Origin: Altibacter sp. HG106
GTDB lineage: Bacteria > Bacteroidota > Bacteroidia > Flavobacteriales > Flavobacteriaceae
Direction: 5' to 3'
Assembly: GCF_028561755.1 (NCBI RefSeq)
Contig: NZ_JAQQTD010000002.1
Span: 1-64,000 of the forward strand
Length of the DNA: 64,000 bases
Shown here: positions 1 to 64,000 of the stretch, one piece after another
Layout: each line of letters starts with the position of its first letter
Position numbering within the stretch: position 1 is the stretch's first letter
Made by a program: the position numbers and the translations under genes
The notes under the pieces: generated by a model
Told to the model about the DNA's origin: nothing
The model's database searches: none
What the model saw: only the letters and a program-made list of their open reading frames with translations

Positions 1-50
1 AAATAGATTGAAAGAAATTGACGCGCTTTACGTCATAAAATAACAAGCAC

Positions 51-124
51 GGTCTGGTAGTTCAGTTGGTTAGAATACCTGCCTGTCACGCAGGGGGTCG
101 CGAGTTCGAGTCTCGTCCAGACCG
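51..124 (+). tRNA. tRNA-Asp (anticodon GTC)
   Basis: A complete cloverleaf can be drawn. The acceptor stem GGTCTGG pairs with CCAGACC, the anticodon loop is CTGTCAC (anticodon GTC), the T-arm contains GTTCGAGTC, and the discriminator base is G at 124. No CCA is encoded. Its 3' part, from base 102 on, is repeated at 19440, which marks this gene as the integration site of the element to its right. A terminator hairpin follows at 136. Confidence 0.95.
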
Positions 125-127
125 CAA
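102..127 (+). repeat. attL: 26-bp tRNA-derived direct repeat
   Basis: The 26 bases from the T-arm through the tRNA 3' end plus two bases (CAA after the discriminator region) are identical to 19440-19465. One base further left the copies differ (C here, A there), which fixes the left limit. A core inside a tRNA 3' end is usual for tyrosine-integrase elements because the tRNA stays intact. Confidence 0.9.
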
Positions 128-135
128 CCCAGTAT

Positions 136-167
136 AAAGCCTCTCAGCAATGAGGGGCTTTTTTTTG
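136..167 (+). terminator. Terminator of tRNA-Asp
   Basis: AAGCCTCTCA and TGAGGGGCTT form a ten-pair stem around a GCAA tetraloop, followed by eight T. The same hairpin is repeated after attR at 19473-19502, while the 8-9 bases between core and hairpin differ between the two copies. Confidence 0.85.
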
Positions 168-306
168 TTTCTGTTGAGTCCCTTAAATGTGGCTTATGGT
201 TTAGAAATAGACCCATGAGAAGCTTATCCACAGGAATCTGCTTTTTTGTGTTTCTACACAACTCATTTCCCGAAAGTCAAGTTTGACAAGTTTTTTACTC
301 CAGAAA

Positions 307-344
307 AGGTGTACCTATAGGTGTACTTTTTCAAAAAGGTGTAC
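307..344 (+). repeat. Three AGGTGTAC direct repeats, candidate integrase arm sites
   Basis: AGGTGTAC occurs at 307-314, 319-326 and 337-344, spaced 12 and 18 bases start to start, about 180 bases inside attL. The first two also frame the palindrome ACCTATAGGT (313-322). Short direct repeats beside an att core are typical arm-type binding sites of tyrosine integrases. They could instead be an operator, since they lie just past the 3' end of the HIT gene. The surrounding 128-352 has no gene; a single consensus DnaA box TTATCCACA is at 224-232. Confidence 0.5.
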
Positions 345-352
345 CCTGTTTT

Positions 353-718
353 TTAATAGTTCATTTTATTTGGAATCACTCCTCTTATACCACCTTCAGG
401 ATTTTTTAAATCGCCCTGATATCTAGGAATAATATGACAATGAAAGTGGAAAATTGTTTGACCAGCTGAGGATCCACAATTCATGCCAATATTATATCCA
501 TCAGGTTTATTTTCTCTTTCAATTAATTTCTTTGCAATATCAATTAAACTCGGAAGTTCATTTTTAACCTCAAGAGGAAGCTCAAAAAATTCAATGTGTA
601 ATTCATTTGAAATTATTAGTAAGTGACCTGGTGATACAGGATAAGAGTCCTTAATGATAAAAAAGTGGTTACTTGTATAAAGTTTCTTATTGTCAGGGAT
701 ATTTAAAAAATTCTCCAT
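353..718 (-). CDS. HIT-family (histidine triad) protein
   Basis: 121 residues, the usual size for a stand-alone HIT hydrolase or transferase acting on nucleotide-phosphate bonds. The histidine triad HFHCHI lies near residues 92-97, and the N-terminal half has the expected pattern with DSYPVSPGHLLII. The ATG at 718 is separated by only two bases from the stop of the upstream HNH gene, so the two are co-transcribed. General HIT enzymes are housekeeping proteins. Pairing with an HNH nuclease inside a mobile element suggests a nucleotide-handling role in a defence module, which is inference. Confidence 0.85.
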   Translation of the reverse strand: MENFLNIPDNKKLYTSNHFFIIKDSYPVSPGHLLIISNELHIEFFELPLEVKNELPSLIDIAKKLIERENKPDGYNIGMNCGSSAGQTIFHFHCHIIPRYQGDLKNPEGGIRGVIPNKMNY

Positions 719-720
719 TA

Positions 721-1743
721 TTACAAATATTCAAATCCATTATTGTGGGCTATAGTTAACATAGGTTGAATAAATTCTTCAAATCTGGATCTATCGAAAT
801 TGAGTAGAGGAAATATTGTTAGGTAATCTTGTAAAAATTTATTTTTTGGCTTACTCTTCTGTACTATTTCAAAACCTTCTTTTTGTAAGGCATAGAAGTC
901 ATCAAAATATTTGTCAAAAGAAGGCAGTTTTGCACTTTTTGTTGAATTAAATGAACTTTCAGCTGGGATTAAATTCCACATTAAATCATGTGCAACAAAT
1001 TGATGAGGTATGAAATGTTCAATTATATACTCACCAACAATCAGTTCCTTTTGAGTATAAATGCATTTAATGTAACCAAGCTCATTTAGCACTATATCCC
1101 AGTATTTGCGTTTGTGATTTGTTAGATTGCCTCTGATAATTGGTCTTTGGATTTTATTTGGTATTTCAGGAACACTTGGATTTCGACTTTGCAAGAATAA
1201 TGACAAGTGCCAATAGCAAAATGATTTTAAAACCCCGAGATTAAGTTGAAAAAAAATAAACCAATCATCATCTATTATGATGTTGTCTTTAAAAAGAGAG
1301 TAAGGAGCATTTTTTGATTTATCTAATGACAATTCATAGACAATTTTTTTAGAACCAGTACCTAGCCATGGGCTTAAAAACTTATGTGGCACATTATTAT
1401 CAAAATGGAGTAATGTGGAAACGGTTGATTTGTTATTAGAATTAATTAGTGTGTTTAGAATTTTATTTTGCCTAGTGTCAATAGGTAAGTTTTCTATTTC
1501 TCTTACCGAATAAATAGCATTTTGGATTAGATCCTGTTTGCCAAATGAAATATGAAAATAATTGACAGTATACCAGGATAATGCAAGCATTTTGGCAAAC
1601 AATTCTTTTTTACCTATTGTTTTAGTGCCATTCTCAACGGATTCCAAAATGGACCAAAACCAATAAAATTTATACGTAGCACTTGTATTGTTAAATACAG
1701 ATGAAATTTTTGAGAATTTCTCATCGTGAATATTTAAGTGCAT
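721..1743 (-). CDS. HNH endonuclease domain protein
   Basis: 340 residues from the ATG at 1743. A longer reading to 1911 adds a hydrophobic stretch but would overlap the start of the opposite-strand integrase, so I reject it. The first 230 residues are not recognised. Around residues 230-285 there is an HNH-like block: YTQKEL, then EHFIPHQF, then DLMWNLIPAESSFNSTKSAKLP, the usual spacing of the first His, the Asn and the final His/Lys side of this fold. The zinc-binding cysteine pairs of classic HNH proteins are absent. It is translated first in a two-gene unit with the HIT protein. Likely a DNA-cutting effector; the substrate is unknown. Confidence 0.7.
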   Translation of the reverse strand: MHLNIHDEKFSKISSVFNNTSATYKFYWFWSILESVENGTKTIGKKELFAKMLALSWYTVNYFHISFGKQDLIQNAIYSVREIENLPIDTRQNKILNTLINSNNKSTVSTLLHFDNNVPHKFLSPWLGTGSKKIVYELSLDKSKNAPYSLFKDNIIIDDDWFIFFQLNLGVLKSFCYWHLSLFLQSRNPSVPEIPNKIQRPIIRGNLTNHKRKYWDIVLNELGYIKCIYTQKELIVGEYIIEHFIPHQFVAHDLMWNLIPAESSFNSTKSAKLPSFDKYFDDFYALQKEGFEIVQKSKPKNKFLQDYLTIFPLLNFDRSRFEEFIQPMLTIAHNNGFEYL

Positions 1744-1789
1744 GGTGAATAATTGAATTAATAAACAAATTACTAAAACATAAATAACT

Positions 1790-2986
1790 ATGAAACTTAA
1801 GATATTATTTCTTTTATATAAATCTAAAGCCAATTCTACTGGCAGGTGTCCAGTTAGGTGTAGAATAACCAGTAATAAAAGAAGAAAAGAATTCTCAACA
1901 GGACTTTTCATTAATCCAGATTACTGGAACTCCAAGAAACAAAAGGTGGAACCCTGTGAAGATAGCACCTACATCAACCAACAGCTGAGCCTGGTCAAGA
2001 ACAACTTGTATCAGGCTTTTTTGTTTTTGCAGGTTAGTGGTGAGTCCTTCACTGTGGAGGATATCTACAGTCGTTACAAAGGTGAACCAACAACAAATGA
2101 AAAACAAGTGCTTGAAACCTACCGTGAATACTTAACCAGAATAGAGAAATTAATCGGGAAGGATTTACAGTTGGTAACCTATAAAAAGTATCAGGAATCG
2201 TATAGGCACCTAGCTGATTTTATCAAATGGAAATACAAGCGTAAAGACGTGCAATTGAAGTCTCTAAAAGGGGTTTTTTTAGACGATTACAGCTATTTTC
2301 TAAAGGTGGAAAAGAGCTTAGCTCAGAGCACACTAAATAAGGCGATACAGCGCTTCAGAAAGGTGGTAAAGTATGCTGTTGCACAGGATTATTTAAATAA
2401 GGATCCATTTCTTCTTTACAAGCCAAGAACAAGCAAGAAGGAAGTGGTTTTTCTAAGCAGAAAGGAGCTTACCATTCTGGAGGAAAAGGAGTTCGCTTTG
2501 GAACGTCTAGAAAGGATACGGGACATGTTTGTTTTTTGCTGCTATACAGGATTGGGTTTTAAAGAAATGGCTAATCTGAAGAAGGAGGATGTGTATGTGG
2601 AATTTGATGACAAACCATGGATTCATGTAAAAAGGCAGAAGAACAATCGTACCTATAAAATCCCAATCCTAACTAAGGCAAGGAAAATCATGGTCAAGTA
2701 TGATGGGGAATCGCGGGAGATGGTGTTACCTTCTATCAGTAATACTCATTTTAACGCCTATCTTAAGGAAATAGCAAGCCTCTGCGGTATTAAAAAGCGA
2801 TTGACCCATCATATAGCCAGGAAAACCTTTGCCACCACTATTTTGCTTTATAATGACGTTCCTATGGAGATCGTAAGTAAATTGTTAGGGCATTCAAAGT
2901 TACAGACGACGCAGGACCATTATGGTAAGGTTATTCAGAAGCGAATTAGTGAAGAGATTACACGAATAAGTGGAAAATTCAAGTAA
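1790..2986 (+). CDS. Tyrosine-type site-specific integrase
   Basis: 398 residues. The N-terminal arm-binding domain (about 1-100) has the Bacteroidota pattern FSTGLFINPDYWN, followed by a SAM-like core-binding domain (about 105-200) and a catalytic domain. The catalytic region shows HHIARKTFATT (His-x-x-Arg), LLGHSKLQTT and the nucleophile Tyr in DHYGKV about 20 residues from the end. The first catalytic Arg position reads TGLGFKEM, without the Arg of canonical recombinases, as is common in Bacteroidota element integrases. It should catalyse integration and excision between the tRNA-Asp-derived repeats. No excisionase gene is evident beside it. Confidence 0.93.
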   Translation: MKLKILFLLYKSKANSTGRCPVRCRITSNKRRKEFSTGLFINPDYWNSKKQKVEPCEDSTYINQQLSLVKNNLYQAFLFLQVSGESFTVEDIYSRYKGEPTTNEKQVLETYREYLTRIEKLIGKDLQLVTYKKYQESYRHLADFIKWKYKRKDVQLKSLKGVFLDDYSYFLKVEKSLAQSTLNKAIQRFRKVVKYAVAQDYLNKDPFLLYKPRTSKKEVVFLSRKELTILEEKEFALERLERIRDMFVFCCYTGLGFKEMANLKKEDVYVEFDDKPWIHVKRQKNNRTYKIPILTKARKIMVKYDGESREMVLPSISNTHFNAYLKEIASLCGIKKRLTHHIARKTFATTILLYNDVPMEIVSKLLGHSKLQTTQDHYGKVIQKRISEEITRISGKFK

Positions 2987-3034
2987 TAGTCATTGATCCA
3001 ATATTTTACAGAAATAAATTATTACCTTTATTAC

Positions 3035-3106
3035 GACTCGCTAGTTCAACGGATAGAACGTGGACCTGCTAAGTCCAAAGTGGGGGTTCGATTCCCCCGC
3101 GGGATT
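3035..3106 (+). tRNA. Atypical tRNA-like gene, anticodon GCT, short variable loop
   Basis: D-stem GTTC/GAAC, anticodon stem TGGAC/GTCCA with loop CTGCTAA, and T-stem GGGGG/CCCCC with TTCGATT are all perfect. The anticodon GCT reads serine codons AGC/AGT, yet the variable loop is only about four bases, whereas every normal tRNA-Ser has a long variable arm. The D-loop GGA and C35/U36 resemble arginine tRNAs. The acceptor stem GACTCGC/GCGGGAT has one A-A mismatch and two wobble pairs, and the discriminator would be T. It may be functional with altered identity, or a decaying tRNA fragment. It lies 48 bases after the integrase stop. Confidence 0.6.
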
Positions 3107-3137
3107 ATTCCTTCCCGATAAATGGGAGACTATATAG

Positions 3138-3166
3138 AAAGGCTATCTGTCCGGTAGCCTTTTATA
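3138..3166. terminator. Bidirectional terminator between tRNA-like gene and TPR gene
   Basis: AAAGGCTA and TAGCCTTT form a hairpin around TCTGTCCGG, with T-rich sequence on the right. The reverse strand also ends in AAAGG...CCTTTCTAT. It separates the rightward tRNA-like gene from the leftward TPR gene, whose stop is at 3176. Confidence 0.6.
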
Positions 3167-3175
3167 TTTTCTTTG

Positions 3176-6100
3176 TCACTTAAAATACAAGCTTTTCACT
3201 TCCTTGTGCACAGACATCACTTCATTCAAGTTTGCCCCCATCAATTTAAATTCAGAAAAAAGAACTCCTCCTAATAAATTGACTTCATTTATTCCCATAC
3301 CATACATCAAGTTTCTAATTATATCGAAAGCATATCTATTCTTATTTTCTGTCGTGATTGAGGTAGTTAGATAGATATCCTTTAAAAATTTTGCACAAAC
3401 CGGAATAAGAAGATTATTATTATGAAGTGAGTACTGTAAATTATATAAAGCCATGGAATATTGATTGTCCTTTCCAGCGAGCATTTGAAAAAACTCATTC
3501 TTTAACACATCTAAATTTAAATCAATTCCCGAATAATTATTCTGTAATAAAAAACTATAAAATTCTGTATCGCACTTATCTCGGTTATAAACCCTTAAAT
3601 ATTTTTCTGGACTCAGTAACCACTTATTAATCTGTATAGAATCTTCGCTTTTCAAAAGATACAAAGAAGAGTCACTCGTGATTAGTCTAAAACCATTTCT
3701 ACTTGTCAAAAACATATTATCTACAAGGTATCCGAACAATGTATCCCTCTCTTTTCCCTCTTGTTCTAACCTTAATGCGATTTCAAGTTTTTCTTCTACA
3801 TTGTCAATCAAGCAATTCTCATCAATCCACTTTAGAATTTCTCTGTAAAATTCAATCTTTGAATTTTTATCTGGCAATGGAAACACCTTTACACCCTCAA
3901 GAGTAATTTGCGTTGTAAGGCCATCTTCTGGGGCATTTTCTGCCTCTTTTAATCCAATTAAGAATATTTGCTTGGTATAATAAGAAACCGTGAATTTATG
4001 CTCAAATTGAAAATTTAGTTTCCTATAAAGTTGATAGAATAAAATTAGTGAAGTAACATCCAAACCATAGACTTCGCTAATTTTTGTGTTTATAGGATTG
4101 GTTGCTAAAATTGGGAGCGTAGTAAATTTTGAAGTATTATGACCTGTTAAGTAAAAATAGGCATCAACCATATTGCCTCTGAATACCATCTTGGAAACTT
4201 CAGAAAATCCGATGCGGGAATTATAGTAGTCTTGCAATCCTTTTTCTTTATACTCTTTTTCTTCAGTTCCTCTTGCACCAAAATTTTTAATCAGAAAATC
4301 CTCAAACTCTTCTTTGTTGGAAGGAAATTCAATCATTTTAAACCCTAATTCATTTAATGGGTTTTCAATCTCTTCTTGAATATTTCTTAATAATTTGAGT
4401 GCATCATTATATATTTCAACAATCTCTACTGTATGGATTGACATGTCCAGATTGTTTGTATCCGTAACCGTATCTCCGACCTTTTTACCAATTAACTTTC
4501 CTTTAAAGCCACTATCGGAATCAATAAATATTTCATTTAAATCTTTACCATTGGTTCTGAATCTCACCCATACATCAATTTTTACCTTTTCATATTTTTC
4601 AAAAAATCTCTTGTCATATTTTATCAATAAAGCCAAATATTCCTTTCTTGCTTGTGTATTTGACTGATTCAATGCCAAATTGTAAAGGATTTTAAAACCA
4701 TAATCAGCCTCTATGTCATTTCGAAGTAAAATCACTGCAATAAGTAATGCAACCGACTCATCAGCAAAACTTGCAGGAAATAAACTGACCTCATTTTTTA
4801 TTTCATCATAGGCTCCTAAAATTTCAAGTGTCTTCACATAGGCTACAAGATATTGTTCATTTGTGGGGTCAATTTCCTTCAGCACTTTAACAATACTTTT
4901 TACCTCACTCCAATTGTTTGTAAATGCATGTAAGCTATACTCAATCCGCAACAATTCTTCATCGGTTTGATTATGAATTGTTCTAAAATTCTTGAGTAGA
5001 TCCAGTAACTCAGAATGATTCCCCTCTCCTGTTTTCTCATTGCTCTGCAATTTTTTATACAAAAGTGAAGCATACATTACCAATTCTTGTGATGGTTTTT
5101 CTTTATTTACAAATTCAGATAAAAAATCTATCGCTTCATTTATTCTGTCAATCGATTGGTAGGATTCAGCAATTAGACTCTTGTAGTTATGGTCTAAATC
5201 ATCAGCTTTCTCAAGCTCTTTCAGCTCTTCAGATAGTTTTTCCTTTCTTACTTCTGAGATATCTAAATACCTGGTTTCACAGCTTATAATAAATACTTGT
5301 TTAAGATTTTTTGATTTAAATTTTTTGGATTTTACTTTTTCTATATGTTCTAAAAAAAGTTCTTTATCCAATGTCCTATTAAACACATTAAAGAAAGAGT
5401 TCAAAATGTTAAAACCCTTTTGCTCGTCAATCATTTCAATGCCGTCAAGGTAGCTGTCAAAAACTTCCTCGATTTCATCTGTCCTTTTTAGGAAAAAGAG
5501 AACTGCTGATTTAACAAGATATAATTCACTGACCAGCTCTTCAGATTTTTCGTATTCTTTTAATGCCAACAATGCATCTTCATAATCAGAATTTACAAGT
5601 AACGCCTGTACAAAGGTCATTGTATAGAACCAATTTTCTTTTGGAATGGAGGCATATAGGTTCTTCAAATCATCTAATCGAGACTTTTCCTTTTTCAGAA
5701 AAAAATCAAAATAATGGTAGACGTGTTTGTGATGCCAAATTGCCTTCGAAAGTTCAGTATTCTGCAGAGTCGCAACATACTTCTTCAGCAATGGCATAAG
5801 ATTTTTTACCAAATGATGTGATACTACTGGATTTTCCTTACCAGCAAGGAAACGGATTGGGTAATCACCAAAAATCTCATTGATAAGCAAGTCCAATGTA
5901 ATCGACCATAATTGTCGATTTGTAAAAGTTACTTCATTATACTTATCGTATTCTACTTTGAACTGAAAATTATCGATTCCCACGTTTAAACCGAGAGCAT
6001 GTTTTCTTAATATGTAGTTTGCGATATTTATTTTAAAGACATATTCATTTTGTACTGATTTTGGAGTTTCTTCAATCGCTACTTTTAAATCTTTAGAATT

Positions 6101-6571
6101 ATGAAGTCTTATTAGCCAAGCAACAATACTAAATTCATCTTCTTTGAGAATCTCATCTGCTATTTTATCCGCTTTCTTTGGTTCTTGTAGGTTCAAATAT
6201 TCAATTCCGGCCTTTTCTCTTAACTCCGTATCTGTGGGGTTTAATCTATATGCTTGCACAAACTCTTTTGCAGTTTCTTTGATAGCAAATTGTTGTAATT
6301 CTCTTTTACATGTAGCACTCAAGAAAAGAATTTTACTTTTTATTTTTGGGTTTCTGTTTAATTCATCCGGAATCCTTTTTTGGAGGTTTTCTAATTGCTT
6401 TAACGCAGTATCTGGCTTAAACTCATCAATTAGCAATTTTATACCTTGTAACTGGGCTTTATAATCTTGAAGCAACAATTCAAGGCCCTGAAGATGTATA
6501 TTATAAGTATCACCAACTCGAAAAGCACCACCATTAGTATTTACATTTCCAGTATTTATATTACTTCCCAT
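3176..6571 (-). CDS. Large TPR protein with N-terminal amyloid-like motif, GreA-C-like and PIN-like domains
   Basis: 1131 residues. Residues 4-23 carry the motif NINTGNVNTNGGAFRVGDTY, nearly the same as the C-terminal motif of the upstream small protein. Residues about 30-660 are helical repeats of TPR type. Around 680-735 the run FKGKLIGKKVGDTV resembles the C-terminal FKBP-like domain of GreA/GreB. Around 800-970 a PIN-like nuclease is suggested by GLDVTSLILF (first Asp) and LITSDSSLYLL (later Asp). There is no P-loop, so it is not a classic STAND NTPase. Its start overlaps the preceding gene by 11 bases. I infer a sensor/nuclease that recruits or is recruited by the small effector through the shared motif. 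The domain calls are by eye. Confidence 0.7.
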   Translation of the reverse strand: MGSNINTGNVNTNGGAFRVGDTYNIHLQGLELLLQDYKAQLQGIKLLIDEFKPDTALKQLENLQKRIPDELNRNPKIKSKILFLSATCKRELQQFAIKETAKEFVQAYRLNPTDTELREKAGIEYLNLQEPKKADKIADEILKEDEFSIVAWLIRLHNSKDLKVAIEETPKSVQNEYVFKINIANYILRKHALGLNVGIDNFQFKVEYDKYNEVTFTNRQLWSITLDLLINEIFGDYPIRFLAGKENPVVSHHLVKNLMPLLKKYVATLQNTELSKAIWHHKHVYHYFDFFLKKEKSRLDDLKNLYASIPKENWFYTMTFVQALLVNSDYEDALLALKEYEKSEELVSELYLVKSAVLFFLKRTDEIEEVFDSYLDGIEMIDEQKGFNILNSFFNVFNRTLDKELFLEHIEKVKSKKFKSKNLKQVFIISCETRYLDISEVRKEKLSEELKELEKADDLDHNYKSLIAESYQSIDRINEAIDFLSEFVNKEKPSQELVMYASLLYKKLQSNEKTGEGNHSELLDLLKNFRTIHNQTDEELLRIEYSLHAFTNNWSEVKSIVKVLKEIDPTNEQYLVAYVKTLEILGAYDEIKNEVSLFPASFADESVALLIAVILLRNDIEADYGFKILYNLALNQSNTQARKEYLALLIKYDKRFFEKYEKVKIDVWVRFRTNGKDLNEIFIDSDSGFKGKLIGKKVGDTVTDTNNLDMSIHTVEIVEIYNDALKLLRNIQEEIENPLNELGFKMIEFPSNKEEFEDFLIKNFGARGTEEKEYKEKGLQDYYNSRIGFSEVSKMVFRGNMVDAYFYLTGHNTSKFTTLPILATNPINTKISEVYGLDVTSLILFYQLYRKLNFQFEHKFTVSYYTKQIFLIGLKEAENAPEDGLTTQITLEGVKVFPLPDKNSKIEFYREILKWIDENCLIDNVEEKLEIALRLEQEGKERDTLFGYLVDNMFLTSRNGFRLITSDSSLYLLKSEDSIQINKWLLSPEKYLRVYNRDKCDTEFYSFLLQNNYSGIDLNLDVLKNEFFQMLAGKDNQYSMALYNLQYSLHNNNLLIPVCAKFLKDIYLTTSITTENKNRYAFDIIRNLMYGMGINEVNLLGGVLFSEFKLMGANLNEVMSVHKEVKSLYFK

Positions 6572-6947
6572 AATTATCTCCTATTCTAAAATCACCACCT
6601 CCAGTATCAACATTTCCCATATTGACATTCTTACTGCCCTTAATCTTCATATCCGATTTGGGTAGTTTAGAAATGATTTCCTTAAAATGATTTAGGTTTT
6701 CTGAGTTTGCTTCAATGGAATTTTCAAGAATAGATTTTACTATTTCAAGTTTCGATTCATTTGAAGGATTCTTTTGGAGTTCCTTTAGGGCTTTCTTAGG
6801 CTCGCCTTCTTTGTAGAATAAAGATTTTACCCAATTTATAGCTCCTTGGGATATTGATTTTCCCGTATCCTCTATAAGGCTCTCAAGACCTTTAGTTGCT
6901 AATGATACCGCTAACGCAGTAAGCATTGATGAAGTGATTAGTGGCAT
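6561..6947 (-). CDS. Small Bell-like effector with C-terminal amyloid-type motif
   Basis: 128 residues. The N-terminal part (residues 5-45) is an amphipathic/hydrophobic helical stretch, ALAVSLATKGLESLIEDTGK then INWVKSLF. It resembles the start of bacterial Bell domains, the proposed pore-forming partners of NLR-type sensors. A charged helical region follows, and residues 107-126 end in NVNMGNVDTGGGDFRIGDNY, matching the N-terminus of the next protein. It overlaps that gene by 11 bases and is translated first. By analogy with NLR-linked amyloid signalling pairs it would be a membrane-active cell-death effector triggered by templated fibril formation. This function is inferred. Confidence 0.65.
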   Translation of the reverse strand: MPLITSSMLTALAVSLATKGLESLIEDTGKSISQGAINWVKSLFYKEGEPKKALKELQKNPSNESKLEIVKSILENSIEANSENLNHFKEIISKLPKSDMKIKGSKNVNMGNVDTGGGDFRIGDNYGK

Positions 6948-7132
6948 ATATTATTTCTAAAATTTAATTTCCGAGTTAGTAAATGTTGAATTCTCTTTAA
7001 GTTAGAATTTATTTATTTAATTTATCTTAGGTATAAAAGTTACATTTAAATAAAGAATTAGTAATAAAACGGATTACCGTAACGAGTTCAAGGATTGATA
7101 AAGTGCCGTAAGGATTTGGCGAGGTGGCAATG

Positions 7133-7360
7133 CTATTTTGTAAATTGAAAAAATTCATGTACTCCTACTCCTATCGCCTCTGCGATCTTGAGTAATGTCA
7201 ATGCTGTAAAATTTTGCCTCCCATTTTCTATGCTAGAAAGATTAGATTTTTCCATGTCGATCTGGACACAGATATCAAGTTGACTAAAGCCGTGCTGTCT
7301 TCTTAGCTTAGCTATATTTCTACCAACATCAAATAAATAATTTTTTTCAGCTTCAGTCAT
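7133..7360 (-). CDS. XRE-family helix-turn-helix regulator
   Basis: 75 residues, essentially one lambda-repressor-type HTH: IAKLRRQHGFSQLDIC, then the recognition helix region MEKSNLSSIENGRQNF, then LLKIAEAIGV. The C-terminal tail is short with no dimerisation domain. It lies 186 bases upstream of the Bell-like gene on the same strand and is divergent from the gene at 7474, so it may control the defence pair, the divergent gene, or itself. I could not define an operator. Confidence 0.85.
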   Translation of the reverse strand: MTEAEKNYLFDVGRNIAKLRRQHGFSQLDICVQIDMEKSNLSSIENGRQNFTALTLLKIAEAIGVGVHEFFQFTK

Positions 7361-7473
7361 AATTCTATGACAAGATGCTGTAATATCTAACGCAGAGAGT
7401 TATGATATATAATAACTATATTTACGCGGTATTTTCTCTATTAAATATTGAAATTTTTTAAGAATCTAATTTT

Positions 7474-7992
7474 ATGAAAATAATTGTCATTACCTTCTTG
7501 CTGCTGCTTCCACTTTCTTTAATCTCTCAAATTAATATTGAATTTTATACACAATATGGATATCATGTAAATTTCGACAAAGAGATGTTCAAAGTTATAG
7601 ATGGAGAACAATTTTATTGGTATCTAGATATTAACCTGAATGAGGTTAAACAACCCAAGGAATATATTCAAGCAATAACTTATAATTCTTCAGGCCATCT
7701 TTACAGAATTGATTACGCAAATCAAACATATTATAAGTGGGATATTTCGGAAGTTAAAATCATTAAAAAAGATGGACTAGTCAAAACAATTCTATATCCA
7801 CAAACCAGAAATAGTTGGCAGTCAGCCGAATTAACCAGAGAAAATGGGATTACAAAACTTAGTGTATGTATTAGAACAGAAAAAATAAGTGGTTCAGAAA
7901 TCTGTAGAGAGCTATATATGCATTCAACAAACCGATTTGAAGATAACAATTTCAATTATTTGTCAAAGTTACCTAGTCAGAAATTAGATTAA
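7474..7992 (+). CDS. Secreted or periplasmic protein of unknown function
   Basis: 172 residues with a clear Sec signal peptide (MKIIVITFLLLLPLSLISQ, cleavage near residue 19). The rest is rich in Tyr, Asn and Ile with alternating polar and hydrophobic residues suggesting beta structure, with no cysteine pair or enzyme motif that I recognise. It is an island gene, divergent from the XRE regulator and about 95 bases before the replication-type block. It may be a cell-surface cargo protein such as an exclusion factor, but nothing in the sequence proves it. Confidence 0.7.
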   Translation: MKIIVITFLLLLPLSLISQINIEFYTQYGYHVNFDKEMFKVIDGEQFYWYLDINLNEVKQPKEYIQAITYNSSGHLYRIDYANQTYYKWDISEVKIIKKDGLVKTILYPQTRNSWQSAELTRENGITKLSVCIRTEKISGSEICRELYMHSTNRFEDNNFNYLSKLPSQKLD

Positions 7993-8087
7993 TATTATGA
8001 GTGCAGCCTAACCTCTATTCATCCCCACCCTTCTTGAAAATTGGGGATAACCCCCCGTAGTCAATTGTCTAATTTAAATTTAAATCT

Positions 8088-8459
8088 ATGACTAAGTATA
8101 ATGAATTTTTCAACGAAGAAACAGGGGAAATGGGATTCTCCTTTACAGCTAAACTTTTAAGGTTGGGAGAAACAATCCTGCAAAACAGCAATGAAACAAA
8201 CTACAAAATTGCTGAGGTTAAATTTATGCTTCCGAGCGGGGAAGAGGTAGAGCGCACAGCCATGGTCTACGAGAAAAACTATGAACACGGTCTTGAGGTT
8301 GGAAAAAACTACCTTACAACTGTAACTTTTGATGAAGTTGATGGAACACCATACCTGCGTATGTCACATTTGCAGAATGTGCAAAGGGCTAGCGCAGCGG
8401 ATTTTGCTGGACTTTTCCAGAGTAAAAAACAACTTATCGAAGATGACTCAGTGATGTAG
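8088..8459 (+). CDS. Small OB-like protein, possible ssDNA-binding protein
   Basis: 123 residues, no signal peptide. The central part (residues 18-105) alternates beta-strand-like segments (FSFTAKLLRL, YKIAEVKFML, KNYLTTVTFDE, PYLRMSHL), compatible with an OB-type barrel. It is the first gene of the block that contains the RecA-like ATPase and the SF3 helicase, where small ssDNA-binding proteins are common in phage-like modules. The family is not recognised, and the fold is inference. A terminator hairpin follows at 8486. Confidence 0.6.
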   Translation: MTKYNEFFNEETGEMGFSFTAKLLRLGETILQNSNETNYKIAEVKFMLPSGEEVERTAMVYEKNYEHGLEVGKNYLTTVTFDEVDGTPYLRMSHLQNVQRASAADFAGLFQSKKQLIEDDSVM

Positions 8460-8485
8460 TAATTATAATACCACAGAAACAATTA

Positions 8486-8518
8486 AAGGGGCTTATCCAA
8501 ATCGGGTAAGCCTTTTTA
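8486..8518 (+). terminator. Terminator after the small OB-like gene
   Basis: GGCTTA and TAAGCC, extended by flanking A/T and C/G pairs, form a hairpin around TCCAAATCGGG, followed by five T. It separates the first gene from the ATPase gene at 8563, which therefore probably has its own promoter or relies on read-through. Confidence 0.7.
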
Positions 8519-8562
8519 TTTGACCAAATAACTATTAGTATAAAATATAACAAAATACCATA

Positions 8563-9453
8563 ATGGAAATAAGAAAATCTGAAAGAAGAAAAGCCAAGAT
8601 GAAATTGGCACTACAAGGCAGTTCTGGCAGTGGAAAGACCTATTCAGCACTCCTCCTGGCAAAAGGGTTGACTAGAAATCAATTTGAGAAAGTAGCCGTA
8701 ATAGATACTGAAAACGGCAGTGCAGATTTGTATGCACAATTGGGAAACTATAATGTGGTATCAATGAAACCACCCTATTCCCCAGAACGCTACATTGAGG
8801 CAATTCAGCTCTGTGAACAAGCAGGAATGGAAGTTATAATAATAGACAGCATTAGTCACTGTTGGGATTACCTATTACATATCCACAGTAATATGCCTGG
8901 AAACTCCTTCACCAATTGGGGAAAGATTACTCCCAGACAAAATACATTCGTGAACAAAATTCTGCAATCAGATAGCCATATAATAGCTACTATGCGGGTC
9001 AAGCAGGATTATGTGCTAAATAATAAAAATGGTAAAATGGTTCCTGAGAAAGTCGGACTTAAGGCTATACAGCGTGATTCATTGGATTATGAATTCACAA
9101 TTGTATTTGACATTGACATTTCGCATCATGCAAAAGCTTCAAAAGATAGAACAGAGCTTTTTACAAATAAGCCAGATTTTATAATTAACGCTGCAACAGG
9201 AAAGAAATTACTACTCTGGTGTAGTGAAGGCTCAGATGATGTGTTGGAAAAGATTAAGCGCGAGATAGAATCTTGTGAAACCCTAGAAGGATTGAGACAC
9301 ATTTATTCTAAATATCCTGAAAATCAAAATCTTCTAAAGAATCTCGTTATTCAGAAAAAACAGCAACTAGAGAGCATTTCAAGCCAATTAGTGTCTGACG
9401 ATCAAGTAATTCAACAAAATAATCAAGAAAATGGAACTGACAGCCATAAATAA
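8563..9453 (+). CDS. Phage-type RecA-like ATPase (Sak4-like / AAA family)
   Basis: 296 residues. Walker A GSSGSGKT is at about 19-26 and Walker B EVIIIDSISH near 91-100, followed by a polar stretch consistent with a RecA-like strand-exchange core of the phage nucleotide-binding type. The C-terminal 60 residues are helical and charged. Such proteins act as single-strand annealing or recombination ATPases beside an SSB. The upstream neighbour is a possible OB protein, which agrees with that. The stop codon overlaps the next gene by 23 bases, so they are co-translated. Confidence 0.8.
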   Translation: MEIRKSERRKAKMKLALQGSSGSGKTYSALLLAKGLTRNQFEKVAVIDTENGSADLYAQLGNYNVVSMKPPYSPERYIEAIQLCEQAGMEVIIIDSISHCWDYLLHIHSNMPGNSFTNWGKITPRQNTFVNKILQSDSHIIATMRVKQDYVLNNKNGKMVPEKVGLKAIQRDSLDYEFTIVFDIDISHHAKASKDRTELFTNKPDFIINAATGKKLLLWCSEGSDDVLEKIKREIESCETLEGLRHIYSKYPENQNLLKNLVIQKKQQLESISSQLVSDDQVIQQNNQENGTDSHK

Positions 9454-10408
9454 AACAGAACAACAGATAGTCCCTCAAGAAGACATAATTATTTCAAAAG
9501 GGAATTTCATTGAAGCAAATACAGAGCAAGTTACGCTCGAACATCTCAGAAATGATTGTATTATTCCCGTTTACCCTGATAATGAAACTACTATTTCGCA
9601 TGCATCGTTTATTGAGGCTACAGGGGATGTAACAAAAGATGTTTTTTCCGGTCAGACTATTCTGCGGCCCAATATCAGAATTAGCCACATCATTAAGGGA
9701 CGTGTGCCTTCTGCAATAGGTAAAGCAGTTAAAGACCTTAGACCGGATGAAAAGACTATTTATTATCAACGATGTGCTTTTATCATTGAGTTGCCGCAAA
9801 TTAAATGTGATATTAATGGTAACTCTCTTAGTTTGACCATTGGTGGAGTACGAGCATTGAATCAAGAGAACCTATACAGTAAAAGAACTACTGAAAAGTT
9901 CAAAGTTTTTATTGGGTTTAAAAATCAAGTTTGCACAAATCTTTGTATTGCCACAGATGGATTAAATGCAGATATCCGAGTCACTACAATAAATGAATTG
10001 AAAGATCAAATTAAAAGACTGATTCAATCCTTCAGCCAAGATAATTCAATTATGGCTATGCAACAAATGAGTCATTCAAAGCTGTCGGAAAAGCAGTTTG
10101 CACACCTTATTGGAAAGATGAGGATGTACCAACATTTGCCTAAAATTGAAAGATCGGATTTGTTCCCTTTAAAATTGAGTGACAACCAAATAAATACAGT
10201 CGTAAAAGAATACTACACGGACGCTAATTTTTCAAGATCGGATAAAAATTCTATCAACTTATGGAAGTTATATAATTTACTAACCTCTGCCAACAAATCC
10301 TCTTATATAGATTCCAATTTAGAAAGGAATGTAAGTGCATACGAATTAGTCCGTGAGCTTAGTATTTCACTAAAAAATAACACCAAAAATTGGTTTTTAG
10401 ATATTTAA
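9431..10408 (+). CDS. DUF3871-like protein
   Basis: 325 residues. Segments such as LRPNIRISHIIKGRVPSAIG, IYYQRCAFIIELP and LTIGGVRALNQENLYSK fit the Bacteroidota mobile-element family DUF3871, whose biochemical role is unknown. It overlaps the ATPase gene by 23 bases and precedes two small hypothetical genes and the SF3 helicase. A role in replication or recombination of the element is suggested only by position. No catalytic motif is evident. Confidence 0.7.
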   Translation: MELTAINKTEQQIVPQEDIIISKGNFIEANTEQVTLEHLRNDCIIPVYPDNETTISHASFIEATGDVTKDVFSGQTILRPNIRISHIIKGRVPSAIGKAVKDLRPDEKTIYYQRCAFIIELPQIKCDINGNSLSLTIGGVRALNQENLYSKRTTEKFKVFIGFKNQVCTNLCIATDGLNADIRVTTINELKDQIKRLIQSFSQDNSIMAMQQMSHSKLSEKQFAHLIGKMRMYQHLPKIERSDLFPLKLSDNQINTVVKEYYTDANFSRSDKNSINLWKLYNLLTSANKSSYIDSNLERNVSAYELVRELSISLKNNTKNWFLDI

Positions 10409-10432
10409 TAACATAGCTTTTTTCTGAAAAAA

Positions 10433-10678
10433 ATGGATTTCAATAAATTTTCAAATAGTCTCCTTTTTAGCACACCCAAAAGCCTCTTAATTGTTAGTTG
10501 GAATAATGTTTTAAAGGAACTATTTTGCCCGTTTGAGGTTGAAGTTATTACACCCGTTAACGGTTACAAAAAGGGGCAATTGCTATGGGTGGAAGAAGTA
10601 AAAGTAACGATGGAAATTAAAACTGTATATGTGATCAAGGGAAAAGCTTATTACTATCACTACTTTGAAATTTTGTAA
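10433..10678 (+). CDS. Small hypothetical protein
   Basis: 81 residues beginning MDFNKFSNSLLFS, cytoplasmic. The C-terminal half has repeated short beta-like segments (LLWVEEVKVTMEIKTVYVIKG, YYYHYFEIL). It follows the DUF3871-like gene by 24 bases in the same direction and has island-like base composition, so it is probably a real gene. No family is recognised. Confidence 0.55.
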   Translation: MDFNKFSNSLLFSTPKSLLIVSWNNVLKELFCPFEVEVITPVNGYKKGQLLWVEEVKVTMEIKTVYVIKGKAYYYHYFEIL

Positions 10679-10741
10679 TTGTATAACTTTGACAAGTTTA
10701 ATCTATTCTGTCCCCGTCAGGTGTCAATTAAATTTTAAGAA

Positions 10742-11467
10742 ATGTTAGAGGTAGAGCTAGAAGATTTTATGTCAGAATCATCGTATATCAAGATTCAAAA
10801 TGATTTTATGAGTTTTGGAAGTAATTTTAAGGATACTGAATTGAACGATGCTATTGTTGCTGAAGATTTCCACATTCAATACAAAGATGAAGAATCTGGA
10901 AGCTTACAAGAGAGATATTTTCAAAATGACTTTTTGATTCTTAAAATTGATGGATTAGGGAATAAGCTGATAAATAAATTTCAAAACTACATTTATGAAA
11001 ATGATCTATTTATGGCAGAACAGAAAATTGAACTCTCAAAAAAATATCAATTACGATGTTTTAGTATAGAAAAATTTGTGAAACGAAGTGCTTTTTTGAT
11101 TGATGAGGTAAAAAATGCCTTGAATAGAGAAATAAGAATTGCTCTTGACTTTTTTGAAACAAAATTTCTTTTAGATATTAAAAACCGGGATAAAATCAGG
11201 TTCAATCTTAATCGAACTGATATTCAAGTTCTATTTCTCTTACTACACCAACAAAAATTAATCGAGAATCCGCTTTTTAGTCCCCTAGGCCATTTAATTG
11301 ATAAGTATTTTGCTTATTTGGACGAGAATTCTAATACATTTAAAGAGATTAGTAAATCTGGAAGCCTTCTAAGTGATTTTAAAAATGGTTCACGGACTAT
11401 TGAGAAATCTATGCAGAGATTGAAGGAAATTTTCACGTCTGAAAATTTTTTTGAAATTCAACAATGA
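10742..11467 (+). CDS. Hypothetical protein with weak RteC-like C-terminus
   Basis: 241 residues, mostly helical. An internal start at MSESSYI (about 10769) is also possible. The C-terminal 100 residues (FNLNRTDIQVLFLLLHQQKLI, GHLIDKYFAYL, then a run of charged helices ending IEKSMQRLKEIF) recall the C-terminal part of RteC, a regulator of excision in Bacteroides conjugative transposons. The likeness is weak. It sits between the DUF3871-like and helicase genes with a 206-base gap after it. Confidence 0.55.
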   Translation: MLEVELEDFMSESSYIKIQNDFMSFGSNFKDTELNDAIVAEDFHIQYKDEESGSLQERYFQNDFLILKIDGLGNKLINKFQNYIYENDLFMAEQKIELSKKYQLRCFSIEKFVKRSAFLIDEVKNALNREIRIALDFFETKFLLDIKNRDKIRFNLNRTDIQVLFLLLHQQKLIENPLFSPLGHLIDKYFAYLDENSNTFKEISKSGSLLSDFKNGSRTIEKSMQRLKEIFTSENFFEIQQ

Positions 11468-11673
11468 CGAGGGTTAGCGTAGGGGTAAGAATATTTTCCC
11501 CTACAAATGAGACATCTCTTCCATATTTTTGTGCTTGTTTGGTTGAAGAATTAGATTAAGATTCGAGAAATGATGAGCGAAAAACCAATTAGCAGATCAT
11601 CTCCGTCTGTAATAATTTAATTTTTCTTATCAAGCGATTTATTAACAGCCAAGTTAATTTGGCACAAAATTAA

Positions 11674-13077
11674 ATGAATATTAATAGAAAGAAAGAAGCC
11701 CAATTTTGGAAGTTGGGTGATGGAGGGAATGTCACTATAATACATTCCAAATTAATTGAATTCCTTAATGAACAAGGTTTTTTGAATATTATGATTTCAC
11801 CCTCACATAGAATGTTGGTGAGAAAAGAAAATAATTTAATTAGAGAAAGTTCAATTAATGAAATATGCGAAACCGTGCGCGACAATTTAAAGAATTGTGG
11901 ATATCCAGAAGTATATGAAGCGTTTGTAAAGGGAGTAGGCAGTTATATTAATAATACTAAACTAGGTTTAATAAATAATCAAGAATTACTAAATGACAGA
12001 GATAAAACTGATGAATCTTGCTTTTATTTTAACAACTGCTTTTTTAAAATAAACAAAGATTCAATTCAAAAAGAGGATTTGTCTTCTTTAGAAGCAGTTA
12101 TTTGGAAAAGCAGGGTCATCAACCATGATTTTTCAGATCCAAAAACCCATGAATCAGGACAATTTGAAATGTTTGTAGAATTGATAACGGGTAGTGATGA
12201 GAGATTTATAGCCTTGAAAACAGCACTAGGTTATTTATTGCATAGAAACAAGGAAAAAGGGGAGGATAAAGCTCTTATTTTTTATGATGCAAAGATGGGA
12301 GAATTAGGTAGTGCAAATGGCGGGACTGGCAAAACGTTGCTTAGCCAAGCCATTGCTAGGTGTAGGGAGGTAGTTTCCTATGATGGAAAAGAGATTAAGA
12401 AGGGGAGCTGGTTCAAAAATCAAAGAATAAACTTGACAACTGACGTAATTGTTTATGACGATTTGGAGCGCACCACTAGTTTAGAAGATTTTTATTCAAT
12501 TATTACAAGTGGAATTGAAATTGAGAAAAAGAGACAGCAATCTTTCTTTCTTGATAGAGACAACTCACCCAAAATAATGATGACGTCAAATTATATTGTT
12601 GGTGGACCAACAGGGTCTACCGATGAAAGAAGGCGCTATGAATTTGAATTGATAAATTATTTTGATGCTAATTATCGTCCTGAAGATGAATTTGGCAATA
12701 GGTTTTTTGGATCCAATTGGTCAGAAGAAGAAGAAAACAAGTTTTACTTGTTTATGATGTCATGTGTGAAGGAATATCTTTTTCATGGATTACTCAAACC
12801 GACACCAATTAATCTAGGTAATCATAAGTTAAAAAGTGGAACGTGCACTGAGTTTGAAGAATTTGCAAAGGCAAATGTGGAAGTTGGTATAAAACAGAAT
12901 AAAAGAGAATTAAGACAAAAATTTAAAAATCTAAATCCACATCTCAGTGACATGAATGCACATGTTTTTGATAAATGGATGAAAATCTATGCTGAAAGTA
13001 TTGATTGTGATTTTAAATCCAAGTCTTCTGGCGGTAATTTATTCTGTTGGACTAAATCTAGAACCGATGCAGGATAA
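11674..13077 (+). CDS. SF3-type helicase / primase-helicase
   Basis: 467 residues. The ATPase core starts near residue 200: Walker A GGTGKT (about 214-219), Walker B VIVYDDLE (about 260-267), and motif C IMMTSN (about 305). Downstream RRRYEFELINYF fits the arginine region of superfamily 3 helicases of P4/D5 type. The N-terminal 180 residues resemble the helicase-proximal part of primase-helicases but show no primase active site. It should unwind the element origin or fork. The stop overlaps the ATG of the next gene, so the two are translationally coupled. Confidence 0.85.
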   Translation: MNINRKKEAQFWKLGDGGNVTIIHSKLIEFLNEQGFLNIMISPSHRMLVRKENNLIRESSINEICETVRDNLKNCGYPEVYEAFVKGVGSYINNTKLGLINNQELLNDRDKTDESCFYFNNCFFKINKDSIQKEDLSSLEAVIWKSRVINHDFSDPKTHESGQFEMFVELITGSDERFIALKTALGYLLHRNKEKGEDKALIFYDAKMGELGSANGGTGKTLLSQAIARCREVVSYDGKEIKKGSWFKNQRINLTTDVIVYDDLERTTSLEDFYSIITSGIEIEKKRQQSFFLDRDNSPKIMMTSNYIVGGPTGSTDERRRYEFELINYFDANYRPEDEFGNRFFGSNWSEEEENKFYLFMMSCVKEYLFHGLLKPTPINLGNHKLKSGTCTEFEEFAKANVEVGIKQNKRELRQKFKNLNPHLSDMNAHVFDKWMKIYAESIDCDFKSKSSGGNLFCWTKSRTDAG

Positions 13078-13732
13078 CGTCAAGAGCTATTTGATCTATA
13101 AATCTACAAATATTGAGACAGGAATGATCTATGTTGGTGTCACAACTAAAAATTTAGAAAGTAGAATAAAAGATCATATCCAAAAATCAAATTCTAATAA
13201 GGGGCATTATTTTCAGGAAGCGATTGGGACTTATGGTCCTGAGGCTTTCAATTGGGAAGAAATTGATACCACGTCATCAAGGGATGAGCTTGCACAGATA
13301 GAAAAACAATACATCGAGCAGTATAATTCCTATAGGAATGGATATAACTCAGACTCTGGAGGTGGGTTTAAGAAAACAGTGTATCAATATAGCATTGATG
13401 ACGGAACTCTTACAGGATCTTTTGATTGCCTAGAAAGTGCAGCTAGTGCAGTTAATGCAGATAAAAAGGCAATTTCGAGGGCGTGTTTAAATGTGAATAA
13501 TATTTACAAAGGTTTTTACTGGAGCTATGAGTACAAAGAACCCTTCATTCCTAACTCAGATGCCAGGAGGAAGGAAGTTATTCAGATGGATGTGGAAGGC
13601 AATATGATTGCAGAGTACAAGTCCGTTGCAGAAGCATCTCAATCTACTGGTGCCAATAGGTCCAGCATAGCCAAATGCTGTAGAGGTAAGTATAAAAGTG
13701 CTTCTGGGTTTATATGGAAGTACAAACAATAA
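13067..13732 (+). CDS. GIY-YIG homing-type endonuclease with NUMOD repeats
   Basis: 221 residues from the ATG at 13067; a reading from 12989 would lie inside the helicase gene. The GIY-YIG domain covers residues 5-95: SYLIYKS, then MIYVGVTT, then the Arg in LESRIKDH and the Glu in IEKQYIEQY. Two NUMOD1-like modules follow (about 105-160 and 165-220), each with a pattern F/Y-x-S-x-x-x-A-A. This is the architecture of free-standing homing endonucleases. Its ATG overlaps the helicase stop, an insertion point typical of such genes. The target is unknown. Confidence 0.85.
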   Translation: MQDNVKSYLIYKSTNIETGMIYVGVTTKNLESRIKDHIQKSNSNKGHYFQEAIGTYGPEAFNWEEIDTTSSRDELAQIEKQYIEQYNSYRNGYNSDSGGGFKKTVYQYSIDDGTLTGSFDCLESAASAVNADKKAISRACLNVNNIYKGFYWSYEYKEPFIPNSDARRKEVIQMDVEGNMIAEYKSVAEASQSTGANRSSIAKCCRGKYKSASGFIWKYKQ

Positions 13733-13752
13733 TTTTTTAATAAATGAAATTA

Positions 13753-13782
13753 AAAACCCTGCCAGAATTGGTGGGGTTTTTT
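13753..13782 (+). terminator. Terminator after the GIY-YIG gene
   Basis: AAAACCCTGCCA and TGGTGGGGTTTT form a twelve-pair stem (two wobble pairs) around GAAT, ending in T-run. It lies inside the longest reading of the RadC-like gene, which argues that this gene starts further right, at 13804. Confidence 0.75.
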
Positions 13783-13803
13783 AATGCAATTAACTTATCA
13801 GCT

Positions 13804-14241
13804 ATGAATAAAATATCAGAAATAGAACTGAGCTATAAATTCTACTCAAACGAAATACTTAAGGTGTCGGATAGCCAATCTGCTTACGATTTACTCTTAA
13901 ACAACTGGAATTTAAATACAATAGAGCTACAGGAGGAATTCAAATGTTTACTGTTGGACAGAGACAATAAAGTTTTGGGCGTTTACAGCCTTTCTAAAGG
14001 AGGAACTGCTGGAACAGTAGTTGACGTGAAGTTATTAATGGTAACTGCCTTAAAATCTAAAACACACGCCATAATTATAGCTCATAACCATCCATCTAGT
14101 AACTTAAAACCGAGTGATCAAGACAAAAACCTAACAAAAAAGATTATGGATGCTAGTAATTTTCTTGACATTACCCTGCTAGACCATATTATACTCTCTA
14201 ATAATGGTTATTATAGCTTCAGTGATGAAGGTGATATTTAA
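13804..14241 (+). CDS. RadC-like JAB/MPN domain protein
   Basis: 145 residues from the ATG at 13804, chosen because the ATG at 13744 lies before a terminator hairpin. The metal-binding JAMM motif is complete: HNHPSSNLKPSDQD near residues 97-110, with the Glu in ELQEEF upstream. The Bacteroidota RadC-like proteins of mobile elements have this length and lack the helix-hairpin-helix of full-length RadC. The role is unclear despite the old DNA-repair name; they are frequent in integrative elements. Confidence 0.85.
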   Translation: MNKISEIELSYKFYSNEILKVSDSQSAYDLLLNNWNLNTIELQEEFKCLLLDRDNKVLGVYSLSKGGTAGTVVDVKLLMVTALKSKTHAIIIAHNHPSSNLKPSDQDKNLTKKIMDASNFLDITLLDHIILSNNGYYSFSDEGDI

Positions 14242-14272
14242 GTTAGAAGGCGTAGAACTTGAGGTAATTTTC

Positions 14273-14282
14273 ACCTATAGGT
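14273..14282. promoter_or_regulatory. Palindrome ACCTATAGGT upstream of the SMC operon
   Basis: A perfect 10-bp palindrome lies 67 bases before the SMC-like gene. The identical palindrome occurs at 313-322 near attL. It may be a shared operator or integrase/regulator site. A chance match is possible at this length. Confidence 0.35.
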
Positions 14283-14348
14283 AGTAATAATAAAATTGAT
14301 TAACTTCGCTTAGACTCCCCTACAATATAGTTAATAATAATTGTTGCA

Positions 14349-16313
14349 ATGAGCGATACGGATAATTATATTCTATTACCATCACTAAAGCACATAAAAG
14401 TTTCAGATTATACTCTGTTTCAGAAGGATTGGGAATACAAGGTGCAAAAAGGATTGAATTTGTTTGTTGGAGTAAATGGTCTTGGGAAGACAACAACAAC
14501 AAGCTTAATTATTTACGGTTTAGTTGGATTCACTGCTAATTATGATCGTGAAATATTTAATATTGATGAAGATTATTTTATTAATAGAAAAGATGCAAAT
14601 TCAAATGATGATCAAGCGTTGTTAGAGGTAGAGTTTTATGTAGGTAAAAATGTGTTCAAAATCACGCGAAGATTATTTGAGGAGGAAATAGTTAGTTTCA
14701 CCTATAATTCGAAGGACCAGGATTCTGACAATTATTCAGAATATCTTGTTCGAGATACCAAACTAGGCAGTATTGAGGATTTGGCATTTATCTTAGAGAA
14801 ATTTCTTATTAGAGAGGAGGAAGCAAATTATCTTTTATGGAATTTCAAGGACCAATCAAAACTACTTCAACTACTAATTAGTCCAATTGGTTTTAAAGAG
14901 AAGTATCAATCCATGGCAAATGAACTCTCCGATTTAACCACGTTTATTAATAGAACTAAGGATACTAATCTCAAATCATTAAATAAGCAATTAGAGGATG
15001 CTAAGAAGCTCAAATTAGCGGATAAAACATCGAGTAAAACGGAAAAAAATCGATTAAAAAAAATTGATTCTCTAAATCTTGAAATCACTGAACTTGATGA
15101 CAAAAGAACCAAAATTTTAGCTGGCTGGAAAGATTCTCATACTTCGTTGACAAAGTTAAGATTGTCAATAGAAAAGGTTGTTTCTGAAATAGATGGTATA
15201 AATGAGCAAATTCTACATATAGAACACCAGTTTTATAGGAATACTTATACTGATAAAAAAGTAATGAGTGCAATTCAAAAATTGAAGTACTATGATTCCT
15301 GTATTTATTGTGATAATACTGTTAGCGGGCAGATAAAGGAAAGGATTCTCGCTATAATCCAGAATGAAAAATGCCCGGTATGTCGTACAAAGTTTGGTGT
15401 TCAGGATGATGAAGTTACAGAGCTGCAATACGATATTGATGATCTAAAGGATTTAGAACAAAAATTAGCTCGGCTCAGCAAGAAAAGGTTAAAACTGGAG
15501 GAGTCTAAGATTAAAATTAAGTTAGAGAATGATCAGAAAGCAGATGAACTTGAAAAATTGAATGACAAACTCGATGATCTAAATATTGAGCGGTTGAAAT
15601 TGAATATTGAGCAGAAGACTGCTGAATCAAAAGATGATTACTCAATATATGACATACAAATTAAGACTTTAAGAGAGAATATTGATAAAATTAAAAATAA
15701 GCTACTACCCAAAGAAAATAAGGCCAAGCAACTCGCCTTGAAATTGGAAAAGGAAAATGACAAACTATCATCAGTAGTAGCTGAGAACCTTTCGCTGATT
15801 AATAATAGCTTCCGTTCTTTAGCTGCAGAATACTTTCGGGATGACAGTGAGCTTCAAATAAAACAGAAGCAACTTAAGAAGACCAATAATTTTGAGAAAA
15901 TCAGACAGTCGCATTATGTCCCATATTATGAGGGCAAACAAAGAACTTTACAAAAACATTGTAGTACCTCAGAAAGATTATTTCTTGAATATTTATTCCG
16001 ACTCAGTCTGATGAAATTATATTTGGAATTGAGGAATGATAAGGGTAACTCATTCTTAATTTTTGAAACCTCCGAAGGGGCTTTTGATGTTAAATATACG
16101 GCTCGACTAGCTCAAACTTTTGTCGATTTTGCAAAGACCTCTGATGCCCAGTTGATTCTTATTGTTAATTTAAGCAAACCTGATTTTGTCAAGAATTTAC
16201 TCGAAGGAGTATCAAGTGATGAGGGTATATTAAATTATCTTGATTTTGGAAGAATTTCACCTGCGGAATTGAAACCTTATTCTGAAACTATTAAAATGAT
16301 TGGTTTAGCATGA
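14349..16313 (+). CDS. Rad50/SMC-like ATPase with zinc hook (Lamassu/ABC-3C-like)
   Basis: 654 residues. Walker A GVNGLGKTT is near residues 41-49. Long coiled-coil arms flank a zinc hook at about 316-345 with two CxxC pairs (CIYC and CPVC). The C-terminal ATPase half contains SERLFLEYLFRLS in the signature position and LIFETSEGAFD in the Walker B/D-loop position, where the usual Asp-Glu reads Glu-Thr. Size and layout match the SMC component LmuB of Lamassu and the ATPases of ABC three-component systems. Expected job: sensing DNA ends or structures and gating a nuclease. It is the first gene of a fully overlapping operon. Confidence 0.82.
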   Translation: MSDTDNYILLPSLKHIKVSDYTLFQKDWEYKVQKGLNLFVGVNGLGKTTTTSLIIYGLVGFTANYDREIFNIDEDYFINRKDANSNDDQALLEVEFYVGKNVFKITRRLFEEEIVSFTYNSKDQDSDNYSEYLVRDTKLGSIEDLAFILEKFLIREEEANYLLWNFKDQSKLLQLLISPIGFKEKYQSMANELSDLTTFINRTKDTNLKSLNKQLEDAKKLKLADKTSSKTEKNRLKKIDSLNLEITELDDKRTKILAGWKDSHTSLTKLRLSIEKVVSEIDGINEQILHIEHQFYRNTYTDKKVMSAIQKLKYYDSCIYCDNTVSGQIKERILAIIQNEKCPVCRTKFGVQDDEVTELQYDIDDLKDLEQKLARLSKKRLKLEESKIKIKLENDQKADELEKLNDKLDDLNIERLKLNIEQKTAESKDDYSIYDIQIKTLRENIDKIKNKLLPKENKAKQLALKLEKENDKLSSVVAENLSLINNSFRSLAAEYFRDDSELQIKQKQLKKTNNFEKIRQSHYVPYYEGKQRTLQKHCSTSERLFLEYLFRLSLMKLYLELRNDKGNSFLIFETSEGAFDVKYTARLAQTFVDFAKTSDAQLILIVNLSKPDFVKNLLEGVSSDEGILNYLDFGRISPAELKPYSETIKMIGLA

Positions 16314-17023
16314 GTGTAAATCACATACCATTCAAGGACTATAATAGATCTAATGAGGTATTACATATTCTGTATGCAGCTAAAACTGTAAATATTCAAT
16401 CGTTATCTAAAATTGGAATTCAAAAGATTTTCTATTTAGCAAATTTGCTGTCTCCTGTCAAGGAAATTGTTTTAGCCACAATAAGATTCGTAAGTCACTA
16501 TCGAGGTCCATATTCAAAAGAGATCCAAAATACCGTGGATCATCTTACTGCATTAGGATATGTTGAGATTGAAGATTTTATTGTTCACAATCATAAATAT
16601 TCAATAGCTAAATATTCATTAAGTGATGCTGGTGAATCCGTTGTTAATAAACTGGTTGAGTACAGTAAGGAAAATGAAAAACAATGGTGGTATTCAATTT
16701 TAATTCAAGTCTCAAATATATATTCTAACGAAGAAATTTTTGAGGAACATAGTAGCTATGATGGATTCGATCATATTGTGGACTTGGTTTATAAAGATTC
16801 TACATATCTAAGTATAAAGAACAGTCAAGATTTCAGAAAGTTCATAGACACATCTGATCCATCCACCCCAACGTATAAATTAATTGAATTTGTAAAAAAA
16901 TTCATTGTCACGCAGGATTTACAGGTTGAGAGAACCGATGAAAAGCGAATAGCCGAGTTAGTAATAATAAGCTTTTTTGAATTCCTATATTCTAAATATA
17001 TCGATGAATTTGCCAATGGATGA
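16310..17023 (+). CDS. Winged-helix-like middle component of the SMC system
   Basis: 237 residues, beginning in an ATGA overlap with the SMC gene. Residues 25-115 look like a winged helix: helices around VNIQSLSKIGIQKIFYLANLL, then HLTALGYVEIEDF and a wing-like strand pair before YSLSDAGESVVNKL. The rest is helical. Size and place fit the small middle protein (LmuC or ABC-3C middle component) that bridges ATPase and effector. Assignment rests on context and fold impression, not on a catalytic motif. Confidence 0.65.
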   Translation: MSVNHIPFKDYNRSNEVLHILYAAKTVNIQSLSKIGIQKIFYLANLLSPVKEIVLATIRFVSHYRGPYSKEIQNTVDHLTALGYVEIEDFIVHNHKYSIAKYSLSDAGESVVNKLVEYSKENEKQWWYSILIQVSNIYSNEEIFEEHSSYDGFDHIVDLVYKDSTYLSIKNSQDFRKFIDTSDPSTPTYKLIEFVKKFIVTQDLQVERTDEKRIAELVIISFFEFLYSKYIDEFANG

Positions 17024-18083
17024 TCAAACGAGATATATAAATACACTAATGGGAGGGATATTCACGAAATTATCGTTATTAGATAAACTTACTCCTCCTA
17101 GCTATAATTTGGACTTAATTAATTCAATTTTGAGACTGATTCGATCAACTGCCTATCAGTCGCAGATTGACAAGTTTTCCTTATTTGTTCTTGCAGTTTA
17201 CGACTCCTCTTCAGTAATAGAGGGAAATGGAATTAAGTTAACGGATATTTTTACCACAACTTTGATCAGTGACTACAACCTGGATGAAGCTAATATAGTT
17301 GAAATAAATAATAAGGGAGAGCTCATAGAATCGAAAAAGTTTGGTCGAAAGAGGATTCTATTTTACGATGAGGGGTTTGAAATTTCAACGTTTAACAAAG
17401 AAGTAAAGTTTTTTATTATCGATGGGAACAGTCTACACATATTTTTTGAAGGGAATTATGTAAAGGCCATACCTAATATATTCAATCAAAATGATTGGAG
17501 AGGACAGCATCATCGGATATCCATTCAAGAGGTTGAGTCAGTTTTGGAAAGGTATCGTAATTCATTTCCTAAAGATTATAAGCCGAGCTGGTACTGGCAG
17601 AATAAAAAGGACAGAATATTAAAGAAGGAACCAGAAGTGTTATTGGGGATGTTTTTTTATCAATTTCTGGATAGGATAATTTCAGATGCCAAGATTGATG
17701 GAGAATGTTTTAATTCAAATACTGATGATAAGCTGGATGTCAGAGCGGTTCATTACGAAACAGGAGATCTCTATATTTTTGAGGTAAAATGGATAGGGGA
17801 GAGTGAAACTGGCACCAAATACCTTGATGAAAAAGCACATGAACGGGCGAATGAGGGGATCGAACAATTAAAGATTTATATTGATCACGAGAATGACTGT
17901 AAGGTTGGAGTATTAGTCCTTTATGATGGCAGGCCAAATGATGAAAAAATCAACTGGCTAGACACAGAAAAATGGGATAGTAAAATATACGACCCTCCCT
18001 TTAGATTATATATGGAAACAACCAGTGCTTCAGTAGCTGCGACTAAAATAATACGAACAAAGAAACGTGAGAAAAATAACTAA
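17016..18083 (+). CDS. PD-(D/E)xK-like nuclease effector
   Basis: 355 residues from the ATG at 17016, which overlaps the previous stop by 8 bases; an in-frame ATG at 16977 is less likely. The C-terminal half has a PD-(D/E)xK-like site near residues 240-260: KLDVRAVHY, then DLYIFEVKW (Asp, then Glu-x-Lys), followed by helix HERANEGIEQLKIYI and the strand VGVLVLYDG. The N-terminal 190 residues are unrecognised and may bind the partner proteins. It is the likely DNA-cutting effector of the operon. Its stop lies inside the methyltransferase start. Confidence 0.72.
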   Translation: MDDQTRYINTLMGGIFTKLSLLDKLTPPSYNLDLINSILRLIRSTAYQSQIDKFSLFVLAVYDSSSVIEGNGIKLTDIFTTTLISDYNLDEANIVEINNKGELIESKKFGRKRILFYDEGFEISTFNKEVKFFIIDGNSLHIFFEGNYVKAIPNIFNQNDWRGQHHRISIQEVESVLERYRNSFPKDYKPSWYWQNKKDRILKKEPEVLLGMFFYQFLDRIISDAKIDGECFNSNTDDKLDVRAVHYETGDLYIFEVKWIGESETGTKYLDEKAHERANEGIEQLKIYIDHENDCKVGVLVLYDGRPNDEKINWLDTEKWDSKIYDPPFRLYMETTSASVAATKIIRTKKREKNN

Positions 18084-19365
18084 AAGTAAAGACGTAGATT
18101 TAATTGACTATTCAAACGAGTACAGTGATTTAGTATCCTTTAAATCAAACTTGTATCATCCAAAACACAGGTGGTATCCATTTGTAGAAGGTTTCTCCAC
18201 TGAATTTGTAAGACGAATATTGGGAGAGCAAAACTACATTCCTGAAAATTGCTTAGAACCTTTTGGTGGCATCGGTACTACGGCTCTTACTTGTCAGGAT
18301 CTAGGTGTTAAATGCACGTCCGTTGAGAGTAATCCATTTTTCTACAAGACTGCAAGAGCAAAACTACTGGACTACTCAAGCCTGGAATTTGAGAAATTGC
18401 TTATTGAATTTGAAACATATCTAACATCATGTACGAGTGCAGTTGTTTTACCCGAATTAGAATCTAAAACTTTTTTTGAATCAAAGGAAAAAAACAAATG
18501 GATTTTCCACAAAGAAGTATCAAATGGAATAGGTGATATCCTTGGTAAAATAGAAGCAATTAAAGTTACACATAGTGATTATGCAGTTTTATTTGAAATT
18601 GCATTGGCAAACATTCTGCTTCCAGTAAGTAATGTGTTTAGAAATGGAAAATGTTTGAGTTATCGGCGTGGTTGGGAGGAACGCAAATTTGACAGGAAAG
18701 AAGTTCATACTAGATTCATTGATGTATCTAAACTTATCTTGATAGATATACGATCTAAGGAGAGACAAATTAAGGTGGTTGAGAATCATTCAACATATTA
18801 TAATGCAGATTCCAGGAATAAATTGATGGATCTTGATGATGAAAGTTTTGATTTGATAATCACATCACCTCCCTATTTGAATTCTAGGGACTATACCGAC
18901 GTATATCGTCTAGAGCTATGGATACTGGGATATATAGATAAATTTGAAAAAGAAAAAACACTTAGAAAGAGTGCTATCACCTCACATGTTCAGATAAAAT
19001 TACCTGAAACAAAATATCCTGATGTTGATGAAATCAATCAATTTTTGGAACACCTTAACGGACTAAATGGACGTTTATGGAATAATAATATACCTCGAAT
19101 GATCAGTGGATACTTCAATGATATGGAAGGAATTTTAAGTAATCTTCATAATAAGCTCAAATCTGGAGGAAGAGCTTATATAAATGTATCAAATTCAGCT
19201 TACGGTGGAAAAGTTTTAAATGTTGACTTAATCTTATCTGAAATTGCCCAAAGTTTAGGTTTTAATACCGATGAGATAAGGATTGCTCGATTATTGAAAT
19301 CAAGTAGTCAACAGAAAATTACTGGACCAATACGAGAGAGTGTAATTATTCTTTCTAAAGGCTAA
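18067..19365 (+). CDS. DNA methyltransferase (TSPPY type)
   Basis: 432 residues from a GTG at 18067, overlapping the nuclease stop by 17 bases. AdoMet-binding motif I is LEPFGGIGTTAL (about 60-71), and catalytic motif IV is TSPPY (about 271-275) followed by NSRDYTDVYRLELW. This identifies an N4-cytosine or N6-adenine enzyme, with motif I placed before motif IV. The interposed 200 residues probably include target recognition. Its presence as the last gene of an SMC-nuclease operon suggests it marks host DNA so the nuclease spares it. The gene ends 75 bases before attR. Confidence 0.85.
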   Translation: MRKITKSKDVDLIDYSNEYSDLVSFKSNLYHPKHRWYPFVEGFSTEFVRRILGEQNYIPENCLEPFGGIGTTALTCQDLGVKCTSVESNPFFYKTARAKLLDYSSLEFEKLLIEFETYLTSCTSAVVLPELESKTFFESKEKNKWIFHKEVSNGIGDILGKIEAIKVTHSDYAVLFEIALANILLPVSNVFRNGKCLSYRRGWEERKFDRKEVHTRFIDVSKLILIDIRSKERQIKVVENHSTYYNADSRNKLMDLDDESFDLIITSPPYLNSRDYTDVYRLELWILGYIDKFEKEKTLRKSAITSHVQIKLPETKYPDVDEINQFLEHLNGLNGRLWNNNIPRMISGYFNDMEGILSNLHNKLKSGGRAYINVSNSAYGGKVLNVDLILSEIAQSLGFNTDEIRIARLLKSSSQQKITGPIRESVIILSKG

Positions 19366-19439
19366 CTGAGGCCTAAAATACGGCATAATAGAATAACTTA
19401 CTTTTCATAAGTATATGGTAATCAAATAAATATAGTAAA

Positions 19440-19465
19440 GAGTTCGAGTCTCGTCCAGACCGCAA
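19440..19465 (+). repeat. attR: second copy of the tRNA-Asp 3' end
   Basis: 26 bases identical to 102-127. The upstream half of the tRNA is absent, so this copy is not a tRNA gene but the far att site. The gap 19366-19681 contains this repeat, the terminator copy at 19471-19503, and a T-rich stretch with possible promoter boxes (TTTG near 19589 and TTACTTTTAG near 19605) before the lipoprotein gene. Confidence 0.9.
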
Positions 19466-19470
19466 AAGTT

Positions 19471-19503
19471 AAAAAGCCTCTCAGCAATGAGGGGCTTTTT
19501 TTG
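19471..19503 (+). terminator. Duplicate tRNA-Asp terminator beside attR
   Basis: The hairpin AAGCCTCTCA-GCAA-TGAGGGGCTT plus T-run is identical to the one at 136-167. The short spacer between the 26-bp repeat and the hairpin differs (AAGTTAA here against CCCAGTAT there), so one of the two came with the element from a related host. Confidence 0.8.
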
Positions 19504-19681
19504 TGGACTCGCCCTATTACTTTTGAGTCGTATGTGTTGTTCTTATATACTGTTATTCAGAAAATTACAGGTTTATAACAGACATTTGTGTTTATTTTTT
19601 TCTTACTTTTAGAATACCTCCCCGTTTACATTATTCTCTTAACAAAGTAAGTTACTGATTTCCGTTAGCTTCCGAAGCAAT

Positions 19682-20068
19682 ATGTTCAAAATGAAGGCGC
19701 ACCTATTTACCCGATTTCTCCTTGTATTAATAGCGAATGTTGCGATCTTAATGATGTGCAATGCCTGTATGTCTACCCAAGTGATCGCCAATTACCATAG
19801 CGATACCCTCGATAACGAGGCCTGTCATGAGCTATCCCATTGGAAATACTGGTGGGGCATTGGCGGCTCTGATGAAGTCTTGGTAGGTCCCAACAGTCCA
19901 GATACCGATTGTCCATGTGCGAACAACGCAATGGCCTCCGTGGAAGTAAAGAGCTCTTTCGGTGATTTTTTGCTCAATTTCGTCACACTAGGCATCGTCA
20001 ACCATCGAACAGTTTCGTACAAATGCGCCGAAGTAGATGAAGGCGAGCAAGGAAGAGATCATCCTTAA
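19682..20068 (+). CDS. Bor-like lipoprotein
   Basis: 128 residues. An N-terminal hydrophobic signal ends in a lipobox-like MMCNAC near residues 24-29. The mature part has HWKYWWGIGG and ends with NFVTLGIVNHRTVSYKCA, reminiscent of Bor/Iss-type outer-membrane lipoproteins and their bacterial homologues. The starts at 19682 (MFK) and 19691 (MKA) are both possible. It is the first gene right of the island and lies 12 bases upstream of the FAD oxidoreductase. The function in Bacteroidota is not established. Confidence 0.65.
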   Translation: MFKMKAHLFTRFLLVLIANVAILMMCNACMSTQVIANYHSDTLDNEACHELSHWKYWWGIGGSDEVLVGPNSPDTDCPCANNAMASVEVKSSFGDFLLNFVTLGIVNHRTVSYKCAEVDEGEQGRDHP

Positions 20069-20079
20069 AACTAAATGAT

Positions 20080-21660
20080 ATGCTGCCTGAAGGGATACTT
20101 TCCAGACCTAAAACAGAATGGCGCAATGCCCACGAAAATTTCACACAAACCCTGGTGGAAGACGCTTCCTTTAAACTAGTCAATCCTCCGGGAAATAGCG
20201 GTTGGGAGCGCTATCGCGCTACCACGAAAAATGTCCAGTGGTTGATAGATCATGCCATTCAGAATAATCTTTCACTACGAGCGCTAGGGCGTGGTTGGTC
20301 GTTCTCGAAGGTGGGGATGACGGAAGGCGGACTGATAGATACCTTATCCTTAAATTTTTCGTTCCCCATCATTGCTGAAGATTTAGATCCTAATTACGAA
20401 AAATCACACGAGGACCTTTATTTTCTTCAATGCGGAACAAAGATTCATCAACTTAATACCCGTCTGGCGCAAAAGAAACCGCAGCGTTCCATAAGAGCTT
20501 CGGGTGCTAGTAATGGTCAGACGATCGCCGGTGCCTTATCAACGGGTACCCATGGGGCGGCGATTCAAGTGGGGGCGGTTCACGATGCGGTGGTGGGACT
20601 TCATTTAATAACGGATGCGGATACTCATGTGTGGATTGAACGCGCATCCTATCCGGTGATTTCTCAATCATGGGCCGAATTATTGGAGGTGGATGAGGTA
20701 ATTCGAGATGACGCTATTTTTGATGCTGCCGTTGTGAGCTTCGGAAGTTTTGGTTTTATTCATGGAGTCATGATCGAAACGGAGCCTCAGTTTTTGTTGG
20801 AGGAACGACGCGTAGGAAATATTCCGTACGATGACGTGCTCAAAACCGTGATGACCACACTCGACTTCAGTCAGTTTCCACTACCGGGAACCGGTCCAGG
20901 CAAGGAACTTTATCATTTTGAAATTCTCTTTAACCTTCACAATTTCGAACCCGACAATCCTCAAAAAGGTGCTTTTCTGAAATATATGTTCAAAAAGCCA
21001 TTTGATCCGGCGGCTGTAGATATGCACCCTTCGGAAAAATTTAAATATGGCGAAGACCTATTGGGTATTATTTCTTCGCTACTCGATACACTAGCGGTAC
21101 TTTCGGATGCGTTGATTCCACCCCTGGTCAACCTCATGTTCAAAGATGCCTTTACGCCTAGACCCCCTCAAACTGGAACCATCGGTGATATTTTTAACTT
21201 TACAAAATTTAGAGGGCAGGTGGCGAGTGCAGCCATAGGATTGTCGATAGAAGATACCCCAAGAGCGGTTAGCCTGATCATGGAAATAAACAAAACAAAA
21301 CCCTTTGCCGGCGGGTTGGCACTGCGCTATGTGAAAGGTACAAACGCTACCTTAGGCTTCACGAAGTTTACAAATTCTTGTGTGCTAGAGATGGATGGTT
21401 TGGATAGTAATAAATCTCGAGATTTTTTCGATACCGTTTGGAAGCGCTTGGAAATGGAGGGAATAGCGTACACCTTACATTGGGGAAAATTTAATGCTAT
21501 TTTAAACGAAACGCGGGTTAAAAACATGTATGGTACTTCCGCGGTAACCGCATGGATCCATGCTCGAAATACGCTTATGACCCCTTCAGCCATGCGCGTT
21601 TTTACCAATCCCTTTATGGCGCGATGCGGACTCGATACCATTGTACATGACATTGTTTAA
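20080..21660 (+). CDS. FAD-linked oxidase (FAD_binding_4 / sugar-lactone oxidase type)
   Basis: 526 residues, no signal peptide. The N-terminal FAD-binding domain (about 40-230) shows LRALGRGWSFS, then the pyrophosphate-binding stretch GASNGQTIAGALSTGTHGAA, typical of PCMH-fold oxidases such as L-gulonolactone or D-arabinonolactone oxidase. The C-terminal substrate domain contains HWGKFN in the position of the HWxK motif of aldonolactone oxidases. It would oxidise a lactone or alcohol with transfer to oxygen. It probably shares a transcript with the Bor-like gene. A strong terminator follows. Confidence 0.85.
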   Translation: MLPEGILSRPKTEWRNAHENFTQTLVEDASFKLVNPPGNSGWERYRATTKNVQWLIDHAIQNNLSLRALGRGWSFSKVGMTEGGLIDTLSLNFSFPIIAEDLDPNYEKSHEDLYFLQCGTKIHQLNTRLAQKKPQRSIRASGASNGQTIAGALSTGTHGAAIQVGAVHDAVVGLHLITDADTHVWIERASYPVISQSWAELLEVDEVIRDDAIFDAAVVSFGSFGFIHGVMIETEPQFLLEERRVGNIPYDDVLKTVMTTLDFSQFPLPGTGPGKELYHFEILFNLHNFEPDNPQKGAFLKYMFKKPFDPAAVDMHPSEKFKYGEDLLGIISSLLDTLAVLSDALIPPLVNLMFKDAFTPRPPQTGTIGDIFNFTKFRGQVASAAIGLSIEDTPRAVSLIMEINKTKPFAGGLALRYVKGTNATLGFTKFTNSCVLEMDGLDSNKSRDFFDTVWKRLEMEGIAYTLHWGKFNAILNETRVKNMYGTSAVTAWIHARNTLMTPSAMRVFTNPFMARCGLDTIVHDIV

Positions 21661-21674
21661 AATGTATCTTCAAT

Positions 21675-21706
21675 AAAAAGCCCTTCCATTGCGGAAGGGC
21701 TTTTCG
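21675..21706. terminator. Terminator between convergent oxidase and T9SS repeat gene
   Basis: AAAAGCCCTTCC and GGAAGGGCTTTT form a twelve-pair stem around a five-base loop. It is symmetric, so it can serve both the oxidase gene (+) and the gene ending at 21728 (-). Confidence 0.85.
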
Positions 21707-21727
21707 TAATCGGAAGTTAGTTGAATG

Positions 21728-24700
21728 TTAACGTTTTAGCAGACGATGTATCTGCATCCCTTGGTCCGATTGTGTTTTGATGATGTAGGCGCCACTAGCC
21801 AGATGGCCAATGTTTATGGTGGCTTCTGAAACTCCCGCAAACGTTTGTTTCAGAACCTCATTTCCTACTACATTATAAATGGATACCTCAGTGATTTTTT
21901 GAGTTTCTGGGTTGAGCAATTGAATGTTTTCGGAAGCTGGGTTTGGGTACCACTCTAAGAATGATGTAGCTAAGTCGGTTACCCCTAAGGTAGTAGTTTC
22001 TTTAAAGAACAAGGTAAAGCTTCTGGGCGTGGTCGTTTTTCGACTGACAAAACGATACGTTTCTTGCGAAAGATCTACAGTAACTCCGGTTGCATTGTCA
22101 AACAAGTAAGGTGTAGCGTTTATCAACATACTTCCTTCTAAGTGCTGTAGCGATATTTCGTAGGTGGTTTCGGCGTCCAGGAGGGAAGTAAATCCAAGCG
22201 GAATTTTAATATCCTCCTGAAAAGCTTCTCTTGTTTGAATGCCTAGTTCATCTCCCAGGTCTGTCATCGAGAATAGCGAGACTACCGTGGCCAGTCGCTT
22301 GCTGTCATAACCGGGGTCGATGCCTTCGGACGCATTTTCAGAAAAGCCAATCAAGGTACTATTATTTAAGTCGAATTCTGAACTCTGTACCGATAGCCAG
22401 AGTCGGTTTTTCTCTTCGGAAACATCGCGCCAGGTATCATTTCCGGTAAGACGACGCATGCTGTTAGTAAAGGTGGCTGTTCCGGCAGCTGACGCTTTTA
22501 CCCCGAAGCCCTGGGCCGAAGCAATGATGCCGTTGGGTTCCGTATCGATCCCAGATGGGTCTGATGCCGCAACTAAGCCTCCCATTAAGTTGTACATCGA
22601 GATATCCTCCATGCTAAAGTTCATACTTCCTGCCCCTGGAAGCGACGGACTGGGCGACGTGAGGTGTTCCCAGAAGTATAAGGTTTCTACTTCCGGATTG
22701 GCATTGATAAAATCATCGGCCGATATTGCCGATGCATATGGGTTTCCAAGGACATTCGGACTGTCATTTTGAGTCGTGTTGAACAGCAACGGAACCGTCA
22801 CCGTACCGTTGTTCAAGGTTCCTTCGGTATAGGTTAGGTCATACGTTTGGTTACCATCGAGATAATTAGCTTGGGGGCGTACCAGATATCCCTCTCCCAA
22901 AGTTAGGTTTCCGCTATGCGGATTCCAAAAATCACCGTTATCATCAGCAAAATTCTCTGCTGAAGGAAAGGCCGCAGCTACGTCTGCATTAGGCACAAAG
23001 TTTCCGGTGGTATGCGCTAACACTAAAAATGCACTGCTGTACACATCTTCACGCGTTTCGGCACTCATTGGACTACTCATGATCATAAAGTCTCGAGGCT
23101 TGAGGAAGGGTGTGGTTTTTCGAACTCTTATGATGCCATTATTGGTGGTGATAGCCGCGTCGTCTCGTTGTACCAGACTTCCCTCATGGAATATATCGAG
23201 CGTCCCCACCACGTTGATGTCGTAGGCGACTTCCACATAATCACCGCTATTTACGCGCAGGGTAATACCACTATCTACAGACACGCTACAGGCCGAAAAA
23301 CTACCGTGGGTTGCCGTGTCATATGTGCTTCTAATGATCACATTTTTGGAAAGGTCTGGAGTTCCGTTATTCCAGCCCCCTGAAATCCATTCGGTGGTAG
23401 TAGTACAGCCGGGAAGGGGCGAGGGTAAGGCTTGAATGTCGAAAGGGTCGGCATTGCTGAAATCTGCTCGGCGTGCGGCACGAAGGTAATAGGTTGTCCC
23501 CCCGGCAAGACCAAAAACCGTACTGTTTCCGGAGAAGCAACTCACTTCGGCTCCGCCACAAGCATCAAAAACCGTTATTCGGGTGAAGCTAGTGGCATTG
23601 GTTACCTCCAGATCGCCATCAAATGGCATGGTGATCTCGTACCAGGCATCCATATTAATTTGCGATGCGGTATCGCAACTGGCATCCAGGCTTTCCGTAG
23701 CACCTCTTGAATCAAAATCGATGGTCGTAGGAGCAACCACCCCTACCGGCGCTTCTATGGCCATGGCGCAGTCATTATTTTCAATGGCTTCAAAAGCCTG
23801 AATACCAAAATCAATCAAGCCGGCAAAATCTGCGCGTTGCGCAATGCGCAGCACATAAGTGGTTCCACTTGAAAGGCTAAAGAAAAAACCATCATTGCTC
23901 CCACAGCCCAATTCAATGCCACCACACGCATCAAATAAGCTTCTGGTGGTGGTAGTGGGTATGCCCGTCACCTGCACATTTCCGTCAACAGGCATGGTAA
24001 ACTCAAACCAAACGTCTAGGTTTTGCTGACCGGTACTTTCACAAGAAGCATCTAAACTTTCAGTAGCTTGTCTAAGATCAAAAGCGTAGTTATTTACGGC
24101 AGCTGTGGATACTGTAATAGGGGTGCGATCAACACAGTCGTTATTTGAAATGGTAGGAAAAGCCTCTACCGAGAAGGTAATAGGGCTCGAAAAATCGGCG
24201 CGCTCCGCAATGCGCAGCACATAGGTAGCTCCCGCGCTTAGATCGAAGAAGAAACCATCGTTAAAGCCACAGATCAATTCGGTTCCTCCGCAGCTATCAA
24301 AGAGGCTTCGTGAAACAGTGGTTGGGAGTCCGGTAATTTTTACATTTCCATCCACGGGCATGGTAAATTCGTACCAGCCATCAAGGTAGGTGCTTCCGCC
24401 ACCTTCGCAGCTGGCACTGATGCTTTCACTGGTGGTTCTGGGATCGAAATCATAAGAATTGCTACTACCCAGTGGTACGGTAATACCAATTCGGTTAGCA
24501 CATTCATTATTAACTGCCGTTTCAAACGCTTCCACATCAAAGTTTATCAGCCCTGCAAACAGCCCTCGTTCCGCCATTCTAAGAACATATGTTGTTCCTG
24601 AACTTAGGTTATAGAAATAGCCGTCGTTCGATGCACAACGCAATTCGGTTCCCCCGCAAGCATCATACAGACTTCGAGTAACGGTGTTGGGGATGTTTGT

Positions 24701-25303
24701 AATTCGTACGTTTCCGTTCACGGGCATGGTAAATTCGTACCAAACATCCAAGTTTTGGTTTCCGGCTCCTTCGCACGAACCATCTAAGGTTTCGGTGGCC
24801 TGTCTAGAATCGAAGCTATAGGTATTGGTACCTCCTGTAGGAACCGTAATGGGGATACGATCAGCGCACTCGTCGTTACTAATTTCTTCAAAGGCTTGAA
24901 TGGTGAAATCCACGTTCCCCGCGAAATCTGATCGCTCTGCAATTCTCAATACATAGGTGGTTCCGCTGGTTAATGCGAAAAAGAACCCGTCATTGTTAGC
25001 GCATACTAGTTCGGTTCCGCCACAAACATCGTACAGGCTTCGCGTAACAGTGTTTGGGATGTTTGTGATGCGTACATTTCCGTTCACAGGCATGGTAAAT
25101 TCATACCATACATCTAGATTGTTATTTCCTACCGACTCGCAACTTCCATCAAGACTTTCCGTGGCGGTCGAGGTATCTATCGAATAGGTGTTTTCAGAGG
25201 TGGTAACAGCGATTGTAGTTCGCGTAGCACACTCGTCATTAACGGCTTGGGCCCACGTGGTCAGGCTGCCCATAAGTAGCAAAAGGGGTACTAGTATTTT
25301 CAT
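21728..25303 (-). CDS. Secreted five-repeat protein with T9SS sorting domain
   Basis: 1191 residues. Signal peptide MKILVPLLLLMGSLTTWAQA. Residues about 22-640 hold five tandem modules of roughly 120 residues, each with N-(D/E)-C-A/V at the start, ATESLDGSCE-like central segments, WYEFTMPV.GNV and TTYVLRIAER. These resemble bacterial pre-peptidase C-terminal or jelly-roll carbohydrate-binding beta domains. Each module has conserved cysteines. A non-repeated region follows, and the last 75 residues form a type A T9SS sorting domain (WYPNPASENI...SGAYIIKT...HRLLKR). It should be secreted and cell-surface attached, possibly an adhesin or binding protein. Confidence 0.88.
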   Translation of the reverse strand: MKILVPLLLLMGSLTTWAQAVNDECATRTTIAVTTSENTYSIDTSTATESLDGSCESVGNNNLDVWYEFTMPVNGNVRITNIPNTVTRSLYDVCGGTELVCANNDGFFFALTSGTTYVLRIAERSDFAGNVDFTIQAFEEISNDECADRIPITVPTGGTNTYSFDSRQATETLDGSCEGAGNQNLDVWYEFTMPVNGNVRITNIPNTVTRSLYDACGGTELRCASNDGYFYNLSSGTTYVLRMAERGLFAGLINFDVEAFETAVNNECANRIGITVPLGSSNSYDFDPRTTSESISASCEGGGSTYLDGWYEFTMPVDGNVKITGLPTTVSRSLFDSCGGTELICGFNDGFFFDLSAGATYVLRIAERADFSSPITFSVEAFPTISNNDCVDRTPITVSTAAVNNYAFDLRQATESLDASCESTGQQNLDVWFEFTMPVDGNVQVTGIPTTTTRSLFDACGGIELGCGSNDGFFFSLSSGTTYVLRIAQRADFAGLIDFGIQAFEAIENNDCAMAIEAPVGVVAPTTIDFDSRGATESLDASCDTASQINMDAWYEITMPFDGDLEVTNATSFTRITVFDACGGAEVSCFSGNSTVFGLAGGTTYYLRAARRADFSNADPFDIQALPSPLPGCTTTTEWISGGWNNGTPDLSKNVIIRSTYDTATHGSFSACSVSVDSGITLRVNSGDYVEVAYDINVVGTLDIFHEGSLVQRDDAAITTNNGIIRVRKTTPFLKPRDFMIMSSPMSAETREDVYSSAFLVLAHTTGNFVPNADVAAAFPSAENFADDNGDFWNPHSGNLTLGEGYLVRPQANYLDGNQTYDLTYTEGTLNNGTVTVPLLFNTTQNDSPNVLGNPYASAISADDFINANPEVETLYFWEHLTSPSPSLPGAGSMNFSMEDISMYNLMGGLVAASDPSGIDTEPNGIIASAQGFGVKASAAGTATFTNSMRRLTGNDTWRDVSEEKNRLWLSVQSSEFDLNNSTLIGFSENASEGIDPGYDSKRLATVVSLFSMTDLGDELGIQTREAFQEDIKIPLGFTSLLDAETTYEISLQHLEGSMLINATPYLFDNATGVTVDLSQETYRFVSRKTTTPRSFTLFFKETTTLGVTDLATSFLEWYPNPASENIQLLNPETQKITEVSIYNVVGNEVLKQTFAGVSEATINIGHLASGAYIIKTQSDQGMQIHRLLKR

Positions 25304-25503
25304 GATTGCTTTGTCTTACTAAATAAGAAAGCAAGGAACAACCCAGAAACGAGATTCACAAAAATAAAGGAGCAACGGATTAAAAATTAGACGAATGAAC
25401 TTTTTCTACATGAATTCATAGAGGGAGAAAATCACCTTTTTTCTACACCACAAACCCTTTTGTTATTTTACAGAATTCCTTATTTCAGATCAATACTTTT
25501 TCT

Positions 25504-25511
25504 TATTTTTG
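25504..25511 (+). promoter_or_regulatory. Bacteroidota -7 promoter box TATTTTTG
   Basis: TATTTTTG matches the TAnnTTTG consensus of the Bacteroidota primary sigma factor. It lies just before the structured RNA region, so transcription would begin near 25516-25520. A clear TTTG at the -33 position is not visible. Confidence 0.55.
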
Positions 25512-25515
25512 CAGT

Positions 25516-25648
25516 AAACAGAGTAAGAAACCCAGCTTTTGGGTTACCCTATAAAGACGTTGTGTTGTCCTCATGAAAATGAGGAACGTGGATCAGAGAA
25601 ATCTGACCAATGAGAAGCTTGTTAGCCTGAGGCTAATGGGCTTTTTTT
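25516..25648 (+). ncRNA. Unrecognised structured small RNA with two GAAA tetraloops
   Basis: After the promoter box come four helices. AACCCA/TGGGTT encloses GCTTT (25529-25545). ACGTT/AACGT plus CCTCAT-GAAA-ATGAGG lies at 25557-25589, with a seven-base internal loop on one side. GG-A-TCAGA-GAAA-TCTGA-CC lies at 25590-25608. Last is a terminator GCTTGTTAGCC-TGA-GGCTAATGGGC with T-run (25617-25648). Two GNRA tetraloops, a promoter and a terminator together point to a small RNA of about 130 bases, not a leader, because the next gene (25652) is on the other strand. I do not recognise the family. The rest of 25304-25651 shows nothing else. Confidence 0.65.
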
Positions 25649-25651
25649 GTA

Positions 25652-26107
25652 TTATTCAATGCGTCTATAATTTTCTGAATAATACCGCTGTCCGTTATTG
25701 TCCAATGCCACTTGTCGGAATCGATCTCCTTCTATTACGAGCTGAAATCGGAAGACCTGGGTGGTGTCTACAATTTCCATCATCGGGCCGGAAGCATATT
25801 CCAGTCGTTCTTCCAACCAACCATCCTGAATGCTGTAAGTGCCATACCCAAACCATTCATTAGGATCATTCGGATTAAAACGAGACCACATCACTTTGCT
25901 GCCGCTGTACATTTTAATTTGTCGGTATCCATGCATGTTGTACATGGTGTCTGTGATTTCACCATTTTCGTACATATACTGGTGTTCCATTTCCCAAACG
26001 CCTTGTAATGATTGAGAAACGGAAGGATCTGTGCTAGGACTGTAGCCTGCCATAAGAAGTAAAGCAAGACATACCCATCCTGATAAAAGAAAGAGTTGTT
26101 TGTTCAT
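25652..26107 (-). CDS. Putative lipocalin-like secreted protein
   Basis: 151 residues from the ATG at 26107. The signal region is LFLLSGWVCLALLLMAG. The mature part has LQGVWEMEHQYMYENG, IKMYSGSKVMWSRF, YGTYSIQDGWLEERLEY and VIEGDRFRQVALDNNG, the strand pattern of Bacteroidota lipocalin-like proteins (DUF4488 and relatives). The usual lipobox cysteine is replaced by MAGYS, so it is probably periplasmic, not lipidated. It is a single gene, convergent with the small RNA. Confidence 0.65.
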   Translation of the reverse strand: MNKQLFLLSGWVCLALLLMAGYSPSTDPSVSQSLQGVWEMEHQYMYENGEITDTMYNMHGYRQIKMYSGSKVMWSRFNPNDPNEWFGYGTYSIQDGWLEERLEYASGPMMEIVDTTQVFRFQLVIEGDRFRQVALDNNGQRYYSENYRRIE

Positions 26108-26251
26108 AATGAGAAGATAAGAGTCTGTCAATGAGCTTATAAAGTAGTATTAAGATACGAAAAAAACGATAGATAGTAGCTGTGGTTAAATGATTTACAA
26201 TAGCGGTGATGACAATTTACGGTAGCGCCGATGTAAGTAAAAACAAGAATT

Positions 26252-27028
26252 ATGAGATTTCAGACACTTTTTTCAATTGCGCTGGTGAGTGCGCTACTTT
26301 TCGTTACTTCCGGATGTAGTAACGATGACACTCCAACAACGCAACAAGACCCGCTGGCGGATTTCAATTCGAGTATTTGTAGCAACGCCCAAGGGATAAC
26401 CGGTCTGTACTGGGATTACAGTAATGCGCTACCGGTTCCACTTACCCAAATACCCACCATTCAAAATCCCGGGATGCAATTCATTCATAGTGCCTATCCA
26501 CAGTTGGGATTCCAGCTTCCGCAGGGATATACCGCCGTTGAGGTTTCGGTAAATAATCCCCCTTCAGTGGGAGTAAATGTACTTCGGAACGACAATAATG
26601 TGGTATGGCGTTATGTGCCCTTGCTTTCGCTACAAGGCCAGGTCCCTATAAATGATGTCGTGGCTTTTGAAGTAAATTCGATGTTTAATTTCTTTGAATT
26701 TAATGGAGATTTTAATGTGATTTGCACGGAAACAAAGTCGACGAATACCGGCACCTTTCAACTTACCTTTAGTGCACGTCTTATTGAATTCGGAACCTTT
26801 ACCGGATTGGTTTGGGTAAATACATTGTACGAACCGACCACCAATTTTACCCAAGTTTCTGCTTCGGTTTCCGTAGCGCCTACCACACAATTTGAAGCAG
26901 AGGTCATGAATACATTTTTGCCGATAAGCTTTCAGTTATTGGTGATTGATGACGGTGTGCGGGATTCCGATTTAGATGGCGTCCCCGATAAGGATGATCG
27001 CGCTCCGTTTAATCCCGACATTCAATAA
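26252..27028 (+). CDS. Lipoprotein with C-terminal calcium-type Asp repeats
   Basis: 258 residues. Signal peptide with lipobox VTSGC at about 17-21, followed by an acidic linker (SNDDTP), an export signal seen in Bacteroidota surface lipoproteins. The middle 200 residues are beta-rich and unrecognised. The end, DSDLDGVPDKDD, is a thrombospondin type 3-like calcium-binding repeat. It is probably an outer-membrane or surface lipoprotein. It is the first of two neighbouring lipoprotein genes. Confidence 0.75.
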   Translation: MRFQTLFSIALVSALLFVTSGCSNDDTPTTQQDPLADFNSSICSNAQGITGLYWDYSNALPVPLTQIPTIQNPGMQFIHSAYPQLGFQLPQGYTAVEVSVNNPPSVGVNVLRNDNNVVWRYVPLLSLQGQVPINDVVAFEVNSMFNFFEFNGDFNVICTETKSTNTGTFQLTFSARLIEFGTFTGLVWVNTLYEPTTNFTQVSASVSVAPTTQFEAEVMNTFLPISFQLLVIDDGVRDSDLDGVPDKDDRAPFNPDIQ

Positions 27029-27162
27029 ATAATTTTTTTTCAAATACAGGGTAGGGTAAAATCTGTTCCACTTGTTGTATACATAGTTCTTGGAAAGAAA
27101 TTTGTACCATAATGTACCATCTTTTCACTACTTTTAAATGTTTCACCTTAAAAACATCACCT

Positions 27163-27846
27163 ATGGAACGGAGAAAATTTATAAAACAATCGGGTCAGGC
27201 CTTATTGGCAGCATCTACCATTTCTATTACCGGAGCACTTATTTCGTCTTGTTCTCCAGACGATGAGGTCGAAGGGTTTTTTGGTGACGGGTATTACGGT
27301 GATGGTTATTATGGAGACGGTTATTACGATGATGGCTACTATGATGACGGCTATTACGGAGATGGTTATTACGACGACGGCTATTATGATGACGGATATT
27401 ACGATGACGGGTATTATGACGACGGTTACTACGGTGATGGGTATTATGACGACGGCTATTATGATGATGGTTACTACGACGACGGCTACTATGGAGATGG
27501 CTATTACGATGATGGATCGGCACTTACAAACATATTGCTCGACGGAATCTGGGCCGTACAATCCTATATCGATAGTGGCTCCGATCAAACCGGAACCTAT
27601 GCAGGTTATGGTGTCGACTTTATGAGCGGGAACGCAGTAACCGCCAGTAATGGAAGCAATACCAACACGGGTACCTGGCTGGTGACCAGCGGAGGTAACG
27701 GACTAAGTCTTGCCTTTTCGGGTTCTCCTTTTGATGAGTTTAATGACGACTGGGACGTGTTTAGTGTCTCGACTACGCGCGTCGAACTTAGAGATGTGAG
27801 CGGTGGCGGCGGCGGTACCGATATCTTGGTATTCGAAAAAAATTAA
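27163..27846 (+). CDS. Tat-type lipoprotein with fifteen YY(D/G)DG repeats
   Basis: 227 residues from the ATG at 27163; an upstream reading from 27112 adds an unlikely leader. The start MERRKFIKQSGQALLAAS has twin arginines, and ALISSC provides a lipobox, so a Tat-exported lipoprotein is likely. Residues about 40-117 are fifteen tandem five-residue units YY(D/G)DG, extremely acidic and tyrosine-rich. The last 100 residues look lipocalin-like (LDGIWAVQSYIDSG, GTYAGYGVDFM, TGTWLVTSGG, STTRVELRDV, DILVFEKN). The repeat may bind calcium or other cations, or act as a surface spacer; this is inference. Confidence 0.75.
   Translation: MERRKFIKQSGQALLAASTISITGALISSCSPDDEVEGFFGDGYYGDGYYGDGYYDDGYYDDGYYGDGYYDDGYYDDGYYDDGYYDDGYYGDGYYDDGYYDDGYYDDGYYGDGYYDDGSALTNILLDGIWAVQSYIDSGSDQTGTYAGYGVDFMSGNAVTASNGSNTNTGTWLVTSGGNGLSLAFSGSPFDEFNDDWDVFSVSTTRVELRDVSGGGGGTDILVFEKN
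27283..27515 (+). repeat. 15-bp tandem repeat encoding YY(D/G)DG
   Basis: About fifteen and a half copies of a 15-bp unit, GGxTAyTAyGrwGAy-like, with silent changes scattered through the copies (TAT/TAC, GAT/GAC, GGT/GGA). The central base of the third codon toggles Gly/Asp. The reading frame is preserved because the unit is a multiple of three. Copy number could vary by slippage. Confidence 0.9.
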
Positions 27847-27926
27847 TTCCCCTGTTTTAGTTCCATCGGGCATTTCTTTCTTCTGTACCCAACTGTCGAA
27901 GTGCCCGATGTATTGAATTTCCGCTT

Positions 27927-29993
27927 TTGAAAACAATCTTATTTTTACATGATACATCACTCACTACCCCGCGTGGTGCAGAACTTACCATTAAGGAGCT
28001 CATTCTTTTAGGAGAGAAAAAAGGATATACCGTACAACTCGATTATCTAAACGATTTGTCCGAATCAAAAAAACGGATATCAAACGCGGATCTCTGTGTG
28101 GTTAATAGTACTTCTCGGTGTCGTTATGAACTTCCACTCTTAGAATTTCTGTTGGAGGCCACCACCCCCTACATTAAATTGGAGTATGATTATAATTTCT
28201 GTATCCGAAGGAATATTCTCTGTACCGTAGATCGTAACGTCCGGCGTTGTTGCAACCCAGATAAGTTTCATGTGTACCGACGTCTCTTCGGAAATGCTGC
28301 GCTAAATGTTTTTCAGTCACCTAAGCACTACCAAGCGCATTATGATTTTTATGGAGAGGCCATTGCCCAGCACCTTATTATGCCCCCAACGGTAACGACC
28401 TCTCTATTACAGCCTTCCGAAGAGAAGGAGGATAAGGTCATACCTTTTTTTGGAGATCTCAATTTTCTGAAAGGTGGTCATGAGTATGTTACCTATGCCG
28501 AAACCCATCCCGATACACAGTTCAAAGTATATGGTCGACAACGCTTGCGGCGAGAAATGCCATCGAACATATCATTCCACGATCCCATTCCTAATGAAGA
28601 GGTGTTGAAAATTCTGGGCAAAACAAAACAATTTATCTGCAAACCGGTGTGGCCGGAACCTTCGGGAAGGCTTGCTGCGGAAGCATTCCTGTCTGGCTGT
28701 GAAATGATTGCGAACGATCGTGTAGGCACGTTTTCCTTTGATTTTTATCCTGACGATCCCAAGGGCGCTATAACCGCTATGGAAGCCGCACCACACGAAT
28801 TTTGGCAGGGGGTGGAAAACATCCTTTCCGAAGTGATTCCTAAGAAGGCTGCCAAACTAAAAAAAGTCTTGGTCTATAAAAGTTATGGCGGCTTAGGAGA
28901 TATTTTCTTTGCCATCCCGGGTATTTATAAATTGGCAGAAGTTTCTGAAGAATTGCATTTTGCGGTCGCTCCGCGCCTGGTTGATTTCTTCAGCAAATAC
29001 TTGAGCATTCCTGTAGTGAACGAGGAAGTGGTGAGACAACAGGAATCCGATTATGATCACATCTACGAATTGGGAAATTATCCGGCCTTTCGAGGCTATG
29101 ACCTTCCGCATGCGCTAAAATATCCGACGCATAAGAAGGTCAATCAACATGCCATTCAGCATTATATTGATACGTTGTCCAAACTCCATCCAGATATGGA
29201 CAACCAACTTGTACGATATCCCTATTTTAAAACTACCTCCAAAAGTGAAAACCCCTATTTTGTCGTCCATCATGGGGCTGGTTTTTTACTGAAGATTTGG
29301 CCTACGGAAAAATATGCACAGCTGGTGGAACAACTGCTAGACCAGTATCCCAATCTCCACTGCAAAATCATTAAAGGACCCGATGACCCCGATATCGAAG
29401 CACATTTTACCAAGAAATGGTCTCGTGTTACGATGATCACCGGGGGGATGCTCGATGTTGGCGAAGCGATGGCCGGTGCTTTATTTCACATAGGGAACGA
29501 TGCCGGAATAACCCATGTTGCTGGTGGTTTCAATGTGCCTTCGGTTGGAATCTACGGACCTACCGGTCCGGGAAGCTGGGGAAGTTTTGCCGAACATAAC
29601 GAGCTTATTTGGGGTAAAAAGGGTACCTGTAATATTCGCTGCAATTACGACGTCATCCTAAATTGTGAGCATAAAATATGTCTTAATTCTATTACCGTGG
29701 CCCGTGTCAAGGAGGCTGTATATAAAGTGCTTTCAAAAGCCTATCCTGAAATAAGTGATACAATTGTCGCCAACCCCCAGGTGACGACAGAATTCACCAA
29801 AAAAGATTGCTTGCTTCGCTTAGGAGATCAAGAATTGTTACTGGAATATCACAATGAACAAATGCGTGATGACATTGAAAACTTGCTGCAGAATCGAATA
29901 GCCGAGGTTTCAAACAGCGCCGATATTCACAGTGTGATCGACGTACTGCTGCAACAGGGAGTACTTTACGAGATCCCCTCCTTCAAAAAATAA
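27927..29993 (+). CDS. Two-domain glycosyltransferase: GT-B domain fused to GT9 heptosyltransferase-like domain
   Basis: 688 residues starting with TTG at 27927; no ATG exists before the first conserved segments. The N-terminal half (1-305) is a GT-B-type transferase with KPVWPEPSGRLAAEAFLSGCEMIAND in the donor-binding region. The second half (310-620) has KSYGGLGDIFFAIPGI, HHGAGFLLKIWP and GALFHIGNDAGITHVAGGFNVPSVGIYGPTGP, the hallmark of GT9 heptosyltransferases. A C-terminal tail of 70 residues is unrecognised. It probably adds sugars to a surface glycan or lipid A core, with two activities on one chain. Confidence 0.8.
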   Translation: MKTILFLHDTSLTTPRGAELTIKELILLGEKKGYTVQLDYLNDLSESKKRISNADLCVVNSTSRCRYELPLLEFLLEATTPYIKLEYDYNFCIRRNILCTVDRNVRRCCNPDKFHVYRRLFGNAALNVFQSPKHYQAHYDFYGEAIAQHLIMPPTVTTSLLQPSEEKEDKVIPFFGDLNFLKGGHEYVTYAETHPDTQFKVYGRQRLRREMPSNISFHDPIPNEEVLKILGKTKQFICKPVWPEPSGRLAAEAFLSGCEMIANDRVGTFSFDFYPDDPKGAITAMEAAPHEFWQGVENILSEVIPKKAAKLKKVLVYKSYGGLGDIFFAIPGIYKLAEVSEELHFAVAPRLVDFFSKYLSIPVVNEEVVRQQESDYDHIYELGNYPAFRGYDLPHALKYPTHKKVNQHAIQHYIDTLSKLHPDMDNQLVRYPYFKTTSKSENPYFVVHHGAGFLLKIWPTEKYAQLVEQLLDQYPNLHCKIIKGPDDPDIEAHFTKKWSRVTMITGGMLDVGEAMAGALFHIGNDAGITHVAGGFNVPSVGIYGPTGPGSWGSFAEHNELIWGKKGTCNIRCNYDVILNCEHKICLNSITVARVKEAVYKVLSKAYPEISDTIVANPQVTTEFTKKDCLLRLGDQELLLEYHNEQMRDDIENLLQNRIAEVSNSADIHSVIDVLLQQGVLYEIPSFKK

Positions 29994-30063
29994 CGAATTG
30001 GTAACAATCCAGACGCAGCTTCGAAGCGTGTAATTTTGGATTTTAGAGAAGTAATTCTATCGT

Positions 30064-31593
30064 ATGCGAATTTTTCTCTTAGGGCTAAGTACTTGCTTGC
30101 TTCTGCTCCTTACCGGCTGTAAGAACGATCCTCCCTCCGTCACACGACAAAGTAAACCTGCTTCAGGCGAAAAACTAGCGCAACTGTACTGTGCCAGTTG
30201 TCATCAATTCCCCGAACCTTCATTGCTGAATAAAGACACCTGGGAGCAATTCATGCTTCCCAGAATGGGTTACATGTTTGGAATTTATGACCATCCAGCC
30301 GAACGTGCTGCTTTGTTTGAAAATAATGAAGGGGGAAACATTGTTTTGGAAAGCGGATTGTTTCCGGCGGAAGCGACGCTCGACAGCACTACGTGGCACG
30401 CGATTACACAGTACTACCTTTCGGAAGCCCCGGATTCTCTACCCCTTCCGCCAGAAAAGAATATTTCAAAAACGCTGTCTCAGTTTGAGGTTCACATTCC
30501 GAAGCAAAAGGTGCGTATTCCCAGCAGTACCCTGGTCCAATTTTCTAATGACGGAAGTCTTTATTTAGGCGATGCCATGACACAAAGCTTTACCGTGTTT
30601 TCCGACGCCTTAGAAGTTGTACAAACCGGAAATCTCGCCGAAGGTGTCGTAAGTATTGAAATCATAGAAAATAGGCAATGGCTGACAGTGATGGGCAGCT
30701 TTTCTCCAACGGATGCGCCATTAGGCAGTATTGTCCAAATGCCCATAAACCAAGCTGATGCGGCTGAGACGGTCATTGACCGCTTGCAACGCCCGGTGCA
30801 TGCTAGTTATGCCGACTTGAATAATGACGGAGAGAGCGATATTGTGGTCTGTGAATTTGGAAAATGGACAGGGGCGCTTTCGCTATTCCTCAAAAACGCT
30901 CAAGGCTATCGCAAGGAGGTATTGCACCCCTTGCCGGGAGCCATCAAAGCGTATATTCAAGATATGAATAATGACGGACACCAGGATATCGTCGCCCTGT
31001 TTGCACAAGGGGACGAAGGCATCGATATTTTTTATAATGATGGGAAGGCGAATTTCACAAGAGAACGGGTCTTGTCTTTCTCACCGTCCATGGGTTCTAG
31101 TTTTTTCAACTTGATGGATTACAATAACGATGGAGCCTTAGATATTGTATTTACTGCCGGAGATAACGCCGATTACAAACCCGTACTGAAACCCTGGCAC
31201 GGCGTATACGTGTTTACGAATAATGGGGACAATGAATTTAAGCAGGAGGTCTTTGTTCATCTTAATGGCGCTTACAATGCCGTGGTGAATGACTTTGATG
31301 GCGATGGCGATATGGATATTGCCGCCATTTCATTCTTCCCGGATTGGGTTAACAGTCCGGAAGAAAGCTTCGTGTATTTTCAGAAGGAAGGAGATTCTTA
31401 TCAACTACAAACGTTTCCAGAGGTTAATGTGGGAAGATGGATCGTGATGGATGCAGCCGATTACGATGGCGATGGCGATTTGGATCTGGTCTTAGGGTCG
31501 TTGGCGTTCGAAGTCATTCCGAAGCTAGGATTCGTGGAAAAATGGATGGCGTCGGGCGTTCCTTTTGTCGTTTTGGAAAACTCGCAACGCTAG
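30064..31593 (+). CDS. Lipoprotein with c-type haem site and VCBS/FG-GAP repeats
   Basis: 509 residues. Signal peptide with lipobox LTGCK at about 17-21. A single haem c motif CASCH is near residues 43-47, followed by a Met-rich helical stretch typical of a small cytochrome domain. Residues about 150-500 form repeated calcium-binding FG-GAP/VCBS units (ADLNNDGESDI, QDMNNDGHQDI, MDYNNDGALDI, NDFDGDGDMDI, ADYDGDGDLDL), predicting a beta-propeller. It is an electron-transfer propeller lipoprotein on the periplasmic or outer face. It precedes the PhoX-like and peroxidase genes on the same strand. Confidence 0.85.
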   Translation: MRIFLLGLSTCLLLLLTGCKNDPPSVTRQSKPASGEKLAQLYCASCHQFPEPSLLNKDTWEQFMLPRMGYMFGIYDHPAERAALFENNEGGNIVLESGLFPAEATLDSTTWHAITQYYLSEAPDSLPLPPEKNISKTLSQFEVHIPKQKVRIPSSTLVQFSNDGSLYLGDAMTQSFTVFSDALEVVQTGNLAEGVVSIEIIENRQWLTVMGSFSPTDAPLGSIVQMPINQADAAETVIDRLQRPVHASYADLNNDGESDIVVCEFGKWTGALSLFLKNAQGYRKEVLHPLPGAIKAYIQDMNNDGHQDIVALFAQGDEGIDIFYNDGKANFTRERVLSFSPSMGSSFFNLMDYNNDGALDIVFTAGDNADYKPVLKPWHGVYVFTNNGDNEFKQEVFVHLNGAYNAVVNDFDGDGDMDIAAISFFPDWVNSPEESFVYFQKEGDSYQLQTFPEVNVGRWIVMDAADYDGDGDLDLVLGSLAFEVIPKLGFVEKWMASGVPFVVLENSQR

Positions 31594-31904
31594 GATTGCG
31601 TATTTAGAGGAGGTCTAAATAAGTTGGGATGGATATGTTAAGGATGATTTGGCATGACTTGATATAGTTCAGCCTGTCATACCTACCAAAGGCTTCCGAA
31701 CATTCTGTAGGAAATCGTCCCACGATACCGGGGTTACTAAATCTTGAATTATCGGTCCCGCCGCATTTCATTATCCTAACAAATCAAGATAAGTCTTAAC
31801 GTTCGACTAACGGTTCGTTCAACTCCAGTTCAAAGTTTCATAACACGGTGATTTTAGTTTTAGGTGTCTTTTAATTCGAATCAAAACATCAAAAAAACAA
31901 AACA
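31594..31904. other. Intergenic gap, no feature found
   Basis: 311 bases between the haem/VCBS gene and the PhoX-like gene. I see no ORF, tRNA or convincing terminator. A weak inverted repeat CCTAC...GTAGG spans about 31682-31714, and the last 60 bases are A-rich before the ATG. One copy of the chromosomal word TTCCGAA lies near 31690. Confidence 0.5.
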
Positions 31905-33752
31905 ATGAAACGACAAGTACTTTTAGTAAGCATGCTGGCCATTAGCTTTTCAATGATGGCGCAAAGTGTGTTTCCCACACGCGTTGTGGAAACCGACTGG
32001 GAAGCTACGGAAGTGGTCATTCCTCCTTCTCCCTTTCAATTTCAAATCTTATTTGTAGGAGGAGAGGATATGGTGCAAACCGGAATCAATGAAGCGGTTC
32101 CTGCCAAGCAGTGGCACGACTTTATTGGCTTCACTCCTTTGACGGCCGAAGATTGTGTGGATGACCCCAATGCCATTGGATGGGCCTCCGTAAATCACGA
32201 AATGATCCTGGCTGATGACAAATTAGGTGACGGCGGTGGCATGACCACCTTCTTATTAGGGCGTGATCCCGTGAGTGATGAACTGTATGTCATCCCTCAA
32301 AATTTAAGCGATGGACGTTCAGGAGATTTCTTCAACGTAGATTTTTCTAACGTTGGGGAAACCGGAATGAACTGTGGTGGAATCAACTCTAACGTAGACG
32401 GACGTATTTGGACTGCGGAAGAGTGGTTCCGAAGTGATAACGCCAGTATTTATGATTCTGGAAACGGAGTGCGTGATACTACTGCCTACACCATTAAATA
32501 TACCGAATTTGAAATGGCGAACTTTCAAACCATTCCGAAGTATCAAAACTTTAACTGGATGGTAGAGATCGACCCACGTGCTTCTAAAGCGGTGCGTAAG
32601 CAATACAACTGGGGGCGTCAACCTTTTGAAGGGGGAACAATCGCTAACGACAATCAAACTGTTTATATGGGTGCTGACGCAACACCTGGATTCTTTACCA
32701 AATTCGTTGCTGATGTAGCGGGCGATTTCACCGTAGGAACTACCTATGTGTACAAGCACGACGAGCCGGGAGATCCTTGGGTAGAAATAAACAACGATGA
32801 TTTTAATAAGATGTTGAACTTTAGCTCGGAAGCCGTGTCTTCGGGAGCGACCATGTTCAACCGTTTGGAATGGGTGACCATCGACAAGACTACAGGAAAA
32901 GTGTATATGACTGAAACCGGTCGTGATAACCCTGCGGGAAACTGGTCTGATGAATTGGCTGCCGGAGCGGTATTTGCGCCGCACCACATTCAGCGTGCTG
33001 CCGATCAGGGCGTTTCAGGTCCCGATGATGCCGATTATTGGGATTACTATGGGCGTATCCTTGAATACGACCCAGCCACAGGAGACGTTACTATTTTTGT
33101 AGAAGGAGGCCCATACTTCGCTGCGAGTCCGCCGCTTGCCAACTACCCATCAAAGCACCTTTCAAATCCTGATGGTTTAAACATGCTGTATGTGAATGTA
33201 GCCGGCGAGGATAAAACCTATATGTTGATCAATGAAGATTTGAACGGTACGTCCTTCGGAAGAACACCATTGGAATATCCTGATGACAGAATGTGCGAAA
33301 TGTACATTTTGGATATGGAAACGACCAATCCTACCGTAGACGATTTGATCCGCTTGACACAAACGCCGCGTGGCGCCGAAATTACCGGAGCCTGTGCCAC
33401 GGCTGATGGGAAGTCGGTGTTAGTAAATTCGCAACACCCTGATGGATCTAACCCGTTTCCATACAACAATTCACTTACGTTCGCCATCACCGGATTTGAT
33501 GATTCAGGAGCGATTGATACCTTAGCTGCACCTGAGTTTGATGAGAATACGGAAGGTTTTATTATCTATCCAAATCCTACAGAGCGTATCGTTTATTTCA
33601 ACAAGGTTACCGATGTCGCCATGTACGATATCACCGGGAAAAGAGTAGCTGTCTATAGAAATGTAAAATCCATTGATATTTCAGGGCTACAAACCGGAAC
33701 GTATTTATTGAAAACCAACGAGGGAGATACTAAGAAACTGCTAGTTAAGTAA
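31905..33752 (+). CDS. Secreted PhoX-like (DUF839) protein with T9SS sorting domain
   Basis: 615 residues. Signal peptide MKRQVLLVSMLAISFSMMAQ. The body (about 60-520) has segments typical of the PhoX/DUF839 beta-propeller family: WASVNHEM, GGMTTFLLGRD, RIWTAEEW, LEWVTIDKTTGKVYMTETG, RILEYDPATGDVTIFVEGGPY and NPDGLNM, which form the metal and phosphate site. The last 65 residues, YPNPTERIVYF to KKLLVK, are a type A T9SS sorting signal. It is probably a cell-surface or released phosphatase-like enzyme. Orthology to PhoX as alkaline phosphatase is not proved here. Confidence 0.85.
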   Translation: MKRQVLLVSMLAISFSMMAQSVFPTRVVETDWEATEVVIPPSPFQFQILFVGGEDMVQTGINEAVPAKQWHDFIGFTPLTAEDCVDDPNAIGWASVNHEMILADDKLGDGGGMTTFLLGRDPVSDELYVIPQNLSDGRSGDFFNVDFSNVGETGMNCGGINSNVDGRIWTAEEWFRSDNASIYDSGNGVRDTTAYTIKYTEFEMANFQTIPKYQNFNWMVEIDPRASKAVRKQYNWGRQPFEGGTIANDNQTVYMGADATPGFFTKFVADVAGDFTVGTTYVYKHDEPGDPWVEINNDDFNKMLNFSSEAVSSGATMFNRLEWVTIDKTTGKVYMTETGRDNPAGNWSDELAAGAVFAPHHIQRAADQGVSGPDDADYWDYYGRILEYDPATGDVTIFVEGGPYFAASPPLANYPSKHLSNPDGLNMLYVNVAGEDKTYMLINEDLNGTSFGRTPLEYPDDRMCEMYILDMETTNPTVDDLIRLTQTPRGAEITGACATADGKSVLVNSQHPDGSNPFPYNNSLTFAITGFDDSGAIDTLAAPEFDENTEGFIIYPNPTERIVYFNKVTDVAMYDITGKRVAVYRNVKSIDISGLQTGTYLLKTNEGDTKKLLVK

Positions 33753-33770
33753 TTTTTTTCATATTCACAG

Positions 33771-33802
33771 AAAGCCGGGTACCTAGCAGGGCCCGGTTTT
33801 CT
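33771..33802 (+). terminator. Terminator after the PhoX-like gene
   Basis: AAAGCCGGG pairs with CCCGGTTTT around a 12-base loop (33780-33791), then TTC. It lies 20 bases after the stop of the PhoX-like gene and 20 bases before the peroxidase start, so the two genes are partly uncoupled. Confidence 0.6.
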
Positions 33803-33820
33803 ACATAATAACTTTCTACT

Positions 33821-35764
33821 ATGCGAAGCGATACTATATTTCTTTTTGGCAGTATTTTGTTGAGTGCATTTCTCATGCTGGCGAGTAAACCTTCGGTCCC
33901 AAAACGAAGCTATGTCGATAAAGCCATAGGGCATATTAATAGGGACTACCGAGAAGATCTCACCAGGTTTACGGAAGCCACAGAACAGTTTGAAGAACTT
34001 GTAACGGAGATTCAACAGGGCAGAGCATCTCAAGCGGAGCTCGAGCCAGCGTATCGAAAGCTTCGCGATCGGTTTAAAACGGTTTCATTCCTATTGGAAT
34101 ACCTCGATAAGGAAGCCTATGATAAATTCTTAAATGGCGCCCCATTGCCAAAACTGGAACCCAAAGTATCCGACTTTGCCATTCTGGAACCGAAAGGGTT
34201 ACAGGTAATCGACGAGCTCATGGCAGCGCCCTTTTCCGAAGCAACCCTACAAGAACTTTCAATACAAGCGCACACCTTACGTATACAGGCAACGCGATTA
34301 GCAGCTTTTGTTCGAACCCAAAAGATTAACGATCGTCAATTCTTAGAAGCCTCTCGACAGGCGATACTGCGCCTCACCACACTGGGTATTACTGGCTTTG
34401 ACACTCCCGGCACGCTACAGGGGGTGGAAGATAGCAACGTAGTGCTGCAATCCCTACAATCGTATTTTAAATATTATGAAGAGGAGCTAAAGCAGATGGA
34501 TCGGCCGGAGTTATTAGAAAAGTTGACAACCCTTTATTCGATAGGCATCGAACGCACACAAAATACCTCCTTCAACACGTTTAATCGATTACGCTTCATC
34601 AAAGAAGTGGCCAACCCCATTTATAAAACCATCAAAGACATTCACACCGCCTTGCAGTATGAGACCATTCAAGAAGTTTCTCGCTTTCCATTGGCGGTTA
34701 ATTCGGAAGCAGCTCATCTCTTCGCGCCCGATTTTCTGAACGAATTCTATTACGTAAGCATCGATCCGGAGGCCCAATTTGACGCCTTGGCTGCGCTGGG
34801 GAAAAAACTTTTTCACGACCCCATACTTTCCACCAACAATCGGATGTCGTGTGCGAGCTGTCACGCTCCGGAAAAAGCGTTTACAGACGGACTTCCGAAA
34901 AGTGCCAACAATCGGGGAGGTACCTTAGCACGAAATGCGATGACCCTGAACTATTCGGTCTATGCTTCCGGATATTTTCACGACATGCGAACCAAACGTT
35001 TGGAAGATCAGTTTGAACATGTTATCCTGAGCAAGGAAGAATTTAATACCGACTATCAGAAGATCATTGAGAAACTAAAGTTGAGTCCCACCTATCAAGC
35101 CAACTTCCAAGCTGCTTTTCCGAAGCAGTCGATGATTCGCCCGTACCAAATTGACTATGCATTGGCGGCGTATGTCATGCAATTGAACGCGTTTAACAGC
35201 AAACTCGATGCCTACTTTCAAGGGAAGATCTCAGAGTTAACATCCCAAGAAGAGCGTGGCTTTAATCTATTTACCGGAAAGGCTGCCTGTGCCACCTGCC
35301 ATTTTATGCCCTTATTCTCCGGAACGGTGCCTCCGCTTTATACAGAGTCGGAAAGCGAAGTGTTAGGTGTTCCTGCGCATAAAGATCAACCGCTGACGTT
35401 GGATAGTGACATCGGTCGGCTAGGTAATGGCGCCATGCGTGAAGTAGCACCGTTTTTTAAACATGCCTTTAAAACGCCCACGGTACGAAATATTGACAAA
35501 ACCGCGCCCTACATGCACAATGGTATTTACGATTCGCTAGAGGAAGTGATGGAATTTTACAATGAAGGAGGAGGTGCCGGAAGAGGGATGGTTTTAGAAA
35601 ATCAAACCCTGGCGCCAGACCCATTGGACCTTTCTGAAGCTGAAATTGATGCCATCGTCGCGTTCATGAAAACGCTAACAGACAAAACGACTACACATAC
35701 ATTACCGGAATTGCCGCGTGATTTTTCGCAGCCTGAATATAACGATCGGAAATTACTGCGATAG
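33821..35764 (+). CDS. Di-haem cytochrome c peroxidase with extra N-terminal helical domain
   Basis: 647 residues, with a hydrophobic signal (TIFLFGSILLSAFLMLA) at the N-terminus. Residues 25-300 are helical and not part of the classic enzyme. The MauG/CCP domain follows with two haem c motifs, CASCH (about 345-349) and CATCH (about 489-493), with LGKKLFHDPILSTNNRMSC before the first. The length is about twice that of CcpA, because of the N-terminal extension. Periplasmic peroxide reduction or protein oxidation by high-valent haem is expected. Its end overlaps the TolC stop on the other strand by 12 bases. Confidence 0.88.
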   Translation: MRSDTIFLFGSILLSAFLMLASKPSVPKRSYVDKAIGHINRDYREDLTRFTEATEQFEELVTEIQQGRASQAELEPAYRKLRDRFKTVSFLLEYLDKEAYDKFLNGAPLPKLEPKVSDFAILEPKGLQVIDELMAAPFSEATLQELSIQAHTLRIQATRLAAFVRTQKINDRQFLEASRQAILRLTTLGITGFDTPGTLQGVEDSNVVLQSLQSYFKYYEEELKQMDRPELLEKLTTLYSIGIERTQNTSFNTFNRLRFIKEVANPIYKTIKDIHTALQYETIQEVSRFPLAVNSEAAHLFAPDFLNEFYYVSIDPEAQFDALAALGKKLFHDPILSTNNRMSCASCHAPEKAFTDGLPKSANNRGGTLARNAMTLNYSVYASGYFHDMRTKRLEDQFEHVILSKEEFNTDYQKIIEKLKLSPTYQANFQAAFPKQSMIRPYQIDYALAAYVMQLNAFNSKLDAYFQGKISELTSQEERGFNLFTGKAACATCHFMPLFSGTVPPLYTESESEVLGVPAHKDQPLTLDSDIGRLGNGAMREVAPFFKHAFKTPTVRNIDKTAPYMHNGIYDSLEEVMEFYNEGGGAGRGMVLENQTLAPDPLDLSEAEIDAIVAFMKTLTDKTTTHTLPELPRDFSQPEYNDRKLLR

Positions 35765-37177
35765 CACGGGGCGCGCCAGCGTCTTGAAGAGTTCCATTTT
35801 GGCTTGAAACCATTTGTTTTCAAGATCAATTTCTTTGAGGCGGGCTTCTATGTATTTGTTTTCTCGGGAAATGACTAAAAACAAAGAGCTTTCGCCTAAG
35901 TCGAATTTTCGCGTTTCTGCCTGCCAGAGGGTTTGGCTGTTTTGAACGATATCATTAATGAGTCGAAATTGTGTTTCGTACGAAGTAATGGCGTTGATCC
36001 TAGCATTCAATTTGTTTTGAAGTCGCACCCGCTCATTCGACAGCTCATACGCTACATCTCTTGCCTTGGTTTGGGCTAATTTGAGGGCTCCGCGTTCTTT
36101 CCGGAGAAAAATAGGGACAGAGAGTTGCAGTCCTGCCTTGAGATTATCTGTGTTCAAGGTATTCAATTGATCCCCATTCGGAGTCAAAAAATTGTAATAG
36201 GCGGTAACGTCTGGCAACAGCAAATTAGCCTTCAGGCGCGCATCTAGTTGTAACTGATCTACCTTCCGTTGGGCCGAGATCATTTTTGGATGCGCATCAA
36301 TATTCATAGCATTCAACGCCACTTCAGACAGGGTTAGTACGCGATCAATGTCTTCGGAAGTGACCATAGCCGGCGCCATGTCTTCCTGCAATTCAACCGG
36401 AATGTTGTCGGCTACCCAGAGGTAGTTTGCCAATTCCAGGGAGGCTTTTATATAGGCCAATTGTGAGGCCTCTAGTGATAATTGTCGGTTTTGATAGGTG
36501 ATTTTCGCCTCCGTACTATCAATGGCCGCGAGAGCGCCAACTTCCGATTGTCTCTGAATACCGCGAAATCGAGTTTCGGCATTCACCAAAAACGTTTGAT
36601 ATACGCTACGCTCCTTATAAGCTTTAAGCCATTCGACATAGGCTATGGCAGCATCGTACAAAATGGCGGTCACCAACAAGTCGCGCTCTGCTTGAGTTTG
36701 CGCTACAAATAATTTTGCCTTGCGAACGGCGGCCATGCGCTTGGTAAGCAAAAATCCGTCTTTTAAGGATAGTTGTACGCCCGCACTGTAGAGTCCGTCT
36801 TCCGGCACCGTGTTCTGAGGATTGAGAAACTGCCCTGAATTTTGCTCCCAGGAAGCTTTCAACTCGATACCGTACCAGGTTGGTATTTTAAAGCTCGAAT
36901 TCAAGTTGTTATAATACTCGGTATTCTTGAATTCCTTGTTTTCATAATCCACTTCAATTTTTGGGTCGAAGCCACCACGTGCCTCCAACAGGGACGCTTC
37001 ACTCATTTCGAGTTGTAATTGAGCTTGCTTCACCACCGGATGAAAGGCCTTCACCTGTGCCATATATTCTTCGAAGGTCAAGATTCGTTCCTGAGCAAGT
37101 GAGAGCGGTCCGGCCAACCCTAGCAAAACCAACCAAAAAAACCGATGGATCATATTCTTACTTTTGTGCAGTTTCAT
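35753..37177 (-). CDS. TolC-family outer-membrane efflux protein
   Basis: 474 residues. Signal peptide at the start (MIHRFFWLVLLGLAGPLSLAQ; the ATG at 37153 is an alternative start and would leave a 5-base gap). Two repeats of coiled-coil helices and barrel strands are seen (AKLFVAQTQAERDLLVTAIL; AQTKARDVAYELSNERVRLQ). It is the last gene of the operon with HlyD-like and ABC proteins and would provide the outer-membrane channel of a type I-like export system or efflux pump. Confidence 0.9.
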   Translation of the reverse strand: MKLHKSKNMIHRFFWLVLLGLAGPLSLAQERILTFEEYMAQVKAFHPVVKQAQLQLEMSEASLLEARGGFDPKIEVDYENKEFKNTEYYNNLNSSFKIPTWYGIELKASWEQNSGQFLNPQNTVPEDGLYSAGVQLSLKDGFLLTKRMAAVRKAKLFVAQTQAERDLLVTAILYDAAIAYVEWLKAYKERSVYQTFLVNAETRFRGIQRQSEVGALAAIDSTEAKITYQNRQLSLEASQLAYIKASLELANYLWVADNIPVELQEDMAPAMVTSEDIDRVLTLSEVALNAMNIDAHPKMISAQRKVDQLQLDARLKANLLLPDVTAYYNFLTPNGDQLNTLNTDNLKAGLQLSVPIFLRKERGALKLAQTKARDVAYELSNERVRLQNKLNARINAITSYETQFRLINDIVQNSQTLWQAETRKFDLGESSLFLVISRENKYIEARLKEIDLENKWFQAKMELFKTLARPVLSQ

Positions 37178-38504
37178 TCGTATTGGGCGTGTAAAAGTTG
37201 GGCGGAAATCCGTTCAGTTGGCGCCACACTTCATACCAGATAGGAACATCTTCTAATAAGGCTAAGGTAAATGCCCCGCCTCCGATACGAAGATCCTTGG
37301 GCCATTCGTGATCGTCCGAATCGGGTGCTAGTAGCACCCGATATTTTCCATTGGTAGAGATATAATTCTCAATGGCCACCACTTCTCCTCCGTAGGTTCC
37401 ATAAGAAAGGTTAGGCCAGCCGCTAAAAACAATGGCGGGCCAACCGTCGAATCGGATTCGCATTTTTTCTCCTAGGTGAATTAATGGTACGTCGATAGGG
37501 TCCACAAAGGTTTCCACAGCCTTTTCGTATTGCGATGGCATGATGCTTACCAATTGCTCGCCTTCCTTGAAGGTTTCCCCAACCCCAGAGCGAATGGCTT
37601 TATTTATATATCCGTTTTGCGGCGCCCGCACGTAGTACATGCTACTTCGAATCTCGTAATTGGTATAATCGTTTTGAAGTTTACTCACCTGGGCTTCGGT
37701 ATCAAACTGGTTGGATTGGGCTGTAAACTTATCGCTTTGGGCCTTGGCGATCTTATCGGCGTATTCGGCCTGAATTCTGTTCAACTCTACCTGTGCATTG
37801 ATCACTTCGTTCTTGCTCGCCAAGAACTTATTTTCTTGAGAAACTAATTTCGCCGCCGTTTCTTGCAGTTTCAAACGCCTTTCTTCAACTTCGGTCAGCG
37901 ATTTTAACCCCTCTTGCTGCAAAGTGTTTATTCGTTCAAACTGTCGTTCTGCAATGGTCTGATTTGTTTTGGCCGCTTCTAGGTCGATGCTGTCACTTTT
38001 CACGGTAAGCTTCGCTTGCGCCAGCTTATTCTTTGCCTGTTCTAGTTTCAATTGACGTTCTTGAGTTAGTGCTGAAATTTGAAACTCAAGCGCTTTCACC
38101 TTGTTTTTATACGAGGTTACCGACTGACTTTTCGAGTTGATCTGTTCTCCTGTTCGCGATACCAGATTTGGGTCGAAATATTCATTTTTAACTTCTGAAA
38201 TATGCAATATGGTATCTCCCTTGGCCACAAAATCACCTTCCCGAACGTACCACTGTTCGATCTTTCCGGGAATTGGCGATTGAATCGTCTGAGGGCGTTG
38301 TTCGGGCGTGAGTGTCGTGAGACTTCCTGTACCCGTAACGGTTTGAGTCCAGGGTAGGAAAATGATAATGAGAGCAATCACAGCGAATAAGAGCAAGAAC
38401 CTATTGAAATGTTGGTAGTGCCTTTTGTGAAATACGATCCTGCCGGAGGAATATTCCGTAAGATTTACGTCTGGGCGTTTGCCTGATTTTGAAATGTTTA
38501 ACAT
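37158..38504 (-). CDS. HlyD-family membrane fusion protein
   Basis: 448 residues. One N-terminal transmembrane helix (FLLLFAVIALIIIFLPW, about 33-50) is followed by a biotinyl-lipoyl-like half (VREGDFVAKGDTILHI), a long coiled-coil (about 120-290) and the second lipoyl half (RAPQNGYINKAIRSGVGETFKEGEQLVSI), then a beta domain. It links the inner-membrane ABC protein with TolC across the periplasm. It is translated between them, with the TolC start overlapping its end. Confidence 0.9.
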   Translation of the reverse strand: MLNISKSGKRPDVNLTEYSSGRIVFHKRHYQHFNRFLLLFAVIALIIIFLPWTQTVTGTGSLTTLTPEQRPQTIQSPIPGKIEQWYVREGDFVAKGDTILHISEVKNEYFDPNLVSRTGEQINSKSQSVTSYKNKVKALEFQISALTQERQLKLEQAKNKLAQAKLTVKSDSIDLEAAKTNQTIAERQFERINTLQQEGLKSLTEVEERRLKLQETAAKLVSQENKFLASKNEVINAQVELNRIQAEYADKIAKAQSDKFTAQSNQFDTEAQVSKLQNDYTNYEIRSSMYYVRAPQNGYINKAIRSGVGETFKEGEQLVSIMPSQYEKAVETFVDPIDVPLIHLGEKMRIRFDGWPAIVFSGWPNLSYGTYGGEVVAIENYISTNGKYRVLLAPDSDDHEWPKDLRIGGGAFTLALLEDVPIWYEVWRQLNGFPPNFYTPNTNETAQK

Positions 38505-38506
38505 GA

Positions 38507-40174
38507 TTACGCGTTTAAGTTGAAACGTCCATTAGCCATCGTAGCAAAGGTGTTGCAGTATTTTTTCCAAAGTGGATTCTGACTCACCACCACCAAGCTC
38601 CACGGGCGCTCTGAAGCGGTTAGATAGGCAATAATTCGCTCTTGTTCCTGGGGTTCCAACTGCTCCAGCGGTTCGTTAAGCAGTAGTAACTTTGGAGAGG
38701 TGACAATGCTTCGAGCCAATACGATCTTTTTGGCCACGGTAAAGGGAATTTTTTTCCCTTCCGGATAGATTACGGTATCAAGACCCTTCGGCAACTTCTT
38801 GACAAACTCTGTTAATCCCGTTACCGTGATAGCGTGTTGTACGTCCTCCTGAGAGATTTCGGGGTCTCCAAAGGTTAGATTTTCCAGTACTGTACCTTCA
38901 AAAGGAGTTTCTTCTGAAAGCGATTGTCCAATTCCGGCACGATACCCATTGGGCAAAATACCTTTCATGGAGAGTCCGTTTACGTAAATATTGCCTTTGG
39001 AAGCATCTAAGATTCCAGAGATCAACTGAAGCAGCGTAGATTTCCCCGCACCGCTAGCTCCTGAAATATGGAGACGTGTTTGGCTATCAATCTTCATGCT
39101 CACGTTGTCCAGAAGTAGGTCTCCGTTATCCCGGGCATGATAGGAAACACCGTCCAATTCTAAACTAAAACGGTGTTGGTTTTGGAAGGGGTGGGCCCCC
39201 TGCTGTGTCTCTAATTCCTTATCTACTACCTGTCCTAATTTCTCTAAGGAAGTAAGCAGGTCGTAAAAGGATTCGAGTCGTAGAATGAGCTTCTCTACCG
39301 CACTAATGATGAGAAGAATAATAATTTCAGCAGCGACAAACTGACCAATATTCATTTCCTGATTGAGTACTAAAATTCCACCGATCAATAATAATCCTGC
39401 GGTCACCAGCACTTTGAATGTGATTAATTGAATAAACTGCAGTACCAATACCTTAAAATGACTCTCACGAGCACTGAGATATCGGGTAACCAACGCATCA
39501 TTCTTGCGCATGGCCAAACTGGTTTTTCCCGATAGTTTAAAACTGGTTACCGATCGGGCTATTTCTTGAAGCCAATGCGCGATACGGTATTTGTGGGTGC
39601 TTTCCTCGAGACTAGTTACCATTCCCTTTTTTCCGGTGAATTTAATGATCAGGTAAATCAAGATAATCAACAATACCCCATACACTATAAAGAAGGGATG
39701 GTAGAGGGATAAGAGTAAAAGCCCGAAAATAATTTGCAGCAGGGCCGCGGGAAAATCCAGTAGGATTTTGGTGATTTCTTTCTGAACGGTGACGGTATCG
39801 AAAAAACGGTTGGCCAGTTCTGGCGGATAGTATGTTGAAAAGGATTCCATTTTAATCTTCGGAAAGCGATACGCAAATTCGAAGGAAGCACGGGTAAAGA
39901 TCTTTTGCTGTACATTTTCAATGATTCGAAACTGCATGAGCTGAAGGATTCCTACGAAGGCTACACCCAGGGTAACAAGTACGACCAGGATGATCCAGGA
40001 GGTACTAATTTCCGCTCCCTGAATCAAATTGATAATGGCTTGAATCCCTAGCGGAAGCGACAAGTTTACAAGGCCGGCGAAAATAGCATAATAGATAATC
40101 TGGAGAATGTCCTTTCGATCTAATTTCAGCAGATTCACCAAGCGTTTCCAGGGGGAGATGGCGGGATCATTCAT
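38507..40174 (-). CDS. ABC exporter (TMD-NBD) with degenerate ATPase motifs
   Basis: 555 residues. The exporter membrane domain covers residues 25-320 with about six helices (first ones IIYYAIFAGLVNLSLPLGI, WIILVVLVTLGVAFVGIL). The nucleotide-binding domain from about 345 has a good Walker A GASGAGKST and Q-loop. The signature LSGGQ is replaced by IPFTVAK, Walker B reads LLLLNEP (Asp to Asn, glutamate kept), and the switch His is Gln (VVSQNP). It lacks an N-terminal C39 peptidase. The start overlaps the TetR gene by 8 bases. It may be a low-turnover or regulated exporter, or need another ATPase. Confidence 0.88.
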   Translation of the reverse strand: MNDPAISPWKRLVNLLKLDRKDILQIIYYAIFAGLVNLSLPLGIQAIINLIQGAEISTSWIILVVLVTLGVAFVGILQLMQFRIIENVQQKIFTRASFEFAYRFPKIKMESFSTYYPPELANRFFDTVTVQKEITKILLDFPAALLQIIFGLLLLSLYHPFFIVYGVLLIILIYLIIKFTGKKGMVTSLEESTHKYRIAHWLQEIARSVTSFKLSGKTSLAMRKNDALVTRYLSARESHFKVLVLQFIQLITFKVLVTAGLLLIGGILVLNQEMNIGQFVAAEIIILLIISAVEKLILRLESFYDLLTSLEKLGQVVDKELETQQGAHPFQNQHRFSLELDGVSYHARDNGDLLLDNVSMKIDSQTRLHISGASGAGKSTLLQLISGILDASKGNIYVNGLSMKGILPNGYRAGIGQSLSEETPFEGTVLENLTFGDPEISQEDVQHAITVTGLTEFVKKLPKGLDTVIYPEGKKIPFTVAKKIVLARSIVTSPKLLLLNEPLEQLEPQEQERIIAYLTASERPWSLVVVSQNPLWKKYCNTFATMANGRFNLNA

Positions 40175-40853
40175 GAGTACTCAGATTTAGGGTTGAAAAC
40201 ACAAGGTGGGTAAAGAATTCATGGGGCATGGTGGTCTCATCACAACTCGTTAGAGAAGGAAAATGCTGTTTCAAATAGTGTTGGTGCAACACCCCTTCAA
40301 TAACCATGCTTGCCAAACTTTCCACATAGGGATAGTTGGGTTGTGCGTTTTGGATGATGTTTTCAAAACGTCCCACCAAGCGCTTGTAGATTGAAAAACA
40401 CCCTTCTTTATTTTCTTTATCCACTTCTTTGGTGAGGTACGATTTGGAAAACTCGCTGATAATAATCGCGTTTAGAATCTTTTCGTTAACGTGTGAAAAA
40501 TCGGAGTCTTGTTTGGTTTCTTCGGAAAGTACTTCGATCGCTGTGCGCAACACTTCCTGGGTGTCGTTGAGGTTGGCGGTTCGAAAGACCAACTTGTATT
40601 CCATCCAGGCCCAGTACCACGAAGTTAAATACAGAAGCAATTTATGTTTGTTTTCGAAATACCGATAAATAGAGCTTTCATTACTTCCAATTCTACTTCC
40701 TAACTTCTTAAAGGTAAATTTCTCGAATCCTATTTCGTCAATCAACAAAATACTTTCTCCAACGATGTTTTTACCTAAATCAGAGGTTTCAGGATCTTTT
40801 AGATACAAGCTCTCGTGAATAACCACTTTGAAATTTCGTAGCAAACTTTGCAT
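40167..40853 (-). CDS. TetR-family transcriptional regulator
   Basis: 228 residues. The HTH is at about 38-85: GESILLIDEIGFEKFTFKKLGSRIGSNESSIYRYFENKHKLL, the classic TetR recognition region. The C-terminal 130 residues form the ligand and dimer domain. It is the first gene of the TetR-ABC-HlyD-TolC operon, so it probably represses its own pump and is released by an exported compound. A 15-bp inverted repeat 25 bases upstream is the likely operator. Confidence 0.9.
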   Translation of the reverse strand: MQSLLRNFKVVIHESLYLKDPETSDLGKNIVGESILLIDEIGFEKFTFKKLGSRIGSNESSIYRYFENKHKLLLYLTSWYWAWMEYKLVFRTANLNDTQEVLRTAIEVLSEETKQDSDFSHVNEKILNAIIISEFSKSYLTKEVDKENKEGCFSIYKRLVGRFENIIQNAQPNYPYVESLASMVIEGVLHQHYLKQHFPSLTSCDETTMPHEFFTHLVFSTLNLSTHE

Positions 40854-40877
40854 AATAGTAATTTAAAGCGCAATAAT

Positions 40878-40892
40878 AATAGTAATACTATT
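40878..40892. promoter_or_regulatory. Candidate TetR operator, 7-1-7 inverted repeat
   Basis: AATAGTA-A-TACTATT is a perfect inverted repeat with one central base, 25 bases before the TetR start and 76 bases before the divergent nitroreductase. A further half-site, AATAGTA, lies at 40854-40860. Position and form fit autorepression of the export operon, and perhaps control of the nitroreductase. Confidence 0.6.
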
Positions 40893-40967
40893 AATTGTAA
40901 AGAACATTAACGTATTTTTAGGAACTATGCGTATTATTTCTAAGGTCTTTACGGGTACATTTGAGGT

Positions 40968-41528
40968 ATGGAACTAGCACAACTCATTGCGCATCGTCGT
41001 TCGGTCTTTCCCGTGCAATACAATAGCGAAGCTATCAGTAAAAGCGAAATAGAAACACTGCTGCAAGCGGCCAATTGGGCGCCTACGCATCGGCGTACGG
41101 AGCCTTGGCGGTTCAAGGTGTTTCATTCCGAAGCCTCACGAAAGGGATTGAGTGATTTTCTTGCGCGAACCTTTGAAGCCACCGCCGAGAAATTCTCAAA
41201 AATCAAGCAAAAAAAGATTGCCGAAAAGCCGGTACAGTCGGCTTGCGTAATTGCCATCTGCATGCAACGAGATCCCAACGAATCGGTTCCCGAGTGGGAG
41301 GAGGTTGCCGCTACTGCTATGGCTGTTCAAAACATGTGGTTACTGGCTACAGCAATGGGTATTGGTACCTATTGGAGTTCCCCCGGCCTTCGAAATCATT
41401 TGAATGCCCACGTGACCATGGCCGAAGGAGAGCAATGTTTAGGTTTTTTCTATATGGGAAAATACGACGGGCCCTTGGAAGAAGGAACCCGACATACCGC
41501 TATTGAGAAGAAAACTACCTGGTACTAG
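40968..41528 (+). CDS. Nitroreductase-family FMN oxidoreductase
   Basis: 186 residues. It starts with LIAHRRSVFPVQY, the RRS pattern of nitroreductases, then AANWAPTHRRTEPWRF (FMN phosphate contacts), VAATAMAVQNMWLLATAMGIGTYWSSP and CLGFFYMG. It probably uses FMN and NAD(P)H to reduce nitro, quinone or flavin substrates in the cytoplasm. It is divergent from the TetR operon with one possible shared operator. Confidence 0.88.
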   Translation: MELAQLIAHRRSVFPVQYNSEAISKSEIETLLQAANWAPTHRRTEPWRFKVFHSEASRKGLSDFLARTFEATAEKFSKIKQKKIAEKPVQSACVIAICMQRDPNESVPEWEEVAATAMAVQNMWLLATAMGIGTYWSSPGLRNHLNAHVTMAEGEQCLGFFYMGKYDGPLEEGTRHTAIEKKTTWY

Positions 41529-41539
41529 CACTTATCAAC

Positions 41540-42703
41540 TTACCAACCGCCGTCATCCGTGGCGTCTAATTGTTGCCAATTTTGATTGTTAACAGAGGTG
41601 TCTGTATTTGGATTGTAGTACGCATCATTCGAACCAATGTATTCGTTATTTCCGTTGCTCCAGTATTGATTATAGCCCTCTTGCACTTTATAGGTGTTTC
41701 CAGAATTGGGATCGGTCATGTTCTTTTGTTCCCAAATGCCGTCTACAAATTGGGATTGCATGCGGTCTGATGATTCGTTCTGAGAACGCCACGTGCTCAT
41801 CATGGCATCGTTCACGGCATTCGTAGATTCCCGATAGGCTTTTTGTGTGGCATCGAAACTACGCTGATTAGCAGCCATTCGGTTGTTATGCGCTGTCCAA
41901 CTCGCATTTGATTTTTGGCGTTCACGCTGATTGTATTGTGCAATGTACTGCGGATTGTGCTGAACGTTTAGCAAGGCATTTATCAAGTGTTCTTTAGCCG
42001 ATTCAAATTCAGACGCTGGAGCGTCCAAAATATAGCCGCTGTATCCCCACATGAGCAAGCCCTGAGAAAAACTGCTCATCTTTTGTAGGATCAGGAGTGA
42101 TTTACTGCCATCCGGCGCGTTGAATTCAGCCCCTAATACTTCAAAACTCTTTTGTGAGGGTGCTACCTGGTACAATTGAGCAAAATACTGTTCATCCACT
42201 TTGGCTAATTGTGGAATAGGATAGTTGCGGATACGAGAGTATCCTTGTTGCGTGATTGACGGAATGATGTCTTGTTGCAGAATTTGCTGTACATTAAGAT
42301 CTTGCCGAAGATTTGCTCCACTTTGCGCGTATATTTGTTGGTAATAAGGATCTTGGGTGTACATAAACGACTGATACTTCATTTGATACACTTTGATGCC
42401 ATTAGGACCTTCTAAAAATAACCCTTCATTATTTGGGCCGGAAAAATTCCACGATTGGGGTAAGGGTACGCGCCCGGTGACCATGTTGGTTTTCGGGTCA
42501 ATGGTGTTTTTATAGACTATTTGAGTGTTGTTTTGAGCCATACGTTTCGAGTTCGTTGGAGTCGCTTCGGAAGGAGTATCAGCATATATTTCAGCATCTT
42601 CATACGATTGGAATTCTTCAACGTAGGGTTCTTCTTCCGAAGAAAAATTCATACAACTAGCAACGAGGAAAGTGAAAGATAGAAGGGTGAGCAGAGGTTT
42701 CAT
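41540..42703 (-). CDS. Lipoprotein, unknown function, Asn/Gln-rich C-terminus
   Basis: 387 residues. Signal peptide with lipobox VASC at about 14-17, then an acidic linker (SSEEEPYVEEF). A beta-rich domain (about 60-250) has GRVPLPQSWNFSGPNNEG and IKVYQMKYQSFMYTQDPYYQQIY. Residues 250-387 are rich in Gln, Asn, Ser and Tyr (NNEYIGSNDAYYNPNTDTSVNNQNWQQLD). It may be an outer-membrane lipoprotein. No family is recognised. It ends just downstream of the nitroreductase gene. Confidence 0.7.
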   Translation of the reverse strand: MKPLLTLLSFTFLVASCMNFSSEEEPYVEEFQSYEDAEIYADTPSEATPTNSKRMAQNNTQIVYKNTIDPKTNMVTGRVPLPQSWNFSGPNNEGLFLEGPNGIKVYQMKYQSFMYTQDPYYQQIYAQSGANLRQDLNVQQILQQDIIPSITQQGYSRIRNYPIPQLAKVDEQYFAQLYQVAPSQKSFEVLGAEFNAPDGSKSLLILQKMSSFSQGLLMWGYSGYILDAPASEFESAKEHLINALLNVQHNPQYIAQYNQRERQKSNASWTAHNNRMAANQRSFDATQKAYRESTNAVNDAMMSTWRSQNESSDRMQSQFVDGIWEQKNMTDPNSGNTYKVQEGYNQYWSNGNNEYIGSNDAYYNPNTDTSVNNQNWQQLDATDDGGW

Positions 42704-42759
42704 AAGGGTTGTTTTACCCTACATCGGAAGATTTTGAACTTGTCATCATCGCAACGGAC

Positions 42760-43260
42760 TTAAAAAAGCAATTCGCGGTGGTTCCAGACCTGATAGCAGA
42801 AGAGACCAAGATACACCAGGGTGGCAAAAAACTTCATAAAAGTAGAGGCGAGAAATCCTATAAACGATCCAAAAGCAGCCTTAACAGCATCGGGGCCGTT
42901 GGTTTCGTTAAACACCATTTCACCAACAAACGCTCCGGCAAAAGCACCCACTAAGATGCCAAAGGGAATAGGCAAAAAGAGCCCGATGATGAGTCCGATG
43001 GTCGTTCCCCATGCCCCGGCTTTGCTTCCGCCAAAGCGCTTGGTCCCCATCGCGGGAATGATGTAATCCAACACGTAGATCGCAATGGCGACGAATCCGG
43101 TAACGCTAATAAATACCCAATCAAAGGGCAGGGCAGGTGCGAGATAGAGTACGATCAATCCCGCCCAGCTGATGGGTGTCCCCGGAATGACGGGAAGTAT
43201 GCTGCCCGCTATTCCTACGATCATCAAAACAAACCCTATGGTAATGCAAAGTAGCTCCAA
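42760..43260 (-). CDS. DUF456 membrane protein
   Basis: 166 residues with about four transmembrane helices: LLCITIGFVLMIVGIAGSI, PISWAGLIVLYLAP, WVFISVTGFVAIAIYVLDY and TIGLIIGLFLPIPFGILVGAFAGA. The glycine-rich segment FGGSKAGAWGTTIGLIIG is the DUF456 signature. The function of the family is unknown. It is a single gene separated from the divergent hydrolase operon by a palindrome-rich promoter. Confidence 0.88.
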   Translation of the reverse strand: MELLCITIGFVLMIVGIAGSILPVIPGTPISWAGLIVLYLAPALPFDWVFISVTGFVAIAIYVLDYIIPAMGTKRFGGSKAGAWGTTIGLIIGLFLPIPFGILVGAFAGAFVGEMVFNETNGPDAVKAAFGSFIGFLASTFMKFFATLVYLGLFCYQVWNHRELLF

Positions 43261-43304
43261 ACTGTGTCATTAGTATTCAAAAGTAGGTATCTGTTACAGT
43301 ATTT

Positions 43305-43346
43305 AAACTAAAAAATTAGTTTAAACTAAATATTTAGTTATATTTG
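43305..43346. promoter_or_regulatory. Palindrome-rich operator overlapping the promoter of the BlaI-containing operon
   Basis: AAACTAA-AAAA-TTAGTTT (43305-43322), the perfect 14-mer TTAGTTTAAACTAA (43316-43329) and the perfect 16-mer palindrome AACTAAATATTTAGTT (43324-43339) share one half-site, ACTAA. They are followed by a -7 box TATATTTG (43339-43346). The operon downstream contains a BlaI-type repressor, so autoregulation is likely. The same half-sites occur near 49586. Confidence 0.65.
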
Positions 43347-43362
43347 TAGTGAATACAACAAC

Positions 43363-44862
43363 ATGCGGCTACTTCAATGGTTCTGTTTCTTTGGAATATT
43401 TTCGGTTTCAACCGTGATAGGGCAAGCCTATGTTGGAGAAGTTATGTATCGAGGTAGCTATGAATACATCAAAATCGTGGTGAGTGAGGCAGACACCTTG
43501 GTTTCATTTCCCTATGTAGATGGCAAAGCTAGCTACCCTCTAAAAAACAAAGGCGCATCGAAATTTGTTTTTCTTCGGAAAGGAGCCCCTTGGAACCTTC
43601 GTTGGGAACCAGTAACCTCCCCAAGTAAAGGAACTATAACCTACAGCGGACAAGAACAATCGATCACCTTATGGAAGCAGCTTCCTCCATTAGCAGAATC
43701 CGATTTGGCGTCCTACGAAGGGGTGTTCGAAGACAGCACCGGCCAACGAACGGTTATCTATGCGGGTAACGGATACCTACATGTGATGTCGCCCTATTCT
43801 GAACGAACCATGTCGTTAAAGCCCATTGGAGAACAGCTACTTTGGACGGTTTCCGGAGCGCTTTGGGAATTTCATCCGCAAGATGGCATGTACAGGGTTC
43901 AGTTGCGAAATAACACGTCGCGCACGCTTCAATCACTACCTCCAATCAAAATAGAAGAACATTGGATACCCGTTGGTAGTGATACGTTATTCGCCAAAGT
44001 GTTTTACCCGCCACAATCACATGATGCAGCAGCATGTTTAGTCCTTCCGGGAGGAGGTGCTGTTGGCATGAAGAATTACGAATACGAGGCACGCTACTTT
44101 GCAGCCCAAGGACTGGTGTCCATGATTTTTGATAAATCTGGCAATGGCAAGTCGAAAGGCGAAGGTAATTTTAGACAGCAGACCTTTTCAGAAAAAAAAG
44201 CACAGTACATTGCGCTATACCATTATTTGCAGAACCTTCCGGACGTAGACGCGAATCGCGTCGGAGTTCACGGCCCCAGTGAAGGTGGGCGATTGGCCTT
44301 AATGATGGCAGGAGCCCTTCCCGACATGGCCTTTGTAAATGCGACCGCCGCACCCATCATGAGCATGCGCGAGGGCCAACTGTATGCGGTCGCTCAATAC
44401 CACCGTAATTTGGGGCTTTCAGAAGCAGACATCAACGCTGTAGTAGCACTGTGGAATGATTATTACGACGGAATCTTAAACAACAATATACCTACATCCG
44501 TTATAGCACGAGCCAATAGTTTCCGAGACCGTCACGAACGGATGTTTTTGCCGCCAAACAGTACACTGGTGCCGGCCGCGCCTTCCGCGGAAGATCTAAC
44601 CGATAGGACCGTTGTGAGGGACCTTTCTCAAATTGGCTGTCCGGTGTTTTTACAGTATGGTGAAAATGACGAACGAGTTCATGCCTCGGCGAGCCTTCAG
44701 AATTTTAAACAGCATATCGCCCCTAATGTGCCCTATCGAATTGAAGAATATCCACGGGCGAATCATTCGTTTATGACGCCAGAGTTTGAAATCAGTCACG
44801 GCTATTTGGACGATAAGCTGGTATGGCTTCAACAAATAGGAATTTTAAAACGAACACCATGA
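43363..44862 (+). CDS. Secreted alpha/beta hydrolase
   Basis: 499 residues. Signal peptide MRLLQWFCFFGIFSVSTVIGQ. The N-terminal 200 residues are a beta-rich region. The hydrolase core begins near 225, with CLVLPGGGAVGMKNY (oxyanion region), the nucleophile elbow GVHGPSEGGRLAL (Ser near 310), the late Asp in FLQYGENDERVHAS, and the His in YPRANHSF. This is the fold of dienelactone hydrolase/S9-type peptidase-like esterases. It overlaps the next gene in ATGA fashion and is the first gene of the operon that carries BlaI and an M56 sensor. Confidence 0.85.
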   Translation: MRLLQWFCFFGIFSVSTVIGQAYVGEVMYRGSYEYIKIVVSEADTLVSFPYVDGKASYPLKNKGASKFVFLRKGAPWNLRWEPVTSPSKGTITYSGQEQSITLWKQLPPLAESDLASYEGVFEDSTGQRTVIYAGNGYLHVMSPYSERTMSLKPIGEQLLWTVSGALWEFHPQDGMYRVQLRNNTSRTLQSLPPIKIEEHWIPVGSDTLFAKVFYPPQSHDAAACLVLPGGGAVGMKNYEYEARYFAAQGLVSMIFDKSGNGKSKGEGNFRQQTFSEKKAQYIALYHYLQNLPDVDANRVGVHGPSEGGRLALMMAGALPDMAFVNATAAPIMSMREGQLYAVAQYHRNLGLSEADINAVVALWNDYYDGILNNNIPTSVIARANSFRDRHERMFLPPNSTLVPAAPSAEDLTDRTVVRDLSQIGCPVFLQYGENDERVHASASLQNFKQHIAPNVPYRIEEYPRANHSFMTPEFEISHGYLDDKLVWLQQIGILKRTP

Positions 44863-45278
44863 AAACAACCCTTCTCATCCTGCTACTCGGTATTTCGTTG
44901 GTAGCACAGGCACAAAGTGTAGCGGAGGAAATCCTAACTCAGAATCGCGCCATGGAAACGGCCTATAACAATGGGGAACTTACTGCCATTGCTAACTTTT
45001 ACAGTTCGGAAGCACACATTATCGGTCCGCGTACCTTCATCGAAGGCAACGAAGCGGTGGTTAACTATTGGAAGGGGTTGGAAGGAAGGCATGTAAGATG
45101 GCGATTAGAAAACAATGAAATCCTGCCGTATGGGGAGATTGCGATACAGCGGGGCGTGTCGTACCTCACTTTTATGTACGAAGGAAAAGAAGTAGAATCT
45201 GTAGTGCGCTTTACCCTCTTATGGATACAGGAAGACGGTTCCTGGAAAATTAAAATTGATCATTATTCACCTTTATAG
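44859..45278 (+). CDS. Secreted SnoaL/DUF4440-type NTF2-like protein
   Basis: 139 residues from the ATG at 44859, which overlaps the hydrolase stop; a start at 44823 would be inside that gene. Signal peptide MKTTLLILLLGISLVAQAQ. The mature part has the NTF2-like pattern: AYNNGELTAIANFYSSEAHIIGP, VVNYWKGLEGRHVRWRLENN and SVVRFTLLWIQEDGSWKIKIDHYS. The periplasmic substrate or ligand is unknown. It is translated with the hydrolase and probably acts with it. Confidence 0.82.
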   Translation: MKTTLLILLLGISLVAQAQSVAEEILTQNRAMETAYNNGELTAIANFYSSEAHIIGPRTFIEGNEAVVNYWKGLEGRHVRWRLENNEILPYGEIAIQRGVSYLTFMYEGKEVESVVRFTLLWIQEDGSWKIKIDHYSPL

Positions 45279-45279
45279 C

Positions 45280-45642
45280 ATGAAAGAACTAACAAAAGCA
45301 GAAGAAGACATCATGCAGGTATTGTGGGACCTGGGCGAAGGCAACGTGGCTGCGATCATTGACGAGTTACCAAAGCCAAAACCGGCCTATAATACCGTTT
45401 CGACCATCGTTCGCATCTTAGAAAACAAAGAATTTGTGGGGTATCGAAAGGAAGGTCGTGGGCATATTTATTTCCCTTTGGTGCATAAGGCAGAGTACAG
45501 TCATCAAAGTCTGAATAAATTGATGGACGGCTATTTCCAAGGCTCGTTTAAAAGTCTCGTTTCCTTTTTTGTGAAGAAAAACGATATGAGTTTACAAGAG
45601 TTAGAGGGTGTGCTAAAAGAAATTAAAAAAGATTCAGAATGA
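45280..45642 (+). CDS. BlaI/MecI/CopY-family repressor
   Basis: 120 residues from the ATG at 45280. The winged HTH (about 1-80) reads LTKAEEDIMQVLWDLGEGNVAAIIDEL, then PAYNTVSTIVRILENKEFVGYRKEGRGHIYFPL, a strong BlaI match. The C-terminal helices mediate dimerisation, and the site cleaved in the sensor pathway normally lies there. It overlaps the M56 sensor start by four bases (ATGA). It is expected to bind the ACTAA-type palindromes upstream of 43363. Confidence 0.93.
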   Translation: MKELTKAEEDIMQVLWDLGEGNVAAIIDELPKPKPAYNTVSTIVRILENKEFVGYRKEGRGHIYFPLVHKAEYSHQSLNKLMDGYFQGSFKSLVSFFVKKNDMSLQELEGVLKEIKKDSE

Positions 45643-47054
45643 TACATTATCTTCTCCAAACCATTGCATTTCAAGTGTTGTTTCTACTTGTTTATGATGT
45701 ATTTCTGAAGCGAGAGACCTTTCATCGCGCCAATAGATGGTATTTATTATTAACTCCGTTGGCTTCCTTGTTGCTTCCAATGATTCGAATAGAAGCCATA
45801 CGAGCGCAGATCCCCGAGAACTATGTGATTTCACTGCCAACGGTCATCGTAGGTGAGTCGGTTTCCACAACTTCTGAAGCCGGGAGCGTGCTTGCCGGAA
45901 CAACTTCGTGGTTTTCCTGGACAATGCTATGGGCCTTTGGGAGCCTGGTAGCGCTTTCGCTATTGGGAATCAAACTATTTCGAATGGTGCAACTAACCCT
46001 TCAAGGGAAACAGAAAGAAAGTCATGGCATCGATTACATTGAATTACCGCAGTCAACGGCAGCCTTCACTTTTTTCCGAAAGATTTATCTGGGAGCGTCT
46101 GTGGACGCGACGCAGAGAGCGGCCATCTTACAACACGAAAAGGTACATGTAGACGAATGGCACAGTTACGACCTGCTTTATTTTGAATTCCTCCGAATCT
46201 TCTTTTGGTTCAATCCGCTAGTGTACCTGTTTCAGCATCGAGTGGGGGCCTTACACGAATACACAGCCGACCGGCACGTGGCGCGCTTACAAGGATCTTC
46301 CAAGTACTATCAGGAATTACTTTCTCAGGTATTTCAAACCAAGAACGTTTCATTCATCAATACATTTTTCAATCAATCATTAATCAAAAAACGAATTATT
46401 ATGTTACGTAAAAACAAATCCAAGAATATTGTTCAACTCAAGTATTTGTTATTGCTCCCGATTATTGGCGGGATGCTCATCTACACCGCCTGTTCTCAAG
46501 AGCGAGCTTCGGAAGCACCTTCTGAAATTTCTGAAAAGATCGTCGACCTACAGCAGGCGCTAGAGGCCAAAGGGGAACTTTCCGAGGAAGAATTGAAACA
46601 ACTAAACACCTTGAATGTTAGGGTTACCCAACTCTCAACGGCACTACACCCTGTTAATCCGCAAGGAATGACATATTCCCAAGTTGTAAGCACTGAAGAA
46701 GTTCCTTTCGCAACTATTGATGAGACGCCAATTTACCCGGGATGTGAGAATTTAGGGCAACAAGCAGCTAAAAAATGCATGACGGAAAAGATTTCCAGTT
46801 TGGTCGTCAAGAATTTTAATACCGACGTAGTTAAGGGACAAGGACTGATGGGTATCCAGCGTATTGCCGTTCAGTTTAAAATTGATACTGAAGGAAATAT
46901 CTTAGATGCAAAAGCGCGTGCCCCGCAGCCAGAATTAGAAACTGAGGCCTTACGAGTTATTCATTTGTTGCCGCAAATGTCACCTGGCGTGCATCGTGGA
47001 AAAAAAGTTTCAGTAATGTATTCGCTTCCAATAGTTTTCAGTATAGATGAATAG
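45639..47054 (+). CDS. BlaR1-like M56 metallopeptidase with C-terminal TonB-like domain
   Basis: 471 residues. N-terminal membrane helices (LLQTIAFQVLFLLVYDVF and others) come before the zinc site HEKVH (near residue 165-169) and the following segment FFWFNPLVYLF typical of M56. A further helix (YLLLLPIIGGMLIYTAC) lies near 265. The C-terminus (about 345-470) is a TonB-C-like beta domain with IAVQFKIDTEGNILDAKARAP and ALRVIHLLPQMSPG. It should sense an extracytoplasmic signal and trigger BlaI release, with a TonB-like domain replacing the usual penicillin-binding sensor. Confidence 0.88.
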   Translation: MIHYLLQTIAFQVLFLLVYDVFLKRETFHRANRWYLLLTPLASLLLPMIRIEAIRAQIPENYVISLPTVIVGESVSTTSEAGSVLAGTTSWFSWTMLWAFGSLVALSLLGIKLFRMVQLTLQGKQKESHGIDYIELPQSTAAFTFFRKIYLGASVDATQRAAILQHEKVHVDEWHSYDLLYFEFLRIFFWFNPLVYLFQHRVGALHEYTADRHVARLQGSSKYYQELLSQVFQTKNVSFINTFFNQSLIKKRIIMLRKNKSKNIVQLKYLLLLPIIGGMLIYTACSQERASEAPSEISEKIVDLQQALEAKGELSEEELKQLNTLNVRVTQLSTALHPVNPQGMTYSQVVSTEEVPFATIDETPIYPGCENLGQQAAKKCMTEKISSLVVKNFNTDVVKGQGLMGIQRIAVQFKIDTEGNILDAKARAPQPELETEALRVIHLLPQMSPGVHRGKKVSVMYSLPIVFSIDE

Positions 47055-48174
47055 AGTTTTCCTAATCATTTTGGGAGTACTAGTTTTTAAAGCCGAAGGC
47101 CAAACACCTTCGGCTTTGGCCGATAGCCTGTATGCCGCTGGAACCTATTCTGAAGCCTTGCAGATGTATCAGGAGATTCCCGACACCTGGAAGCAACAAG
47201 CGGCTATTTACGAGCATTGGGGCGACCTGTCGAAGGCGATCTCCTTGTATGAAGAACAACTACGAAAGCAGCCGGAAACTCCTACCGTACCATTTGCGTT
47301 GGCAACATTGTACTTTCGAGAGGGCAATAAACTGGCGGCCGACAGTCTGCTGCGCGAATTATCGGTGAAAGACCCGATGCAGGCGACCTACCACTACCAA
47401 CGTGGATTGGTTTGGGAAGGAGAAAATGATTCCTTGTCACAGCAGCTCTTTTTACAAACGCTTCAGTTAGAACCGCGACATCAAAATGCACGCTATAAGC
47501 GAGCGCGATACACACTCACCAAGCGAGATTTTGACACCGCATCCCGTTATATTTCTGAAGCGCTGAAGCAAAACCCTAACAGTCTTCGTTTTCTCAATCT
47601 TAGGGCCCTACATGCTTTTTATACGGAAGCTTTTCACCAGGCCGTTGAGGATTATGAACGACTTGTGAGCGTGGGAAAAAGCAACGAATCGTTACACGAA
47701 CACCTCGCGATTTCCTACAGGGCGACGCTGCAGTACGAAAAGTCGCTAACACAGTACAAAATTCTGATCAATCAGTTCAATGATAAGATTCCCGAATGGC
47801 ATGCGGGGGTGGCTGCTACGTATAGCGGACTCAAGGAATACGATAAAGCGGAGCGGCATTACGAGATCGCCATACTTTTGAAACGCCCTTCTGTGGAAGA
47901 AGAATACATGCAGTTGGCGTTACTCTATGGCGCACAGAAACGATACAAGAAGCAGTACGAAGCTCTGCAACAAGTTGTTGTCGAGAACCCTGAAAGTCAG
48001 CGTGGCTGGTATATGTTAGCCACCGCCGTTGAAAACCAACAATCGGATGCCTCGAAAGCGATTCCTCATTACGAGCGCTATTTGGCGAAATTCGGTGAAA
48101 ATGGCCTCTACAGCGCCTATGCCAAACAACGTATTAAAGACATTACGACCCAACTTCACTTCGAGAAGGATTAA
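47047..48174 (+). CDS. Secreted TPR protein
   Basis: 375 residues, with a signal peptide (MNRVFLIILGVLVFKAEGQ). The rest is eight to nine TPR units, for example ALADSLYAAGTYSEALQMYQEI, AISLYEEQLRKQPETPTVPFALATLYFREGN and AERHYEIAILLKRPSVEEEYMQLALLYGAQKRY. It overlaps the M56 gene stop by 8 bases, so it belongs to the same operon. A periplasmic scaffold in the sensor pathway is plausible. Partners are unknown. Confidence 0.85.
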   Translation: MNRVFLIILGVLVFKAEGQTPSALADSLYAAGTYSEALQMYQEIPDTWKQQAAIYEHWGDLSKAISLYEEQLRKQPETPTVPFALATLYFREGNKLAADSLLRELSVKDPMQATYHYQRGLVWEGENDSLSQQLFLQTLQLEPRHQNARYKRARYTLTKRDFDTASRYISEALKQNPNSLRFLNLRALHAFYTEAFHQAVEDYERLVSVGKSNESLHEHLAISYRATLQYEKSLTQYKILINQFNDKIPEWHAGVAATYSGLKEYDKAERHYEIAILLKRPSVEEEYMQLALLYGAQKRYKKQYEALQQVVVENPESQRGWYMLATAVENQQSDASKAIPHYERYLAKFGENGLYSAYAKQRIKDITTQLHFEKD

Positions 48175-48215
48175 GTATGAACTAAAAATCGTACTTTTCA
48201 GCACTGTTTGCGCCT

Positions 48216-48698
48216 ATGAAGTACGCTGTTTTCATACTATTGGTAATAATTTTGAATTCCTGTCAGTTTTTTGAAACCGAGAAGATCTCTTCGGAAACCT
48301 TTTACGAACAGGAAAAAGCACAGCTAGATTGGAAGGACGTAGACCGTTACCCTACCTTTCCCGCTTGTATGTCCTTCACGGAAAAAGCCGAACAAAAAAA
48401 GTGTTTCGAAACAACGGTTCTAGACCATTTGTATCGGTCTATCGAAAACCGAGATTTGGAAGCGACACAAGCGCTTCACGATACTTTGTGGATTGAGTTC
48501 GTGATTGCAAAGAACGGGGAGCTCATTCTTAGAAACCCTCTTGATATGGATAGTCTTACCAAGGCATCTCTTCCGCATTTAACCGCATGGATACAAGAAA
48601 GTATGGATTCGCTTCCACGACTCGAGCCGGCCTATAAAAGAGGGATACCGGTACGGTCCCATTATTCATTTCCGTTGGTGTTGGCCACTACAGATTGA
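48216..48698 (+). CDS. Lipoprotein, TonB-like helper of unknown function
   Basis: 160 residues. Signal MKYAVFILLVIILNSC with lipobox LNSC at about 13-16. The body includes DVDRYPTFPACMSFTEKAEQKKCFETTVLDHLYR and LWIEFVIAKNGELILRNP, which resembles the cysteine-containing energy-transducer (TonB-C) segments seen in the M56 protein before it (YPGCENL, KKCMTE). It is the last gene of the operon, 41 bases after the TPR gene. It may be a regulatory partner. Confidence 0.72.
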   Translation: MKYAVFILLVIILNSCQFFETEKISSETFYEQEKAQLDWKDVDRYPTFPACMSFTEKAEQKKCFETTVLDHLYRSIENRDLEATQALHDTLWIEFVIAKNGELILRNPLDMDSLTKASLPHLTAWIQESMDSLPRLEPAYKRGIPVRSHYSFPLVLATTD

Positions 48699-49560
48699 AC
48701 TTGTATCCCACCGTGAAATCTACCGGAAATTCATCGTTATTATTCAAATTGAGCGCAACAATATCGTTATACGCTACGGTAAGATAGCCATTCCCCAGCG
48801 CAATATCGGCCCCAATTCCCAAAGCAAAGGGTGCTAGGAATTCGTTGTAATTACCCAAGGTAATCAACTCGTCAGAATCATCTATAAATTCAACGTTTTG
48901 ATTGACCACAATATAGTTTACAATTTTGGTGTTCACGAAGAAGTCGAATGCAGCACTCTTTATAAACTTGAAACGATAGTTCAGCGAGAACTGAGAGGAT
49001 GAAAAATCGTAATCGGAGGTCCCCAGAAGCTGTCGGAATTGCAACACTAATGCATGTCGGCGTAGTTTTACCTCATCATAGATTTCCCATTCTACCCCAA
49101 ATTGAGGGATGATACTATTATCGGGATTGGTCGCGTACACGTAATTAGTTCCGCCTACAAACCCTCCGAGTCGGGTCTTTAAGGCGACCGACGGAGTGTC
49201 TATTGCGTAATTGGGGTCGACTTGTTTGTTGTAGGTGATAAAAAAGGATCGCAAACTGGGAACGGTGAGTTTAACCTCTGAAACGTTCACGGAAGCGTCT
49301 GCCGTTTGTGATTGCAGTATCGCTTTGTATTCTTCTTGAAATTGACCGTTCTTCCGCGTGTTTCGCAATTCGAGGATCGTGCCTCCTTTCTTCGAAAAAT
49401 AGCGATATTCTCCATCCACGGTATTCCACAGCAAAGTAAGAGGTCCCGAAACCTCAGTTTTTAGCGTATAGCTGGTTCCGTTGATCGTGTAAGTGTCTTG
49501 TGCCACCATGGAGGCGGTTAGCAGAAAGAAGCAAGCTAAAAGTAGGTGATTCAGTTTCAT
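48688..49560 (-). CDS. Outer-membrane beta-barrel-like protein
   Basis: 290 residues. Signal MKLNHLLLACFFLLTASMVAQ. The mature part is an alternation of short amphipathic strands with aromatic residues (RFKFIKSAAFDFFVNTKIVNYIVV, VDFTVGYKFNL at the very end, a typical barrel C-terminus). The N-terminal third holds a domain with TINGTSYTLKTEV. Its tail overlaps the preceding lipoprotein gene on the other strand by 11 bases. A BlaI-like operator lies 25 bases upstream. Confidence 0.72.
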   Translation of the reverse strand: MKLNHLLLACFFLLTASMVAQDTYTINGTSYTLKTEVSGPLTLLWNTVDGEYRYFSKKGGTILELRNTRKNGQFQEEYKAILQSQTADASVNVSEVKLTVPSLRSFFITYNKQVDPNYAIDTPSVALKTRLGGFVGGTNYVYATNPDNSIIPQFGVEWEIYDEVKLRRHALVLQFRQLLGTSDYDFSSSQFSLNYRFKFIKSAAFDFFVNTKIVNYIVVNQNVEFIDDSDELITLGNYNEFLAPFALGIGADIALGNGYLTVAYNDIVALNLNNNDEFPVDFTVGYKFNL

Positions 49561-49583
49561 AGGGCGATAATTGAGAGACTAAT

Positions 49584-49602
49584 GTACTAAATAATTAGGT
49601 AT
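49584..49602. promoter_or_regulatory. Second ACTAA/TTAGT operator-like repeat
   Basis: ACTAA-ATAA-TTAGGT has the same half-sites and 4-base spacer as the first palindrome at 43305-43322. It lies about 25 bases upstream of the beta-barrel gene, next to the BlaI operon, and overlaps the 3' end of the glycosyltransferase gene. It suggests that the barrel belongs to the BlaI regulon. Confidence 0.4.
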
Positions 49603-50728
49603 TAAAACGACGGCCTTTCCACTGGTAGCCACTGGTAGTGCTCTTAAAAACCACCCAAAGGGTCACAAAGGGGTAGAATAAGGCGCTCCACAGATAGTAG
49701 GAAATGGAGAGCCGTTTCCGAAAAAAATGTGCGCAGGTCCATAAGATAATAGGATCGAGCAGCACCTTTAGAATAGCGAATACCAGATAGTATTTGAAGA
49801 GTTCCGAAAAAAGCAGCGACAGTAATAAACCGAGAAGGAACCAAAGATTTGCTAAGAACACGATCCCTCCAATAAGCGGATTTCTCCAGTTCTTTTGTTT
49901 GGACGTTTTACTTGCCCATCTTATTCGTTGCTCGATAATATGGCTCCACTGTTCCTCTGCCGCGGTGTTCACAATTGCTTGTGGCGATTTTAAATAGGCC
50001 GTTTGACCTGGAAATTGGGTGGTCATTTTTTCCAACAGGAACACGTCATCTCCACTTGCAATGTGGGTGTTCCCGTGATATCCGGCGACCTGTAAAAAGG
50101 CGTTTTTAGCATACGCCAGGTTGGCGCCATTACACAACAGCGGCGTCTTATTTCCGAACCCAGCCATGGTAAGGGCCTGCAGACTAATTCCATCCCAGGT
50201 TTGAAACTGCTCTCTCCGATTTTGTTTGCCCTTGATAAATACGGGACCTGCCAGGAGTTGAACCGAATGGTTCTGAAGGTACGCATCAAACGCTCGCAAC
50301 CAGTATTTGGGAACCACACAGTCGGCATCGGTAGTTACGATCCAGTCGAATTCAGCCAGCTGTACCGCGTGACTTATAGCATCCTTTTTGGGCGAGCCTG
50401 TGTGTGATGGCGTTTTCTCTATCCGAGAGGGAATTGGAATGGAGGCGAGCATGGTCTCAATCAATTCGGTAGAACCGTCGTCTGAGGCATCATCCATAAA
50501 AATGATTTCGAACATGCTATGCGGATACTCCAGGTTTTTTAACGAGCCTAATAAGCTCGGCAGATGTTCGATCTCGTTCCGGTACGGAACGATGACCGTA
50601 AACAGTGTTTTGGGTGGAGGACCGTCTGTCAATACATCTGGAACGCTTTCACAACGGAAATATCCCCACAAGATCCACAGGAGGAGTACTAAATATGCGG
50701 CAGTAATACCAATACTAACAGCGATCAT
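49595..50728 (-). CDS. GT2-family glycosyltransferase, membrane-bound
   Basis: 377 residues. One N-terminal helix (IAVSIGITAAYLVLLLWILWGYF), then the GT-A core: TVIVPYRNEIEHLPSLL, IFMDDASDDGSTELI (DDAS), VTTDADCVVP (the DxD-like DAD) and GDDVFLLEKM, QRIRWASKTSK (the acceptor QxxRW-like element), then two to three C-terminal helices. Processive or lipid-linked sugar transfer at the inner membrane is expected. Its start overlaps the stop of the following membrane protein gene by four bases (ATGA), giving a two-gene unit. Confidence 0.88.
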   Translation of the reverse strand: MIAVSIGITAAYLVLLLWILWGYFRCESVPDVLTDGPPPKTLFTVIVPYRNEIEHLPSLLGSLKNLEYPHSMFEIIFMDDASDDGSTELIETMLASIPIPSRIEKTPSHTGSPKKDAISHAVQLAEFDWIVTTDADCVVPKYWLRAFDAYLQNHSVQLLAGPVFIKGKQNRREQFQTWDGISLQALTMAGFGNKTPLLCNGANLAYAKNAFLQVAGYHGNTHIASGDDVFLLEKMTTQFPGQTAYLKSPQAIVNTAAEEQWSHIIEQRIRWASKTSKQKNWRNPLIGGIVFLANLWFLLGLLLSLLFSELFKYYLVFAILKVLLDPIILWTCAHFFRKRLSISYYLWSALFYPFVTLWVVFKSTTSGYQWKGRRFNT

Positions 50729-51672
50729 ACGGGCTGTTTTTTAACGGTGAGAAGATACCAGGAACCCAGTAGGGCGGGGAGTACCACATTGAGAAACCAC
50801 ATCAAAAAAATCGTTCCTAAGATAATGATTTCCTGAATGTTATAAAAGGAGAATAACCAAACGGCAACCCCAGACCGAATCACTACATCTAACAATACAA
50901 AAGAGGGAATAATCGACACGAGCAAATACAGGATCGTAATGACGGGAAAAAATTCTAGAACGGTCATAGAACCACCAAAAACCAGTAATATCACATAGAA
51001 AAGGCTGCTAAAACAAAAGTATCGCAGTAACGAATATCCTAGCAGCGTTCCCCAGAGAGTTGTAGAAAGGTTCCGGTAAAAGCTCCAAATTCGCAACGGA
51101 CTCGCACCTTGGACGAACCAGTCCATTTTTCGGTAGCGATACATTAGGCCCAAGATAACAAGTGTGATCCCTAGGCTACCCCAAAAAAAGGTGGGGGAAA
51201 TAATGGTGGATACCGACATCGAACTGACTAACAACCCGGCACTCCCCATGAGCACTGTAATGGCCATTTGACTACTCTGACCCGCAAAGGTGAAGAGCAT
51301 GATCTTTTTTCGATGCCTCGGCGGAAAGAACAATGCTTTTGCTCCATATTCGCCAATGCGATTGGGCGTTGCCAGCGATGCGGTTAAGGCCATTAGGCTT
51401 TGTTTCCAGGCGGTACGAAAAGAAATGCTGCGTACCTGAGACGCCGCAGTCCGCCACTTTTGCGTTTCTAATAACCAATTGATGGTCGCCAAAGCGACAA
51501 ACACCCCAAACCAGGCGTACGAACTTGCTCTTTGGGTCCACTGCCATAACCAGTCGATTTCCCGATCGGCTTGCGACAGCTTGTTATAGACATAATAGGT
51601 GGTTACGACCAAAATAATTCCCTTTAGGGCAATCCAACCATAATGTTTAGCTTTGTAGGAAATGGCGATCAT
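50725..51672 (-). CDS. UPF0104/AglD-type membrane protein (flippase-like)
   Basis: 315 residues with about eight membrane helices (for example WIALKGIILVVTTYYVYNKL, SYAWFGVFVALATINWLLETQKW, VVLPALLGSWYLLTV at the end). The segment SLMALTASLATPNRIGEYGAKALFF is the family core of lysylphosphatidylglycerol synthase-like TM proteins and AglD flippases. It precedes the glycosyltransferase with a four-base overlap, suggesting joint work on a lipid-linked glycan. The exact substrate is unknown. Confidence 0.82.
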   Translation of the reverse strand: MIAISYKAKHYGWIALKGIILVVTTYYVYNKLSQADREIDWLWQWTQRASSYAWFGVFVALATINWLLETQKWRTAASQVRSISFRTAWKQSLMALTASLATPNRIGEYGAKALFFPPRHRKKIMLFTFAGQSSQMAITVLMGSAGLLVSSMSVSTIISPTFFWGSLGITLVILGLMYRYRKMDWFVQGASPLRIWSFYRNLSTTLWGTLLGYSLLRYFCFSSLFYVILLVFGGSMTVLEFFPVITILYLLVSIIPSFVLLDVVIRSGVAVWLFSFYNIQEIIILGTIFLMWFLNVVLPALLGSWYLLTVKKQPV

Positions 51673-51705
51673 GTTTCGCTAAAGTAAGTAATCTTTTGCT
51701 GCAGT

Positions 51706-52257
51706 ATGACTTCGGAAAGAATCATCTTAGGGATAGACCCCGGAACCACGATCATGGGGTTTGGGTTGATTAAAGTGGTCAAAAAGGAGATGCTGTTTCT
51801 TCAACTAAATGAACTCAAACTTTCCAAATTCGACGATCACTACGTACGTCTGAAGCAAATTTTTGAACGTACGCTCGAGCTCATCGATACACATCATCCC
51901 GATGAGATCGCTATTGAAGCACCCTTCTTCGGAAAAAATGTTCAGTCCATGTTAAAATTGGGAAGAGCACAAGGGGTTGCCATGGCCGCGGGCCTGTCTC
52001 GGCAAGTTCCGGTGACAGAGTATTCTCCTAAAAAAATTAAAATGGCCATCACCGGAAACGGGAACGCAAGCAAAGAACAGGTGGCTAAGATGTTGCAACA
52101 AACCTTAGGGCTAAAAACCCTTCCGAAGAATCTGGACAGTACCGATGGCTTGGCGGCGGCGGTGTGTCACTTCTACAATAGCGGAAGCATAGCTACCGGA
52201 AAAAAATATTCGGGTTGGGATGCCTTTGTCAAACAAAATGAAGATCGCGTCCAATAG
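51706..52257 (+). CDS. ruvC: Holliday junction resolvase RuvC
   Basis: 183 residues. All catalytic acids are visible: GIDPGTT near residue 10 (first Asp), [10 protein letters not shown] with Glu near 67, and [13 protein letters not shown] with two Asp near 145-148. [11 protein letters not shown] and [21 protein letters not shown] are the usual DNA-binding and dimer segments. It nicks symmetrical strands at Holliday junctions with RuvAB. It is single here, divergent from the flippase gene, and 45 bases upstream of hemW. Confidence 0.96.
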
Positions 52258-52302
52258 CTACCCCAGGCTTCAATTGCGTACCTTTCCGAAGAAAAATTAT
52301 TG

Positions 52303-53451
52303 ATGTCAGGTCTCTATCTACATATTCCATTCTGCAAGCAAGCCTGTCACTATTGTGATTTTCATTTTTCAACTTCCCTTAAAAAAAAGGAACCCTTGCT
52401 TCGGGCTATGGAAAACGAACTTCAGCTTCGCAAAAACGAACTCAAAGGTCCGCTTGAAACCATCTATTTTGGGGGTGGTACGCCAAGTTTATTGACTTCG
52501 GAAGAGATAGCACGGCTCTTATCCGTAATTTCAGATACCTTTTCCCTAGAGACCTCACCGGAAATCACCTTAGAAGCCAATCCCGATGATCTTTCCGAAG
52601 CCGTACTGGAACAACTGGCAAAAAGTCGGGTAAACCGACTGAGTATTGGCGTGCAGTCCTTTTTTGAGCAAGACCTCAAACTGATGAATCGCGCCCACAC
52701 CGCAGGAGAAGCCTGGGAGGTGATGCAGCGTGCTCTAGATTATTTTGAGAACGTAAGCATGGACCTCATCTATGGCATTCCCGACATGTCATTAGGGCGA
52801 TGGGAAGAAAACCTTGAAAAGGCCTTTGCGTTAAAAGTTCCCCATCTTTCGTGCTATGCCCTAACCGTAGAACCGCGAACCGCGCTGAAAAAATTTATCG
52901 AAAAAGGCATTGTGCCGCCGGTAGAAGATGAGGCTGCGCAACAACATCACGAGCTACTGGTCAAGGCTACCAAAGAAGAAGGGTACGTCAATTACGAGTT
53001 TTCCAATTTTGGAAAACCGGGCTACGCGTCTCGAAACAATCAAGGGTATTGGCTGGGGAAGCCGTATCTGGGGATCGGACCTTCAGCGCACAGCTACGAC
53101 GGCAGACAACGAAGTTGGAATATTGCCAACAATGCCCAATATATTAGGGCGCTGCAACGGGAAATTTTACCTATAGAACGGGAAACGCTCACCAAAACCG
53201 ATCGTTATAACGAATACGTGATGACGCGCTTACGACTACAGGAAGGAATGGACCTGAACGTGTTGGAAACCACCTTTGGAACGCTTTATCGAGACTATGC
53301 CGAACAGCAGGCCGCTACCCATATCGCACAAGGCTACCTACTTCAACAGGGAACAACCTTGCGCGTTTCAGAGAAAGGAAAGTTCCTGAGTGACGGTATT
53401 GCAAGTGATTTATTCTTAGTACATTTAAATCCTTCAGAAGAAACGCAATGA
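52303..53451 (+). CDS. hemW: HemW-like radical SAM protein
   Basis: 382 residues from the ATG at 52303 (a TTG lies directly before it). The radical SAM cluster motif CKQACHYC is at about 11-18 (CxxxCxYC), with GLYLHIPFC before it. YFGGGTPSLL, SIGVQSF and GIPDMSLGRWEENL follow as in HemW/HemN-like proteins. HemW is a haem chaperone in several bacteria; older annotations call it coproporphyrinogen III oxidase, which needs an extra N-terminal feature that is absent here. It overlaps the next gene start by four bases. Confidence 0.92.
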   Translation: MSGLYLHIPFCKQACHYCDFHFSTSLKKKEPLLRAMENELQLRKNELKGPLETIYFGGGTPSLLTSEEIARLLSVISDTFSLETSPEITLEANPDDLSEAVLEQLAKSRVNRLSIGVQSFFEQDLKLMNRAHTAGEAWEVMQRALDYFENVSMDLIYGIPDMSLGRWEENLEKAFALKVPHLSCYALTVEPRTALKKFIEKGIVPPVEDEAAQQHHELLVKATKEEGYVNYEFSNFGKPGYASRNNQGYWLGKPYLGIGPSAHSYDGRQRSWNIANNAQYIRALQREILPIERETLTKTDRYNEYVMTRLRLQEGMDLNVLETTFGTLYRDYAEQQAATHIAQGYLLQQGTTLRVSEKGKFLSDGIASDLFLVHLNPSEETQ

Positions 53452-54194
53452 AAGCTACCCTTAAGATAGATGAGCGACTTATAACGATCGACTTGCACGC
53501 ACCGATCGACATCTCATTGACGCTGCGCGGATCTGAAGAGAACCCGGTGGCCTGGTATCTGGATACACCTAAAATAGAGCCGGTACAGCTTGGTGATTGG
53601 AAGGGCAGTGTTGCTGAAGGCGCCTCTGTCAATTTCAATAACATCTATTTCAACCCACATGCGCATGCCACCCATACCGAATCGGTGGGGCATATTACGA
53701 AGGAAGCGCATTCGATCGCCAGGCTATTAGACCGATATTTTTTTCTGGCGGAAGTGATTACCGTAGTGCCTGAAACCGTGGGAGACGATCAAATTATTCC
53801 CGCAATAGAAATTAAAAAAATGTTGAACGGTAGTACACCGGAAGCGCTGATCATTAGAACCCTCCCGAACACCGACGAAAAACAGCAGAAAAAGTATTCC
53901 CACAGTAATTGGCCGTACCTTCACGAAGATGCGGCGGCCTATATGCGCAACTTGGGAATACAACATTTGTTGATCGATTTGCCCTCGGTAGATAAAGAGA
54001 AAGACGAAGGGGCATTGGCGGCGCATAAGGCTTTTTGGAATGTACCCGAAGCCCCCCGTTACAACGCAACCATTACAGAATTGATCTACGTGCCAAACGA
54101 AGTGGCCGACGGTAGATATGTACTGAACTTACAACACGCTAATTTTGAAAATGATGCCGCGCCCAGTAGACCTGTATTATATGCTATAGAATGA
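53448..54194 (+). CDS. Cyclase-family (kynurenine formamidase-like) hydrolase
   Basis: 248 residues. ISLTLRGSE at the start and FNPHAHATHTESVGHI carry the metal-binding His pair of the cyclase/KynB family. The last third has LLIDLPSVDKEKDEGALAAHKAFW, the pattern LPSVDREEDGG-like of the family. It probably hydrolyses an amide or lactone with a metal centre in the cytoplasm. It overlaps hemW and the following DUF4260 gene by ATGA, which implies translational coupling, though not one pathway. Confidence 0.85.
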   Translation: MKATLKIDERLITIDLHAPIDISLTLRGSEENPVAWYLDTPKIEPVQLGDWKGSVAEGASVNFNNIYFNPHAHATHTESVGHITKEAHSIARLLDRYFFLAEVITVVPETVGDDQIIPAIEIKKMLNGSTPEALIIRTLPNTDEKQQKKYSHSNWPYLHEDAAAYMRNLGIQHLLIDLPSVDKEKDEGALAAHKAFWNVPEAPRYNATITELIYVPNEVADGRYVLNLQHANFENDAAPSRPVLYAIE

Positions 54195-54544
54195 AAACAG
54201 TATTGAAAATAGAAGAGTGGATGCAGTTTCTCGCTGGACTGTATTTTTTTTCGCAACTTGAATTTGCCTGGTGGTGGTTTCCGGTGTTGATTCTTACGCC
54301 AGATATTGGTATGTTGGGGTATCTCCAAAGCCCACGAACTGGGGCGCTTACCTATAATCTGTTCCATCATAAAGGAATCGCCATCGCGCTAGTACTCCTG
54401 GGGATTCTCACAAACTATCCTTGGATGCTGTTGGTAGGAATTATACTGTTTTCTCATGCCTCCTTGGATCGGGCCGTGGGATATGGCCTCAAATACAAAG
54501 ATCATTTTAAACATACCCATCTCGACAAAATAAAAAATGCCTAA
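54191..54544 (+). CDS. DUF4260 membrane protein
   Basis: 117 residues. Segments FAWWWFPVLILTPDIGMLGYL, GALTYNLFHHKGIAIALVLLG and WMLLVGIILFSHASLDRAVGYGLKY match DUF4260, a small four-helix membrane family with conserved His and Asp. The function is unknown. Its ends overlap the previous and next genes by four and one bases. Confidence 0.88.
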   Translation: MKTVLKIEEWMQFLAGLYFFSQLEFAWWWFPVLILTPDIGMLGYLQSPRTGALTYNLFHHKGIAIALVLLGILTNYPWMLLVGIILFSHASLDRAVGYGLKYKDHFKHTHLDKIKNA

Positions 54545-55170
54545 TGGAAACATTGTTTTTAGGACTGGGTCTAGGTGCCATCGCTGCCTACTTCATTTTC
54601 GGTTGGGTAACCAAAGATCGAAAAAAACAACGAGCACAGCGGCAATCGGTGGTGTTGATGCGACAAATTCGGTCTGTATGTAAGCTGATCACGGTAGAAG
54701 GTGATTTTTCAGAGATTTATCATTACGAGAGTATGAAGCACAAATGGGTTAACCGTCTCTTAGGAAAGAAAAAAGCGCTGGTGCTTATCGAGGCCAAAGC
54801 GCATGTGGGGTTCGATCTTACGACGCTTCAATTGGAACCCGATGAAGCACAGCGAACAATTATTGTGAGTCAGTTTCCAAAGCCCGAATTGCTCTCAATT
54901 GAAACCGACTTCAAGTATTATGATAAGAAAGAAGGTTGGGCCAATCCGTTTACGGCTTCCGACCTCACCGAAATCAATGCCGAAGCGAAACAATACATTG
55001 TCGATAAAATACCGGGCAGCGGGTTGTTGGAAGAGGCACACCAACAGGCTTACGAAACCATGCAGTTATTAGAAAACCTGGCGGCTACCATTCATTGGAA
55101 AGTAGATTACTCACAGCTCACTCCCCATCATACTTCTTTGCTACAAAATGAAAACAATAACAATAGTTAG
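54544..55170 (+). CDS. DUF4230 protein
   Basis: 208 residues. An N-terminal membrane anchor (TLFLGLGLGAIAAYFIFGWV) is followed by the DUF4230 body: VCKLITVEGDFSEIYHYE, ALVLIEAKAHVGFDLTTL and IVSQFPKPELLSIETDFKYYDKKEGWANPFTASD. Probably a membrane-tethered protein facing the periplasm. Its role is not established. Co-transcribed with DUF4260. Confidence 0.9.
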   Translation: METLFLGLGLGAIAAYFIFGWVTKDRKKQRAQRQSVVLMRQIRSVCKLITVEGDFSEIYHYESMKHKWVNRLLGKKKALVLIEAKAHVGFDLTTLQLEPDEAQRTIIVSQFPKPELLSIETDFKYYDKKEGWANPFTASDLTEINAEAKQYIVDKIPGSGLLEEAHQQAYETMQLLENLAATIHWKVDYSQLTPHHTSLLQNENNNNS

Positions 55171-56092
55171 GGTCCTTTTTTTACTGGGGTACCTTGGTAG
55201 TCCAATGCTACAGGCACAAGATTTCGAGCGTGTTGATGCCACCATAGAACTCTATCCTTCTTCTTTTGATTCGACAACAGAACTGGCCCATTTTATCAAT
55301 CGCGATTTCTCTTCCGAAGCCGAAAAGGTACGGGCTATTTATACCTGGATCATTTCGAATGTGGCCTACGACCCTGATGAATACAAAAAGTTTAACTTCA
55401 ACTTTAAAAATTACCGCGAGCGGAATGTCAAAGAAGAAAAAACACGCCAGCAAGTGATTGCCCGAACCCTGCAAGAAGGGATCGCTGTTTGTGAAGGCTA
55501 TGCGATGCTTTTTGAAAAACTCTGTGAGGAAGTAGGGATTTCAAGCTACCTAGTGCGAGGGGATACCAAAACCCATTTCAACGATATCGGTCGGTCTTTC
55601 AACACCAATCACATGTGGAATATTGCAAAGATAGATGGCACCTATTTTCACTTCGATCCTACTTGGGGAGCGGGAAGATATGATGGAGCTTTTATATTTG
55701 ATCCTAGCTATGTGTACTTTCAAACTCCTGCGGAAGTATTTATCAATAGTCATTTCCCGGAGTTGGAGGAAGATCAGTTACTCGAACCGCCAGTCTCATT
55801 CGAAGCCTTTAGCGAGCGTCCTTTGTTGTTGCAGGATCGATTCGATTTCTCTGCACTGGAAACACCAACCAAAGGAGTGTTGCGATTGGAAACCTTTTTG
55901 GGGAACATTCCTTTTAGTATCCATACCAAAGCCCCGGAGACCCTTGCCTATCGCATGAATGAGACCTATGCTGAAATTCCTTTTGAAATGCGCGAAGGAA
56001 GGCTACAGTTTGAAGTTCCGCTCTCTTTGGGGGCACAATTTCTCCTGATTTACATGAACGAACAACCTGTGTTGGGATATAAAATTAAGTAG
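55148..56092 (+). CDS. Secreted transglutaminase-like protein
   Basis: 314 residues, starting inside the previous gene (23-base overlap). Signal peptide (IVRVLFLLGYLGSPMLQAQ). The catalytic triad is visible: Cys in GIAVCEGYA (about 118), His in NHMWNIAKIDG (about 157), and Asp in FHFDPTWGAG (about 172). The C-terminal 110 residues are a beta-rich domain. Transglutaminase-like or cysteine-peptidase activity in the periplasm is expected. Confidence 0.87.
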   Translation: MKTITIVRVLFLLGYLGSPMLQAQDFERVDATIELYPSSFDSTTELAHFINRDFSSEAEKVRAIYTWIISNVAYDPDEYKKFNFNFKNYRERNVKEEKTRQQVIARTLQEGIAVCEGYAMLFEKLCEEVGISSYLVRGDTKTHFNDIGRSFNTNHMWNIAKIDGTYFHFDPTWGAGRYDGAFIFDPSYVYFQTPAEVFINSHFPELEEDQLLEPPVSFEAFSERPLLLQDRFDFSALETPTKGVLRLETFLGNIPFSIHTKAPETLAYRMNETYAEIPFEMREGRLQFEVPLSLGAQFLLIYMNEQPVLGYKIK

Positions 56093-56094
56093 GT

Positions 56095-56454
56095 ATGAAT
56101 ATTGAGCAATTTAGAGACTACTGTCTTCAGAAAAAAGGTGTCACCGAATCATTTCCTTTTGACAATGATACCTTGGTGTTTAAAGTGATGAACAAGATGT
56201 TTGCATTGGCAAGTCTGGAACGGCAGCCATTAACCGCTAATTTAAAATGCGATCCTGAACGTTCGTTAGAATTGCGCGAAGCGTACGACGGACTCATAAT
56301 CCCTGGGTATCATATGAACAAGAAACATTGGAATACCGTGACCTTGGAAGGTGCCATACCTGCCGAGTTGCTATATGAACTTATCGACCATTCGTATCAA
56401 TTGATCGTAGACGGCTTACCCAAAAAAGTGAGAGAAGCACACGCCAAACTATAG
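56095..56454 (+). CDS. MmcQ/YjbR-family protein
   Basis: 119 residues. IEQFRDYCLQKKGVTESFPFDNDTLVFKVMNKMFAL and LKCDPERSLELREAYDGLIIPGYHMNKKHWNTVTL are the family signature (YjbR, double wing DNA-binding-like fold). It starts two bases after the transglutaminase stop. Often annotated MmcQ for its place in mitomycin clusters, but it is a widespread protein of unclear role. Confidence 0.9.
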   Translation: MNIEQFRDYCLQKKGVTESFPFDNDTLVFKVMNKMFALASLERQPLTANLKCDPERSLELREAYDGLIIPGYHMNKKHWNTVTLEGAIPAELLYELIDHSYQLIVDGLPKKVREAHAKL

Positions 56455-56456
56455 AC

Positions 56457-57704
56457 ATGTCAAAAAGTGTGGTAATAGTGGGGGGAGGTATCGTTGGCTT
56501 ATGTACGGCCTTCTATCTCGAGCAAGAAGGGTTTCAGGTGACTCTCTTAGACCAGTCTGATATGAGCTCGGGCGCTTCGTATGTGAACGCAGGATTTGTT
56601 TCGCCCAGTCATTTGGTGCCGTTAGCTTCACCTGGGATGGTGCGGCAAGGACTTAAATGGATGTTTAACCGTGCGAGTCCGTTGTACATAAAACCAAGAC
56701 TTGAAAAAGATTTTCTACGTTGGGCGCGAGCATTTCAGAAGAGTTGTACCGCAGCCAAGTCTGCCAAAGCCGTTCAGGCCATTAAAGACCTCTCTGTGAA
56801 GAGTGTGGAGCTGTATCAGGAGCTATTGACCTTACCCGCATTTCAATTTCATCTTGAAAACAAAGGACTGCTAACGCTTTGCATCACTCACAAAGCGTTG
56901 GAGAAAGAACAACAACTCCAACAGTTGGTACAGCGGGAAGGACTAGGAGCTACGATGCTTACCAAAAACCAGGTAAAGGCCTTAGAACCATCCGTTTCAG
57001 ATGCTGTTCTAGGAGGGGTTCATTACCAATGCGATTGGCACAGTACTCCACATAAGGTCATGCAGCAGCTAAAAACACATTTGAAACAGCAAGGCGTTAC
57101 CATTCTTCCGAAGCAGGCGGTGGTAGGATTCAAAAAGAAAGGAACGCGCATTCTGGCGGCACAGACAGCTACCTCCACGTTTGAGGCGGATCAGTTTGTG
57201 CTAGCAGCGGGAAGCTGGAGCCGTTCGCTGGCTGCCTCACTAGGACTCTCATTACTGCTGGAAGCGGGGAAAGGGTATCGTATTGATGTGTCGCGTAGGC
57301 TTCCTATTACATTGCCGGCCATTCTTGCCGAATCAAAAGTAGCAGTAACGCCTATGGAGCACGCTACTCGATTTGCGGGTACTATGGAACTTTCAGGAAT
57401 CAACACGAAAATTAGAAAAGAACGGGTAGAAGCTATAGCCAGAGCTGTGCCCCATTATTATAATGCCGTGTCTGTTTCTGAAGCGGAACAAGCTCAAGTG
57501 GCTTGTGGATTGCGCCCGGTGACTCCTGATGGATTGCCCTACATTGGCCGTACCGCTGCTTACGACAATCTTGCTATTGCCACAGGGCATGCCATGATGG
57601 GATGGAGTATGGCACCTGCAACCGGTGCTATAATCGCCGCAATCTTATCCGGAAAAAAATGCCCGTTTTCCGTTGCCTCTTTTCATCCGGATCGCAGCTT
57701 TTAG
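56457..57704 (+). CDS. FAD-dependent D-amino-acid dehydrogenase-like oxidoreductase
   Basis: 415 residues. The FAD Rossmann motif VVIVGGGIVGLCTAFYL is at 4-20, then SSGASYVNAGFVSPSHLVPLASPGM, the flavin-isoalloxazine region of DadA. The C-terminal signature is GLRPVTPDGLPYIGRT and ATGHAMMGWSMAPATG. It should oxidise D-amino acids (or sarcosine/glycine-type substrates) and pass electrons to the respiratory chain. It follows MmcQ by two bases and ends the hemW-to-DadA run, overlapping the opposite-strand gene by four bases. Confidence 0.9.
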   Translation: MSKSVVIVGGGIVGLCTAFYLEQEGFQVTLLDQSDMSSGASYVNAGFVSPSHLVPLASPGMVRQGLKWMFNRASPLYIKPRLEKDFLRWARAFQKSCTAAKSAKAVQAIKDLSVKSVELYQELLTLPAFQFHLENKGLLTLCITHKALEKEQQLQQLVQREGLGATMLTKNQVKALEPSVSDAVLGGVHYQCDWHSTPHKVMQQLKTHLKQQGVTILPKQAVVGFKKKGTRILAAQTATSTFEADQFVLAAGSWSRSLAASLGLSLLLEAGKGYRIDVSRRLPITLPAILAESKVAVTPMEHATRFAGTMELSGINTKIRKERVEAIARAVPHYYNAVSVSEAEQAQVACGLRPVTPDGLPYIGRTAAYDNLAIATGHAMMGWSMAPATGAIIAAILSGKKCPFSVASFHPDRSF

Positions 57705-58138
57705 CCGCAGGACATATCCGCTACAATCTTCCACTCGCCATCGATTTTCTTAAAGATAATCATAAACACACCTTCGGCATTGCCTTTGGTCCGCTCCAGA
57801 TGATAGGCACCCATCACCCAATAACTGGTAGCATCGATGGGTGACACATCATTAATGGTAAAGCGAAGGGTTCCCGAGTCGGCTGGAGAAGGATAGCCTC
57901 TTTTGTAATTGTTAAGGGTAGCTTGCCACCCTTTGGTGAGACCGCTGGCACCGTAGAACGTTAAGGAATCACTTTTCCAATAGCCTTCCATAAAACCTTC
58001 AAGATCGTGGGCACTCCACGCTTTTTCCTGTGCTTTCATAACCGTTAAGATGGCTTTTTTATCTTCGGAATAGGATTGTCCATAGACAAAATAGACCATT
58101 GAAAAAAGCAGGCAAAGGGTGAGATAAATTGATTTCAT
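57701..58138 (-). CDS. Secreted DUF4440/SnoaL-like protein
   Basis: 145 residues from the ATG at 58138; a start at 58147 adds three residues. Signal MKSIYLTLCLLFSMVYFVYGQ. Mature part: KAILTVMKAQEKAWSAHDLEGFMEGYWKSDSLTFYG, LNNYKRGYPSPADSGTLRF, YWVMGAYHLER and VFMIIFKKIDGEWKIVADMS, an NTF2-like fold. It is similar in kind to the protein at 44859. Divergent from the ATP-grasp gene. Confidence 0.85.
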   Translation of the reverse strand: MKSIYLTLCLLFSMVYFVYGQSYSEDKKAILTVMKAQEKAWSAHDLEGFMEGYWKSDSLTFYGASGLTKGWQATLNNYKRGYPSPADSGTLRFTINDVSPIDATSYWVMGAYHLERTKGNAEGVFMIIFKKIDGEWKIVADMSCG

Positions 58139-58184
58139 ACCGTACATTTAGATGGTAAAAATAAGTTTATTTTCTATTCCGAAA

Positions 58185-59093
58185 ATGTATCCTATGCCAA
58201 CCATTACCTTAGTTACCGAACAGCGATATGCACATCCCAAAAAGAAGACTCCTTATATTGCGAATATCTTGAAGGAATATGAACTCCTGAAAGCTGCCTT
58301 GGAAGCCGAAGGGTTTTTGGTGAAGCGTACCGCCTGGGACAATCCAAACTATGCTTGGGAAAACAGTGATGCCGTGGTTCTCAGAACGACATGGGATTAC
58401 TACGAGCGATATGACGAGTTTATGACATGGCTGGAATCGGTACCGCAAAAAACGCATTTGATCAATTCCATCGATATGGTACGATGGAATGTCAATAAGC
58501 ATTACTTGCATGACCTTCAACAAAAGCAGATTCCTATCGTCCCCACCTTTTTTGCGAGCACCAAAACCCATAGGTCGCTCGAAGAAATTTGTAAGACGAA
58601 TGCATGGGAGCATGTAATCGTAAAGCCTGCAATTGGAGCAGCGGCCTATCTAACATATCAATTACAGGGCTCCCAGATTCAAGCCTTTACTCCTCGGTTT
58701 GCCGAACTCCTTGCACAGCGAGATATGCTAGTACAACCCTTTCAGAAGTCCATTACACAAAAAGGAGAGGCTTCGCTGATGGTATTTGGAGGAAGATTCA
58801 CCCATGCTATTCTGAAAAAGGCGAAGGCGGGCGATTTTCGCGTGCAGGATGATTTTGGAGGAACCGTACATTCATATGAAGCTTCCGAAGCGGAGATCAC
58901 ACTTGCTGAAAATGCTATGAATAGTTGTCTATCCCTTCCGGTGTATGGACGTGTGGATATCATGTGGGATGAAGCCGGAGCTCCTATGGTTTCAGAATTA
59001 GAATTGATTGAACCCGAAATTTGGTTGCGTGATCATCCTTCTGCAGCACATCAATTCGCCCGTGCTATTAAGACCAAGATGGGGCAAGTCTAA
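58185..59093 (+). CDS. ATP-grasp (RimK/glutathione synthetase-like) enzyme
   Basis: 302 residues from the ATG at 58185; 58152 and 58194 are alternatives. It starts with ITLVTEQRYAHP, then VVLRTTWDYYERYDEF, WEHVIVKPAIGAAAYLTYQL (ATP-binding lysine and glycine loop), MLVQPFQKSI, GEASLMVFGGRFTHAILKK and GRVDIMWDEAGAPMVSELELIEPEIWL, the metal-binding acids. It should ligate a carboxylate to an amine with ATP. The product is unknown. Its end overlaps the M23 gene by 26 bases. Confidence 0.85.
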   Translation: MYPMPTITLVTEQRYAHPKKKTPYIANILKEYELLKAALEAEGFLVKRTAWDNPNYAWENSDAVVLRTTWDYYERYDEFMTWLESVPQKTHLINSIDMVRWNVNKHYLHDLQQKQIPIVPTFFASTKTHRSLEEICKTNAWEHVIVKPAIGAAAYLTYQLQGSQIQAFTPRFAELLAQRDMLVQPFQKSITQKGEASLMVFGGRFTHAILKKAKAGDFRVQDDFGGTVHSYEASEAEITLAENAMNSCLSLPVYGRVDIMWDEAGAPMVSELELIEPEIWLRDHPSAAHQFARAIKTKMGQV

Positions 59094-59802
59094 GGGCGGG
59101 ACCCTGGGGAAGATGCTCTTTGAACAGCAGATCGGGGTTGGGGCACAATGCCATCCAGTGATCCAATTCAGAGGGGTAGGCAGTACCGGGATAGTTTTCG
59201 GTATTTCCCAGTAAGTGGGTTAAAATTTGAAAATGCAAATGCGGCACCCAGTCCCCGTTTTCTGAAGCACCTCCAATCCAACCCAGTTGGTCTCCTTGTG
59301 CAAGGGTGGTACCTGCCGGGCTATGAACCAATGAATCTTCTGAGAGATGCCCATACAGGGTATAGAATCGTTGGTCTTTTATACGGTGTTCTACAACCAG
59401 TAGGGGTCCGTAATCCTTATGAAATGCGTTGTTGTGAGAAATAACCACCGTTCCGGGCAAGGGACAATGAAGAGGGGTTCGATCGGCAACCCAAAAATCG
59501 GTACCCAAATGGATGTTTCGATATTCTTTGCCTGTAGGCGTTTGGCGCTGGTAGCGATCGGTATTATAAAAGGAACGAGCTTCCAGATACCCATTGGCAA
59601 TTAATGCGTCGGGGTGTTGCTGCTGAAACCGATCCATACGGTGCTGTGCGGTTTCCAGATTTTCATGAACCGGATCGGTTCCGAAGAAGGTGCTGCCAAC
59701 CGACATGTCCGGCGCTTCTACACGACTAAAGGGAAGCGTTGGAAACATATCGTGCAATGAGCACTGCATAGTGAGGTATGTATGTACTTCTTCTGACTTC
59801 AC
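59068..59802 (-). CDS. M23-family metallopeptidase
   Basis: 244 residues from a GTG at 59802; an ATG at 59769 is an alternative. The M23 signatures are RNIHLGTDFW (His and Asp ligands, near 123-130) and HLHFQILTH near the C-terminus (about 205). No signal peptide is visible. It would cut peptidoglycan cross-links if exported; a cytoplasmic role is possible given the missing signal. It is tail-to-tail with the ATP-grasp gene. Confidence 0.8.
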   Translation of the reverse strand: MKSEEVHTYLTMQCSLHDMFPTLPFSRVEAPDMSVGSTFFGTDPVHENLETAQHRMDRFQQQHPDALIANGYLEARSFYNTDRYQRQTPTGKEYRNIHLGTDFWVADRTPLHCPLPGTVVISHNNAFHKDYGPLLVVEHRIKDQRFYTLYGHLSEDSLVHSPAGTTLAQGDQLGWIGGASENGDWVPHLHFQILTHLLGNTENYPGTAYPSELDHWMALCPNPDLLFKEHLPQGPALRLAPSWS

Positions 59803-59861
59803 GATTTGTTGCGTGTTATTCGGAAAGTGAAGATAGCGAAATCCGGAATATCTTGAGATAC

Positions 59862-60962
59862 CTAAAGCACGGATTTTTGCTTTTTATAGAACGCATCTGC
59901 CTGCAGCTGCATCAGCTCCCTGGCTTTCTGTCGTTTGTAATCATAAAGCTCCTGCTCTTCTGCGATATCAGCATACACTCGATTGTTTACTTCTCGATCG
60001 GTGGTAACTACTATTTCCCGTTGCATTTGTTGTTGCGTTACCCAAGATCGAACCGCTCCTTCCTGCTCAGCCAACTTGAGATCGTAGGCCCCTTTAGGCG
60101 AGAGAAGTTTTGCCAAAATTGGCGAGGTTTCAATGGCCAAGAACAATAAGAAAATAAAAAGAGAAGGCAGCCACGGTAATTTATTTAAGGCGTTCACCCG
60201 TGCCATGAGTCCGTCGAATCCATCTATCACCGGTTGGGTGCTGGCGACTTTTTCGTTGTATTCATTGGTTAGGGTCTGCTGTTGTGTCTCGAGCGCATTG
60301 ATTTTATCAGCATTGGTCGCTCTAAGATTCTGGAGCGCGGCCAGCTCGGCATCGTGTTTGTCGCGTTTTTCCTGGTAAACGGGTCCTTTACCCAAGATTT
60401 CGGTTCCGGCGCGGCCTTCTGCTTCGGCGATGTAGGTGTCGTATAAGGCGTTTACTTCGGCTTCTTTCGTACGGACTTCAGATTCCAGTTCTTCTATTTC
60501 TGCTGCTATGGCGTTGAGAGTAGGCGTATATTGCAGTGCTAATTGGTCTTGGTTTTCGAGCGTCATTGCATTTTTCTCTTCCAGAAGCACTTGATTGATC
60601 TCTTTCTCAAAGATTTTTAGCTCCAAAGGTTTTGAAATGACGATTGCTATTATAACGGCAAGCGCGATTCGGGGTGAGGCCTGGATCAGTTCATCGAAAA
60701 AATTATCTCGTTTTTTGATGGTGGAAACAATAAACCGGTCTAGATTAAAGATGAGTAAGCCCCAGATGATTCCGAAGAAAATTGCCGAGACATAACTGTC
60801 AAATACCGTAAACAAGGCATATGCGGCAGCAATGGTTGCCATGACAGCGGTGAAGAAAACCGTGGCACCAATTCCTGCATATTTAGTGCGCTCTCCGGCA
60901 GAGCACTGTTCAAGAATATCGGTGTCGGCTCCCGAGCAAAAAATAAAAAAACGTTGTAGCAT
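59862..60962 (-). CDS. DUF4407 membrane protein
   Basis: 366 residues. Four helices in the N-terminal part (TKYAGIGATVFFTAVMATIAAAYALFTVF, AIFFGIIWGLLIFNLDRFIV, IALAVIIAIVISKPL) and one near 265-285 (LPWLPSLFIFLLFLAIETSPIL) flank a long coiled coil (about 125-250). FNLDRFIVSTIKKRDNFFDE is the DUF4407 core. The function is unknown. The coil would face the periplasm or cytoplasm between the membrane parts. Confidence 0.9.
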   Translation of the reverse strand: MLQRFFIFCSGADTDILEQCSAGERTKYAGIGATVFFTAVMATIAAAYALFTVFDSYVSAIFFGIIWGLLIFNLDRFIVSTIKKRDNFFDELIQASPRIALAVIIAIVISKPLELKIFEKEINQVLLEEKNAMTLENQDQLALQYTPTLNAIAAEIEELESEVRTKEAEVNALYDTYIAEAEGRAGTEILGKGPVYQEKRDKHDAELAALQNLRATNADKINALETQQQTLTNEYNEKVASTQPVIDGFDGLMARVNALNKLPWLPSLFIFLLFLAIETSPILAKLLSPKGAYDLKLAEQEGAVRSWVTQQQMQREIVVTTDREVNNRVYADIAEEQELYDYKRQKARELMQLQADAFYKKQKSVL

Positions 60963-61077
60963 AAGACGCTGATTTTTTGATTGATGGAGTATTTAAAACG
61001 TATAATCACCTGCGATGTTGTGTGAGAAAGCGAATAATCGAAGCGTGTAGTTCTTCGATAAAACGAGAAATTAATCG

Positions 61078-61085
61078 TATTTTTG
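61078..61085 (+). promoter_or_regulatory. Bacteroidota -7 box TATTTTTG
   Basis: TATTTTTG at 61078-61085 (TAnnTTTG) lies 88 bases before the ATG at 61173, giving a leader of about 80 bases. The -33 box is not clear. It probably drives the gene at 61173. Confidence 0.45.
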
Positions 61086-61172
61086 CCGCGCGAAACGCTC
61101 CCCTTTTTTAATAACTTTTGTTCATAGAGGTTCCGAAAGAACATTTATGGCAAAGAAACAAACCCAATACTT

Positions 61173-62603
61173 ATGAAACCTCACATTTCATTACTGCTAT
61201 TATTTTTCATCATTTTTACCGTGCCGTTCTATGCGCAAGTTGGAATTGGAACGACCAATCCAGATCCTTCTGCTGCGCTGGATATTTCTTCTACCGATGG
61301 TGGAATGCTTACACCAAGAATGACCACTGCTCAACGCACAGCCATAGCGAGTCCCGCTACGGGCTTACTTGTCTTTGATACTGATCTCGATTTGTTCTAC
61401 TATTTTGATGGTGCTATTTGGCAGCCGCTTGGAAGTGCCGAAATAAGAGACAACTATAAATTAGTGAAGGATATATCAGATCTTTCTGATGAGTTTTCTG
61501 GAGGAAGCTACGTGTTGAACACAGATTATTTATATGAAATTAACGGAAGCATTACTGTGGATGCTCCCATCGATTTGAACGGTGCTTACATTGAAGGTGT
61601 CGACGTGAGCGAGGATATTTTGATAAATGCATCCGGCGGAACCTTGTTTACAGGTTCTGTTGGAGGAAGTTTGAGAAATATTACAATAGACGGAAACGGT
61701 AGTTCAATTTTCGATCTAACGGGAGGTACACTAGTGCTCAATAATTCTGTTATGGTTGGAAGCTCTTCTTTAGGAAACTTAGATGGATTGGATTTGGCGT
61801 TTTTCAGCATTACGCAATATGTAAACAATGGAGATGGATTTACAGTAACTGATGTTGATTCCTACTTTATGAGTAATTCATTTTGGACGGAAACCAATAC
61901 AGGGACATTTCTTGATTTAAATGGAACTTTCAGCAATATTCAAATGGCGAATGGTAGAATTGTTGTCAATTCCGGTGAAACGGGGCTTGATGTGAGTGCG
62001 AACCCATCTATTAATAACGAGGCTTCCCTTTCTGGGATTAGTTTTGTTGGAAATGGCGATTTCGTAAATGGATATACCACAGGTACTTATCCAGGCTATA
62101 ACTTTACCGTTGAGTGGTATGTAAATTGCTCCGGACTTTTAAACGAAACACACGAGCTTGCGAATGCAGATTTTTATTATGACGGGGTTATTACAACGGG
62201 TTTTACACAAACCATAAGCAATGGGACGGCTGTTGAAATTCAAGCTCCGGCAATCGACTATGGATCTGATAAGTTATTTCGTTTTCGCATTGAAGGAAAT
62301 GGAAACAGGATGGTATATGAAGGAACCATTGAACGTTCTTTTCAGATCGTCGCTTCCCTATCTGTTAGAGTAACAAATGCATCGGGTGATTTCTATGGAT
62401 TTACCATTGCAAAAAATGGTGTTCCTTTAGAGCGCTCAAATGCAGTTGTGCGAATAGACAATGATAGCCAGATTCAAAGTATTTCATTGAACGCTGTAAT
62501 AGATTTAACTACCGACGACTATATTGAAATATACGTACAACGTTTAACGGGGAGCTTTACCGATACCCTTGTAGTGTTCTCTGAGAGTGTTAGTATTAAA
62601 TAA
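61173..62603 (+). CDS. Secreted beta-rich protein with GIGTTNP-type N-terminus
   Basis: 476 residues. Signal MKPHISLLLLFFIIFTVPFYAQ. Mature N-terminus VGIGTTNPDPSAALDISSTDGGMLTPRMT followed by LVFDTDLDLFYYFDGAIWQPL is the common start of Bacteroidota secreted fibre-like proteins with intramolecular chaperone or tail-fibre character. Residues 100-300 are short repeats of Gly/Asn/Asp-rich strands (beta-helix-like). No sorting domain is visible at the end. Function unknown; possibly a surface adhesin. Confidence 0.78.
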   Translation: MKPHISLLLLFFIIFTVPFYAQVGIGTTNPDPSAALDISSTDGGMLTPRMTTAQRTAIASPATGLLVFDTDLDLFYYFDGAIWQPLGSAEIRDNYKLVKDISDLSDEFSGGSYVLNTDYLYEINGSITVDAPIDLNGAYIEGVDVSEDILINASGGTLFTGSVGGSLRNITIDGNGSSIFDLTGGTLVLNNSVMVGSSSLGNLDGLDLAFFSITQYVNNGDGFTVTDVDSYFMSNSFWTETNTGTFLDLNGTFSNIQMANGRIVVNSGETGLDVSANPSINNEASLSGISFVGNGDFVNGYTTGTYPGYNFTVEWYVNCSGLLNETHELANADFYYDGVITTGFTQTISNGTAVEIQAPAIDYGSDKLFRFRIEGNGNRMVYEGTIERSFQIVASLSVRVTNASGDFYGFTIAKNGVPLERSNAVVRIDNDSQIQSISLNAVIDLTTDDYIEIYVQRLTGSFTDTLVVFSESVSIK

Positions 62604-62620
62604 AAACAAAGCAATCAATA

Positions 62621-62651
62621 AAAAGCCCCCGAATTTCCGGGGGCTTTTTAG
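62621..62651. terminator. Bidirectional terminator between the secreted protein and M56 genes
   Basis: AAAAGCCCCCG and CGGGGGCTTTTT form an eleven-pair stem around AATTTC. T-runs on both strands allow it to end the gene at 62603 (+) and the gene ending at 62668 (-). Confidence 0.88.
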
Positions 62652-62667
62652 TATCACAAAGAGGCTG

Positions 62668-64000
62668 TTAACATCCCGATAATCGCACAATGGGATATTC
62701 GCTGAGGTCTAATTGTAGCGAATCCGATTTACGGGCCAATTCTAGCATTTGTTCTAACGAATTTTTATGAGGTCCTGAGTAGAAAATAGCCCCTCTCTTG
62801 GCCAATTCTTTCACGTATTCCACCGGATCGGGGTTAGGAGGTGGCGGTGGTTCCGGTACACTGTAATACACCCGCTCGGGTGCCGGTGGTGAATCGGTTT
62901 CGGGAGCAGGGGGCGGCGGTGGCGTTTTGTTCGCATCAGGTGCCGGAGGTGGCGGCGGCGGTGGAGTAGCTTTCAAACCGCGCTGTGTCACCTTGTATAG
63001 ATTCGTTTTAAGAAATTCTGATTCGAGTGTTTTAAGGGTCGCTTTGTCTGCATTGTCATAAAAAATGTCCCATTGAAAGGAGTTCATGGACGCTTTCGAC
63101 CAGTTTTTAGTAAGCGCATCAACGGTTTTGGCGAAATCGGAAGCAGCAATCTTTTGGCCATTAACAGTGACCTCTTTTTGATGTACATAGAGCCTAATCT
63201 TATCTCCTTCGGAAAGGAGGTGGCTTATAGTCGAATCAGCAGATCGAACCACTTGTTCTTTGCTACTAAAGCCCCATACGAGAAGTGCTAAAACAGGCAC
63301 GAAGAAGAGCAGTCTCGCCCATCTGGAAGTTTTGGATAAAGGGGTTGTTTTCATAATAGTAAATCGTTTTTTGATAGATGAATATTGAATGGAGTGCGTT
63401 AAGGCCGGGGAATAGGTATTGCCAGAAAACGCCAATAATAATTTTTGATAGTGGTGTGTTTGCACCCCTTTTTGTAGTACGGCTTGATCGGCCAAGAACT
63501 CGTGATTTAACTTCATCGAGCGTTTGTAAAAGTACAGGACCGGATGAAACCAAAAAAACACTTGAAGGAATTCAACCAGCAGTACGTCCAGCGAATGTCG
63601 TTGTATGGCATGCGCCTCTTCGTGTTGGATGACTTCCTGAGGAAGGGGTTTCGTTTTGTGTTCCTTCGGAAGAAAAATATACTGTAAAAAAGTGTGTGGT
63701 GCTTCTGAAGTGTCCAACTGAACGTGAATCAAACCATTCTTATGAGTATGAACATGCCGCTGAATCTTTAGCCAAAGCTGACGTACATGGTTTCCGAAGC
63801 GAAAGAGGAAAACAACCACACCCAGGATATAGCCCCATAAGAGTAACGACATTCCCGAGGGTGCCGTTTCCACATCCAAAGTAGGTGTCGCAGTGGGAAC
63901 CACAGTTATTAAATTTGTGGTGACCGGCTGTAGGGTGGCTTCAATATATTCGGTAATTGTGATACCCGGTATTGCCAAAGAGATTACTAGCGCTGAAAGG
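62668..64000 (-). CDS. BlaR1-like M56 metallopeptidase, 5' end outside the window
   Basis: The frame stays open to the window edge, so the N-terminus is cut. The visible part (about 440 residues) has a membrane helix near its start (LLLWGYILGVVVFLFRFG), zinc site HEEAH followed by FFWFHPVLYFY, another helix (LLFFVPVLALLVWGF), then two proline-rich stretches (PPPPPPPAP and PPPPPAPETDSPPAPE) and a short C-terminal domain ending VRLSGC. No TonB-C fold is evident. A BlaI gene is expected to the right. It is a second member of the sensor family at 45639. Confidence 0.85.
   Translation of the reverse strand, partial: LSALVISLAIPGITITEYIEATLQPVTTNLITVVPTATPTLDVETAPSGMSLLLWGYILGVVVFLFRFGNHVRQLWLKIQRHVHTHKNGLIHVQLDTSEAPHTFLQYIFLPKEHKTKPLPQEVIQHEEAHAIQRHSLDVLLVEFLQVFFWFHPVLYFYKRSMKLNHEFLADQAVLQKGVQTHHYQKLLLAFSGNTYSPALTHSIQYSSIKKRFTIMKTTPLSKTSRWARLLFFVPVLALLVWGFSSKEQVVRSADSTISHLLSEGDKIRLYVHQKEVTVNGQKIAASDFAKTVDALTKNWSKASMNSFQWDIFYDNADKATLKTLESEFLKTNLYKVTQRGLKATPPPPPPPAPDANKTPPPPPAPETDSPPAPERVYYSVPEPPPPPNPDPVEYVKELAKRGAIFYSGPHKNSLEQMLELARKSDSLQLDLSEYPIVRLSGC

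Follow-up and report, generated by a model that had tools for sequence, protein, structure and literature searches.

A GCU tRNA-like gene with an open acceptor stem in an integrated element of Altibacter: a possible mimic of tRNA-Arg

The closest published case found for the gene described here is the tRNA-Other of Bacillus cereus, a pseudo-tRNA located beside a genomic island, which carries a Trp anticodon and is embedded in larger transcripts that include a 5' leader region (PMC3399842). The criteria adopted for RNAs of this type are a cloverleaf that is kept, loss of the acceptor function, transcription signals of their own, no association with polysomes, and a deletion phenotype. Functional phage tRNAs, which have their own promoter, counter tRNA-targeting defence, and changes in the anticodon or the stem-loops of a phage tRNA-Tyr abolished this protection, which is read as a need for the translation function rather than decoy binding (PMC11555353). 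The tRNA fragments found at integrated elements (attR) may also be annotated as standard tRNAs (PMC9897764).

The gene lies at positions 3035-3106 of the window, that is, the whole stretch of 64,000 nucleotides analysed from Altibacter sp. HG106. On the tRNA-Other-type criteria, its stems and open acceptor are conserved in three relatives, and both a promoter-like box and a terminator-like hairpin are present, all at the level of the sequence. It differs from tRNA-Other in its GCU anticodon, arginine-like body, and position inside an element next to an integrase, and in a box that predicts a start at nucleotide 1 rather than a larger, leader-bearing transcript, with the two being compared by description. 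Like the defence-countering phage tRNAs, it is a tRNA gene on mobile DNA with its own promoter (here, a promoter-like box only), and unlike these functional molecules, it is predicted not to be an adaptor. It resembles the attR fragments as a tRNA-like sequence in an integrated element that is called by a tRNA finder, but is a whole cloverleaf, internal to the element, with a single-copy 3' part.

Among the GCT, ACT, and listed CCT cloverleafs and the host tRNAs, the nearest ordinary kind is tRNA-Arg(CCU), with phage tRNA-Arg(TCT) being outside this comparison. A total of 48 positions of the core of approximately 57 nt match a phage-contig tRNA-Arg(CCT), and the best match in the plasmid collection is also a tRNA-Arg(CCT). 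The gene shares A20, C35, and U36 with tRNA-Arg(CCU), and departs from it in G34 (not C34), the open acceptor top, and U73. No description of this RNA was found in the titles and abstract openings listed from the open-access literature on such tRNAs and tRNA-like RNAs.

The integrated element and its tRNA-like gene

An element of approximately 19.3 kb is inserted into the 3' end of a tRNA-Asp (Table 1), given the identical 26-nt repeats, which take in the 3' end of this tRNA, and the similar terminator-like copies behind both of them (133-165 and 19470-19502). The integrase contains Phage_integrase, Arm, and SAM-like domains (Pfam), and its end is separated by 48 nt from the tRNA-like gene. 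The cargo includes phage-like proteins (AAA_24, DUF5906, and a RadC-like protein) and a GIY-YIG/NUMOD1 protein. The 1131-aa protein has no match in Pfam, PADLOC, or the trusted NCBIfam models, and a 128-aa protein, also on the minus strand, has none in PADLOC or the trusted NCBIfam models.

Table 1. Positions in the window of the features of the element and the tRNA-like gene.
Feature	Position	Strand	Basis
tRNA-Asp(GTC), insertion target, rebuilt at left end	51-125	+	ARAGORN, Rfam
Left attachment repeat, 26 nt	102-127	+	Repeat search
Tyrosine recombinase (integrase) of the element	1790-2986	+	Pfam PF17293, PF13102, PF00589
TAnnTTTR promoter-like box (TACCTTTA), ends 4 nt before nucleotide 1	3023-3030	+	Chance of 0.013 in this upstream sequence
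tRNA-like cloverleaf, class I, anticodon GCT, open acceptor top, U73	3035-3106	+	ARAGORN; Rfam 53.6 bits; structure; relatives L066, L071
Conserved 3' flank ATTCCTTCC	3107-3115	+	Alignment; identical in window, L066, L071
Terminator-like hairpin, then T-rich run	3137-3163	+	1 found vs 0.2 expected in shuffles
Protein of 1131 aa, convergent with the tRNA-like gene	3176-6571	-	Conserved neighbour in L066; no copy found in L071
Right attachment repeat, 26 nt, identical to left	19440-19465	+	Repeat search

Three minor features of the window are also recorded. By eye, the 1131-aa and 128-aa proteins (3176-6947, minus strand) have a common motif near one end, resembling NTGNV-T-GG-F--GD. The segment at 14349-19365 is defence-like, with an LmuB-like ATPase (E=2.3e-14), a weakly DarG-like protein, an uncharacterized protein, and a type II DNA methyltransferase. 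A protein at 27112-27846 has a run of GDGYYDDGYY repeats encoded by 15-nt tandem DNA repeats.

ARAGORN recovers only two tRNAs in the window, the tRNA-Asp(GTC) and the gene at 3035-3106, called Ser(GCT), and Rfam RF00005 agrees on the position, plus strand, and GCT anticodon of the latter. The Rfam scores of the two are 67.9 and 53.6 bits, respectively, the gathering score being 29. The first-pass annotation had described a GCT anticodon on an arginine-like body that lacks the serine arm, inside a mobile element, with perfect D, anticodon, and T stems, a variable loop of about 4 bases, C35, U36, and an A in the D-loop as arginine-like marks, and a weak acceptor stem, and this description is borne out. 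All pairs of the three stems are formed. With a variable loop of 4 nt (AAGT), and no long arm, the molecule is class I. The D-loop (GGATAG) contains A20, in addition to C35 and U36 in the anticodon, and the acceptor is weakened by G1·U72, A2×A71, and U4·G69. Position 73, the discriminator, is a U, and the gene does not encode CCA. The class I GCT pattern has one match in the window and none in 100 shuffles. In RNAfold, a stretch of 141 nt has a z-score of -3.98, and its minimum-energy fold forms the T arm, with no cloverleaf in the 5' half.

The arginine identity set comprises A20, C35, U36, and A/G73, and serine identity relies mainly on the long variable arm, with G73 as a lesser determinant (PMC9976931). 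The A20, C35, and U36 of the gene fit the former set. The GCU anticodon pairs with AGC/AGU and not with an arginine codon, however, and in place of the 7-bp acceptor and A/G73 of a functional tRNA-Arg, the gene has G1·U72, A2×A71, and U73, while AAGT and U73 replace the long arm and the G73 of a canonical tRNA-Ser(GCU). Judged by its letters, then, the gene fails the tests for both tRNA-Ser and a working tRNA-Arg, and its candidacy as a serine tRNA was rejected on the short variable loop and U73.

The host genome (25 contigs, 99% complete) contains 35 tRNAs according to Rfam, including an ordinary class II, long-arm tRNA-Ser(GCU) (L011) and tRNA-Arg genes with the anticodons TCG, TCT, and ACG. 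Acceptor mismatches are found in only two of the 34 other host tRNAs, one tRNA-Met(CAT) at 1-72, and tRNA-His at two pairs.

Close relatives and predicted transcription signals

The degenerate pattern of a class I GCT tRNA was matched at 13 viral-contig loci and at 37 loci in 84,980 species genomes. Two of the genome loci are close to the window's gene. These are L066 (Flavobacteriaceae UBA3611), with 70/72 nt or 97% identity to 3035-3106, and L071 (Flavobacterium anhuiense), with 88% identity, which form a close family of three members together with the window. A direct DNA search of 199 genomes of the host's family, like the searches of sets of 296 and 395 genomes, matched the host's own genome alone, and none of the phage records matched the gene. 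The tail motif GAWTAT, with any anticodon, matched 0 viral contigs, and is thus not a general mark of such RNAs.

L066 has the same setting as the window, behind a related integrase and adjoining a tRNA-Asp, and conserves both the 1131-aa and the 128-aa proteins, whereas L071 is located beside a thrC-like gene, with different neighbours, and no integrase was found in the 8 kb fetched around it. The integrase has relatives in 46 of 395 genomes of the order (E<=1e-80), and at the 36 loci compared (29 from genomes and 7 viral, with 26-58% identity), the tRNAs or tRNA halves seen were Met, Val, Ser, Pro, Arg, Asn, or Asp, with a class I GCT gene at none of the 36. On these grounds, the reading of the gene as a conserved partner of the integrase was rejected. 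A partnership with the 1131-aa gene is not general either, given that no homologue is present in the 8 kb of L071.

The integrases of this group (L224-L258, approximately 35-58% identical to that of the window) have different targets, including Met, Val, Ser, Asn, and Asp genes and Arg/Pro clusters. At L228, L245, L254, L256, and L258, the truncated tRNA halves begin at the anticodon loop, which suggests a crossover there, unlike the 26-nt repeat of the window, which starts in the T arm.

The three family members have in common G1·U72, a mismatch at 2-71 (N2×A71), and U73. Between the window and L071, three acceptor substitutions (pairs 4, 5, and 6) keep the pairing, while two changes in L071 break the anticodon-stem pair 27-43. 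Between the window and L066, identity is 97% in the gene, 64/69 in the 3' flank, and 39/50 in the 5' flank, in comparison with 79% protein identity and 37.6% at 4-fold sites in the integrases, and 83% and 67.8%, respectively, in the 1131-aa proteins. The conservation of the putative tRNA-like RNA and of its 3' flank far exceeds that of the synonymous sites of the neighbouring genes, which argues for selection on this RNA, and local exchange between elements may also be a source of the similarity to L066.

The 3' part and tail of the gene are present in one copy in each of the three genomes, with up to 3 mismatches allowed, and none of the repeats of at least 20 nt in the window involves this 3' part. 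An attR-type fragment has a second copy of the 3' part of its tRNA at the opposite end of the element; 3035-3106 has no such second copy, and the element's own repeats are those of the tRNA-Asp. An origin of the family as an att remnant, which was considered, is unsupported on these grounds, and is unlikely because the 3' end is single-copy in all three genomes. In F. anhuiense, eight sister sequences inspected have other DNA next to thrC, and none of the 11 sister loci that were fetched has a tRNA according to ARAGORN.

The promoter-like box, which is of the Bacteroidota type, is separated from nucleotide 1 by a gap of 4 nt in the window, L066, and L067, a Bacteroidales relative, and of 3 nt in L071, with a chance of 0.010-0.041 for such a box in the shuffled upstream sequence of each of the four. 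The box is perfect in L067 and L071, ends in A, without the final G, in the window and L066, and is absent in L053, a Hymenobacter relative and one of the five Bacteroidota members. Visual inspection revealed no clear -33 element before the gene. In F. psychrophilum, a box of this kind spans -12 to -5 (PMC9723704), and the gap of 4 nt therefore predicts a start at nucleotide 1. This predicted start sets the gene apart from the other tRNAs of the host: 33 of these (the tRNA-Asp, preceded by less than 60 nt, was left out) lack even a relaxed box within 9 nt upstream, while the perfect boxes found within 40 nt upstream of 15 of the other host tRNAs are all 10-37 nt away. A terminator-like hairpin also follows the L071 gene, and the predicted RNA of the window would be approximately 130 nt long.

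Similar GCU cloverleafs in phages and other bacteria

Similar GCU cloverleafs were found across phyla. The GCT set comprises 52 cloverleafs, from the scans and the window, of which 47 pass a structure filter of at least 13 of the 14 D, anticodon, and T pairs, which drops 5/52 GCT, 4/80 CCT, and 8/16 ACT rows. The CCT control consists of 80 loci listed of at least 120, all viral, and identical or near-identical viral rows (L040/L044, L088/L102, L089/L093, and L273/L279/L283) mean that the counts are not independent.

The two top pairs of the acceptor, 1-72 and 2-71, are present together in 20 of the 47 GCT cloverleafs (12/35 from genomes and the window, 8/12 viral), in comparison with 73 of the 76 listed viral tRNA-Arg(CCU) controls and two of the eight ACT cases. 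The acceptor top is open in 27/47 GCT and 3/76 listed viral CCT cloverleafs, although most GCT rows are from genomes, and the gap is smaller when viral contigs are compared like for like (4/12 GCT vs 3/76 listed CCT). In the 27 open GCT cases, the pairs from 1-72 to 7-66 are formed in 26, 19, 59, 89, 96, 93, and 100%, that is, the loss is mainly at the top, with pairs 4-69 to 7-66 still 89-100% paired. A20 is kept in 23 of these 27, while C35 and U36 are fixed by the search pattern. The position 73 is followed by CCA in 61/76 listed CCT and 4/47 GCT cases, in lineages that differ in the encoding of CCA.

When any anticodon was allowed, with AAW at 71-73, 16 of the 37 viral cloverleafs were open, 13 of them with a non-arginine anticodon (ACT, CAA, CAT, CTT, GCT, TAT, or TCA), and the remaining three with CCT (twice) and ACG, whereas all 21 closed cases had an arginine anticodon (TCT, CCT, or ACG). 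Open acceptors thus go with variable anticodons, while the arms are mostly kept, and the many non-arginine anticodons look as if decoding had ceased to matter. Broken genes would likewise show an excess of wrong anticodons, and the open set may include broken copies, but the intact state of the other three arms speaks against simple breakage.

Ordinary tRNA-Arg(TCT) or (CCT) genes fitting the same pattern are also present in 10 of 15 chosen genomes with a GCT copy, so the odd GCT gene is often an extra copy. A tyrosine recombinase was found in the fetched stretch at 7/51 GCT loci (window included) and 16/80 listed CCT loci, by an iterated profile search that distant integrases may escape, and the tie to integrases is therefore not general, although two other open cases, L043 and L072, are located beside integrases. 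In Pfam, one neighbouring protein from each of 20 loci revealed no common theme. Sigma-70-like promoters (at least 10 of 12 matches, null up to 2.7%, mixed phyla) were found in 5/26 open and 2/20 closed GCT cases, 2/6 open and 0/2 closed ACT cases, and 0/2 open and 0/65 closed CCT controls among those listed, and in L067, one of the five open GCT cases, this promoter overlaps the Bacteroidota box.

The 3' acceptor strand is repeated in inverted form just downstream in three of the 27 open GCT cases (L043, 11 nt; L084, 10 nt; L078, 9 nt) and, among the eight ACT cases, in the near-identical contigs L088/L102 (13 nt). At p<=0.02, none of the 20 closed GCT or 75 listed CCT cases passed this test, and neither did the window's own gene. 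Where it is present (9-13 nt), the inverted copy could form a competing hairpin.

A further group of phage-contig cloverleafs (L260:697, L261:2708, L273:2426, L279:3891 in minus-strand numbering, and L283:4465) combines one of the anticodons CTT, CAA, and TCA with an acceptor that is weak or open, and L261, L273, L279, and L283 are alike except for the anticodon and a few bases. By eye, complementary stretches flank all five, as in GTTTGTTA ... TAACAAAC, and suggest an outer helix around a tRNA-like core, although the contig ends close to the downstream stretch in L283, and the match in L261 is partial.

Explanations for the tRNA-like gene

The explanation preferred here, tentatively and at less than even odds, is that the gene encodes a stand-alone tRNA-like small RNA of approximately 130 nt, derived from a tRNA-Arg, and most likely a mimic of tRNA-Arg rather than a normal adaptor. 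It draws on the pairing potential, the conserved defect, the promoter-like and terminator-like signals, and the conservation between elements present at the locus. Transcription would start at or next to nucleotide 1, leaving no leader for RNase P, and would stop at the hairpin. The RNA would retain three arms of a tRNA-Arg (D, anticodon, and T), and because its acceptor would have only 5 bp, with an open top and no CCA, it is predicted not to be a normal translation adaptor, a part of the reading that is moderately supported; one mismatch and a G·U pair need not stop CCA addition or charging. Such a small RNA should have its 5' end at nucleotide 1, with a triphosphate, a 3' end without CCA, and no amino acid attached.

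The step to a mimic is one that we infer, and it is preferred because the gene has kept the arginine marks but not the ends required for charging. A protein specific for the arginine body would bind the RNA and be unable to use it, which could benefit the element, and candidates would be arginyl-tRNA synthetase, tRNA-cutting toxins, and defence nucleases. None of the three genomes of the close family contains AAA_13 (PrrC/RloC type), so this search yielded no candidate nuclease. The phage tRNA-Tyr result (PMC11555353) counts against the decoy or mimic reading.

Next in probability, though unlikely in itself, is a pseudogene or integration remnant, in which a copy of a tRNA-Arg was caught by recombination, had its 3' end replaced, and is now decaying. 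The loss of the acceptor top is as expected after a swap of the 3' end, the gene is rare, two other open cases adjoin integrases, dead genes would likewise show a wrong anticodon and a broken acceptor, and tRNA fragments at integrated elements can pass for standard tRNAs (PMC9897764). The single-copy 3' part, which is outside all of the longer repeats of the window, speaks against this, as do the intact D, anticodon, and T stems, which the search did not demand, conservation far above that of the neighbours' synonymous sites, the flank being identical in a distant relative, and the position of the F. anhuiense gene adjoining thrC, where its sisters have other DNA and no tRNA. A conserved tRNA-like small RNA is thus likelier than decay, which is possible, and the simple decay raised in the first-pass annotation is not favoured, given this conservation of the RNA and its 3' flank and the promoter-like box and terminator-like hairpin in place.

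Slightly less probable again is a regulatory RNA that acts by base pairing or as a scaffold, with the tRNA fold serving mainly as a stabiliser, as proposed for tRNA-Other. Its own promoter-like box and terminator-like hairpin would suit such an RNA, as would the 3' stretch GATTATTCCTTCC, identical in the window, L066, and L071, and the inverted acceptor strand downstream of some other open cases, but the window's own gene fails this last test, and keeps arginine identity positions that are not needed for base pairing.

A real tRNA charged with arginine, which would insert this amino acid at AGC/AGU serine codons, as the first-pass annotation had envisaged, appears improbable. The retention of A20, C35, and U36, the intact anticodon loop, and the well-paired core are consistent with charging, while U73 in place of the A/G73 of the arginine set (PMC9976931), the open acceptor top kept in all three relatives, the predicted leaderless transcript, and the varied, non-arginine anticodons of the same structural class argue against it, and Ser-to-Arg misreading is not supported by these features. 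A serine tRNA with a shortened arm has only the GCU anticodon in its favour, and is highly improbable in a gene with neither the long variable arm nor G73 (PMC9976931), in a host that has a normal class II tRNA-Ser(GCU).

On a broader scale, and as a speculative extension of the mimic of tRNA-Arg, phages and the genomes of many bacterial phyla may have repeatedly turned tRNA-Arg into acceptor-less mimics, with the arms kept, the acceptor top opened, the anticodon drifting, and promoters of their own, which would act as decoys or regulators aimed at the proteins that recognise tRNA-Arg. If they are decoys, they would offer mobile DNA a way to interfere with, or guard against, proteins acting on tRNA-Arg. 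Because these genes appear as ordinary tRNA-Ser(GCU) in the output of a tRNA finder, annotations may conceal a class of tRNA-like RNAs.

Three further observations concern class I GCT genes outside the close family. L052, L065, L081, and L040/L044 have normal or near-normal acceptors, with CCA encoded, and are better candidates for misreading than the window's gene. The closed-acceptor GCT tRNAs of L047, L080, and L083 are located 18-126 nt from members of a single protein family, which is transposase-like by eye. In the unrelated bacteria of L075 and L086, the GCT tRNAs are found 116-127 nt from related small proteins that resemble, by eye, HigB-type toxins with a helix-turn-helix partner.
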